Assembly (NCBI GenBank): GCA_013150955.1 | Contig: JAADJD010000031.1 | Coordinates: forward strand, 1-35,984 | Source of the DNA: Calditrichota bacterium | GTDB taxonomy: Bacteria; Calditrichota; Calditrichia; RBG-13-44-9; J042 | Length of the DNA stretch: 35,984 nt | Direction of reading: 5' to 3' | Shown here: in pieces, positions 1-35,984 of the stretch | Layout of the letters: every line of letters begins with the position of its first letter | How positions within the stretch are numbered: position 1 is the stretch's first letter | The notes under the pieces: generated by a model | Seen by the model: the letters and a program-made list of their open reading frames with translations, nothing else | The model's database searches: none | What the model was told of the DNA's origin: nothing | Made by a program: the position numbers and the translations under genes

Positions 1-28
1 TAACCCGTTGTGCGAATTAGACAACCCA

Positions 29-181
29 AACCGTTGAAACGGTTCTGTAAATTATTGTTACTTTAGGAGTTGTCCACCCAGATAAATCTGGGTGATAATG
101 AATGATAATTTCGATTAACTCCTGGCTTTAGCCAGGAGAATAGATGACGTAATCGATTGATTCTTAACCGTTTTAACGGTT
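29..181. repeat. cluster of four short palindromes
   Basis: Four perfect hairpins lie in 150 bp: 29-44 (AACCGTT/AACGGTT), 75-94 (CACCCAGAT/ATCTGGGTG), 119-138 (CTCCTGGC/GCCAGGAG) and 166-181 (AACCGTT/AACGGTT again). The outer two share the same arms. The stems differ in sequence but have similar size (7-9 bp, 2-4 nt loops). None is followed by a T-tract, so they do not look like terminators. No gene is visible in 1-284. They resemble REP-type palindromic repeats; the cluster may continue left of the window. Confidence 0.7.
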
Positions 182-225
182 TTTCAAAATATCTGCTTTA
201 TCCTGAATTAGCCCAATGGGTATTC

Positions 226-293
226 GCTATTTTGTTGATTTTTTTTGAATTCATTCGCGTACTTCGTGGTTTAATGCTCTATTTGGGATAAAA
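226..293 (+). repeat. MITE-like repeat, copy A (3' fragment)
   Basis: This is the right-hand part of the dispersed repeat seen complete at 17409-17575. It carries the internal TATTCGCTATTTTGTTGA segment, then the TCATTCGCGT..TTCGTGGTTTAATGC end and the closing TTTGGGATAAAA. The left half is absent. Confidence 0.7.
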
Positions 294-338
294 AAGAAAG
301 GTGGCAGTGGATTGTTCCACTATTGTTCCACTGCCACC
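285..338 (-). terminator. rho-independent terminator of the minus-strand T9SS cargo gene
   Basis: Read on the minus strand, a perfect 12-bp stem (GGTGGCAGTGGA at 327-338, its complement at 300-311) with a 15-nt loop is followed at once by CTTTCTTTTTTAT. It starts 28 nt after the stop codon of the gene ending at 366. The T-tract overlaps the end of the dispersed repeat fragment. Confidence 0.75.
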
Positions 339-365
339 GGGAAGTGCACACGGTAAAATCGGATG

Positions 366-2411
366 CTACTTGACCAGCACCATTTTCTTCACATCGCGAT
401 AGGGGCCGGCCTGGATTTCGTAGAAATAAATGCCGCTGGAGAATTGAGAGGCCTGCCACTGGATGCGATGTTTTCCTGCCGGTTGCCAGCCCACATCGAT
501 GGCATCCACCATGCGCCCCTGAATATCGTAAATGCGAAGTTGTATCGGCAGCCGGTGCGGTATCCGGTAGGTAATAAACGTGCTGGCATTGAAGGGATTG
601 GGATAATTGCCGATGAGTTCAAAATCCTGTGCCACCACCGAGGGCCGGTTCTCCTGTGAATCGATGCCAGTGACCCCGTCCCACAAAATTACCTCGCGGG
701 AATAGAGGGTATCCCCGGAAGAATCCACCCGGCAATAATACGTTCCAAACACCTCCGGAACGATGGTGAGAATCTTTAAATAATCTCGGTTGACGTTGCT
801 GTAATACGAACTGTTGCTGAGAGCCGAGTCGCCGCGGAACCACTGGTAGCTGTTCCCGGTGCGATCGGAATAAATCCAGACCTGGGGCTGGAAGCTGGCA
901 CTATCCCGAAAAGTTAGTTGCTGAGGCTGATTGCCAACCACCTTTACCGGAAGCGATTCCCAGTTGCCCGCATTGTACAGGTTCCCATGGATTTCAAATT
1001 CCAGTGCGGCGTTGTTCGGGTTACGTTCAATTTGCCCGTAATTGGTGATGTCTCCCAGAACCGTAAAGTACGCGGTGGAAGAAGTTGCCTGGGCGGGGCT
1101 CAATTTGCCCCGGATGACGAGATTCCCGGTGAAATGGTAACGCCGCGCACCATAAAATTGAGCATCACCGTCCAGCGCCACCCGATCCAGAACTGCCATG
1201 CCGGCTTTTTTAGAAATGTAAGAGCCGTTCCGAAACAGAATGGTGCTTCCGTTACCTTCTATGGTTTTGAAAAACAGGGTTGTTTCATTGTCCAGCACCA
1301 GAGGATGTCCGGTTTTTAACACCAATTTCTGGAGGGAGATCCAGGAATCATCAAACCGAATGGATCCTTTGGCCACAATGGTATCCTCGTCGCCATAAAC
1401 ATACGTGTTTGTGAAAACAAAACTGGTATCGCAATAGAGGTGCTGTGTGCTATCGGAAGTAAATTCCAACCGGGAGCCGTACCAGTGTCCCCGATTCTCA
1501 ATATTTCCACTGACGTAGAAGGAGAATCTTTCTCCGTAAATGTTGGGAATGATTGTCCCATAATTTATAATGTCCCCGTTAATTCGGAGCTCGATGACGC
1601 TGTAATAATGATATCGATCTCTGATCTTAAGGGTGTCCTCCACAATGAGGGTATCATTAACCGTGACATCGGTATCCAGGTTCACGGTGTTTTTAATCCT
1701 CAGATTGGACACCACCGGTTCTGTTTGGAATCGCTCCACATAGGATGAACTATCGCCCGCAATGCTGTTCCCATTGCCCACAATCTCATTTACCTCCAGG
1801 ATGGTATTTTTCAGGAACCGGAAAGTGGTGGGAAGGGAAGCGAAATCTTTTAATAGGATTAACTTATTGGCCTTTATCCTTGTGTTAACGCCCTGAGGCG
1901 ATTGGATGACAAAGTCCCGATCCGAAATCAAAGTGGCGCTGTCTGCCAGAACCTTTGAAGGCATAAAGTTCGAACCAGGCAGTGAGCGAAAAATGTGACT
2001 GGCGGTGTCCTTGAAAATGATGGTGGTATACAACCAGGTGCCTTCGTTAAAGAGATCTCGTCCAATATAGATATATGGCTCGATGGTGCCGTTACCTTCG
2101 ATGGTGCCCTGGTTCCAGACGTCGGTGGCCACAAAGATATTCACTTCTCTGTACTGGGAGTAGGCCACCTGGCGCAGGGAACCGTTTTGTTGAATTTTCA
2201 GGCTGTTGATAAAATAATCCTGAACCTGATCCAGCTGAACCGGGCCTACGATGACCACGTCATCATTGGCAGTGGGCACGTTGCCACCTTGCCAGGTAGC
2301 TGGATCGCTCCAGGGGCCACCCTGAATGGTGGAATACACCTGGGCATAAAGAAGAGGGCAGAAGGCAAATGCCACCAGGAAAAACACAACGGTTTTCATT
2401 TGCCTTACCAT
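366..2411 (-). CDS. secreted beta-helix/Ig-like protein with T9SS type A sorting domain
   Basis: A 681-residue exported protein, probably displayed at or released from the cell surface by type IX secretion. A signal peptide (residues 1-23) ends LLYA, with Gln24 as the new N-terminus. Residues about 31-55 carry a G8-like WSDPATW..GG..P...DDVVI motif. Residues about 60-510 contain repeated short segments such as GDIINYGTI, GNIENRGHW and GDITNYGQI, as expected for a right-handed beta-helix. An Ig-like segment (YQWF...GTYYCRV) lies at about 515-580. Residues 597-681 are the T9SS C-terminal domain: YPNPFN, IYDIQGR, SGIYFYEI and a KKMVLVK end. An AGGAGG six bases upstream fixes the start at 2411. 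A terminator follows, so it is likely monocistronic. The ligand or substrate is unknown. Confidence 0.85.
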   Translation of the reverse strand: MVRQMKTVVFFLVAFAFCPLLYAQVYSTIQGGPWSDPATWQGGNVPTANDDVVIVGPVQLDQVQDYFINSLKIQQNGSLRQVAYSQYREVNIFVATDVWNQGTIEGNGTIEPYIYIGRDLFNEGTWLYTTIIFKDTASHIFRSLPGSNFMPSKVLADSATLISDRDFVIQSPQGVNTRIKANKLILLKDFASLPTTFRFLKNTILEVNEIVGNGNSIAGDSSSYVERFQTEPVVSNLRIKNTVNLDTDVTVNDTLIVEDTLKIRDRYHYYSVIELRINGDIINYGTIIPNIYGERFSFYVSGNIENRGHWYGSRLEFTSDSTQHLYCDTSFVFTNTYVYGDEDTIVAKGSIRFDDSWISLQKLVLKTGHPLVLDNETTLFFKTIEGNGSTILFRNGSYISKKAGMAVLDRVALDGDAQFYGARRYHFTGNLVIRGKLSPAQATSSTAYFTVLGDITNYGQIERNPNNAALEFEIHGNLYNAGNWESLPVKVVGNQPQQLTFRDSASFQPQVWIYSDRTGNSYQWFRGDSALSNSSYYSNVNRDYLKILTIVPEVFGTYYCRVDSSGDTLYSREVILWDGVTGIDSQENRPSVVAQDFELIGNYPNPFNASTFITYRIPHRLPIQLRIYDIQGRMVDAIDVGWQPAGKHRIQWQASQFSSGIYFYEIQAGPYRDVKKMVLVK

Positions 2412-2688
2412 AAATCGCCTCCTGTTTTTTGTTTCTATTTTTTATTTATTTTAGACCGTTTTGTCCGAAACCCGTGATACATGTCAAAAAGTTTAATTTT
2501 TAACCCTGTAAAAATTTTTCAGGTTTCAAAGGTTTGGATTTTTGAAATGCGGGGGTTTTCCTGGTGCCATTCCGCTGGTGAAGCCTTCCTCTAAATGTTG
2601 TTTGCCACCATAAATGTTTTAGAATGTCTAATTATCGGGCAGAATTTTTTTCGACTTGATACCGGCTTGCTGCCGGCGGCGAAAAGAT
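2412..2688. other. intergenic region upstream of the T9SS cargo gene
   Basis: AT-rich upstream region of the minus-strand gene ending at 366. A good ribosome binding site (AGGAGG, read on the minus strand) abuts the gene. A TTGACA is present on the minus strand near 2480-2485, but no well-spaced -10 pairs with it. I see no gene, and 2910-3069 is likewise non-coding. Confidence 0.5.
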
Positions 2689-2909
2689 TTAACCCAAATA
2701 ATGCGTTAAACCACAAATCACGCGAATGAAACCAAGACATATCCATAAAATCGCAAATAAACCACAAAACACATTTTCATTCGGATATCATCCAATGGAT
2801 TTTATTATTCTTATTCGTTTTAATTCGAGTAATTCGTAGGCTTTTGCATAATCTGGGATTATTTTTGTTCATTCGTGCAATTCGTGGTTCTAATGCATAA
2901 TCTGGGTTG
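2689..2909 (-). repeat. MITE-like repeat, copy B
   Basis: Copy in reverse orientation to 17409-17575. It begins TTTAACCCAAATAATGCGTT and ends TAATGCATAATCTGGGTT, so the two ends are inverted repeats. A second, shorter copy of the right end (GCATAATCTGGGATT near 2849) is nested inside it. Confidence 0.8.
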
Positions 2910-3069
2910 AAAATTTGTAGGGATATTCAAGTGCGAATATCCCATCCCGATTTCATTCGCGAAGGTTTTCTGATAATGCAAGACGGGGATACTCAAAAGG
3001 CTTTTGAAACCAGAGGGACGATGCCTATCTTTCTGATTTGTGAGCAACGTTTTTGAAAGGAGAGGACGG

Positions 3070-3948
3070 ATGGAGCAGCAGGCAGTCGGGATTCCGCCAC
3101 TGGGAGCGCATACGTCAATCGCTGGTGGGGTCTTCCAGGCCATTCGGATTGGTGCGGAAATCAAAGCGGATGTAGTCCAGATTTTTTCCAAAAACCAAAT
3201 GCAATGGAAGGCGCGCTGGTACAGGCCAGAAGAACTGGAACGCTATTTTGACATCATCCACAAAACGGGAATCCGACCAGTGACCATCCACACGGCCTAT
3301 CTGATTAATCTGGCCAGCCCGGACGCTACCACGGCACAGCGCTCTTTCGATGCGCTGGTGGATGAACTGAAACGGGCAGAGGTGCTCCAGGTGCCCTACC
3401 TGGTTATGCATCCGGGGGCGCACATGGGACAGGGGGAGGCAATGGGCATTCAGGTGGTGGCGCGTCAACTCCGACGTGCACTGGACGTCGCAGCAGTTGA
3501 CGGAGTGACCATCTTACTGGAGTGTACCGCCGGTCAGGGGACGAATCTGGGATATCGCTTCGAACACCTTCGGGATATTATGGCGGCCTCCGGTTGTGAC
3601 GATCGACTGGGGGTGTGTCTGGACACCTGTCATCTGTTTGCTGCCGGTTACGATTTGCGCACCGTGGAGAGCTGGAACGCCACATTCGAAGCATTTAACG
3701 AAGTTGTGGGCCGCCACACGCTGCGCGCATTTCATTTAAACGATTCGCTGAAACCGTTTGGCAGTCGGCGGGATCGACATGCCCGCATCGGGCAGGGAGA
3801 ACTGGGGATTTCCGCCTTTCGGGTACTGTTGAATGATGCCCGCCTGAAGGACATTCCCATGATTCTGGAAATTCCCGGTGGTAACCATGCCTATGCCGAG
3901 GATCTCCAGATTTTACGGGGATTGATTGAAGAGCGCTCGATCCCCTGA
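3070..3948 (+). CDS. nfo: endonuclease IV (AP endonuclease)
   Basis: Cleaves the phosphodiester bond 5' of abasic sites and trims blocked 3' ends in base-excision repair; acts in the cytoplasm. The 292-residue protein begins GAHTSIAGG, typical of the family, and is close to the usual 280-290 residues. All nine family metal ligands can be matched: His in IHTAY, His in MHPGAH, Glu in LECTAGQG, Asp and His in LDTCH, His in FHLND, Asp and His in DRHARIG, and Glu in LEIPGG. The ATG at 3070 follows AAAGGAGAGGA with normal spacing, so it is preferred over an upstream GTG at 3040. It stands alone, with repeats upstream and a 420-bp gap downstream. Confidence 0.95.
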   Translation: MEQQAVGIPPLGAHTSIAGGVFQAIRIGAEIKADVVQIFSKNQMQWKARWYRPEELERYFDIIHKTGIRPVTIHTAYLINLASPDATTAQRSFDALVDELKRAEVLQVPYLVMHPGAHMGQGEAMGIQVVARQLRRALDVAAVDGVTILLECTAGQGTNLGYRFEHLRDIMAASGCDDRLGVCLDTCHLFAAGYDLRTVESWNATFEAFNEVVGRHTLRAFHLNDSLKPFGSRRDRHARIGQGELGISAFRVLLNDARLKDIPMILEIPGGNHAYAEDLQILRGLIEERSIP

Positions 3949-4264
3949 AAAGGGGCACAATCGGGAAGACAGTGGGCTACCGGATTGCGGAGCACACCAG
4001 CCCGTTCGGACAAATAAATGGAAAACAGAGTGTTAGGTTGTCGCTGGAATTTGTGAAAGAAAGGAAACCTCCTGTAAATACAGGCATTTAATAAAGGTGC
4101 TCGTGTCGCTGGAATGATCTTCAAATTGGACGATGATATGCAGACGCCAGGCTGGGTGGCGCTGCCCTGTGGTGGATCGCAGGGGCGGATTCCTCATCAG
4201 GATTATTTTGCGAATGAGAGGGCTGTATGATGGACAATGGCAGGGGAAAAAGTAATTATTCATC

Positions 4265-4293
4265 TTGATTGAATTTAACCGAAAACATATATT
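4265..4293 (+). promoter_or_regulatory. sigma70-like promoter candidate for sprA
   Basis: TTGATT at 4265-4270 and TATATT at 4288-4293 are separated by 17 bases. A start site near 4300 would give a leader of about 70 nt before the sprA ATG. This rests on sequence match alone. Confidence 0.4.
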
Positions 4294-4313
4294 TATCAGA
4301 TCAAACAAAACAG

Positions 4314-4324
4314 TAAGGAGGTGA
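4314..4324 (+). promoter_or_regulatory. near-perfect Shine-Dalgarno sequence without a start codon
   Basis: TAAGGAGGTGA matches the anti-Shine-Dalgarno region almost completely, but no ATG, GTG or TTG lies 5-12 bases downstream. The sprA start is about 45 bases further on, and an in-frame TAG at 4360 rules out extending sprA upstream. It may be a ribosome standby site, a leader element or chance. Confidence 0.35.
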
Positions 4325-4368
4325 CCGCCGGCGCAGACTGATACAGAAGCGAATTTAATTAGCGGTTG

Positions 4369-7300
4369 ATGAGATTGAAGATTTTCAGGAAGAAAACTTA
4401 CTACCGACACCTCCTGCTGTTTGCCATTGCATTCAGCTTTACGCAACTCGAAGCCCAGGGATTACGGGCTCCCGATGCCCCGCCAGGAGTGGTTTCGGTA
4501 ACTGTCCCCGTTTATAAGGGCCTGCAACGCTTTTTCGTGGATTCCACCCTTTTTCAAAGTAACTTCTCCAAATTTCGTCGCATTTTGGCTTTCGATTCTT
4601 CTCAACAGTACGTTGACATTCGCGAAACCTTATTCGGTCATGATTTTCTGCTGCCCATCCGCATGCCGCTGGAAGATTATGTGCGCGCGCAGTTGAATTT
4701 CCGGAATCAGGAGAACCTGCGCAATTCCGTGCTCAAATATCTACAGCGGGTTGTCCAGCGCGGAGGCGGCGGAATTGAATTAAACATCCCGGTGCGGATT
4801 AAAAGCAAGGCCTTCAAGCGCATCTTTGGTGGCGATCAGGTGGGATTGACCGTTTCGGGAAATATTTCTTTCGAATTGTCCGGTCGAACCGAAAGCCGTT
4901 CGGGATCGGCTGTATCTGCCTACGAGCAGCGGAACACCTTCAGCCCCAAATTCCGCCAGACGCAGCAATTCAATGTACAGGGACGCGTGGGCGATAAGGT
5001 TCGGGTGTCGGTGGATCAAAACAGCGAGGCTACCTTCGATTTTGAGAATACCCTGCGTCTCACTTACGATGGCGATGAGGACGAAATCATCCAGAAGATT
5101 GAAGCCGGTAACGTTTCCCTGAATCTCCCGTCCACCAATTACGTGTCCATGAGTGCCCGTCATCAGGGATTGTTTGGCCTGAAGACCCAGATGAAGCTGG
5201 GAAATCTGAGCTTCATTGGAATTGCCAGTCTCCAGCGGGGCGAAAAACAAAAACTTTCCATCACCGGGGCGGCCGAGGAAAACACCTATCGCATCAAAGA
5301 TATTGATTACGTTCGGGATCGCTTCTTCTTTGTGGATTCCATTTATTACGAGCTGTTCGAAAATTTTGACGATCGCATGCGCTGGGTGCAGGTCAGCGAG
5401 GATCTCAAGATTGTTCAGCTGGACGTCTGGCGCAGCGCCCGACCCACCGACTACGATCGCCAGGGCTACGCGGTGGTGAATCCCGAAGACTATCCCGATA
5501 TCCAGAATCTGGAATTGCAGGACATTCCCGGCAAAATTGAAACCGGGTTTTTTAAGCGACTGGAATATGGCCGGGATTACGATTACGACGAGAACCGGGG
5601 CTTTTTCTGGCTGAATGAACAGGTGAACGAACAGGACGTGATTGCCATTGCCTACCAGACGGCCGGGGGCTTCAAACGGGGCATGCTGTTTCAGGAGCTG
5701 CCTCAGGATTCCACCGCCAAGGTTTTGCTGAAGCTCATCAAACCACGGGCTTCCAAACCGGAATACAAGTCCACTTGGAAACTGGCCATGCGCAATGTGT
5801 ACAACCTGGGGGCGTCCGGCATTCCGCGAGAAGGCTTTGATGTGAAGATCATCTACTCGGTGACCGGGGAGGATCAGGAAATCGATCCCACCTACAAGTT
5901 GCCATTCAATTACCTGATGGGATTGGATCGCATTAACGAACAGGGCGACCCGGTAGAGGGTGGGGATAAAAAAGTGGACATTGCCAACGGCTGGGTATTC
6001 GATCTGGGGAACGGATATTTGATCTTTCCATCCACCACACCATTTGCTCCCAAACCCGGTAGCAAGTTTGCGTTCGATTCTACCCTGTATGTGGATATTT
6101 ACAACATCAAAGACCGAACCCTGGAACGCACCCGCCACAAATTTGAAATTGCCATTACCACCAGTTCCGTTTCCACATCCTACAATCTGGGATTTAATGT
6201 GCTGGAAAATTCGGTGGTGGTGCGGGTAAACGGACGGGAATTGAAGGAGAAAACCGGGTACATCATCGATTATTTCAGTGGAAAGCTGGAAATCATTGAT
6301 CCCGAAGCCCGCCGTGCCGATGCCCAGATTGAAATTGAATACGAACGGGGATCGCTGTTTCAGCTGGATAAGAAGACCCTGCTGGGTGGGCGCCTGGAAT
6401 ACGATCTGGGCGAAGGCAAATTTATCGGATTGACCGCTTTGTACTATAATCAGTCCACCCTGGATCAGCGCATTCGCATTGGCCAGGAACCCATTCGAAA
6501 CTTTATCTGGGACATTAACACCGCGTTCAATTTTAAACCCAACTTCATCACCAAAGCGCTGGACAAGCTCCCAATTGTGGAGACCTCTGCGGAATCCAAG
6601 TTGAAGCTGGAAGCCGAATATGCCCAGGTCAATCCCAATCCCAACACGTTTAACGAACCCCGTCTGGGAGAGAAGAGCGGTGTGGCCTACATCGATGACT
6701 TTGAGGGGAGCAAGCGGTCAACTCCGCTGGGGGTGAACTACCGCAACTGGAGTTTCGCCTCCATCCCCGCGCGCTTCCGAATTGTCAGCCGGGGCATCGA
6801 CCACGGGGAGATCAACACCTACGATTACGAGGAAATGCTGCGCTGGGATAAGGCGCGGGTCAAGATGAACTGGTACAATCCCTTCGAGCCGGTACCCATT
6901 AAGGAAATCTGGCCGAACAAGGATGTGAATGCCCAGACCGGAACCACCACCCAGGTCTTGAACATTCGCTGGGTAAATTACGATACCCCGGTGGACAGCG
7001 CCTGGGCCGGGATCATGCGCAGCACCATTGCGTTTCCGGATCAGAAAAAGACCAAGTACATTGAATTATGGGTGCGTGGGGATGTCGGTCAAATTAACAT
7101 TGACATTGGGCGGATTAGCGAGGACTACTGGATCCGGGGAACCAATCATCTGGGACAACCCTCTTTTGGCAATTTGAACACCGAAGACGTGAACCTGAAC
7201 GATCTGCTGGATGAGGGGGAGGATGTGGGCATTGACGGGATACCGGATGGGCAGCCCGGTGATGATCCGGAGGATAATTTTGTGGCGCCCCAGGATGCGG

Positions 7301-10300
7301 TGAAAATGGGATTGCCCGATCCCTTCTGGCGCATCAACGGTACGGAGGGGAATGGCGATCCCGAGAAGGGTGTGCAGGGGGTGCGGGCACCGGATACCGA
7401 GGATCTGGACGGCCGCGGCAATCTGGATATTTTTAACGATTATTTCGAATACAACATCGATTTGTCGGATCCCTACCATCCCTACATTCAGGGGGCCACG
7501 GAAAAGGGCTGGAAGCAGTATCGTATCCCCATTCGCAATTACGATTTCAAGGTTGGGTCGCCGGATACCACGTTTCAGGAAATTTTCTACGTGCGGTTGT
7601 GGATTAACAATCTGGAACCGGATGGCCAGCCGCACGTCATTCAGATCGCCACCTTTGATTTTGTGGGGAACGAGTGGGAAGAAAAGGGCATGGCCACCAG
7701 CGACACCTCGAAGTTTGTGCTGAGCGATAGCCTTTTCATCCTGTCCGTTTACAATACGGAAGAGAATGCGGAGTCCCCCAAGCCGGAGGTTGAGCCGTAT
7801 CATTCGCCCCCCAATGTGACCGGGATTCGGGATCGGATTACCCGTGCCCTGTCCAAGGAACAGTCGCTGGTGATGCAGTTGAAATATTTACCGGTCGGAG
7901 GTGTTGCCGAGGCCAAGAAGCAGCTGATTGACAAGATCAACCTGCTGTACTATCGGCGGATGAAGATGTTTGTGCACGGGGACTGGTCGCTGCCGGAGGA
8001 AAATTCGCCGCTGGAGTTCTACATCCGCTTTGGCCCCACGGAGGATATTTATTACGAATACGGAGAGAGGGTCTATCCCCACTGGGACAAACGCAATAAC
8101 ATCGACATTATTTTTGACGAATTGACCCGTACCAAGCAACCCCAGTATCTGCTGCCAGATTCCCTGAATGGGAAACCGGTGTACTACCGGGAAGATCCCA
8201 ATTTCCCCGGCAAGTACATGAAGGTGGTCGGCAAGCCCAGTTTACACAACATCAACTTTTTTGTGATTGGTGCGCGCAACGTGGGCGATACCGATTTGCG
8301 GGATATCGAGATCTGGCTGGATGAATTGCGGGTCACCGATGTGGAACGGGAAAGCGGAGTGGCCATGCGCATGCGAGCGGATTTGAATCTGGCCGATGTG
8401 GGGCGGATTTCCGCGCAGATGGAGCTGGTGGACGACAACTTTCGCAAGCTGGAACAAAAATACGCTTCCGAGCGGGGCACCGATATGACCCGCGAAAACC
8501 AGTTGTACAACTTCAACCTGAATCTGCACAAATTTTTGCCCTCCAGCTGGGGATTTAACATTCCGATTTTCGCGAAATATCAGCGGAATCAGCGCATTCC
8601 AAAATATTACTACAATAGCGATCGCCGAACCTTTTACCGCCCGAACAATATTCTGGATCGTCTGAAGACGTTTGTGGGGTTAACGGAGCTATCCCCGGAG
8701 TTAAAGGAGAATTCCACCATCACGCAGTCGCGTTCCATTGGGGTGTCATTTTCCCGGCGGGGGCGTAAGCGGGATCCCTGGTACCTGCGCTACACGCTCA
8801 ACCAGGTCAAGCTGGACATGGATTATGTGGAGAAGAACAGCAGCAGTCCAACCGTGCTGCTGAACAACGGTACCAATCTAACCGGAAAATTTTCTTACAG
8901 CATCAATTTCTCCAATAAGAATTTCATTCAGCCCTTTTCCTGGTTGGGGAAAAGCCGCTGGGTACGTGCGCTGAGTCGACAGAAATTTTACTACACACCG
9001 TCCAATATCAGCGTCAATGCCAGCATTGTGGATCGCGCGGAAATTAAACAGAACCGTCTGGAGGTGAAAAGAACGGAGACCATTCGTACCAATACTTCAC
9101 GCCAGTTCAACATGAACTATAAGGTCTTCGAGAGCCTCAAGTTCGATTTCCGCCGCGCCTATCAGAGCGATGCGTATTTGAAGGGCTATCGGGCGAAGGA
9201 TGTGCTCAAGGCCATTTTCAACAATTTTGACTTTGGGGTGGACAAAACCATTTCGCAGCGATTCAACGTGAATTATCAGCCGCGGTTCTTTTCCTGGTTA
9301 AACACCACCTTCCGCTATTCGTCCGATTTCAACTACAACCTGATCAATCCCAAGACCAACGATCGCATGTCTCGCCTGAATGTGAACAAACAGATGAGTT
9401 TCAACCTGTCGCCATTTAATCTGGCCATCAAATTGTACAAGCCCAAGGCCAAGGGAACATCGACCCGGAAAGGGCGGGGGAAGGCCTCCACCCGCGGCGC
9501 GCCGCGACGGCATGCCAGAGATGAGGAACAAAAGGGCGGGAAAGGGAAGAAAACCGACCAGGCCAAAGAGGATGTTGAGGGCGAAAAGAAAAAAGTGCGC
9601 CGGGAACCCCCGAAACTGCCCATTCCCAATCCGGCAATCTTGTTGTGGAAGATGATGAATTCCTGGAAGTCGCTGCGGCTGGATATTCAGCAGACGGAGA
9701 ATTACCAGCATTATAATCTGGAACGCATGCCGGTCTGGCGCTATCAGCTGGGATTGCAATCGGATCCGCAGGCCGGGGTGGATACCACCTTCCGCAAGAT
9801 TCCCCGCCTGCCCACCCTGCGTATCAGTCGAAAAGTGACCTTTGGATCCCAGTTTAATTTTGGAAACAAGTTTAAAGCCAATTTCAACTATACCTACAAT
9901 CGGGATCAATCCCAGACCAACCAGCAGAATACGGTGCGGATTTCCAGCGGTTACTTCTTTACCGGGGACGATCCGGAGAAAAACAAAGACGGCTGGTGGT
10001 CGCTGGTGCCCGACTGGACGTTTCAGCTGAGCGGACTGGAGAAGTTTCTGTTCTTTAGCAAGTTTGCCAAGACCATTACGGTGGAACATTCGCGCAATGG
10101 AAAATTTAACGAGGCGGCGCGCCTGAATAACGGGGAGTATTTCCGCGATCAGTGGAGCTATTCCAACAGCTACCAGCCGTTTCTGGGGGTGACCATCAAC
10201 ACCAAATGGGGGATGAACGTCAACATCCGGTATGCCAGTACCCGGAACTTTAGTTACAACGCCACCGGTGCCGTAACGTTGAATGAGCAGGGATCGTTTG

Positions 10301-10623
10301 ATGCGTCTGCCACCTATTCGGTGCGCAAGGGATTCCGCCTGCCACTGCCTTTTCTAAGCAAAAAGCGCCTGAAGAATGAAGTGCAGTTTACCCTGACCTT
10401 TACCAATAACAGCAGCCGTACGCTGACCAAGCGCCCCGGAAGCGATAAGTTCCTGGAGCTATCGGTAAACAAGAACTGGAAGATCCGGCCATCGGCCAGT
10501 TACCGCTTTAGTGCCAAGGTGAACGGCTCCGCCTTCTTTGAAAAGGGCGTGGCGTATAACAAACGTACCGGGAAATATTCGTATCTGGAATTTGGGATCA
10601 ATGTGAACATTGCCATCCGCTGA
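4369..10623 (+). CDS. sprA: T9SS outer-membrane translocon SprA (Sov)
   Basis: SprA is the giant outer-membrane beta-barrel (36 strands in Flavobacterium) through which type IX cargo crosses; PorV caps its lateral opening. The protein is 2084 residues, slightly shorter than typical homologues. A signal peptide (1-29) ends TQLEA before Gln30. Family landmarks are the N-terminal module with ATFDFENTLRLTYDG and IQKIEAGNVSLNLP (about residues 220-265), and GVAYIDDFEGSKRSTPLG (about 773-790). The C-terminal half is rich in alternating aromatic strands. Residues 1691-1749 form a Lys/Arg/Glu-rich insert. ATG 4369 is preferred to TTG 4366, and an in-frame stop lies just upstream. The nearby glutaminyl-cyclase-like, PorV-like and cargo genes fit this role. 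Confidence 0.95.
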   Translation: MRLKIFRKKTYYRHLLLFAIAFSFTQLEAQGLRAPDAPPGVVSVTVPVYKGLQRFFVDSTLFQSNFSKFRRILAFDSSQQYVDIRETLFGHDFLLPIRMPLEDYVRAQLNFRNQENLRNSVLKYLQRVVQRGGGGIELNIPVRIKSKAFKRIFGGDQVGLTVSGNISFELSGRTESRSGSAVSAYEQRNTFSPKFRQTQQFNVQGRVGDKVRVSVDQNSEATFDFENTLRLTYDGDEDEIIQKIEAGNVSLNLPSTNYVSMSARHQGLFGLKTQMKLGNLSFIGIASLQRGEKQKLSITGAAEENTYRIKDIDYVRDRFFFVDSIYYELFENFDDRMRWVQVSEDLKIVQLDVWRSARPTDYDRQGYAVVNPEDYPDIQNLELQDIPGKIETGFFKRLEYGRDYDYDENRGFFWLNEQVNEQDVIAIAYQTAGGFKRGMLFQELPQDSTAKVLLKLIKPRASKPEYKSTWKLAMRNVYNLGASGIPREGFDVKIIYSVTGEDQEIDPTYKLPFNYLMGLDRINEQGDPVEGGDKKVDIANGWVFDLGNGYLIFPSTTPFAPKPGSKFAFDSTLYVDIYNIKDRTLERTRHKFEIAITTSSVSTSYNLGFNVLENSVVVRVNGRELKEKTGYIIDYFSGKLEIIDPEARRADAQIEIEYERGSLFQLDKKTLLGGRLEYDLGEGKFIGLTALYYNQSTLDQRIRIGQEPIRNFIWDINTAFNFKPNFITKALDKLPIVETSAESKLKLEAEYAQVNPNPNTFNEPRLGEKSGVAYIDDFEGSKRSTPLGVNYRNWSFASIPARFRIVSRGIDHGEINTYDYEEMLRWDKARVKMNWYNPFEPVPIKEIWPNKDVNAQTGTTTQVLNIRWVNYDTPVDSAWAGIMRSTIAFPDQKKTKYIELWVRGDVGQINIDIGRISEDYWIRGTNHLGQPSFGNLNTEDVNLNDLLDEGEDVGIDGIPDGQPGDDPEDNFVAPQDAVKMGLPDPFWRINGTEGNGDPEKGVQGVRAPDTEDLDGRGNLDIFNDYFEYNIDLSDPYHPYIQGATEKGWKQYRIPIRNYDFKVGSPDTTFQEIFYVRLWINNLEPDGQPHVIQIATFDFVGNEWEEKGMATSDTSKFVLSDSLFILSVYNTEENAESPKPEVEPYHSPPNVTGIRDRITRALSKEQSLVMQLKYLPVGGVAEAKKQLIDKINLLYYRRMKMFVHGDWSLPEENSPLEFYIRFGPTEDIYYEYGERVYPHWDKRNNIDIIFDELTRTKQPQYLLPDSLNGKPVYYREDPNFPGKYMKVVGKPSLHNINFFVIGARNVGDTDLRDIEIWLDELRVTDVERESGVAMRMRADLNLADVGRISAQMELVDDNFRKLEQKYASERGTDMTRENQLYNFNLNLHKFLPSSWGFNIPIFAKYQRNQRIPKYYYNSDRRTFYRPNNILDRLKTFVGLTELSPELKENSTITQSRSIGVSFSRRGRKRDPWYLRYTLNQVKLDMDYVEKNSSSPTVLLNNGTNLTGKFSYSINFSNKNFIQPFSWLGKSRWVRALSRQKFYYTPSNISVNASIVDRAEIKQNRLEVKRTETIRTNTSRQFNMNYKVFESLKFDFRRAYQSDAYLKGYRAKDVLKAIFNNFDFGVDKTISQRFNVNYQPRFFSWLNTTFRYSSDFNYNLINPKTNDRMSRLNVNKQMSFNLSPFNLAIKLYKPKAKGTSTRKGRGKASTRGAPRRHARDEEQKGGKGKKTDQAKEDVEGEKKKVRREPPKLPIPNPAILLWKMMNSWKSLRLDIQQTENYQHYNLERMPVWRYQLGLQSDPQAGVDTTFRKIPRLPTLRISRKVTFGSQFNFGNKFKANFNYTYNRDQSQTNQQNTVRISSGYFFTGDDPEKNKDGWWSLVPDWTFQLSGLEKFLFFSKFAKTITVEHSRNGKFNEAARLNNGEYFRDQWSYSNSYQPFLGVTINTKWGMNVNIRYASTRNFSYNATGAVTLNEQGSFDASATYSVRKGFRLPLPFLSKKRLKNEVQFTLTFTNNSSRTLTKRPGSDKFLELSVNKNWKIRPSASYRFSAKVNGSAFFEKGVAYNKRTGKYSYLEFGINVNIAIR

Positions 10624-10889
10624 TGATGGGTAAAAAGCGAGAATCCGGTTTAACCGCAGGAAGAATCGTTGTATATTTGAGAGATGAACGACTGCAGAGC
10701 ACTCACGAGGGACGATACACGATTCAGCAGGAGATGGCAAAAAATTATCCCCCATGGAGGGGTTGGGGGAACGCTGAAAAGGAAACAATGCGTGTTGACG
10801 GATGATGGAATCTTTTACCGAATGTTGGGTGTTTGTGTGGATGCGTTTTAAGAATCAAGAATGGTGATCAGGAAAGGAATGGTTCAGTG

Positions 10890-11807
10890 GTGAAAACGAT
10901 CTTCCAGGTTTTGCTGGTGCTGGTCGCCGGAATCGGTGACATCCCGGCCGAACCACCCCCGCGTTTTGATGCGCAGAGCGCCTGGCAGTATCTGGTCAAA
11001 CAGGTGGCTTTTGGCCCCCGAAATCCGGGTTCGCCTGGACACAGGCAGTGCCTGCAATTTTTGAAAACCGAGTTGCAGAAATTCGCCGATCAGGTGATTG
11101 AGCAACCGTTCATGCATTACGACGCCTATCGCGGCAAAACGCTGGTGATGACCAATCTAATCGCCCGGTTTCGTCCCAATGTGGAGCCGCGCATCCTATT
11201 GTGTGCCCACTGGGACACCCGGCCATTTGCGGATCGTGATCCCAATCCTGCCAATCGGCAAACGCCCATTCCGGGAGCAAACGATGGGGCCTCCGGGGTG
11301 GCCGTGCTGCTGGAAGTGGCGCGCATTCTGAAACAACAGCCACCGCCCATCGGCGTGGACATCGTTTTGTTTGATGGTGAGGATTATGGCCGGGAAGGCC
11401 ATCTGGAGGAATATTTTCTGGGATCCCGCTATTTTGTCCAGAACAACGATCGCTACTTCCCGGCATTTGCCATTTTGCTGGATATGGTGGGAGATGCCAA
11501 CCTTCAGCTACCGCGGGAAGGGTTTTCCGTGATGTATGCGCCGGAGGTGGTGGATCGGGTCTGGCGAATTGCGCGGGAGATGGGCTATTCGCAATTTGAA
11601 GATCGGATCGGTCTGCAGGTGAATGACGATCACGTGATTCTGAACGAAGGGGGAATCCCGACGATCAACATCATCGATTTCCAGTATCCCGATGCCTCAC
11701 ATCGGTTCTGGCACACGCTGCAGGATGTGCCGGAAAATTGCTCCCCGGAAAGCCTGAAGGTGGTTGGCGATGTGCTGCTGAAATTAATTTATGAGGAACC
11801 GCTATGA
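10890..11807 (+). CDS. M28-family glutaminyl-peptide cyclotransferase-like protein
   Basis: Probably converts N-terminal Gln of exported proteins to pyroglutamate, in the periplasm. From GTG 10890 the protein is 305 residues, starting MKTIFQVLLVLVAGIG, a signal-peptide-like segment ending DIPA. An AGGAAAGG lies about a dozen bases upstream; GTG 10887 and GTG 10833 are alternatives. Single-zinc M28 features are AHWDTRPFADRDP, GANDGASGVAVLLE (zinc Asp), VLFDGEDYG (catalytic and zinc acids) and HRFWHTLQDVPENCSPESL (zinc His), the last being typical of glutaminyl cyclases. It follows sprA by 267 bp and overlaps prmA by ATGA. Four predicted exported proteins in this window begin with Gln after cleavage, which suits this activity. 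An M28 aminopeptidase is the alternative. Confidence 0.8.
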   Translation: MKTIFQVLLVLVAGIGDIPAEPPPRFDAQSAWQYLVKQVAFGPRNPGSPGHRQCLQFLKTELQKFADQVIEQPFMHYDAYRGKTLVMTNLIARFRPNVEPRILLCAHWDTRPFADRDPNPANRQTPIPGANDGASGVAVLLEVARILKQQPPPIGVDIVLFDGEDYGREGHLEEYFLGSRYFVQNNDRYFPAFAILLDMVGDANLQLPREGFSVMYAPEVVDRVWRIAREMGYSQFEDRIGLQVNDDHVILNEGGIPTINIIDFQYPDASHRFWHTLQDVPENCSPESLKVVGDVLLKLIYEEPL

Positions 11808-12673
11808 GCCGGCGCACCTATCTGGAATGCCACATTCCCTTACAGGGCTTCGATCCCGATGTGTTGTCCGGATTGCTGTATTTGTACGGCTGCATGGGCA
11901 TTCTGGAAGCCGGTGAAGAATGGGTGGTCTATTTTCCAGAAGCATTCACTCCAGAACATATTCAGGTACTGCTGGGGGTGTTACGGCGGGTTAATCCCGA
12001 TTTTCACCCGGAGCAGTGCCAGGTACAGAAGCAGCCTTACCGGGATTGGAACGCGGAGTGGCGAAAATATTTTCGACCTTTTCAGCCGGTGGAGGGAATC
12101 TGGATTCGACCGCCCTGGGAGCGATTGCCCGCAGGAGCCTCCGGAGTGGAGCTGATCATCGATCCCCAGATGGGCTTTGGCACCGGCCATCACGAATCCA
12201 CCCGCCTGATGATTCAGGCGCTTAAAAAATATCCCCCGCGAGACCTGAAAGTCCTGGACGTGGGCACCGGTTCGGGGATTCTGGCCATACTGGCCCGGAA
12301 ACTGGGCGCCCGGCAGGTGATTGCGGTGGATATCGACCGCGACGCCCTGAAAAACGCCCGCGAAAATCTGGTCTTGAATGGCGTGGATGGAGTGGAGCTT
12401 CGCAATGGTAGTTTGCAGGTGGTGCCGGAACGCCAGTTCGACCGGATTCTGGCCAACATTCATCGCGAGGTGTTGCTGGAGCTGTTGCCGGGATTTATGC
12501 AGCGGTTGCAACCGGAAGGCTGGTTGATTATTTCCGGCATTTTAAAACAGGATCGGGATCTGGTATTGCCCGCTTACCAGCAGGCGGGTTTACATTTGAT
12601 AGAAGAATTGTCCGCCAATGAATGGCTGGCACTGATCTGGGCCAGACAGCAAATTCAGGGGGTACAGAATTGA
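11804..12673 (+). CDS. prmA: ribosomal protein L11 methyltransferase
   Basis: S-adenosylmethionine-dependent methylation of lysines and the N-terminus of ribosomal protein L11, in the cytoplasm. The 289-residue length is normal. An N-terminal substrate-recognition domain (about 1-95) ends with DWNAEWRKYFRP. It is followed by DPQMGFGTGHHESTRLM (about 125-141), the SAM-binding VLDVGTGSGILAI (about 150), VIAVDIDRDALKNARENL and the ANIHREVL active-site loop. Its ATG overlaps the upstream stop as ATGA, and its own TGA overlaps the TTG start of the next gene, so the three are probably translationally coupled. A housekeeping gene inside an envelope operon is unusual but the identification is firm. 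Confidence 0.95.
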   Translation: MSRRTYLECHIPLQGFDPDVLSGLLYLYGCMGILEAGEEWVVYFPEAFTPEHIQVLLGVLRRVNPDFHPEQCQVQKQPYRDWNAEWRKYFRPFQPVEGIWIRPPWERLPAGASGVELIIDPQMGFGTGHHESTRLMIQALKKYPPRDLKVLDVGTGSGILAILARKLGARQVIAVDIDRDALKNARENLVLNGVDGVELRNGSLQVVPERQFDRILANIHREVLLELLPGFMQRLQPEGWLIISGILKQDRDLVLPAYQQAGLHLIEELSANEWLALIWARQQIQGVQN

Positions 12674-13620
12674 GCCCGTCCCGTTACGCCAGTATTGACA
12701 TCGGTACCAATTCCGTGCTATTGCTGGTGGCGGATCTGAAAGCAAATCGACTGGAGAGGGTGTACGAAGCCTTTCGAGTCACCCGATTGGGTGAGGGCGC
12801 GGTGACCACCGGTCGGCTTCAGCCCACACCCATGGCACGCACCCTGGAGGTGTTGCGCCATTACGTTCAGAAGGCGAAGGAACTCGGGGCGGAACACATC
12901 GTGGCCACCGGGACTCAAATTTTCCGTCAGGTAAAAAATGCCGATGCCTTCCTTCGCCAGGTGGAGCAAGAACTGTCCCTGTCCGTTCGCATCCTGACGG
13001 AAACGGAAGAAGCAGTACTGACCTTTCTGGGAGCGCTGGATAGCTGTCCGTCCCCGCTGGAGCGCGTCTGGGCCATCGATATTGGTGGCGGAAGTACAGA
13101 GTTGATTTTTGGCAACCGACAGCAGATTGATTTCCACCGCAGTTTTCCGGTGGGGGGTGTGCAGTTGAAAACAACATTTCAAACGGGAGAACGGCTGGAT
13201 CCTTCCACCGTGGATCGAATGCGGCAGTACCTGGCGGAGCAGCTGCAGGGGCTGACGCCGACCACCCGGCAGGGCATTTTACTGGGGATTGGTGGAACCA
13301 TCACCACCCTGGCAGCGGTGGATCAGTCGCTACCGCAGTACGAATTCGAAAAGATAGACGGATATGCCCTGACGGTGGAGCGCATCCGGGAGTTGTTCGA
13401 ACGGTTCAATGCACTGTCCCTGGCTGAGCGGGAACAATTGCCGGGAATGGAAAAGGGTCGGGCAGACATTATATTACCGGCAACGTTAATTTTGCTACAG
13501 GCGATGGATCAGCTGGGTATTTCCCGTTTGATCGTAAGTGCCCGCGGATTGCGCTATGGGGTCATCCTGTGGCAGGTGGGGCAGGTAAATATTCAACACA
13601 TGGTGGGAGAACACACATGA
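12670..13620 (+). CDS. Ppx/GppA family phosphatase
   Basis: Exopolyphosphatase or pppGpp phosphohydrolase of the ASKHA (actin/hsp70-like ATPase) fold, affecting polyphosphate or stringent-response levels. The protein is 316 residues, about the size of short two-domain Ppx/GppA proteins without the C-terminal HD domain of E. coli Ppx. Nucleotide-fold motifs are ASIDIGTNSVLLLVADL at the N-terminus, AIDIGGGSTELIFG (about 135-148) and GIGGTITTLAAV (about 205). The start is inferred as TTG 12670 in a TTGA overlap with the prmA stop, because the family motif begins seven residues later; a reading from GTG 12622 would add 16 unlikely residues. The next gene overlaps its stop by ATGA. Ppx and GppA activities cannot be told apart here. 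Confidence 0.9.
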   Translation: MSPSRYASIDIGTNSVLLLVADLKANRLERVYEAFRVTRLGEGAVTTGRLQPTPMARTLEVLRHYVQKAKELGAEHIVATGTQIFRQVKNADAFLRQVEQELSLSVRILTETEEAVLTFLGALDSCPSPLERVWAIDIGGGSTELIFGNRQQIDFHRSFPVGGVQLKTTFQTGERLDPSTVDRMRQYLAEQLQGLTPTTRQGILLGIGGTITTLAAVDQSLPQYEFEKIDGYALTVERIRELFERFNALSLAEREQLPGMEKGRADIILPATLILLQAMDQLGISRLIVSARGLRYGVILWQVGQVNIQHMVGEHT

Positions 13621-14747
13621 AACACATGGGCTGGTGGATGATTCCACTATTGATCTTTTTATTTTTCTGGGGATGTGCCGAACAAATGGGGCCCGAAGAA
13701 GAATCCCCGCCATTTTCGATCGAGCCGTTTAAGGTACCCGATTTAATCACCGTGCGGCCGGGTTACGTGTATTTTCTGGCGTTTCGGGTGCAGCATCCCG
13801 ATGGATGGGAGGCCATCGATTCCGTCTGGGTCACCTTCTCTGAATCGCCGCAGGCACCACCGCTGGGAACATTACCCTTGTTTGATGATGGGGCCACCCG
13901 CCATCCCGATGATGGCGATGTGGTGGCAAGAGATGGAATTTTTAGCAATCGTTTTTATCCCGCCCGAATGGGCCTGCCCGCCCGCACATTAATTCTGCAG
14001 GCCTTTGCCCGCGATCAGAATGGAAATGTGCAATCTGTTGACAATCTGGAGATTACTGGCACCGATAACTATCCGCCGGTCATTCTGCATATTTCTGTGC
14101 CGGATACTTTTTATGCGGGCACGCCTGGAATGATCTTTCAGGCCACGGTGGCGGACAGCGATAGCGTGAACGATGTCGTGGCGGTGATCATGCAGGGACT
14201 GCAAAATTCCGTGGTGGTATTTCAGGATACCCTTCGGCGGGATCCACAGCAACCCAATCGGTTTCTGCTGATTCGGGATTCTTCCTTTGCCGCCGAGAAG
14301 CAGAAAGAATACCTGCTGGAATTTTACGCGCTGGATCACCAGATCCCCAGCCTGAACCGTCTGCAGGCAGGGATATATATTGAAAACGAGCCGCCTGTGA
14401 TTCGATCCATTGAACTGCCCGATAGTGTGAAACTTCCGGCAGTGGATCGGGAGCTGATTACCGTTCGGGCGCGCGTGGTGGATTCCCAGAGCCTGGCGGA
14501 TATTCAACGGGTGTACTTTACCGTGAAACGCATCGGCAGTAACGAGACCAACGAAGTGGAATTATACGACGATGGCAATATGGTCGATAACGGCGATCTG
14601 CTGGCCGGCGATGGGATCTTTTCCCGAATCATCGTGCTGTTGAGTACCAATACCCCCGGCGATTATGTGTTCACTTTTTATGCGATCGATCGGGTGCAGC
14701 AAATGGCCACCACGGTGGTGGATACCTTGAAGGTGTTACCAAATTAA
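13617..14747 (+). CDS. putative lipoprotein with paired DDG...GDGIFS modules
   Basis: A 376-residue predicted exported protein. The N-terminus MKHMGWWMIPLLIFLFFWGC is a lipoprotein-like signal with Cys20 as the putative acylated residue; the lipobox FWGC departs from the consensus LAGC. The rest reads as Ig-like or cadherin-like beta domains. Two similar motifs, LFDDG...GDVVARDGIFS (about 88-111) and LYDDG...GDLLAGDGIFS (about 316-337), mark two copies of one module, possibly Ca-binding given the dense Asp/Asn/Gly. Its ATG overlaps the Ppx/GppA stop (ATGA), and a T9SS cargo gene follows after 26 bp. A surface or envelope structural role is inferred from context; no enzymatic motif is seen. 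Confidence 0.7.
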   Translation: MKHMGWWMIPLLIFLFFWGCAEQMGPEEESPPFSIEPFKVPDLITVRPGYVYFLAFRVQHPDGWEAIDSVWVTFSESPQAPPLGTLPLFDDGATRHPDDGDVVARDGIFSNRFYPARMGLPARTLILQAFARDQNGNVQSVDNLEITGTDNYPPVILHISVPDTFYAGTPGMIFQATVADSDSVNDVVAVIMQGLQNSVVVFQDTLRRDPQQPNRFLLIRDSSFAAEKQKEYLLEFYALDHQIPSLNRLQAGIYIENEPPVIRSIELPDSVKLPAVDRELITVRARVVDSQSLADIQRVYFTVKRIGSNETNEVELYDDGNMVDNGDLLAGDGIFSRIIVLLSTNTPGDYVFTFYAIDRVQQMATTVVDTLKVLPN

Positions 14748-14773
14748 CTTCTGGAAATGGGTGGAGAACGGAT

Positions 14774-16264
14774 ATGCAGGATAGATTCCAAAAATGGGTG
14801 GGTGTGACCATTCTGATGTTCGGGATGGTTGCATCGGTATTGGCGCAACAAATTTTGCAGTACCAATTGCAGGGATCTCCGGATCGGAAGGGGATCATCG
14901 GTAATGCCATTACCGATCTGTTGTACCACGATGGACGGTTGCTGGTGGGAACCGGTTACGGGTTGAGCATGACCGGGGATAATGGTGAAACCTGGATCAG
15001 CTGGGGGCCAGCGGAGTATGGGGGAAAAGGCGGGGTATCCGCCATGGCCGTTGCCGAGGATGGTACCATCTGGATTGCTACGGCGTACGATTCCACCATT
15101 GACGGCAATGACTTGCAGGTGGGTGGGGGATTGCGGTACCTTCCCCCGGGCAGTGATCAATGGATTTTCGTTCCCCAGCCAGTAGATGCCCGGGACGATA
15201 CCGCGGGCGGGAAAAAGCCCACCACCACCCGGGTGCAGAATGTGACCTTCGACATCGCCATTCTGGATACCCAGATCTGGATTGCCAGCTTCGGTGGAGG
15301 CATCCGGCGCTCTCTGGATGGCGGGCAAACCTGGGAGGTCATCACAACCGATGGGAAGCCCTTCGGTGCATTGCAATATTTGAATCACCGTGGATTTTCA
15401 GTCATGGCCGAGAATGGAAACATCTGGGTGGGCACGGCCGACGGCATCAGCAAATCCACCGACGGTGGCAAGACCTGGGTGCGCTTTACGCATCAGAACC
15501 AGGGGCAGCCCATTTCCGGGAACTGGGTAATTGCCCTGGCCCACAATCCTTACGATAACAGCGTGTGGGCGGCCACGCTCCGTGCCGAAGATCCGGATGA
15601 ATTCAATGCCATTAGCCGTACAAAAAACGGTGGATTGACCTGGGAGGTGTTCCTGGCCGAGGAATTAGCCGATGGGAGTTTTCCCCGCTACATTGCTTTT
15701 TACGATTCGGTGGTGTACGTGGCTACCGAAAACGGGGTGTACAAATCCATCGATGATGGGCAGACCTGGTATAAACTCCCACCGATTGTGGATAGCGTGA
15801 CCGGGGAGGCCATTTTAACTAACACCTACTATTCGGTGGCGACTTCGCCAGCACCACCGCCGTTTCATTATCTCTGGGTGGGCTCCAGCGATGGACTGGC
15901 CATGACCCCGGACAATGGCAACACCTGGACAATCTTCCGGAGTTTTGTCAGCACCCGGGAACGCACCGATCCCCCGGTTTACGCCTATCCCAATCCGTTT
16001 TCTCCCCTGCGTCATGAATTTGTGCGCTTTCAGTTCGATATTGCCAGCGCCACCACCGTAACCATCGAGATATTCAATTTTGCGATGGAGAAAGTGGTGA
16101 CCTTGCAGGAGTCGCTGGCAGCGCCACAGGGGGGATCCTTCGATCGTTCCATTCGCTGGGATGGCCGCGATAGCAATCGGCGGATGGTGGATAACGGGGT
16201 GTACTTTTTCCGGGCCCGGGTCGGCGATCGGGTAAGCTGGGGGAAGATCGTGATCATCAATTGA
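14774..16264 (+). CDS. secreted BNR/Asp-box beta-propeller with T9SS sorting domain
   Basis: A 496-residue exported protein. The signal peptide ends SVLA at residue 24, leaving Gln25-Gln26 as the N-terminus. Six Asp-box-type motifs (DNGETW about 69, DGGQTW about 182, DGGKTW about 230, NGGLTW about 285, DDGQTW about 327, DNGNTW about 379) indicate a six- or seven-bladed propeller of the sialidase/Ycf48/sortilin type. No sialidase catalytic residues are evident. From about 403 (YPNPFSPL) to the end is the FlgD-like or T9SS sorting domain, with the NGVYFFRARVGD and WGKIVIIN ending. It lies 26 bp after the lipoprotein and 116 bp before a PorV-like gene, consistent with one envelope operon. Ligand unknown. 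Confidence 0.85.
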   Translation: MQDRFQKWVGVTILMFGMVASVLAQQILQYQLQGSPDRKGIIGNAITDLLYHDGRLLVGTGYGLSMTGDNGETWISWGPAEYGGKGGVSAMAVAEDGTIWIATAYDSTIDGNDLQVGGGLRYLPPGSDQWIFVPQPVDARDDTAGGKKPTTTRVQNVTFDIAILDTQIWIASFGGGIRRSLDGGQTWEVITTDGKPFGALQYLNHRGFSVMAENGNIWVGTADGISKSTDGGKTWVRFTHQNQGQPISGNWVIALAHNPYDNSVWAATLRAEDPDEFNAISRTKNGGLTWEVFLAEELADGSFPRYIAFYDSVVYVATENGVYKSIDDGQTWYKLPPIVDSVTGEAILTNTYYSVATSPAPPPFHYLWVGSSDGLAMTPDNGNTWTIFRSFVSTRERTDPPVYAYPNPFSPLRHEFVRFQFDIASATTVTIEIFNFAMEKVVTLQESLAAPQGGSFDRSIRWDGRDSNRRMVDNGVYFFRARVGDRVSWGKIVIIN

Positions 16265-16380
16265 ACGGAAGAAGGAGGAATGGCCCCTGGTCTGTCCCGA
16301 TCAGAAGGTACATGTCGTTGCCGTGTTGCAGGACGTTCGAATGAAGGAAATGGTTGAATCAAATGTACAGAGGTGAAGTC

Positions 16381-17373
16381 TTGAAACGTTTACGAATGAT
16401 GGGTTTGGGCTGGTTGATGATGGTTTTCATTCTGGGAACGGTTCCGGCGCTGGCCGGCGGAAATGGCGGCTTTGCCGGTGCTTATTTACGCATTGGTCTG
16501 GGAGCCCCGGGAATGGCCATGGGCAACGCTCAGGTTGCCATGGTGGGCAATGGGTTTTCCGGTTATTACAATCCCGCGGTGCTCCCATTCCTGACCAATC
16601 CCGTCGCCAGCCTGTCCTACAGCTTCATGTCGCTGGATCGCCGATTTAATTATGTGGGATATGCGCGGTCACTGCCCCCACGCGGGGGATTTTCCATCGG
16701 GTGGATTTACAGCGGGGTGGACAATATCCGTGCCTACAATTCTCGCGGCGAAGATGTGGGAGAAATCCTGCATGGACTGCACGCAGTGTACTTCTCTTTT
16801 GGGCTAAAAATTCCCACGCCACTGGATCAGGACGTCACGGGAGATGGCTCCGGTTTGCAGGTGCTGAGCTTTGGTATCTCCCTGAAATTGTTGTACGAGC
16901 GCATTAGCGATGGAGAGGAGTTTAACTACTCCGGTAAAGGGGCGGGCATGGACATTGGCGTGTTGTTCCATCCCCTGAAATCCCTCTGGCTGGGGTATCA
17001 AATTCGGGATATCAACTCCAAGTTGAAATCCAACACCAATACCATCTTTGAACGCGGCTCCGTGCTGGACAATGCCTTTCCGCTCATCCAGAAGGCGGGC
17101 ATTGCCTGGCAGCTGCCGGTAAACTGGCTGCGGCTGGCTTATGACTTCGAATGGAGCACGGCCGGTCAGGAGAAGCATCACTTCGGGTTGCTGGCAGAGG
17201 GTCGTGGACTGGCGGCACGTGCCGGCTGGGATGACGGCCGCCTGACACTGGGGGGCGGCATGCAGGTGCGGGTCTACAAATCAGTGGTGGTATTATTGGA
17301 CTATGCCTTTGTGGATGACCTGGTGGGAGAAGGCGTTTCGCATGTCTTCTCCTGGCAGTTTTTATTTAAATAA
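16381..17373 (+). CDS. PorV/PorQ family outer-membrane protein
   Basis: Homologues are FadL-like beta-barrels that shuttle T9SS cargo from SprA to the attachment machinery. The protein is 330 residues from TTG 16381, which follows GAGGTGA at proper spacing; TTG 16354 and ATG 16363 have no such site and would bury the signal peptide. The signal ends VPALA at residue 25. The family signature is the opening YLRIGLGAPGMAMGNAQVAM and YYNPAVLPFL, followed by a barrel of alternating strands ending in FSWQFLFK (terminal aromatic-rich strand). The new N-terminus is Gly, not Gln. It closes the operon that begins with the glutaminyl-cyclase-like gene. Whether it serves cargo shuttling (PorV) or another role (PorQ or PorP-like) is open. 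Confidence 0.8.
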   Translation: MKRLRMMGLGWLMMVFILGTVPALAGGNGGFAGAYLRIGLGAPGMAMGNAQVAMVGNGFSGYYNPAVLPFLTNPVASLSYSFMSLDRRFNYVGYARSLPPRGGFSIGWIYSGVDNIRAYNSRGEDVGEILHGLHAVYFSFGLKIPTPLDQDVTGDGSGLQVLSFGISLKLLYERISDGEEFNYSGKGAGMDIGVLFHPLKSLWLGYQIRDINSKLKSNTNTIFERGSVLDNAFPLIQKAGIAWQLPVNWLRLAYDFEWSTAGQEKHHFGLLAEGRGLAARAGWDDGRLTLGGGMQVRVYKSVVVLLDYAFVDDLVGEGVSHVFSWQFLFK

Positions 17374-17408
17374 GGGACGATCGGATTTGCCTTTTGTGCC
17401 GGGTGAAT

Positions 17409-17575
17409 AAACCCTGATTATGCATTAGATCACGAATTACACGAATTAACACAAAAAATAAAACCCATTGGATTGTATCTGGGTGAAAATTTGTTTCCGG
17501 GTTTATTTGGAATTTTGTGGATGTTTTTGGTTTCATTCGCGTGATTCGTAGTTTACCGTATTATTTGGGATAAAA
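17409..17575 (+). repeat. MITE-like repeat, copy C (reference copy)
   Basis: The cleanest single copy, about 167 bp. Its left end (AACCCTGATTATGCATTAG, then CACGAATTACACGAATTAACAC) is the approximate inverse complement of its right end (TTCATTCGCGTGATTCGTAG, then TTTACCGTATTATTTGGG). The interior is AT-rich with CCCATTGGATTGTATCTGGG. No open reading frame. It ends 44 bases before the next start codon. Confidence 0.85.
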
Positions 17576-17618
17576 GGAAAAATCGAGTAACGGACAGAAG
17601 CAACAGAAAGGAGTCACA

Positions 17619-18536
17619 TTGAGGTCAGGAATGCGGTGGATCCATATATGGGGAATGATTGTGGGGATCGGGATCGGCCTGCTGGTTGCCGGAGAAGCCG
17701 GCCAGACCGGTCTGCCATTTTTGAAAATTGGTGTGGGTGCCCCGGCTGCCGGGATGGGCAATGCCTACACCGCGGTGGCGTCCGATGCGTTTGCCACTTA
17801 CTGGAATCCCGCTGGCTTAATGGCTGCCCGGAGCGGCAACGTGGTGTTTACCCATACCAACTGGTTATTCGATGCGATCAGCGAGTTTGCTGCCTGGCAG
17901 GTGCGAGGACAGCAATCCAGTGTTGCACTTCATTTGTACACTTTTTACGTGGGGCAAATTCCCGTGCGGCTGATCCCCAGTGACCAGCCGCTGGCCACCA
18001 CCAACGCTCAATATCTGTCGGGGGGAATCTCCTATGCGCGAAACCTCCGTCCCCACCTGGCCCTGGGCGTTACCCTGAAATATTTGTATGAAAAAATTTA
18101 TGTGGAAACTGCCACCGGTTGGGCGCTGGATGTGGGTGTGCGCTATCAGATGCCGGGCCATCCGCTGGTACTGGCGGCGACCCTGCAGCACCTGGGGAAA
18201 ATGAACGCCCTGCTATCCCGGGCCAGTCGCCTGCCCACCGTGTTACGCGCCGGGATTGCCTATCAGCCGGATGTGGCCGTGGGCCCGGCTAAATTTCAAC
18301 TGGCCGTGGATGGCCTGCGCTACTGGAGCGGCTCCTGGAAGCTGAACAGCGGTCTGGAAGTGAAGCTGTGGCGTCAGCTGGCCCTGCGGGCCGGATATCT
18401 GCTGGGCTACGATGACCGCTCGCTGGGATTCGGATTCGGTTTCCAGAAAGCCACCCTCCGCTTCGATTATAGCTTCAACCCCTTTGGAGCGGGACTGGGA
18501 GAGGTACACCGGTTTTCCATGTTTCTGGCGCTGTAA
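17619..18536 (+). CDS. second PorV/PorQ family outer-membrane protein
   Basis: Paralogue of the protein at 16381-17373, 305 residues. TTG 17619 follows AAAGGAG by five bases; ATG 17631 is a possible alternative but is too far from that site. A hydrophobic signal segment covers residues 8-24, and Gln29 follows LLVAGEAG. The diagnostic start of the mature protein is LPFLKIGVGAPAAGMGNAYTA and ASDAFATYWNPAGL. The rest alternates as beta-strands, with LKYLYEKIY and a final barrel strand ending MFLAL. A dispersed repeat separates it from the upstream operon, so it probably has its own promoter or depends on read-through. The two paralogues may serve different cargo or assembly steps. Confidence 0.85.
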   Translation: MRSGMRWIHIWGMIVGIGIGLLVAGEAGQTGLPFLKIGVGAPAAGMGNAYTAVASDAFATYWNPAGLMAARSGNVVFTHTNWLFDAISEFAAWQVRGQQSSVALHLYTFYVGQIPVRLIPSDQPLATTNAQYLSGGISYARNLRPHLALGVTLKYLYEKIYVETATGWALDVGVRYQMPGHPLVLAATLQHLGKMNALLSRASRLPTVLRAGIAYQPDVAVGPAKFQLAVDGLRYWSGSWKLNSGLEVKLWRQLALRAGYLLGYDDRSLGFGFGFQKATLRFDYSFNPFGAGLGEVHRFSMFLAL

Positions 18537-18604
18537 CGATTAGAAAATCGGCACAATTCTTCTATCCAATCGGGTGAATCGATCACCAAAAATGTGGGAG
18601 CACC

Positions 18605-19033
18605 ATGGAATTTCAGCAATTTGAACAGGGCTATGTCATCCGTTTGCAGAAAGGCGAAGCCGTGACCCGTAGCCTGCACGATTTCTTTCGGAAACAGCAG
18701 ATTTCGGCTGCAATCCTGTGGGCGATTGGTGCCCTGGAAAAGGTGCGGCTGGGATATTTCGATCGCCAGCAGAAACAATACCTGGAGAAGGAATTCCCGG
18801 GTGTCTACGAGCTGGTCAGTTTTACTGGAAACGTGAGCCGGGTGGATGGCGAACCGTTTCTGCACGCCCATGCCATACTGGGCGATCCCAATTACGCCAC
18901 ATTCGGGGGACACTTTTTTGAAGGCACCGTGGCGGTGACCATGGAGGTGGTGCTTTTCACCCTCCCGTCCATCATCCAGCGAAAGCTGGACGAGGAAACC
19001 GGTTTGAAATTGTGGCATTTGACCGGGAAGTAG
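18605..19033 (+). CDS. PPC (DUF296) domain protein
   Basis: A 142-residue single-domain protein of the plant-and-prokaryote-conserved (PPC/DUF296) family. Bacterial members form trimers and are often annotated DNA-binding, but their function is mostly unknown. Visible features are the N-terminal YVIRLQKGEAVTRSLHDFF, the GALEKVRLGYFD segment, and the LHAHAILGD motif (about 80-88) whose paired His residues are the conserved putative metal site, followed by GGHFFEGTVAVTMEVVL. It starts 68 bp after the PorV-like gene with the same orientation. No AT-hook is present, unlike plant AHL proteins. Confidence 0.85.
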   Translation: MEFQQFEQGYVIRLQKGEAVTRSLHDFFRKQQISAAILWAIGALEKVRLGYFDRQQKQYLEKEFPGVYELVSFTGNVSRVDGEPFLHAHAILGDPNYATFGGHFFEGTVAVTMEVVLFTLPSIIQRKLDEETGLKLWHLTGK

Positions 19034-19144
19034 CGGCTCCTTCTGGGTACCCACCGGAATATCCGATTGTGGGGCAGGGGAGCAATGGGATCCCCTTCTC
19101 GTCATCAAGCCAGATCGTTTTTTGCCGATGTGAAAATTTGGGAT

Positions 19145-19506
19145 TTAACCCGGATGATGCGTTAGACCACGAATGACACGAATGAACACCAATAAAAATA
19201 ATAAACCCAGATTATGCATTAGACCACGAATGACACGAATTAACACAAATAAAATTAATAAAATAAATTGGGTAGTATCTGGATGAAAACTTGTTTTCGT
19301 GATTTATTCGTTATTTTGTGGATGTGTTTTGGTTTCATTCGTGTGATTCGCGGTTAAATGCATTTTTTGGGATAAAATGCACTGGATTCTATCTGGATGA
19401 GGATGTTTTCCCGGATATATTCGCTATTTTGTTGATTTTTTCGAATGCATTCGCATGATTCGCGGTTTCATGCATTATTTGAGTTTAGTCCATATTTTGG
19501 GATAAA
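19145..19506 (+). repeat. MITE-like repeat, copy D (nested/tandem)
   Basis: At least two and a half units in the same orientation: a left-end fragment from 19145, a full unit from about 19203 to 19377, and a further unit lacking its left end to 19506. It fills the whole gap between the DUF296 gene and aceK and ends only eight bases before the aceK ATG. Confidence 0.8.
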
Positions 19507-19513
19507 CAGAGAG

Positions 19514-21226
19514 ATGAAGCAAACGGCTTATCAGGGAGCAACCGCCATTTTCGAAGCGTTCGACGCGTTTCATCAGCAATTTAAAGCCATTACTGCCCGG
19601 GCGCGGAAACGCTTTGAACAGCGAGATTGGGCTGGTGCCCGTGCCGACGCCATGGAACGGCTGGATTTGTACACCCGTTCGGTGCAGCAAATCGAGTGGC
19701 ATATCCGGCAGTTGATGAATGGAAAGGTGCGGGAGACGGACTTATGGGCGATCATGAAGGCCCGCTATTCCGAATTAATCGCCGGAAGGAACGATGTGGA
19801 ACTGGCGGAAACGTTCTTCAACTCGGTCACCCGACGGATTTTTTCCACCGTGGGTGTCAATCCCCGAATCGAGTTTGTGGATTCCGATTTTGAGCGCATG
19901 TTGTCCCGGGCACCGTATCGATTGTATCGCAGCTATCCCTTTCAATTTTCACTGGAGGCCAATTTGCACCAGATCATTTCCGATTTTCAATTTCATGCCC
20001 CCTTTCGCGATCTGGATCGCAACCTGCATCTGGTGACCCGGGAATTGTTCCGCCAGTTAACCCGAAAGTCTGCCCTCCACAATGTACAGCGCTTCGAGAT
20101 CCTGGAAACCATGTTCTTCCGCCATCAGGAAGCCTACATCATCGGGCGCGTGATTTTGAAGGACGAGCAGATGCCCTTTGTGCTGGCCCTGTTAAACGAT
20201 CCGCAGGGCATCCGCATCGATGCCGTGCTGACCGACGTGGAAGATGTGAGCATCATTTTTAGTTTTACCCGATCGTATTTCCATGTCCAGACCGACTGGC
20301 CGCGGGATCTGGTGCTGTTTTTGAAGGCCATCATGCCGCATAAACCGCTATCGGAATTGTACAATGCGATTGGTTACCATAAGCATGGCAAAACAGAGCT
20401 GTATCGTGCGCTATTGCAGCATTTAAAATATTCTTCGGATCGCTTCCAGATCGCTCCCGGCGAAAAGGGCATGGTCATGCTGGTGTTCGACTTGCCCTCT
20501 TTTAACATCGTCTTCAAGGTCATCAAGGATCGATTTGCTTATCCCAAAACCACCAGTCGGGAGCAGGTGAAACAGAAATATCAGCTGGTGTTTAAGCACG
20601 ATCGGGTGGGGCGACTGGTGGACGCCCAGGAGTTTGAACATTTGAAATTCGATCGCTGGCGCTTCGATGAGCAGCTGCTCGGCGAAATGCGGGAAAATGC
20701 CACCAACAGCGTTGAGATTACCGATGACAGCGTGATCATTCATCACCTCTACACCGAGCGCAAGTTGACCCCGTTGAATTTGTATCTGGCCCGGGAGCCA
20801 TTCTGGAAGCAGGAAGCAGCGGTGCTGGATTACGGTCGGGCCATTAAAGATCTGGCGGCGGCGAATATCTTTCCCGGGGACATTTTTCTGAAAAATTTTG
20901 GCGTCACCCGGCATGGGCGGGTCGTGTTTTATGACTACGACGAATTGACCCTGTTGACCGATTGCCATTTCCGTAAAATTCCACCCGCTCGCTCTCCGGA
21001 GGATGAACTGGCCGATGAACCCTGGTTCCACGTGGGACAAAACGACGTCTTTCCCGAAGAATTTGCCACCTTTCTGGAACTTCGCGGGGATTTACGTCAG
21101 CTGTTTCTGGAACATCACGGCGAACTGCTGCAACTGGATTACTGGCTGGACATTCAACAGCGCATCCGCAATGGGGAGTTTATCAATGTGCTGCCCTATC
21201 CAGAAAGCAAACGGCTGAAATGGTGA
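19514..21226 (+). CDS. aceK: isocitrate dehydrogenase kinase/phosphatase
   Basis: Bifunctional enzyme that phosphorylates and dephosphorylates isocitrate dehydrogenase, setting the split between the TCA cycle and the glyoxylate bypass. The 570 residues compare with 578 in E. coli. The N-terminal regulatory domain includes RRIFSTVGVNPRIEFVDSDF and YPFQFSLEANLHQII. The kinase-like domain shows APGEKGMVMLVFDLPS (ATP-binding loop, about 313-328), FKVIKDRF, GDIFLKNFGVTRHGRVVFYD (about 456-475), then YDE and SPEDELADEPWFHVGQNDVFPEEF. ATG 19514 is the likely start, just after a repeat copy. Unlike enterobacterial aceBAK, no isocitrate lyase or malate synthase gene is next to it. AceK is known mainly from Proteobacteria, so transfer is possible. 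Confidence 0.95.
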   Translation: MKQTAYQGATAIFEAFDAFHQQFKAITARARKRFEQRDWAGARADAMERLDLYTRSVQQIEWHIRQLMNGKVRETDLWAIMKARYSELIAGRNDVELAETFFNSVTRRIFSTVGVNPRIEFVDSDFERMLSRAPYRLYRSYPFQFSLEANLHQIISDFQFHAPFRDLDRNLHLVTRELFRQLTRKSALHNVQRFEILETMFFRHQEAYIIGRVILKDEQMPFVLALLNDPQGIRIDAVLTDVEDVSIIFSFTRSYFHVQTDWPRDLVLFLKAIMPHKPLSELYNAIGYHKHGKTELYRALLQHLKYSSDRFQIAPGEKGMVMLVFDLPSFNIVFKVIKDRFAYPKTTSREQVKQKYQLVFKHDRVGRLVDAQEFEHLKFDRWRFDEQLLGEMRENATNSVEITDDSVIIHHLYTERKLTPLNLYLAREPFWKQEAAVLDYGRAIKDLAAANIFPGDIFLKNFGVTRHGRVVFYDYDELTLLTDCHFRKIPPARSPEDELADEPWFHVGQNDVFPEEFATFLELRGDLRQLFLEHHGELLQLDYWLDIQQRIRNGEFINVLPYPESKRLKW

Positions 21227-21237
21227 AGGGACGGATC

Positions 21238-22191
21238 ATGCGCATGCGACTGCGTTTGCTACTGATCATCCTCATGCTGATCTTTGCCGCGGTGATCGCC
21301 CTCCTGGCGGGCTGGATACTCTGGCAGGAGCTTCAAAACCCGGTGGCGGTACTGGATCGATCATCGGAAGGGCTGCAATTGCTGCACCGGTTTCGCTATC
21401 CGGTGGATCTGGGAACGGAAGCCCGCGTGTTTCAGGATGTCATCCTCTGGGCACCGGATCTGGATACCATTCGGATTACCCTCAGTTTTCCCGAAGGCGT
21501 TCAGGATGTGTTGCCAGTCATCTTTGTGCTGGGCGGTCTGGAAGTCGGCCGACAGAGCCTGTTTTACATTCCCGATCACGGTCAAAACGTGATCGTGGCT
21601 TATGAATATCCCTACAGCCCCCACTACTGGTACCAGGGCACCCCGCTGTCGGAAATTCCGGCCATCCGTCGGGCGGCGCTTCGGGTGCCTGCTCAAATTC
21701 TGGCGGTCTGGCAATGGATCCGCCAGCAATCCTGGGCCGATACCACCCGCATGACCCTGACCGGCTACAGCTTTGGGGCCATGTTTGTCCCGGCCATTTA
21801 CCATCTGGGAAGGCAGAAAGGCATTCGCTTTGGCCCCACCGTCATTGTGTATGGCGGTACCCGGATCGACCGATTGTTGGCACATAACATGATTTTTCTG
21901 CCATCACTGGTGCGACCGGTGATCGCCTTTCTGGCCGCACGGGCCATTTACCCGCTGGAACCCTCGCGACATCTGTCTGCCCTGACCGGTGAATTCCTGT
22001 TGATCAATGGCTGGTATGACCAGCTGGTACCGGAATGGAGCTGGATGCCGTTACAGCAGGGAATCCCCGGTCAGAAAACCATTCTGAACCTGCCCGAAGC
22101 CCACATGCATCCAGGTAATCCCGAACTCACCCGCCGATTGGTGCGATTGTCCCGCCAGTGGCTGCTGGAGCGGGATCGCATTCGCCCTTGA
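21238..22191 (+). CDS. membrane-anchored alpha/beta-hydrolase-fold protein
   Basis: A 317-residue protein with one N-terminal membrane anchor (about residues 4-27) and a probable periplasmic alpha/beta hydrolase domain. The nucleophile elbow is GYSFG (Ser178). The acid is probably Asp261 in WYDQLVP, and the base His289 or His291 in EAHMHP, giving an esterase- or peptidase-like triad in the right order. PVIFVLGGLEVGRQSL probably forms the oxyanion-hole strand. ATG 21238 follows AAGGGA; an upstream ATG at 21220 overlaps the aceK stop and lacks a ribosome site. Closeness to aceK suggests co-transcription, with no obvious functional link. Substrate unknown. Confidence 0.7.
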   Translation: MRMRLRLLLIILMLIFAAVIALLAGWILWQELQNPVAVLDRSSEGLQLLHRFRYPVDLGTEARVFQDVILWAPDLDTIRITLSFPEGVQDVLPVIFVLGGLEVGRQSLFYIPDHGQNVIVAYEYPYSPHYWYQGTPLSEIPAIRRAALRVPAQILAVWQWIRQQSWADTTRMTLTGYSFGAMFVPAIYHLGRQKGIRFGPTVIVYGGTRIDRLLAHNMIFLPSLVRPVIAFLAARAIYPLEPSRHLSALTGEFLLINGWYDQLVPEWSWMPLQQGIPGQKTILNLPEAHMHPGNPELTRRLVRLSRQWLLERDRIRP

Positions 22192-22333
22192 AAGTCCAGC
22201 TGGAATTGGTAGAAATGGAATCATCTTTCCTTGCCAGTCTCTCCGTCTGCCGTTTGCTTTCTGGAAATCCGCTTGAAAAACGCAGGGGAATGCCTGATAT
22301 TCCACAATGGGCAAAACGGCAGGAGAATCGTCC

Positions 22334-23806
22334 ATGGAGGAACGTGCATTCAAAGCGTTAGGTGATATGCCTCCAGAGGAGTTTCGTCGGGTGGGGCACC
22401 AGCTGGTGGATTGGATTGCGGATTTTTTCGCGCATCTGGATGATATTCCCGTATTGCCGGCGGTACGTCCCGGGGACATTCGGCGGCAATTACCCGATCG
22501 TCCGCCCGATAAGGGAGAGGATTTCGCGCAGATATTGAAAGATGTGGATCACATCATCATGCCGGGGATGACGCACTGGAATCATCCCACGTTTCTGGCC
22601 TATTTTTCCATTACCGGGAGCGGGCCGGGAGTGCTGGGAGAGCTGCTGAGTGCGGCGTTTAACATCAACGCCATGCTGTGGAAGACCTGTCCCTCGGCCA
22701 CGGAGCTGGAACAACAGGTACTGGACTGGCTGCGACAGATGCTGGGGCTACCGGAAACGCTCTGGGGGATTGTGTACGACACGGCTTCGGTGAGCAGTCT
22801 ACATGCCATTGCGGCAGCCCGGGAGCAGCTGATGGATCTGCAGATTCGCCAGAAAGGCATGGCCGGGCGACCGGAACTCCCCCGGTTGCGGCTCTACATG
22901 TCCGAGCAGGCCCATTCCTCGATTGAAAAGGCCGCCATCACCCTGGGGATTGGTCTGGAAGGGGTGCGGAAAATTCCGGTGGACGAGGCCTTCCGCATGC
23001 GTCCCGATGCCCTGAAACAGGCCATCGAAGCGGATCGGCGAAACGGCTGGAAGCCTTTCTGTGTGGTGGCCACGGTGGGAACCACCTCCACCACCAGTAT
23101 CGATCCCGTACCCGAAATCGCTGCCATTTGTCAGCAGGAAAACCTCTGGTTGCATGTGGATGCGGCTTACGGGGGTGCCGCGGCCATCGTTCCCGAAATG
23201 CGTCACGTATTGGCCGGGTGTGAGCAGGCGGACTCGCTGGTGGTCAATCCCCACAAATGGCTGTTCGTTCCCATTGATTTCAGCGCGTTTTACACCCGCA
23301 AACCTGATGTGTTGAAACGGGCATTCAGCCTGGTACCGGAATACCTGAAAACGCCAGAGGATCAGGAAGTGGAAAATTTAATGGATTATGGTATCCAGCT
23401 GGGTCGGCGATTTCGGGCACTGAAATTCTGGTTTGTGGTTCGTTATTTTGGCGTTGAAGGCATGGTGGAACGGATTCGCAATCATCTGCAGATGGCCCGC
23501 ACGTTTCAACAGTGGGTGGAAGACCATCCCGATCTGGAGCTGATGGCTCCGGTGCCGTTTAGCACCATTTGCTTTCGGGCGCATCCCCGGGGACTGGAGG
23601 ATGAGCATCAGCTGGAGCAACTCAATCAGCAGTTGCTGGAGCGCATCAATAATACCCGAAAGGTCTTCCTGTCGCATACCCGGTTGCGGGATCGGCTGGT
23701 GTTGCGACTGGCTATCGGGAATTTGCGTACCCGGCCGGATCACCTGCAACTGACCCGGGACATCATTCAGCAACAGCTGGATGCGTTCCGGAAATCGGGT
23801 GCATGA
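22334..23806 (+). CDS. PLP-dependent aromatic-L-amino-acid-type decarboxylase
   Basis: Group II pyridoxal-phosphate decarboxylase, 490 residues, close to the DOPA/tryptophan/tyrosine decarboxylase size. The N-terminal GHQLVDWIADFF helix and THWNHPTFLAYF segment are typical, the latter near the substrate site. LHVDAAYGG holds the PLP-ring Asp (about 276), and VNPHKWLFVP holds the Schiff-base Lys308. The C-terminal segment ends LRLAIGNLRTRPDHL, also a family hallmark. ATG 22334 has AGGAGA seven bases upstream. The product would be an aromatic amine and CO2, but the amino acid specificity cannot be read with confidence. It follows the hydrolase by 142 bp. Confidence 0.9.
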   Translation: MEERAFKALGDMPPEEFRRVGHQLVDWIADFFAHLDDIPVLPAVRPGDIRRQLPDRPPDKGEDFAQILKDVDHIIMPGMTHWNHPTFLAYFSITGSGPGVLGELLSAAFNINAMLWKTCPSATELEQQVLDWLRQMLGLPETLWGIVYDTASVSSLHAIAAAREQLMDLQIRQKGMAGRPELPRLRLYMSEQAHSSIEKAAITLGIGLEGVRKIPVDEAFRMRPDALKQAIEADRRNGWKPFCVVATVGTTSTTSIDPVPEIAAICQQENLWLHVDAAYGGAAAIVPEMRHVLAGCEQADSLVVNPHKWLFVPIDFSAFYTRKPDVLKRAFSLVPEYLKTPEDQEVENLMDYGIQLGRRFRALKFWFVVRYFGVEGMVERIRNHLQMARTFQQWVEDHPDLELMAPVPFSTICFRAHPRGLEDEHQLEQLNQQLLERINNTRKVFLSHTRLRDRLVLRLAIGNLRTRPDHLQLTRDIIQQQLDAFRKSGA

Positions 23807-24208
23807 ACGTGAACGGCATCCCGTGGATTGTTCCGGAATGTTCGCTCATTGCTTTTCGGGGATTTGCCCGGGATGGATCCAGGAGGATGAAAGCGTTGCC
23901 CGGAGATTCAGAATTCGGTTTATGGGGCAGCAGGGATTCCCGCATCGGCCCGTGGGATGTGCCGAGAAAGTCTACGGGATTCGCCGTTTGGGTTCCAGTC
24001 AATTTGAGAAATGCGGCGTTCCAGGTAAACGATACAGCATTCGGTCAACTCCGGATCATCATCCTTCTGGAGAAGAGGCCGGGGGATCCAGGTCAGAGGA
24101 AGGAACACCGGGAATGCCGAAATTGTTAACGTTAAAAATTTTTCCACGCATTTGATTATTGGATTCCGTTTTTTAAATTCAAAAAATTAAAATTTTTAGG
24201 CAAAAAAA

Positions 24209-24237
24209 TTGTTTTTTTAAGAGTCGCGCAATATATT
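24209..24237 (+). promoter_or_regulatory. sigma70-like promoter of the GbsR-like regulator
   Basis: TTGTTT at 24209-24214 and TATATT at 24232-24237 have a 17-base spacer in an AT-rich tract. The predicted transcription start, about 24244, leaves only a short leader before ATG 24266. Confidence 0.5.
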
Positions 24238-24261
24238 TCAAACATTAAAAACATTGAAAAC
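24236..24261 (-). promoter_or_regulatory. candidate autoregulatory operator (inverted version of the shared element)
   Basis: Overlaps the -10 box and start region of the regulator. On the minus strand it reads GTTT, 12 bases, then ATGTTTG, the same spacing seen upstream of the hydrolase and SDR genes. It also contains TTTCAA/TTGAAA inverted half-sites (24236-24241 and 24254-24259). AT-richness makes chance similarity possible. Confidence 0.3.
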
Positions 24262-24265
24262 GAAA

Positions 24266-24742
24266 ATGGATCGCGAACGAATTAAACGGGAAATGATTCA
24301 AGCCTTCGGGGATGCCTATCAGGCGTTTGGGATTTCCCGCCTGATGGGACACGTGGTTGCCTTATTGTTATATTCCAACAAACCATTGTCGCTGGATGAC
24401 ATTGCGGCGGAACTGGGCATGAGCAAGGGGCCCATCAGCCAGGTAACCCGCCGGTTAAAAGACCACAACCTGATTCGTAAAGTGTGGGTGCCGGGAACCC
24501 GCAAGGATTTTTACGAAGTGCATCCGGAAATTTTTAGTAATGCCTTCCGCAATGTTACCGCTCTGGTGCGGCAGAATAAAACCATTGCCAGCACGCTGCT
24601 TCAGGAAGTCCGTCAGTTAAACGATCCCGAGATCGAGACCCTGAAGAAGCGTCTGGAAGAGATGGAACGTTTTTATGAACTCATGCTGCAATACAATCGC
24701 CAGTTTTTAAAAGAATGGACGGGAGAAGATGGGGAGAGTTGA
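24266..24742 (+). CDS. GbsR/MarR-family transcriptional regulator
   Basis: A 158-residue winged-helix regulator. Residues about 27-75 form the helix-turn-helix: ALLLYSNKPLSLDDIAAELG, MSKGPISQVTRRLKDHNLIR, then the wing VWVPGTRKDFYEVHPEIF, characteristic of GbsR-like proteins. A C-terminal helical region (about 90-155, LKKRLEEMERFYELMLQYN) likely dimerises as a coiled coil. In Bacillus GbsR senses choline; here the ligand is unknown. ATG 24266 is preferred over TTG 24254 because the predicted promoter leaves almost no leader. It directly precedes the hydrolase and symporter genes, which it probably controls. Confidence 0.85.
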   Translation: MDRERIKREMIQAFGDAYQAFGISRLMGHVVALLLYSNKPLSLDDIAAELGMSKGPISQVTRRLKDHNLIRKVWVPGTRKDFYEVHPEIFSNAFRNVTALVRQNKTIASTLLQEVRQLNDPEIETLKKRLEEMERFYELMLQYNRQFLKEWTGEDGES

Positions 24743-24802
24743 GTATCATCACCAGGGGCTGAAGGAAAGGGCAGGGGAATCGAGCTATTTTTTTGGCAAA
24801 AT

Positions 24803-24830
24803 CGTTTGAAAAATATCAAATGTTTGTTAC
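24803..24830 (+). promoter_or_regulatory. candidate operator/promoter element upstream of alpha/beta hydrolase
   Basis: Reads CGTTTGaAAAATatCAAATG then TTTGtTAc (lower case marks positions that differ from 29863-29890). It has 23 of 28 positions identical, ungapped, to the element before the SDR gene. It contains the half-sites TTTG, CAAA and TTTG, and lies about 20 bases before ATG 24851. Confidence 0.45.
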
Positions 24831-24850
24831 GTAATAAATTAGAGGGATTC

Positions 24851-25711
24851 ATGGAATTCGCAGATGTGGCGTATCGGTATCCGGTGCAGTTCCAGACCAT
24901 CCAGAATATTCGCGTGGCCTACATCGATCAGGGCCCACCGCAGGCGCCCACACTGGTATTCCTGCACGGCAACGGGGCCGATCTCAGCACGTTCGACTGG
25001 GTGTACCCGGCTTTTTGTTCAGGCTATCGCGTGATCGGGATAGATCTTCCCGGTTACGGCAAATCCGACAAACCGCTTCTGGATTATACCCCTACATGGT
25101 ACGTGGAATTCCTGCATGATTGGATTAAAGAACTGAATGTCCGTCGCTGGATAGGGGTGGGGCATTCCTATGGTGGGTGCCTGATCATGGAATACAGCCT
25201 GCAGTTTCCGGAAGAGGTGCAGGCGCTGATTCTTCTGGATGCGGCAGGAACTTATGCCTATTCCCAGATGGAAGTGGAATTCATTCGAGCCAATTTTACC
25301 CCGGAAAAATTAATGGCGGCCACTCCGGAACAGATCCGGCTTAGCATGCAGCAGGGATTGGGCGAGTGGTCACCGGCTTATGAAAGCTGGCTGGAAAAAT
25401 GGGTGGGATTGACCAGGGCCCGGGATTACGCCGGATACGCCCATGCGGTGTATCAGGCGCTGGAGGCCTGCATTCGATCCGATTTGCTGGAACGGGTTGA
25501 GGGAATCCGCCAGCCGGTGCAACTGATCTGGGGAGAGAAGGACGCCATTATTCCTCTGTCAGCCGGACAGGCACTGGCGGAACGCCTGCCGCAGGCGGAG
25601 CTGGAAGTGTTAAAGGGCTGCGGTCATTTTCCGCAACTGACCCGTGCATCCAGCGTGGTGGCGATCATGAATCGGTTTCTAAAATCCGTGCTCGCGCATC
25701 CAGGAGGATAA
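24851..25711 (+). CDS. alpha/beta hydrolase
   Basis: A 286-residue cytoplasmic serine hydrolase of the esterase/lactonase/MhpC-like type. The sequence shows LVFLHGNGADLSTFDW (oxyanion-hole HGNG, about 36-40), the nucleophile elbow GHSYGG with Ser106, the acid Asp231 in WGEKDAIIP and His259 in CGHFPQ. Lid helices lie between about 125 and 205. A Ser nucleophile argues against the haloalkane dehalogenase/OleB branch, which uses Asp. ATG 24851 follows AGAGGGA. It is 45 bp upstream of the symporter start and 108 bp after the regulator, so a regulated hydrolase-symporter unit is likely. It may cleave an imported ester, lactone or related compound. Confidence 0.85.
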   Translation: MEFADVAYRYPVQFQTIQNIRVAYIDQGPPQAPTLVFLHGNGADLSTFDWVYPAFCSGYRVIGIDLPGYGKSDKPLLDYTPTWYVEFLHDWIKELNVRRWIGVGHSYGGCLIMEYSLQFPEEVQALILLDAAGTYAYSQMEVEFIRANFTPEKLMAATPEQIRLSMQQGLGEWSPAYESWLEKWVGLTRARDYAGYAHAVYQALEACIRSDLLERVEGIRQPVQLIWGEKDAIIPLSAGQALAERLPQAELEVLKGCGHFPQLTRASSVVAIMNRFLKSVLAHPGG

Positions 25712-25756
25712 CGGCGTTTTTCGCATAACCATTTGAGTCAAAAGGTGGGGCGTGCC

Positions 25757-27274
25757 ATGATCTTTGCCTGGTTGATTTTTTTGATCTATGTAAGCGTTAC
25801 CCTGGGTTTGGCCTGGAAAGGGCACCAGAAAACAGACTCCTTCCGCAGCTATGCCATTGGCATGGGGGATATGAAACCCTGGGTGGTGGCGTTTGCTCTG
25901 GCAGCCAGCATGACCAGTACCGCAACTTTCGTTATTAATCCCGGTATCGTGTACGCGTATGGATTGTCCGCCGTGCTGGGGTACGGAGTCGCTGCCGGTA
26001 CCGGATTGATGCTGGGGATTGTTATTCTGTCCAAAGGGTTTCGTCGGTACGGCATCAAAGAAGCCGGATTAACCGTCCCCGACTGGATCGGTCGTCGATT
26101 TGGTTCCCGGAAAATGGCCGCTTTTTATGCCGTGGTGAATCTTTTGCTGATTGCCATGGTCGTGCTGATCTGTTACGCCATGGCGGGCCTGTTGGTGGCC
26201 ACCCTCCAGTTGCCAGCCGTCTTTCCCAACTCCAGTTTTGAAGTAGCACTTGCCATCATCGTGGTTTTTGTATTTGCGTACACCTACATTGGTGGAACTT
26301 ATGCCCATGCTTACACCAATATGGTGCAGGGATTGGTAATGCTGGTGGTTGCGGTGTTGCTGGTAGGTTCCGGAATTCCCCTGTTACAGGATAATTTGCT
26401 GGAGAAACTGGCAGCGATAGACCCCCTGCTGGCCCAGCCCATTCACCCCGGTAGTCTGTTATTCCGAAACGTATTCGAAGTGTTTGTGGCCAATTTTGTG
26501 GTGGGATTTGCTCTGGCGGCGCAACCCCATTTTGTGATAAAATCGCTTTACGTGCGCAGCGAACGCGATGTGAATCGTTACCTGGCACTGGCCATCCTCA
26601 TCGGTGTTGTGTTTACCTCGGTATTGCTTTGTGGATTGTATGCCCGCGTGGCTCGTGGGCCCTTTGTGGAGCAGTTCATTCAGCAAAATCAGATGGGAAT
26701 CGATGGAGTAATGCCGGCATACATTGTCAGCACCTTCCCGCCCCTGGTGGCGTTGTTTATTTCCATCGCGATTCTGGCGGCAGGAATGTCCACTCTGGAT
26801 GGCATCGTGGTGGCCCTTTCAGCCATTCTGGCCAATGATTTGTTCCTTCCCTGGTATCGTCGCAGGAAACCGGATCCCCGCCGCGAATTGCAGATGACCT
26901 TCCGTGTGGGACGCATTGCTGTGCTGGCGCTGGGAGGAGTGGCGTTTGGGCTTTCGTTATACCAGCATTATCATAAAGAATTCTCCATCGCTATTTTCGC
27001 TCAGGAGGGGGTGTACGCATTGTTTGCGGCAACCTTTATCCCCTTGATGGCTGGAATGTTTTTTCGCAACGTTTCTCGTCATCTGGTGTGGGGAACCTCA
27101 CTGGTGGCATTGGGGATTCATTTCGGATTTCGGTACGGGAAATGGACCCTGTTAACCCCGGCCGATTACACCAATCCGGGATTGACGGCCACTTATGGCC
27201 TGCTGGTAAGTCTGGGAATTGTCGCCTACTATGTTGTAGGTAAACGCCTGTTTTCTCGAAGTCCTTCATCGTAG
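25757..27274 (+). CDS. sodium:solute symporter (SSS family)
   Basis: A 505-residue inner-membrane transporter with about 13 hydrophobic segments, typical of Na+-coupled SSS (LeuT-fold) carriers. Visible landmarks are an N-terminal helix (AWLIFLIYVSVTLGLAW), the AASMTSTATFVINPG unwound first core helix, YTYIGGTYAHAYTNMVQGLVM (the usual GG.xxA..tD.vQg motif, with Asn in place of the common Asp) and ILAAGMSTLDGIVVALSAIL. ATG 25757 with upstream GGTGGGG is preferred to TTG 25733. Relatives carry proline, pantothenate, acetate or sugars. The substrate here may be small organic acids or alcohols released by the neighbouring hydrolase, but this is inference. Confidence 0.88.
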   Translation: MIFAWLIFLIYVSVTLGLAWKGHQKTDSFRSYAIGMGDMKPWVVAFALAASMTSTATFVINPGIVYAYGLSAVLGYGVAAGTGLMLGIVILSKGFRRYGIKEAGLTVPDWIGRRFGSRKMAAFYAVVNLLLIAMVVLICYAMAGLLVATLQLPAVFPNSSFEVALAIIVVFVFAYTYIGGTYAHAYTNMVQGLVMLVVAVLLVGSGIPLLQDNLLEKLAAIDPLLAQPIHPGSLLFRNVFEVFVANFVVGFALAAQPHFVIKSLYVRSERDVNRYLALAILIGVVFTSVLLCGLYARVARGPFVEQFIQQNQMGIDGVMPAYIVSTFPPLVALFISIAILAAGMSTLDGIVVALSAILANDLFLPWYRRRKPDPRRELQMTFRVGRIAVLALGGVAFGLSLYQHYHKEFSIAIFAQEGVYALFAATFIPLMAGMFFRNVSRHLVWGTSLVALGIHFGFRYGKWTLLTPADYTNPGLTATYGLLVSLGIVAYYVVGKRLFSRSPSS

Positions 27275-27325
27275 CAATTAACGGATGATGTATTTTAAAC
27301 CGTAAAGTTTTAAGCCTGAATGATG

Positions 27326-27528
27326 GATAAACCGCGGATCGCGCGAATGATTTCAAAAAATATTTGCAAAATCCCGAATAAACCCTGGAACACATTTTCA
27401 TCCAGGTATCATCAAATGGATTTTGTTTTATTCGTTTTAATTCGTGTAATTCGTAGGCTATTGAATAATCCGGGATTATTTGTGGGAATTCATGTAATTC
27501 GTGGTCCAATGCATAATCCGAGTTAAAA
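27326..27528 (-). repeat. MITE-like repeat, copy E
   Basis: Reverse-oriented copy running from GGATAAACCGCGGATCGCG to ATGCATAATCCGAGTTAAAA. Its last bases sit directly beside the ribosome site of the acyl-CoA ligase (ATG 27545), so the repeat supplies the leader of that gene. Confidence 0.8.
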
Positions 27529-27544
27529 ATTGAAGGATGGAATC

Positions 27545-29152
27545 ATGTTACCCGAATGTTATGAAACTATTCCACTGGATTGGGTGGGGGACTGGATTGG
27601 ACGCCGGGCGCGACTTACCCCCAATCGCGAAGCTGTGGTGGATCCGGAATCGGGCCAGCGGTGGACCTATGCCGAGCTGGACGACCGTGCCAATCGAGTG
27701 GGCACGTTTTTGGAACAGGGGCTGGGATTGCAGAAGGGCGACATCATTGCCCTGATGGCTCGAAATCGAGTGGAGTGCATCGATTTGTATTTCGCCTGTG
27801 GAAAAACGGGTGTGGTGCTGGCGCCGTTGAGCTATCGGTTACAATCACCGGAACTGAATGATTTATTACAACGATTACGCCCGCGGGTGTTGTTTTATGA
27901 ACACGCTTTTCAGTCCCTGGTGGATCAACTATCCCTGCAGGAACTGGATGCATTACCGATTGCTGTGGACGATTCTGCAGGACCATACGCAAAAGCATTC
28001 ATGGAACCCACCGCTCAACCCGTGAACCGTCCCCTGGCCATGAATGACCTCTTCCTGCTTGTGCATACCGGCGGGACTACCGCCACTCCCAAGATCTGTC
28101 GAATTACCCACCGGCAAATGTTCTGGAATTCCATTAATTTGATCATCACCGGATCCGGTGCGATTGGTGCCCACACGCGGGAGCTGGTCATTTTTCCTTT
28201 CTACCATATTGGGGGATGGAATACGGTGACCCCGGTGTTTCATATTGGGGGATGCGTGGTGCTCATGCGGCAATTTGATGCCGATAAGGCACTGGAGTGG
28301 ATTGAGCAGGAACGGATTACCCACTTTGGTGGAGTGGAGGCCGTCTTTCAAATGTTGTTGGAAAGTCCCCGTTTTGACCAGACGGATTTGTCATCTCTGC
28401 AGTATGTGAACTCTGCCGGCGCCCCCTGTTCGCGAAAAGTCATGCAGGCATTCTGGAAACGAGGCATTGTGTTTACCCAATCCTACGGATTAACGGAAGC
28501 CGGACCCTCCAATTTCATTCACGCGGTGGAATCCGGAGTAGATCCCGAAGAAATAATTGCTCCTAATGCGGATTCGGTGGGCTGGCCCATGTTTCATACA
28601 GATTATCAGTTGAGGGATCCTGCGAGCGGTGCGGTGATTCAGGATCCCGACAAACCCAGGGAGCTCTGGTTTCGGAATCCCCACAGTTTTGCCGGTTATC
28701 ATAAGGACTCCGAACGAACCCGTAACGTTACTGACGATCAGGGATGGGTGCGTTCAGGCGACCTGGCAGTACGGAATGCGCAGGGGTACGTTCGTATTAT
28801 TGGCCGGGTGGACAATATGTTCATCAGTGGCGGTGAGAATATTTCCCCCGAAGAAGTGGAAAATGCCCTGATGCGGCATCCCGCAGTGGAGGCTGCCGCC
28901 GTGGTGGGCGTGCCCGATGACCGGTGGGGGCAGGTGGGATTCGCCGCGGTCGTGCGCCGTTCAGATCACCCGGTGTCGGAAGAGGAATTGAGACAGTTTT
29001 GTCGGCAGCAGATCGCTGCCTTTAAAGTACCGCGCTATATTCATTTTGTGGATGATTTGCCACGTACCGGTGCGGGAAAAATTGATCGGCAGGCATTGAA
29101 GCGCATCGCCGATGGGGTATTGCAGGAAAAACGGGCACCCGGCAAGTCGTGA
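27545..29152 (+). CDS. acyl-CoA ligase (AMP-forming, FadD-like)
   Basis: Activates a carboxylic acid to an acyl-AMP and then acyl-CoA. The 535 residues have the adenylate-forming core. The phosphate-binding loop is HTGGTTATPK (about 174-183). The A5 motif QSYGLTEAGP starts near 312, the A7 motif WVRSGDLAVRNAQGYVRIIG lies near 402-421, and the hinge follows, with ISGGENISPEEVE (A8). The catalytic Lys is about 512 in RTGAGKIDRQAL (A10). ATG 27545 follows AAGGATGGA. It resembles medium/long-chain fatty-acid or aryl-acid CoA ligases more than OleC beta-lactone synthetases. It sits between the symporter and the SDR/KASIII genes. A signature Thr/Cys variation (TPKICRI) is seen just after the P-loop. 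Substrate unknown. Confidence 0.9.
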   Translation: MLPECYETIPLDWVGDWIGRRARLTPNREAVVDPESGQRWTYAELDDRANRVGTFLEQGLGLQKGDIIALMARNRVECIDLYFACGKTGVVLAPLSYRLQSPELNDLLQRLRPRVLFYEHAFQSLVDQLSLQELDALPIAVDDSAGPYAKAFMEPTAQPVNRPLAMNDLFLLVHTGGTTATPKICRITHRQMFWNSINLIITGSGAIGAHTRELVIFPFYHIGGWNTVTPVFHIGGCVVLMRQFDADKALEWIEQERITHFGGVEAVFQMLLESPRFDQTDLSSLQYVNSAGAPCSRKVMQAFWKRGIVFTQSYGLTEAGPSNFIHAVESGVDPEEIIAPNADSVGWPMFHTDYQLRDPASGAVIQDPDKPRELWFRNPHSFAGYHKDSERTRNVTDDQGWVRSGDLAVRNAQGYVRIIGRVDNMFISGGENISPEEVENALMRHPAVEAAAVVGVPDDRWGQVGFAAVVRRSDHPVSEEELRQFCRQQIAAFKVPRYIHFVDDLPRTGAGKIDRQALKRIADGVLQEKRAPGKS

Positions 29153-29416
29153 GTGATGGTCAGGAAACGAACGGGTCGTACAGGGCCAATCCCGTTTGGG
29201 TATTTACAGATGCAGGAACCGATTAGCATTAGTAAAAGAGCGGGTCAGGAAAAACGTCGTAAAAAGTGCGCAGGTTACAGAAAAATTAAGACGGGTGGGA
29301 GGATAGGGGACGGAGGGTTTTAAAGGGTAAGCAACCCTTTCCTGCAACCGTTTCGTCACCTATGGGCCGGTACCAGAGTATGCGTGATCCCGGTAGTAAA
29401 TAATGGCATTCATCAC
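29153..29416. other. non-coding stretch after the acyl-CoA ligase, with hairpin
   Basis: No gene is supported. A perfect 7-bp hairpin, AAAGGGT/ACCCTTT at 29322-29340 with a five-base loop, may end the upstream transcript, but no T-run follows, so a rho-independent terminator is not certain. Together with repeat copy F, the gene-free gap runs to 29926. Confidence 0.4.
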
Positions 29417-29787
29417 TTAAACCCAAATATTGCATTAAACCGCGAATCACGCGAATGAAACCCAAAAATATCTACAAAATCGCGATTAAACTCCGAAACA
29501 CATTTTCATCCAGATCGAATCCAAGGTATTTTATTAATTTTATTTGTGTTAATTCGTGTAATTCGTGGTTCTAATGCATAATCTGGGTTAAACCGCGAAT
29601 CACGCGAATGAAGCTAAAAAAATGTCGGCACAATCGCGAATAAACCCTGGAATACTTTTTCATACAGACACAATCCAATTTATTTTATTGGTTTTATTTG
29701 TGTTAATTCGTGTGATTCGTAGGCTAATGCATAATCTGGGTTTAATTCGTGTAATTCGTAGGCTCATACATAATCTGGATTAAAAAG
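29417..29787 (-). repeat. MITE-like repeat, copy F (tandem pair plus fragment)
   Basis: Two reverse-oriented units (about 29417-29590 and 29587-29743) share a junction of GCATAATCTGGGTTAAACCG, and a 45-bp right-end fragment follows. The shared boundary suggests duplication through the end sequences. Confidence 0.8.
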
Positions 29788-29862
29788 GGTTTCCGGGTAA
29801 AAATTTTCAAAATGGGGCAAATGCCTCTTGATTTTTTTATCTGAATTACGTTATCTTCTAAA

Positions 29863-29890
29863 CGTTTGGAAAATTGCAAATGTTTGATAT
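29863..29890 (+). promoter_or_regulatory. candidate operator/promoter element upstream of SDR
   Basis: Reads CGTTTGgAAAATtgCAAATG then TTTGaTAt (lower case marks differences). It matches the element at 24803-24830 at 23 of 28 positions without gaps. It lies about 37 bases before ATG 29927, overlapping where a -35/-10 region would be expected. Confidence 0.45.
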
Positions 29891-29926
29891 TGATTTAATC
29901 GTGTTCCATTCGATAACGGGGGCGTC

Positions 29927-30670
29927 ATGATGCAATTTAAAGATACCGTAGTCATCATCACCGGCGCCGCGCGCGGCATCGGTCGTACAGCAGCTGAAAT
30001 GTTCGCTCGCCGTGGGGCCACGGTGTGGATCTGGGATGTGGATCCCGAGCAGGGAAACACAACTGCTGCATCTCTGCAGCAACAGCAACTCTCCGTCTTT
30101 TTTCAACCAGTAGACGTCACCCGATCCGAAAGCGTTGCCGAAGCGGTAGACCGGGTTCGAAGCGAGTCGGGAACCATTCACGTCCTCATCAACAATGCCG
30201 GTATCGTTCAGGATGCCACCCTGATGAAGATGGAGCCCCGACAATGGCAGGCGGTACTGGATGTCAACCTGACGGGTGTGTTTCATTGTACCCAGCAGGT
30301 TGCGCCGGTCATGGTTCAGGAAGGTTATGGACGCATCATCAATACCAGCTCCGTGGTGGGACTCTACGGGAATTTTGGGCAATCCAATTATGTGGCCACC
30401 AAAGCCGGCGTGATTGGGCTCACCAAGGTGTGGGCCAGGGAATTGGGGCGAAAAGGCATTACGGTGAATGCCGTGGCACCGGGATTTGTCGCCACGGAAA
30501 TGGTGGAAACCGTTCCGCAAAAAGTATTGGACATGGTTGTTCAACGCACACCGGTGGGGCGCCTGGGCTCTCCAGAAGATGTGGCGTATGCCTACCTGTT
30601 TCTGGCCTCCAGAGAAGCCGGATTCATTAACGGTGCTGTGTTGAGTGTGGATGGAGGATTTATTCCTTAA
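29927..30670 (+). CDS. short-chain dehydrogenase/reductase, FabG-like
   Basis: A 247-residue classical SDR, probably an NAD(P)H-dependent 3-oxoacyl reductase or the reverse hydroxyacyl dehydrogenase. Features are ITGAARGIGRTAAE (nucleotide-binding TGxxxGIG, about 11-24), NNAGI (about 87-91), catalytic Ser142, Tyr155 and Lys159 (NTSSVVG, SNYVATKAG), and VNAVAPGFVATEM. The first half has WDVDPEQG after the second strand; Asp in that region leans toward NAD(H), but this is uncertain. The C-terminal INGAVLSVDGGF is the normal FabG-type ending. The KASIII gene starts 22 bp downstream and the TonB receptor follows, indicating one operon of SDR, KASIII and receptor. Confidence 0.9.
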   Translation: MMQFKDTVVIITGAARGIGRTAAEMFARRGATVWIWDVDPEQGNTTAASLQQQQLSVFFQPVDVTRSESVAEAVDRVRSESGTIHVLINNAGIVQDATLMKMEPRQWQAVLDVNLTGVFHCTQQVAPVMVQEGYGRIINTSSVVGLYGNFGQSNYVATKAGVIGLTKVWARELGRKGITVNAVAPGFVATEMVETVPQKVLDMVVQRTPVGRLGSPEDVAYAYLFLASREAGFINGAVLSVDGGFIP

Positions 30671-30692
30671 CAGGCGAAAAGGAGAAATGGGA

Positions 30693-31685
30693 ATGATGCG
30701 CAACGCCGTGATTGTGGGATCAGGAATGTATGCCCCGGAACGGGTGTTAACCAATGCCTATTTCAACGAATTGTTGGGAGAGGATGTGGACACCTGGCTG
30801 CGGGAGAATGTGAATATTTATGAAAGACGATGGTGTCGCGAGGACGAGTCGACGGCAGATTTATGTGTCGCAGCCAGCCAGAAGGCGCTGGCCAGTGCGG
30901 GCATAGAACCAGATGCACTGGATCTGATCATTGTGGCCACGGATACCCCCGAATATATCTCGCCCTCCACGGCCTCAGTCGTTCAGCATCGTCTGGGAGC
31001 CCGAAATGCGGGAACGTTTGATATCAACACCGCCTGTGCTGGATTTGTAACTGCCCTGGATGTGGGCAGCCGCTACATCCGAAGCGATCAATCCTACCGG
31101 TACATCCTGGTTATTGGGGCCTATGCCATGAGCAAATATCTGGATATGACCGATAAAAAAACGGTTACCCTATTCGCGGATGGGGCGGGCGCGGTGGTGC
31201 TGGCAGCAGTCCAAGATAAAACGCGGGGATTTATTGGCAGTCACCTCCGTACCGAAGGGGAGTACCACGACTATATGGGGATCTACGCCGGGGGAACTCA
31301 CCAGCCAATCACGGAGACCGTTCTGAAACAGAAAGCGCATTTGCTAAAATTTGTGCGAAAATTTCCGCCGGATTTGAATGTGACCCGCTGGACATCCATG
31401 ATTCAGGAAGTCACTTCCCGTCACGGATTCACTCCCGCCGATGTGAAGCATTACTTCTTTACCCAGATTAACATTCGTAGCATACGAGAGACTCTGGATC
31501 GCCTGGGATTACCCCACGATCGGGCGCACACCATCATGCAGCGATACGGATACACCGGTTCCGCCTGTATTCCCATGGCCTTTGCTGATGCGCAGCAGCA
31601 AGGCAAGCTAATGGAAGGAGACCTGGTGTGTTTTATGGGATCCGGGGGAGGTGCTGCTTTTGCCTGTGCACTGTTTCGGCTTTAA
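30693..31685 (+). CDS. ketoacyl-ACP synthase III-like enzyme lacking the usual His/Asn
   Basis: A 330-residue thiolase-fold protein related to FabH, which condenses acyl-CoA with malonyl-ACP. The nucleophile Cys115 sits in NTACAGFVTALD, matching E. coli Cys112. The C-terminal half ends FMGSGGGAAFACALFRL. Where FabH has HQAN (His244), this protein has TQIN (Thr257). Where FabH has GNTSSA (Asn274), it has GYTGSACIP (Tyr287). It therefore keeps the acyl-accepting Cys but not the decarboxylation pair, suggesting a non-decarboxylative acyltransferase or another condensation chemistry. ATG 30693 has GGAG eight bases upstream; the upstream ATG at 30687 is too close to that site. It lies between the SDR and the TonB receptor. 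Confidence 0.88.
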   Translation: MMRNAVIVGSGMYAPERVLTNAYFNELLGEDVDTWLRENVNIYERRWCREDESTADLCVAASQKALASAGIEPDALDLIIVATDTPEYISPSTASVVQHRLGARNAGTFDINTACAGFVTALDVGSRYIRSDQSYRYILVIGAYAMSKYLDMTDKKTVTLFADGAGAVVLAAVQDKTRGFIGSHLRTEGEYHDYMGIYAGGTHQPITETVLKQKAHLLKFVRKFPPDLNVTRWTSMIQEVTSRHGFTPADVKHYFFTQINIRSIRETLDRLGLPHDRAHTIMQRYGYTGSACIPMAFADAQQQGKLMEGDLVCFMGSGGGAAFACALFRL

Positions 31686-31715
31686 CCCTTTGCTAACATA
31701 AAGAGGAGGCCTGTT

Positions 31716-34073
31716 ATGAAGCCGTTTATCGTTGTTGTGTTTTTAATGGGAATGGTGCTGGGTGCCCTGGCCCAGACAGGCACCGTTTCCGGTGTGGTCA
31801 CCGATGCGGACACGCAGCAGCCACTCATTGGTGCCAATGTGGTTGTTAAGAATACCCATTTGGGGGCATCTACCGATGAGGACGGGTATTTCCGAATCGA
31901 AAATCTGTCTCCCGGGGCATATACCCTGGTGATCAGTTACATTGGTTATCGGGAAGCCGAAGTCCCGGTGGATGTGCGGGCGGGGGAGACCACTGAAGTT
32001 CAGGTGGCATTGCAAGCCGCTCAAATTCCGGGAGATGTGGTGGTTGTCACCGCTACCCGGGGATCGGAAAAGGTCGTAGATGCCCCCGCAACCATTAATG
32101 TCCTGACCGCTCGTGATTTTGAATTAATCCCCACATACAATTACGAATTGGCTTTTGCTACCATGAAGGGGGTGGATTTTGTGCGCACGGGCGTGGATGG
32201 CGTGGGGTTGAATGCGCGGGGATTTAATAGTGCCTTCAACACCAAAGTGTTGCTGCTCACGGACAATCGAATTTCCATGATGCCCGGCACCGGTCTGCCC
32301 GCCGGAAACATGAATCCAGTGATTAAAGAAGACATCAATACCATGGAAGTGGTGTTGGGGCCGGCGTCCGCATTATATGGTGCCAACGCCCACAATGGGA
32401 TTGTAAATGTTATTACGCGCGATCCCCGAAATTTCCGGGGAACCACCCTGGCATTGAGTGTGGGCAACCAGGACGTAAAAAGCGGGCGTTTGTACCATGC
32501 CGGCGTGTTGGGGAAATTTGCTTACAAATTAACAGGAGAATATTCAGCCGGTACGGAATTTAAATTCGTGGATACCGTTTACGTGGGGCAGCTGGCGGTT
32601 CCCGAAACACCGGATTTTAAATTCGAGCACATCCGCGGATCGGCTTCGCTATACTATCGTTTATTTGAAAACAGTGACCTCATTGCCTCCTATGGTCGCA
32701 GTGTGAACAGTGGGCTTGGGGTAACCAACAATGGACGAAACCAGATAAAAGATTGGGTTTACGAATACGCTCAATTGCGATTTGTGAGTCCCCACCTGTT
32801 TGCCCAGGTTTACCGCACCTCAGTGGATGCCGGGAAGACCCATTCTTTGCGAAACAAGGCCATTTACATGTTGTCCGGACTTTCTTATACCGATGCGGTG
32901 GAAAAGGCCACCTTTATTGATCGGTCTTCCACACTTTTCGGGGAGATTCAATTCAATCAAACCATCGCTGGATTCGGCATTACGCTGGGAGCCAATTATC
33001 AGAAGGACATGCCGGTCAGTGAAGGCACTTACCTGGCAGATACCGGGAATGTTTCCATTGACCTGGTCCAGTATGGTGTGGTGGCGCAGGTGGATCGACG
33101 CTTGTTTGGCGGCTGGTTGCGGGCGATCGGAGCCGTGCGATATGATTATCATGAAAATTATGGGACGCAAATTAGCCCAAAAGCCGGTCTGGTGCTTAAT
33201 GCACTGAATGGTGCATTCCGGGTGACATTTGGACGTGGATATGTGGCCCCTACCATTTTGCACCAGGAATTGTATATTCCCATTTCGGCTGGATTCATCC
33301 TGCGCGGGAACGGCGATGGCTTCACGCTGTTGGATGGCACCAAAATCGATCCGCTGAAACCGGAAACGGTGGACACCTGGGAAGTGGGTTACAAAGGTGC
33401 TCCGGTACAACGCCTGTATCTGGATGTGAACGCCTACTATTCTCGGAATCAGAATTTTATATCGCCTTTGAATGTCATTGGTGTGGTTAAAGAGATTGGT
33501 GGGGTACCGGTTGCTCCTACCGTGGTTATGACATATTTGAATTTTGGTGAAGTCAACACCTACGGCGCAGATCTGGCTGCCGAATTTGCCGTTTCATCGA
33601 ATATCACCCTGCGGGGCACGTTTTCCTATTTTGGTTCCAATTTAGATACCGCACGAACCAATCCCGATGGGACAAAGTACTGGGACATCAATAAAGATGG
33701 CAAGGTGACGCCCAATGAAATCAGCCTGAACACCCCTACTTACAAATGGTCGCTCACTCTGTTAATGACCGATGTGTTCTTGCGGAACCTGACCACAGCC
33801 ATTACCATCCGTGGGGTTGCGGAGTACGATATGGTTTCCGGTATTCACATGGCTTCTGCCACCGGGGTAGGCACCCGATTATCCGGGTTTAATTTCAACT
33901 ATGGGCCCCTGGGTGGATTTACCACGGTGGGTATCAGTGCCGGTTATCGTGTCAATCAGGTATTGACACTGGGTTTTTCGGCCAGCAATATTTTCAATGT
34001 GGAACAGCGAGAATTTGTGGGATCACCGTCCATTGGGCGGTTAATGTCTCTGGAAGCCCGCGTAAGTTTTTAA
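31716..34073 (+). CDS. TonB-dependent receptor with carboxypeptidase-regulatory N-domain
   Basis: A 785-residue outer-membrane active transporter. The signal peptide ends GALA at residue 19, giving Gln20. Residues about 20-105 are a CarboxypepD-regulatory-like domain (GTVSGVVTDADTQQPLIGA, YRIENL-type strands, VISYIGYREAEV), as in SusC-type receptors. The plug follows at about 110-225 (VVVTATRGSEKVVDAPATI, LNARGFNS, EVVLGPASALYGANAHNGIV), then a 22-strand-type barrel ending LEARVSF with terminal Phe. An EF-hand-like loop DINKDGKVTPNE lies at about 657-668 in an extracellular loop. The upstream AAAGAGGAGG is a strong ribosome site. Operon position after SDR and KASIII suggests uptake of the module's substrate. 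No SusD partner is present. Confidence 0.92.
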   Translation: MKPFIVVVFLMGMVLGALAQTGTVSGVVTDADTQQPLIGANVVVKNTHLGASTDEDGYFRIENLSPGAYTLVISYIGYREAEVPVDVRAGETTEVQVALQAAQIPGDVVVVTATRGSEKVVDAPATINVLTARDFELIPTYNYELAFATMKGVDFVRTGVDGVGLNARGFNSAFNTKVLLLTDNRISMMPGTGLPAGNMNPVIKEDINTMEVVLGPASALYGANAHNGIVNVITRDPRNFRGTTLALSVGNQDVKSGRLYHAGVLGKFAYKLTGEYSAGTEFKFVDTVYVGQLAVPETPDFKFEHIRGSASLYYRLFENSDLIASYGRSVNSGLGVTNNGRNQIKDWVYEYAQLRFVSPHLFAQVYRTSVDAGKTHSLRNKAIYMLSGLSYTDAVEKATFIDRSSTLFGEIQFNQTIAGFGITLGANYQKDMPVSEGTYLADTGNVSIDLVQYGVVAQVDRRLFGGWLRAIGAVRYDYHENYGTQISPKAGLVLNALNGAFRVTFGRGYVAPTILHQELYIPISAGFILRGNGDGFTLLDGTKIDPLKPETVDTWEVGYKGAPVQRLYLDVNAYYSRNQNFISPLNVIGVVKEIGGVPVAPTVVMTYLNFGEVNTYGADLAAEFAVSSNITLRGTFSYFGSNLDTARTNPDGTKYWDINKDGKVTPNEISLNTPTYKWSLTLLMTDVFLRNLTTAITIRGVAEYDMVSGIHMASATGVGTRLSGFNFNYGPLGGFTTVGISAGYRVNQVLTLGFSASNIFNVEQREFVGSPSIGRLMSLEARVSF

Positions 34074-34097
34074 AACCATGTTGCCCACATAGCCTCC

Positions 34098-34132
34098 CCC
34101 CATGGGAAATCCCGATTGGATTTCCCGTGGGG
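34098..34132. repeat. 15-bp stem-loop 25 bases after the TonB receptor stop
   Basis: The arms CCCCATGGGAAATCC (34098-34112) and GGATTTCCCGTGGGG (34118-34132) pair with one G-T wobble around a five-base loop. TAAAAAAG follows, not a T-run, so it is probably the first palindrome of the downstream cluster rather than a classic terminator, although it could still end or protect the transcript. Confidence 0.7.
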
Positions 34133-34221
34133 TAAAAAAGGCAGCCCGGGAGTCGGAGCGGTCCATCCACAAACAAATGCGCCTGGAAGTGCCCATTAGC
34201 GGGTTACCACCCTTTATCCCC

Positions 34222-34270
34222 AAATCCGCAATCCCAAATCCGACATCCGAAATCCGAAATCCGCAATACG
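34222..34270. repeat. heptamer tandem array 1 (AAATCCG-type)
   Basis: Seven consecutive 7-base units: AAATCCG, CAATCCC, AAATCCG, ACATCCG, AAATCCG, AAATCCG, CAATACG. Variation is almost confined to the first two bases and one final base. Confidence 0.9.
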
Positions 34271-34275
34271 ACCCC

Positions 34276-34319
34276 GCCCCGTAAGGGCAAAATATGTTAG
34301 CCCGGAGCAACGCTCCGGG
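34276..34319. repeat. palindrome pair (GCCC-GTAA-GGGC and CCCGGAGC/GCTCCGGG)
   Basis: A short hairpin at 34276-34288 and a perfect 8-bp hairpin at 34301-34319 are joined by AAAATATGTTA. The same order, a GCCC-GTA-GGGC hairpin then a CCCGG palindrome after a short A-rich linker, recurs at 34695-34738. Confidence 0.85.
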
Positions 34320-34349
34320 AATCGGAGAGATTCCCAAAAAAACAAATGC

Positions 34350-34362
34350 GCCCTGTAAGGGC
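34350..34362. repeat. palindrome GCCCT-GTA-AGGGC
   Basis: Perfect 5-bp stem with GTA loop followed by ATAATAAATAATAA. An identical hairpin lies at 34770-34782. Confidence 0.85.
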
Positions 34363-34389
34363 ATAATAAATAATAAGCAGGCGGCTCCC

Positions 34390-34443
34390 AAATCCGCCAT
34401 CCGCAATCCGCAATCCGAAATCCGAAATCCGCAATCCGAAATC
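34390..34443. repeat. heptamer tandem array 2 (AAATCCG-type)
   Basis: Seven full 7-base units plus a partial eighth: AAATCCG, CCATCCG, CAATCCG, CAATCCG, AAATCCG, AAATCCG, CAATCCG, AAATC. Confidence 0.9.
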
Positions 34444-34450
34444 ATCTCCA

Positions 34451-34467
34451 GTTGCCCTTCAGGCAAC
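34451..34467. repeat. palindrome GTTGCC/GGCAAC
   Basis: Perfect 6-bp stem with CTTCA loop, eight bases after heptamer array 2. Confidence 0.8.
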
Positions 34468-34505
34468 TACGGGAAACGCTGGGAATTAAGGTGGCACCAC
34501 GTTTA

Positions 34506-34524
34506 CCCCACGCGCTGCGTGGGG
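34506..34524. repeat. palindrome CCCCACGC/GCGTGGGG
   Basis: Perfect 8-bp stem with GCT loop. Confidence 0.85.
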
Positions 34525-34534
34525 CTACCCTCTT

Positions 34535-34551
34535 TTTGCCCTTCGGGCAAA
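34535..34551. repeat. palindrome TTTGCCC/GGGCAAA
   Basis: Perfect 7-bp stem with TTC loop. Confidence 0.85.
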
Positions 34552-34627
34552 TCGTCCCATTATTATACCCTGCATTTCCATCAAAAGAAGCAAAATAACC
34601 CCAGCCCCGGGATTTGCTATCACCCCC

Positions 34628-34683
34628 AAATCCGCAATTCGCAATCCGAAATCCAACATCCGAAATCCGCAATTCGAAATTCG
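34628..34683. repeat. heptamer tandem array 3 (AAATCCG/CAATTCG-type)
   Basis: Eight 7-base units: AAATCCG, CAATTCG, CAATCCG, AAATCCA, ACATCCG, AAATCCG, CAATTCG, AAATTCG. Confidence 0.9.
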
Positions 34684-34694
34684 CATCCCTTCCC

Positions 34695-34738
34695 GCCCCG
34701 TAGGGGCACCATAGGACAGCCCGGGGCAGTACCCCGGG
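34695..34738. repeat. palindrome pair (GCCCC-GTA-GGGGC and CCCGGGG/CCCCGGG)
   Basis: Perfect hairpins at 34695-34707 and 34720-34738 separated by ACCATAGGACAG. This is the second instance of the paired arrangement seen at 34276-34319. Confidence 0.85.
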
Positions 34739-34769
34739 GGGAGGATGAACAACGGTTCCCAATCCTCAC

Positions 34770-34782
34770 GCCCTGTAAGGGC
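34770..34782. repeat. palindrome GCCCT-GTA-AGGGC, second copy
   Basis: Identical to 34350-34362, followed by AGAATATGAAACAAAGG. Confidence 0.85.
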
Positions 34783-34819
34783 AGAATATGAAACAAAGGA
34801 CATGGATTAGGGGAAATTA

Positions 34820-34996
34820 TTAACCCAGATTATGCAATAACCTACAATTACACGAATGAACACCAATAAAAATAATAAAATGCACTGGATTCTATCTGGA
34901 TGAAAATATTTTCCCGGATATATTCATTCAATATTTTGTTGATTTTTTTTCGAATTCTTTCGCGTGATTCGTGCTTTAACGCTTAATTAGGGTTAA
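34820..34996 (+). repeat. MITE-like repeat, copy G
   Basis: Full-length forward copy from TTAACCCAGATTATGCAATA to TTTAACGCTTAATTAGGGTT. Its ends are approximate inverted repeats of one another. Confidence 0.85.
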
Positions 34997-35183
34997 TGTG
35001 AAAAAATCCCTAATATAATGCGAGTCTGCACCATTTTCTATTTTACAGGAAATTTAGGACAGGACCGCTCCTTTAGATAAAAATTGGGACACTCCCTCAT
35101 TTGCAGCGTTAATCTATTGTTTAATTTATAATCGAATGATCAGGTTCGACGGTGTAGACGTTGTCCGCTAAATAGAGGTGTCA
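34997..35183. other. AT-rich gap with possible insertion-sequence remnant
   Basis: No gene is seen. Two related segments, AATTTAGGACAGGACC near 35051 and AATTGGGACACTCCC near 35084, resemble IS-terminus sequence, but no transposase or paired inverted end is visible here. Confidence 0.3.
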
Positions 35184-35491
35184 TCAAATTTTGTATTCTT
35201 TTATTACATCTTCAAAGGGTCTTTTGCCATGTATCACTGCGATTATTATATTTGCCTCTTTTTCACCTGATACACAAGACGATAACTATAGACTATCAAC
35301 TCCCTTATATCTTCTCTCCCTAATTCGGGAACAACTCTTCCAATTTTTGGATATTTCTTTAATTTTTCTGTGGATTGAAAAATCTTAAAGACTACTGCCT
35401 TCGCGTAAAATTTTGAATCTCTTTCTATATACTCTGCAATGGACTCAATATCTTCTATGGCTGCTGGAGACCAGACTATTCGGTAAGCCAT
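35184..35491 (-). pseudogene. RelE/ParE-type toxin with a frameshift
   Basis: The toxin half of a toxin-antitoxin pair, normally a small ribonuclease-fold protein (RelE) or gyrase poison (ParE). From ATG 35491 the frame reads AYRIVWSPAAIEDIESIAEY, ..., IGRVVPELGREDIRELIVYS, YRLVYQV, then stops after KKRQI at residue 81. The expected C-terminus resumes in the -1 frame after a five-T tract (35259-35263; A5 in the coding strand): ANIIIAVIHGKRPFEDVIKE and a stop at 35184. One inserted or two deleted A bases would restore a normal protein of about 102 residues. The cause may be inactivation, a sequencing error, or -1 slippage at GAAAAAG. It overlaps the antitoxin by 16 bases. Confidence 0.75.
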
Positions 35492-35664
35492 TTGTTTAAT
35501 CGTTTTTTTGCTTCTTCATGAGAAATAGTACCTTCTTTTTCAGCGCGGTCTATCCCTTTTTGAATTTTTTCTAAGACATAAAGGTGATATTGAATATCTT
35601 CAATCGTGCAATCATCTGGGAGTTTTTCCAATAAAATTTTAATTTCTTCTTTTACTGTGTTCAT
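35476..35664 (-). CDS. antitoxin of a RelE/ParE-type toxin-antitoxin pair
   Basis: A 62-residue small protein, largely helical and charged (residues 1-20: MNTVKEEIKILLEKLPDDCT), followed by IEDIQYHLYVLEKIQKGID and a KRLNKWL ending. Its size, upstream position and 16-base overlap with the toxin frame fit the antitoxin that commonly precedes this toxin type. It should bind and neutralise the toxin and repress the operon. An AAGGTT lies just before ATG 35664, and a TATGAT-like -10 box lies in the AT-rich region around 35696-35701 on the minus strand. If the toxin is truly broken, the antitoxin may persist without a partner. Confidence 0.75.
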   Translation of the reverse strand: MNTVKEEIKILLEKLPDDCTIEDIQYHLYVLEKIQKGIDRAEKEGTISHEEAKKRLNKWLTE

Positions 35665-35839
35665 GGTTAACCTTGCGTTTTTGGTTTTTTAAATTTTATC
35701 ATAACATTATTCTTATGCTTGTCTTATACATTACTATATTAGCAAAATAATCCCCACCCATCAAAAACACAATAGAAAAAACTTGGGATATTCATGAACA
35801 GACAATGCCGAATAGAATAGTCATATAAAATCCGGATAA
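35665..35839. other. AT-rich intergenic region upstream of the antitoxin
   Basis: No gene is seen. It holds the presumed promoter of the minus-strand toxin-antitoxin pair and ends at the last repeat copy. Confidence 0.4.
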
Positions 35840-35984
35840 ATTAACCCAGATTATGCATTAGCCTACGAATTACACGAATGAACACAAATAAAATTAACCC
35901 AGATTATGCATTAGACCACGAATTGCACGAATTAACACAAATAAAAATAATCAAATACATTAGATCAGATCTGGATGAAAATTC
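35840..35984 (+). repeat. MITE-like repeat, copy H (cut by window end)
   Basis: A left-end fragment (TTAACCCAGATTATGCATTA, about 58 bp) is followed by a second left end from about 35897, which continues into the internal TCTGGATGAAAATT segment and runs off the window. Confidence 0.8.

What the first reader, a model, noticed from the sequence alone, without database searches (positions are those of the whole stretch)
10890..11807. Glutaminyl-cyclase-like gene beside sprA, and Gln at the mature N-terminus of the exported proteins
Four predicted signal peptides in the window (minus-strand T9SS cargo, SprA, BNR cargo, TonB receptor) end in an A-x-A-like site followed directly by Gln: Gln24, Gln30, Gln25 and Gln20. 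The two PorV-like proteins and the cyclase-like protein itself do not show a clear Gln+1. A 'Q-rule', with Gln+1 after signal-peptidase-I cleavage and cyclisation to pyroglutamate, has been described for Bacteroidota and tied to T9SS. Here the M28 cyclase-like gene lies 267 bp after sprA and at the head of an operon with T9SS cargo and PorV. If the organism is outside Bacteroidota, the rule is broader than that phylum.
Basis: partly seen in the sequence, partly recalled or inferred. Interest (0 to 1): 0.7.

Follow-up and report, generated by a model that had tools for sequence, protein, structure and literature searches.

The report
SprA-linked glutaminyl cyclase in Calditrichota
A bacterium outside Bacteroidota carries, right behind its type IX secretion channel gene, an enzyme that very probably caps exported proteins by cyclising their first glutamine; several relatives have neatly lost this gene yet still start their exported proteins with glutamine.

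Summary
ORF 10890-11807 is a type II glutaminyl cyclase (QC), 35-42% identical to solved Bacteroidota QCs, with the QC active-site signature rather than the aminopeptidase one. The organism is a Calditrichota (class Calditrichia), outside Bacteroidota.

With a signal-peptide scan that ignores the +1 residue, Gln occupies +1 in 31/65 predicted SPI substrates of QC-carrying Calditrichota (13/32 in this genome), against 4.2% after internal A-x-A-like sites and 2/23 in E. coli. So the 'Q-rule' reaches Calditrichota; isolated high Q-values outside Bacteroidetes (Ignavibacterium album) were already published.

(1) sprA is the immediate upstream neighbour of QC in most Calditrichota and in KSB1, Zixibacteria, Neomarinimicrobiota, Krumholzibacteriota, Latescibacterota and TA06, but in none of the Bacteroidota loci examined. 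(2) Five genera have lost QC cleanly (sprA and prmA 28-81 bp apart) and lack a convincing plant-type QC, yet keep Gln at +1 (15/25) and, where checked, a T9SS. So Gln+1 does not depend on the known QCs there: a substitute cyclase, spontaneous cyclisation or another reason must maintain it. Pyroglutamate itself is untested.

The parts
10890..11807 (+). Type II (animal-type, M28 fold) glutaminyl cyclase with N-terminal signal peptide; GTG start. Zn ligands D132, D165, H275; catalytic E164 and D198; W274
   Evidence: Pfam M28 6.7e-34; phmmer to bacterial QC structures 1e-68 to 1e-47; AlphaFold model pLDDT 91.7 and Foldseek best 50 hits all QCs or QC-like; invariant residues
4366..10623 (+). sprA, T9SS outer-membrane translocon; Gln30 at the predicted mature N-terminus (LEA|Q)
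   Evidence: TIGR04189 822 bits, cut-off 200; Gln+1 also in SprA of related genomes
10624..10889 (+). sprA-QC spacer, 266 bases, single copy in the genome; most relatives have a shorter spacer
11804..12673 (+). prmA, ribosomal protein L11 methyltransferase, overlaps the QC stop by 4 bases
   Evidence: Pfam PrmA 1.1e-57; QC-prmA order conserved
12622..13620 (+). Ppx/GppA phosphatase gene, overlaps prmA
   Evidence: Pfam 1.9e-57
13569..14747 (+). Predicted lipoprotein (lipobox FWGC) with choice-of-anchor X domain; conserved member of the locus
   Evidence: NCBIfam NF041940; homologues at the same place
14774..16264 (+). BNR beta-propeller exported protein, Gln25 at mature N-terminus
   Evidence: same order in Calditrichota, KSB1 and Neomarinimicrobiota
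16396..17373 (+). PorV-like outer membrane protein, no Gln+1 (below family cut-off)
   Evidence: PorV_fam 62.3 bits, cut-off 90
17619..18536 (+). PorV-family outer membrane protein, no Gln+1
   Evidence: NF033709 150.9 bits, cut-off 90
366..2411 (-). T9SS cargo with Por_Secre_tail, Gln24 at mature N-terminus
   Evidence: PF18962 36.4 bits, cut-off 27; signal peptide
31716..34073 (+). TonB-dependent receptor, Gln20 at mature N-terminus
   Evidence: Pfam; signal peptide

Best explanation
The gene encodes an exported type II glutaminyl cyclase that works in the periplasm. Signal peptidase I cleaves exported proteins so that Gln becomes residue 1; the cyclase binds that Gln at a single zinc site (D132, D165, H275), uses E164/D198 to move the proton, and releases ammonia, leaving pyroglutamate, which shields the N-terminus from aminopeptidases. 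It serves the general SPI client pool (TonB receptors, SprA, T9SS cargo), not T9SS alone, but it is encoded in a conserved locus sprA-QC-prmA-(ppx)-lipoprotein-propeller-PorV-PorV. Shown here by sequence: family, active-site residues, fold (predicted), Gln+1 enrichment, conserved gene order, repeated clean loss with Gln+1 retained. Inferred: catalytic activity, pyroglutamate, stabilising role, periplasmic site.
For: QC family: PDB hits 3gux, 6qro (T. forsythia QC), 4fuu/7d1e (B. thetaiotaomicron QC), 6qql (P. gingivalis QC) at 1e-68 to 1e-57. Model pLDDT 91.7; Foldseek to 3tc8, 4fuu, 7d1e, 6qro, 6qql at TM 0.85-0.92, rmsd about 2 A, the 50 listed hits all QCs or QC-like. Published QC-versus-aminopeptidase markers: Asp-Gly not Asp-Asn after the zinc Asp (D132-G133), Asp as third zinc ligand (D165), Trp before the zinc His (W274), Arg-Pro..Asp rim (R111, P112, D115). 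D132, D165, H275, R111 and P112 are invariant, and G133 and W274 over 90%, in 31 sequences from about ten phyla. Gln+1: 31/65 in QC+ Calditrichota against 26/619 after internal [AVST]xA sites (p 2e-20), 17/30 in the Bacteroidota plus Balneolota/Rhodothermota positive control, 2/23 in E. coli. The QC of many relatives is itself a Gln+1 substrate (e.g. FA|QFNGQRAF). Gene order: sprA directly upstream of QC in every QC-carrying Calditrichia locus read outside family f2 and in 26 of the 80 best named loci, over at least seven phyla.
Against: Five genera lack this QC and any convincing plant-type QC, yet keep Gln+1 at 15/25: the rule can outlive the gene. Two outgroup genomes with only one of QC or SprA show little Gln+1 (G051 QC+ SprA-: 0/9; G042 QC- SprA+: 1/7), but numbers are small. 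PgTrp193 is Tyr175 here and the PgPhe294 position is not clearly kept. No enzyme assay, no proteomics. My signal-peptide scan is home-made, not SignalP.
Confidence: 0.82

Rival explanations
1. The Gln+1 preference in Calditrichota is kept for a reason other than this cyclase: an unrecognised third cyclase, spontaneous cyclisation, or a signal peptidase that cleaves best before Gln. The sprA-linked QC only speeds up or broadens the reaction, so it can be lost without eroding the rule.
For: QC- genera with sprA-prmA gaps of 28-81 bp keep Gln+1 in 15/25 substrates, not lower than QC+ relatives (31/65; Fisher p 0.35), after long divergence (end branches 0.6-1.1 changes per site). G026 (97% complete), G028 (94%), G032 and G038 have no PF05096 match, and their M28 proteins are all 385 residues or longer.
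Against: QC is essential in P. gingivalis and inactive enzyme does not rescue it (PMC10653852), and type II QC plus high Gln+1 coincide widely. The QC- genomes are fragmented assemblies, so a divergent or unassembled cyclase cannot be excluded. 14 of the 25 scored QC- proteins come from one genome (G028).
Confidence: 0.35
2. sprA-QC adjacency is inherited gene order with no functional tie to T9SS; prmA and ppx next door are housekeeping genes and travel along.
For: QC-prmA-ppx persists without sprA in Ignavibacteria, Balneolota and Rhodothermota. P. gingivalis work argues that pyroglutamate does not control T9SS export. QC- genomes G026 and G028 retain PorU and 76 and 101 detected sorting domains.
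Against: The pair stays together over at least seven phyla while prmA or ppx are not found beside it in some loci (L149, L160, L187), and other members of the Calditrichota and Neomarinimicrobiota locus are PorV-like and exported proteins.
Confidence: 0.45
3. The protein is an ordinary M28 aminopeptidase, unrelated to the Gln+1 pattern.
For: M28 family membership; QC and aminopeptidase share a fold; aminopeptidase annotations exist for 3tc8 and 4fuu.
Against: Asp-Gly, WHT, third-ligand Asp and the RP..D rim are QC marks; true aminopeptidase paralogues in the same genomes are separate and longer, and the one read in QC- G025 has Asp-Asn (AIDNGTG).
Confidence: 0.06

Closest known systems
Type II glutaminyl cyclases of Bacteroidota (PgQC PG2157, TfQC, BtQC; PDB 6qql, 6qro, 7d1e)
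   Same: Fold, zinc ligands Asp/Asp/His, catalytic Glu and Asp, Asp-Gly, Trp-His, Arg-Pro..Asp rim; 35-42% identity
   Different: No lipoprotein Cys in the window's protein (SPI-type signal peptide), insertion loop with PgTrp193 missing (Tyr175 instead), encoded behind sprA
Bacteroidetes Q-rule (Bochtler 2018, PMC5837995; Szczesniak 2023, PMC10653852)
   Same: Gln at +1 of a large share of SPI substrates, in several export classes, with a type II QC
   Different: Calditrichota, not Bacteroidota; five genera keep the pattern with neither known QC type detected
Other bacterial type II QCs outside Bacteroidota (Fimbriiglobus ruber 7d1b, Acidobacteriales 7d18)
   Same: Same fold family, found by Foldseek
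   Different: More distant; Q-rule and sprA linkage not known for these
Plant-type (type I) QC, PF05096
   Same: Same reaction; found in several Calditrichota (families f2, f3 and G016)
   Different: Unrelated beta-propeller fold; not detected in this genome

Membership tests
Type II glutaminyl cyclase (PgQC-like) | M28 alpha/beta fold close to solved QCs | tested here: met
   Foldseek TM 0.85-0.92 to PgQC, TfQC, BtQC
Type II glutaminyl cyclase (PgQC-like) | Zinc ligands Asp, Asp, His (PgAsp149, Asp183, His299) | tested here: met
   D132, D165, H275 invariant in 31 sequences; definition
Type II glutaminyl cyclase (PgQC-like) | Catalytic Glu and Asp (HsGlu201, HsAsp248) | tested here: met
   E164 and D198 invariant
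Type II glutaminyl cyclase (PgQC-like) | No Asn or Asp after the zinc Asp (loss of the second zinc site) | tested here: met
   G133; aminopeptidases have Asn/Asp there
Type II glutaminyl cyclase (PgQC-like) | Trp before the zinc His (PgTrp298) | tested here: met
   W274
Type II glutaminyl cyclase (PgQC-like) | PgTrp193 on the pocket edge and the insertion loop before it | tested here: not met
   Tyr175, loop absent; described as conserved in bacteroidal QCs, not as needed for all type II QCs
Type II glutaminyl cyclase (PgQC-like) | Lipoprotein anchor, common in Bacteroidetes orthologues but not defining for type II QCs | tested here: not met
   No lipobox; SPI-type signal peptide in the window and in most of family f5, lipobox-like Cys in family f6, G002 and KSB1 L144
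Type II glutaminyl cyclase (PgQC-like) | Single zinc and glutamine cyclisation activity | not testable with these tools
   Needs protein
Q-rule organism | Gln strongly enriched at +1 of SPI substrates | tested here: met
   31/65 pooled QC+ Calditrichota, 13/32 in this genome, E. coli 2/23; published Bacteroidetes values are nearly all above 48%
Q-rule organism | N-terminal pyroglutamate detected | not testable with these tools
   No proteome data
Type IX secretion system | SprA translocon, PorU sortase, C-terminal sorting domains | tested here: met
   SprA 822 bits; PorU 849.8 bits, cut-off 420; 77 PF18962 matches in the genome
Type IX secretion system | GldM/PorM motor component | tested here: inconclusive
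   No TIGR03517 match in five Calditrichota, but no control genome rang either

The most novel reading that the evidence does not exclude
In several Calditrichota the Q-rule is maintained with neither known glutaminyl cyclase: either a third, unrecognised cyclase exists there, or N-terminal Gln is selected for a reason other than enzymatic cyclisation. With a sprA-QC pair conserved over at least seven phyla, the Q-rule and T9SS may share an origin older than Bacteroidota.
Probability: 0.35. Interest if true: 0.75.

Novelty: new variant of a known kind. Interest (0 to 1): 0.58.

Why it matters
The Q-rule has been described as exclusive to Bacteroidetes, and its link to T9SS was left as an unexplained coincidence. 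Here the cyclase gene sits directly behind the T9SS channel gene in at least seven phyla, which makes shared ancestry of the two testable. Genera that lost the cyclase cleanly but kept Gln+1 are a natural knock-out: N-terminal proteomics on one pair of species would tell whether the cyclase is the reason for the rule. The enzyme is a drug target in P. gingivalis, so knowing whether bacteria can live by the rule without it also matters there.

Tried and rejected
Two cruder signal-peptide scans were noisy or too strict and were replaced. A plant-type QC substitute in G025: the weak PF05096 hit is a propeller joined to a transglutaminase-like region (my reading of the sequence; the Pfam run on it failed for wrong coordinates), weak hits in ORFs of similar length also occur in QC+ relatives, and G026, G028, G032 and G038 have no hit at all. 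A divergent M28 substitute in G025 (C29): Asp-Asn aminopeptidase signature. Single loss of QC: not supported by the tree (five changes) but not rejected either (AU p 0.117). A repeat in the sprA-QC spacer: single copy. BNR protein as PorZ: sequence search gave HCF136/Ycf48 propellers, not PorZ. A test whether G042 is Chlorobi through a chlorosome family was uninformative. Literature: no held paper joins Calditrichota or Caldithrix with T9SS, or QC with sprA.

Full report
Observation. The ORF at 10890-11807 is real: a GTG start with a purine-rich site before it, M28 domain at 6.7e-34, and an orthologue that reads open at 85% identity in the nearest relative. The four Gln+1 sites are present; SprA's is the least clear-cut in my scan.

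Organism. The window is G000:C10 of a 4.07 Mb, 99.7% complete genome. Same-class genomes include contigs whose QC coordinates equal those of records titled Calditrichota bacterium Dive96_bin1.108 (L136) and Calditrichaeota bacterium J004 (L140). So it is Calditrichota, class Calditrichia. G017, one contig of 4,978,541 bases, is probably Caldithrix abyssi; that name rests on memory of the genome size.

Cyclase, not aminopeptidase. The nearest solved structures are Bacteroidota QCs. The JBC 2021 structural study (PMC7948796) gives residues that separate QCs from two-zinc aminopeptidases: Asp-Gly instead of Asp-Asn after the bridging Asp, Asp as third ligand, Trp before the zinc His, and an Arg-Pro..Asp rim. 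All are present (D132-G133, D165, W274-H275, R111/P112/D115) and mostly invariant over 31 sequences. The AlphaFold model (pLDDT 91.7) matches PgQC, TfQC and BtQC at TM 0.85-0.92, and the 50 best matches listed are all QCs or QC-like. Deviations: Tyr175 for PgTrp193, no insertion loop, no lipobox. Zinc number and activity are inferred.

Gln+1. I wrote a three-region signal-peptide scorer that never looks at +1 or +2 and that places the OmpA, MalE, LamB, Bla and PhoA cuts correctly. After removing likely lipoproteins: this genome 13/32, G017 12/21, other named Calditrichota 6/12, Bacteroidota 10/20, Balneolota/Rhodothermota 7/10, E. coli 2/23. Pooled QC-carrying Calditrichota: Gln at +1 in 31/65, at other positions from -6 to +10 at most 12, and only 4.2% after internal [AVST]xA sites. 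The secondary peak of 12 at -2 suggests cuts called two residues late, so 48% is a lower estimate. Bochtler 2018 found Bacteroidetes averaging 71% and noted high values elsewhere, such as Ignavibacterium album, with no pattern. A later paper calls the rule exclusive to Bacteroidetes.

Gene order. tblastn of the flanks shows sprA directly before QC in every QC-carrying Calditrichia locus fetched from families f1, f3, f4, f5 and f6, with prmA after it wherever the contig extends far enough. Family f2, with genomes up to 8.6 Mb, has QC away from sprA and mostly a plant-type QC as well. In the 80 best named loci, the ORF directly upstream of QC is SprA in 26: Calditrichota, KSB1, Zixibacteria, Neomarinimicrobiota, Krumholzibacteriota, Latescibacterota, TA06 and some bins with doubtful or no phylum name. 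None of the clearly assigned Bacteroidota, Balneolota, Rhodothermota or Ignavibacteria loci has it, though several Balneolota, Rhodothermota and Ignavibacteria loci keep QC-prmA-ppx. In Neomarinimicrobiota the lipoprotein, propeller and PorV-like genes follow too, so this is a shared locus.

Loss without loss of the pattern. Over all 40 Calditrichia genomes the QC profile hits 29. In G025, G026, G028, G032 and G038 (five genera of family f5) sprA and prmA lie 28-81 bp apart with nothing between, against 914-2129 bp where QC is present. G016 shows the same (204 bp) but has a strong plant-type QC. The five have no strong PF05096 match, and no M28 protein with the QC signature was found in them. 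Where checked they keep T9SS: G026 and G028 have PorU over cut-off and 76 and 101 sorting domains. Yet Gln+1 stands at 15/25, 14 of the 25 from G028, where it is 11/14. The tree does not unite the five (AU p 0.117 for one clade); with G016 there were at least two losses.

Mechanism. The simplest reading is a secreted cyclase serving SPI clients in general: TonB receptors, SprA and the cyclase itself in relatives carry Gln+1, so this is not a T9SS tag. The sprA linkage then reflects co-expression of two parts of an export pathway or old gene order; I cannot separate these. The QC- genera show that Gln+1 is not simply a by-product of this gene.

Limits. The scan is not SignalP, samples are tens of proteins, QC- genomes are fragmented, and no proteome exists in my data.

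Noticed in passing
G025 (L056), G026 (L062), G028 (L067), G032 (L073), G038 (L229): QC cleanly missing between sprA and prmA in five Calditrichota genera that keep Gln+1 (and T9SS where checked); no convincing plant-type QC found.
   Followed up: yes
G000, G017, G024, G026, G028: PorU sortase and 76-128 T9SS sorting domains per genome, but no match to the GldM/PorM model TIGR03517 (the control genomes did not ring either); Calditrichota T9SS may use a diverged or different motor.
   Followed up: partly
window 13569-18536; L138, L139, L140, L165, L169, L177, L179: Conserved block lipoprotein (choice-of-anchor X) - BNR propeller with FlgD-like tail - PorV-like - PorV-like behind QC in Calditrichota, KSB1 and Neomarinimicrobiota; the propeller protein may be a T9SS component rather than cargo.
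   Followed up: partly
L059 17198-18817 (G025): Exported protein with an N-terminal beta-propeller weakly like plant-type QC and a C-terminal transglutaminase-like region (by reading the sequence); weak PF05096 hits in ORFs of similar length also occur in G017 and other QC+ relatives.
   Followed up: partly
L012, L013, L025, L140 versus L014, L018-L022, L077: QC looks lipoprotein-anchored in some Calditrichota families and SPI-secreted with its own Gln+1 in others; the anchor switches within the class.
   Followed up: partly
window 19445-21226: Isocitrate dehydrogenase kinase/phosphatase AceK in a Calditrichota genome (Pfam 9e-117); AceK is best known from Proteobacteria (from memory).
   Followed up: no

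Follow-up and report, generated by a model that had tools for sequence, protein, structure and literature searches.

A predicted palindromic operator beside a GbsR/Mj223-like regulator gene in a Calditrichota bacterium

In Bacillus subtilis, GbsR is described as governing choline uptake and oxidation genes by roadblock repression from operators that lie downstream of the transcription start site, and the known GbsR repressors are described as using AT-rich inverted repeats in this downstream position (PMC7396694). OpcR, according to the same source, blocks the -35 region. OpcR and OpuAR are likewise GbsR-type repressors of transporter genes and, as described, serve osmoprotectant ABC transporters (PMC6207618, PMC7396694). 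Mj223 of Methanocaldococcus jannaschii (PDB 1KU9) is the template for GbsR models, and an aromatic cage near the linker is described as comprising six Phe residues in GbsR and four aromatics in OpuAR (PMC6207618). The Mj223 operator itself is called unknown in PMC7396694.

Here we analyzed a stretch of 35,984 nucleotides (the window), which is the entire contig C10 of a 4.07-Mb, 66-contig genome of a Calditrichota bacterium, and in which a GbsR/Mj223-like regulator gene sits between a PLP-decarboxylase gene and a hydrolase gene (Table 1). Two similar 28-base elements occur in this region, and we conclude, with a probability of roughly 80%, that each of them holds a palindromic operator of the adjacent GbsR-like repressor, which, judging from sequence, would control a hydrolase-symporter unit and an SDR-KASIII-TonB unit. 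As with the B. subtilis gbsAB and opuB operators (PMC7396694), a related MarR-superfamily regulator is paired with an AT-rich inverted repeat near or downstream of the transcription start, and a roadblock is proposed. The half-sites of B. subtilis GbsR, however, are described as 4 bp apart, whereas the TTTG/CAAA cores are 8 bp apart here (a comparison of spacing descriptions, not of letters), and the described B. subtilis targets concern choline, whereas those found here encode an SDR, a KASIII-like protein, a hydrolase and a symporter (PMC7396694). Similarly, none of the osmoprotectant ABC transporter genes described for OpcR and OpuAR (PMC6207618, PMC7396694) occurs in the window cluster, and Mj223, although the regulator's closest solved structure, stems from another organism and context. 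In the open-licence literature we found no paper on this operator and no regulon paper for the phylum.

Table 1. Genes and predicted control elements in the window (all listed genes lie on the plus strand)
Feature	Position	Strand	Remarks
Candidate regulator promoter, TTGTTT-N17-TATATT	24209..24237	+	8/12 to sigma-70 consensus; weak, under promoter-scan threshold
Single good half-site, TTTCAAACATT	24236..24246		core of echo 24239-24261, adjoins TATATT; 8.6 bits
GbsR/Mj223-like MarR-superfamily regulator, 158 aa	24266..24742	+	PDB 1ku9 (MJ223), E 2.4e-17
Operator A (predicted), dyad AATCGTTTG-AAAAATAT-CAAATGTTT	24800..24825		upstream of alpha/beta hydrolase gene; rank 2 genome-wide, 20.2 bits
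Alpha/beta hydrolase	24851..25711	+	first gene after operator A; Pfam Abhydrolase_1 5.6e-29
Sodium:solute symporter (SSF)	25757..27274	+	45 bases after hydrolase; Pfam SSF 1.1e-36
AMP-binding acyl-CoA ligase	27545..29152	+	Pfam AMP-binding 3.3e-72; no own dyad upstream, dispersed repeats precede
Candidate SDR promoter, TTGATT-N18-TATCTT	29828..29857	+	8/12; stops 2 bases before operator B; weak
Operator B (predicted), dyad AAACGTTTG-GAAAATTG-CAAATGTTT	29860..29885		upstream of SDR gene; rank 1 genome-wide, 21.5 bits
FabG-like SDR	29927..30670	+	first gene after operator B; Pfam adh_short_C2 5.5e-69; NCBIfam FabG NF004198 above cut-off
KASIII(FabH)-like protein without FabH His and Asn	30693..31685	+
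TonB-dependent receptor	31716..34073	+	30 bases after KASIII gene; Pfam TonB_dep_Rec_b-barrel 3.4e-28

The regulator has a winged-helix MarR-like domain and resembles Mj223/GbsR over most of its length, placing it among GbsR-type proteins; its 1ku9 match spans residues 4-139 (136 residues), and its Pfam MarR_2 score of 26.2 bits falls just below the cut-off of 27. Within the recognition-helix stretch, S53 K54 G55 P56, S58 Q59 and R62 R63 L64 are invariant across six regulators. As for aromatic residues, W74, F90 and F94 are invariant and positions 82-83 hold F/Y in six orthologues. An identification as CudC (NCBIfam equivalog NF047500) was rejected, the match being partial and scoring 59.9 bits against a cut-off of 218. 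No choline/betaine uptake or oxidation genes lie next to the regulator, whose neighbors are the hydrolase, SSF, AMP ligase, SDR, KASIII and TonB-receptor genes.

An earlier note on this DNA had singled out the two 28-mers, CGTTTGAAAAATATCAAATGTTTGTTAC (24803-24830) and CGTTTGGAAAATTGCAAATGTTTGATAT (29863-29890), as identical at 23 of 28 positions without gaps, and direct reading reproduced this figure (5/28 positions differ). Both indeed lie upstream of start codons, the first 20 bases from the hydrolase ATG at 24851 and the second 36 or 39 bases from the SDR ATG at 29927/29930. The window contains 5667 intergenic 28-mers, and direct pairs among them that match at 23 or more of 28 positions occur at many offsets, all within dispersed repeats except for the offset of 5060, which bears out the claim that the two elements stand 5 kb apart and outside these repeats. 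Across the 4.07-Mb genome, the 24-base A/B consensus found no further match with up to 2 mismatches and two with 3 mismatches, and a reversed-consensus control found one match at up to 3 mismatches.

The conserved unit is a 24-26 bp dyad, TAACGTTTG-AAAWWTTT-CAAAYGTTA, with the core TTTG-N8-CAAA and symmetrical flanks, present at 24800-24825 and 29860-29885 (hereafter operators A and B). The 28-base GTTT-N12-ATGTTTG frame proposed previously is out of register with this palindrome; we rejected it as the unit, given that it is exact at three places but what the genomes conserve is TTTG-N8-CAAA. Apart from A and B, only the L017 SDR site keeps the trailing TTTG, which in L019 reads TTTA. Of note, an extra TTTG occurs at 24792-24795, exactly 13 bases 5' of operator A's TTTG, and a TTTG at this same distance before that of the dyad is found in five target promoters (the hydrolase promoters of the window and G010, and the SDR promoters of L017, L019 and L021); it may be either a promoter box or a third half-site.

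We compared 40 genomes of one class of the phylum, i.e., the window's own (G000) and 39 others, and found the regulator in seven of them (own, G010, G014, G017, G018, G021 and G029). In the six relatives, the dyad precedes the SDR gene in 6/6, the regulator gene in 5/6 and the hydrolase gene in 1/6. It thus stands before the regulator gene, the usual autoregulatory place, in five of seven genomes; the two exceptions are the window and G010, where the promoter of the regulator gene has no full dyad. In a test set of 19 chosen upstream regions (2874 bp), TTTG-N8-CAAA occurred 14 times, versus a mean of 0.43 and a maximum of 4 in 1000 dinucleotide shuffles, and while a spacing of 8 gave these 14 matches, any other spacing from 0 to 24 gave at most 6. 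The five regions without the dyad were those of the window's regulator, AMP ligase, symporter and TonB receptor, and that of the G010 regulator (L018). Altogether, the window and seven loci contain 21 perfect dyads, 14 in target upstream regions and 7 elsewhere, and the 12 sites from relatives yield the consensus TAACGTTTGAAAAATTTCAAAnGTTn. The promoters of the regulator and its neighbors therefore share a conserved inverted repeat, the feature expected of GbsR-type operators. Because the same symmetrical site precedes the equivalent genes in six relatives, A and B are very probably docking sites of the neighboring GbsR-like protein, which is favored as the binder since it co-occurs with the cluster and an operator stands before its gene; this assignment is drawn from linkage, co-occurrence and autoregulatory position.

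The gene order regulator-SDR-KASIII-symporter-ligase is found in G014, G017, G018 and G021, and three of them also have a hydrolase gene farther along. In G010, the hydrolase, TonB receptor and symporter genes adjoin the regulator and SDR-KASIII is on a separate contig, and in G029 the cluster appears as fragments only, near a contig end. A close KASIII (62-100% identity) is present in six of the seven regulator-bearing genomes, with a contig-end fragment in the seventh. Most relatives carry a single cluster in which the regulator and SDR genes have one operator each; the window genome and G010 have a rearranged gene order, with a copy before the hydrolase unit and a weak or absent copy at the regulator. 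The G029 regulator gene (L021 641-1111) contains several in-frame stops, reflecting either a pseudogene or sequence error, while the two operators persist in this draft together with a fragment of the SDR gene.

A model (R1) built from the relatives' 12 sites, with no window sequence, was run on the 40 genomes, scoring the best 150 first-look candidates in each. In the window genome, B and A came first and second, followed by matches of 18.9 and 17.9 bits, so that the genome-wide matrix scan suggested in the earlier note places the two elements on top even with a window-free model. With leave-one-genome-out symmetric matrices, the two expected sites likewise scored highest in the loci of all seven genomes, the smallest lead being that of the L019 regulator site (14.5 vs 9.9); the sites in this exercise were chosen by their perfect core and are thereby favored, whereas R1 had seen neither A nor B. 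Among the 33 regulator-less genomes, the best scores were 21.8 bits in G012 and 19.3 in G038, the remaining listed ones being at most 17.7. Since the G012 site lies in an unrelated place of a genome without the regulator, a high score alone is no proof. The genes adjacent to the high-scoring sites in G012, G038, G019, G005 and G021 are unlike the cluster, except that the G021 site has a weak TonB-receptor match nearby, and we took these sites as background.

The third and fourth matches in the window genome, before plsX and an amidohydrolase gene, respectively, both lie off the cluster. The plsX dyad (L095 4027-4050; G000:C64:166026-166049) is ~120 bases before the gene and recurs at the equivalent place in the congener G001 (L103), a genome without a GbsR-like gene; no perfect dyad precedes plsX in the regulator-bearing G010, G014, G017, G018, G021 and G029. 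The amidohydrolase site is partial in G001 (7/8 core letters) and absent in L115, and L114 has almost no sequence 5' of the gene. We do not claim a larger regulon that includes these two genes, given that the plsX dyad is kept in the regulator-less G001 and the amidohydrolase site is partial or absent elsewhere.

The plsX dyad common to G000 and G001 counts against an exclusive link between regulator and dyad, and raises the idea that the dyad is the operator of these same genes for another transcription factor, e.g., a fatty-acid regulator with plsX among its further targets. We consider this unlikely, as the dyad stands before the regulator gene itself in five of seven genomes, the cluster and the regulator co-occur, and no perfect dyad was seen before plsX in the six regulator-bearing relatives. 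It is less probable still that the elements are parts of the core promoter, such as TTTG-containing boxes of the phylum, and no repressor site. They do overlap the presumed promoter region, and the further TTTG that five target promoters carry 5' of the dyad (the k = 21 hits) would suit such boxes. A general promoter motif, however, should be common, yet the window consensus has no second copy in the genome at up to 2 mismatches, and the model's top two genome matches fall at these very genes; moreover, the dyad is a palindrome, and the distance from its axis to the start codon downstream varies between 16 and 79 bases.

Intergenic DNA here is AT-rich and the window is full of dispersed repeats, so a chance likeness of AT-rich gaps, or one more repeat, might be suspected. 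The excess of dyads over shuffled upstream regions (14 in 19 regions vs 0.43), the ranks given independently by a model derived from other genera and the lack of further genome copies at up to 2 mismatches make this the least credible of the explanations, and we take it as refuted for A and B, but not for the echo at the regulator promoter. Taken together, the earlier proposal of operators for the GbsR-like protein is supported by the model ranking and the relatives' dyads, but not in its 28-base frame, nor in its echo as written.

This echo, on the minus strand at 24239-24261, does fit GTTT-N12-ATGTTTG exactly, as had been noted, and the pattern occurs at 7 places in the genome, 3 of them within the window (control, 0 matches). 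As an operator, however, it comprises only one good half-site, near the place where the regulator gene is preceded by a full operator in five of the six relatives. It scores 8.6 bits, compared with 21.5 for B and 20.2 for A, and with the leave-one-genome-out matrix 10.2 compared with 28.5 (B) and 27.8 (A), an unrelated position (27358) reaching 11.2. At most, then, the half-site at the regulator promoter is a weak or decayed operator.

Regarding mechanism, a regulator dimer bound at operator A would repress the hydrolase and symporter genes, and perhaps the CoA ligase gene as well, and one bound at operator B would repress the SDR-KASIII-TonB unit; a small molecule that the cluster produces or takes up would release the regulator. 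The operator axis lies 16-26 bases from the start codon in the five dyad-bearing regulator genes and 31-79 bases for SDR and hydrolase genes (the G010 hydrolase start being approximated from a tblastn match). The best promoter-like hexamers, e.g., TTGACA-N18-TATATT (L017), TTGACA-N17-TAACAT (G010 hydrolase) and TTGCAA-N17-TATATT (L019), end between the dyad's left flank and ~15 bases before its axis, and a TATATT beside the operator at the regulator is common to the window, L016, L017 and L019. With this arrangement, a bound dimer would lie over either the -10/start region or the very beginning of the transcript. Several other upstream regions showed no convincing hexamers, and strict sigma-70 scans did not report the by-eye promoters of the window regulator and SDR. 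We infer repression by this regulator, the promoter positions and the inducer; since the window's promoter matches are poor, the promoter-covering step is likewise inferential there.

The predicted system is an ordinary case of local repressor-operator control; what is unusual is one enzyme of the cluster. FabH (KASIII) uses a Cys-His-Asn triad. Compared with 1zow, the window KASIII keeps the Cys, yet PHQAN is replaced by FTQIN and GNT by GYT (YGYTGSA), i.e., the FabH His becomes Thr and the Asn becomes Tyr, and the triad is incomplete. TQIN and (G/A)YT are shared by six cluster KASIII orthologues (window, L016, L017, L019, L020 and L026), and the paralogues L028 and L029 are canonical (HQAN, GNT). 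The chemistry of the cluster enzyme is thus, by its residues, probably not standard FabH condensation. Given the symporter and the CoA ligase, our guess is that the cluster serves uptake and activation of an organic acid.

A wider picture, which we offer tentatively and doubt somewhat more than we believe, is that of a GbsR/Mj223-type repressor that has no part in osmoprotection and has its own operator code, TAACGTTTG-N8-CAAACGTTA, governing an undescribed uptake-and-activation pathway around a KASIII-like enzyme from which the FabH His and Asn have been lost. The cluster would have been broken up in two lineages, leaving operator copies before the separated units and losing the regulator's own. 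The predicted operator and small regulon are precise and testable, and concern a regulator whose nearest solved relative, Mj223, is described as having no known operator (PMC7396694). Moreover, they tie an enzyme and transport cluster to one presumably ligand-responsive switch, so that knowing the ligand of the regulator would give a lead to the substrate.

Dispersed intergenic repeats occur in the window in both orientations, at 2685-2892, 17398-17532, 19141-19415, 27323-27497, 29416-29760, 34214-34960 and 35830-35956, and some of the copies are of the form aaccgcgaatcacgcgaatg ... ttcgtgtaattcgtgg.
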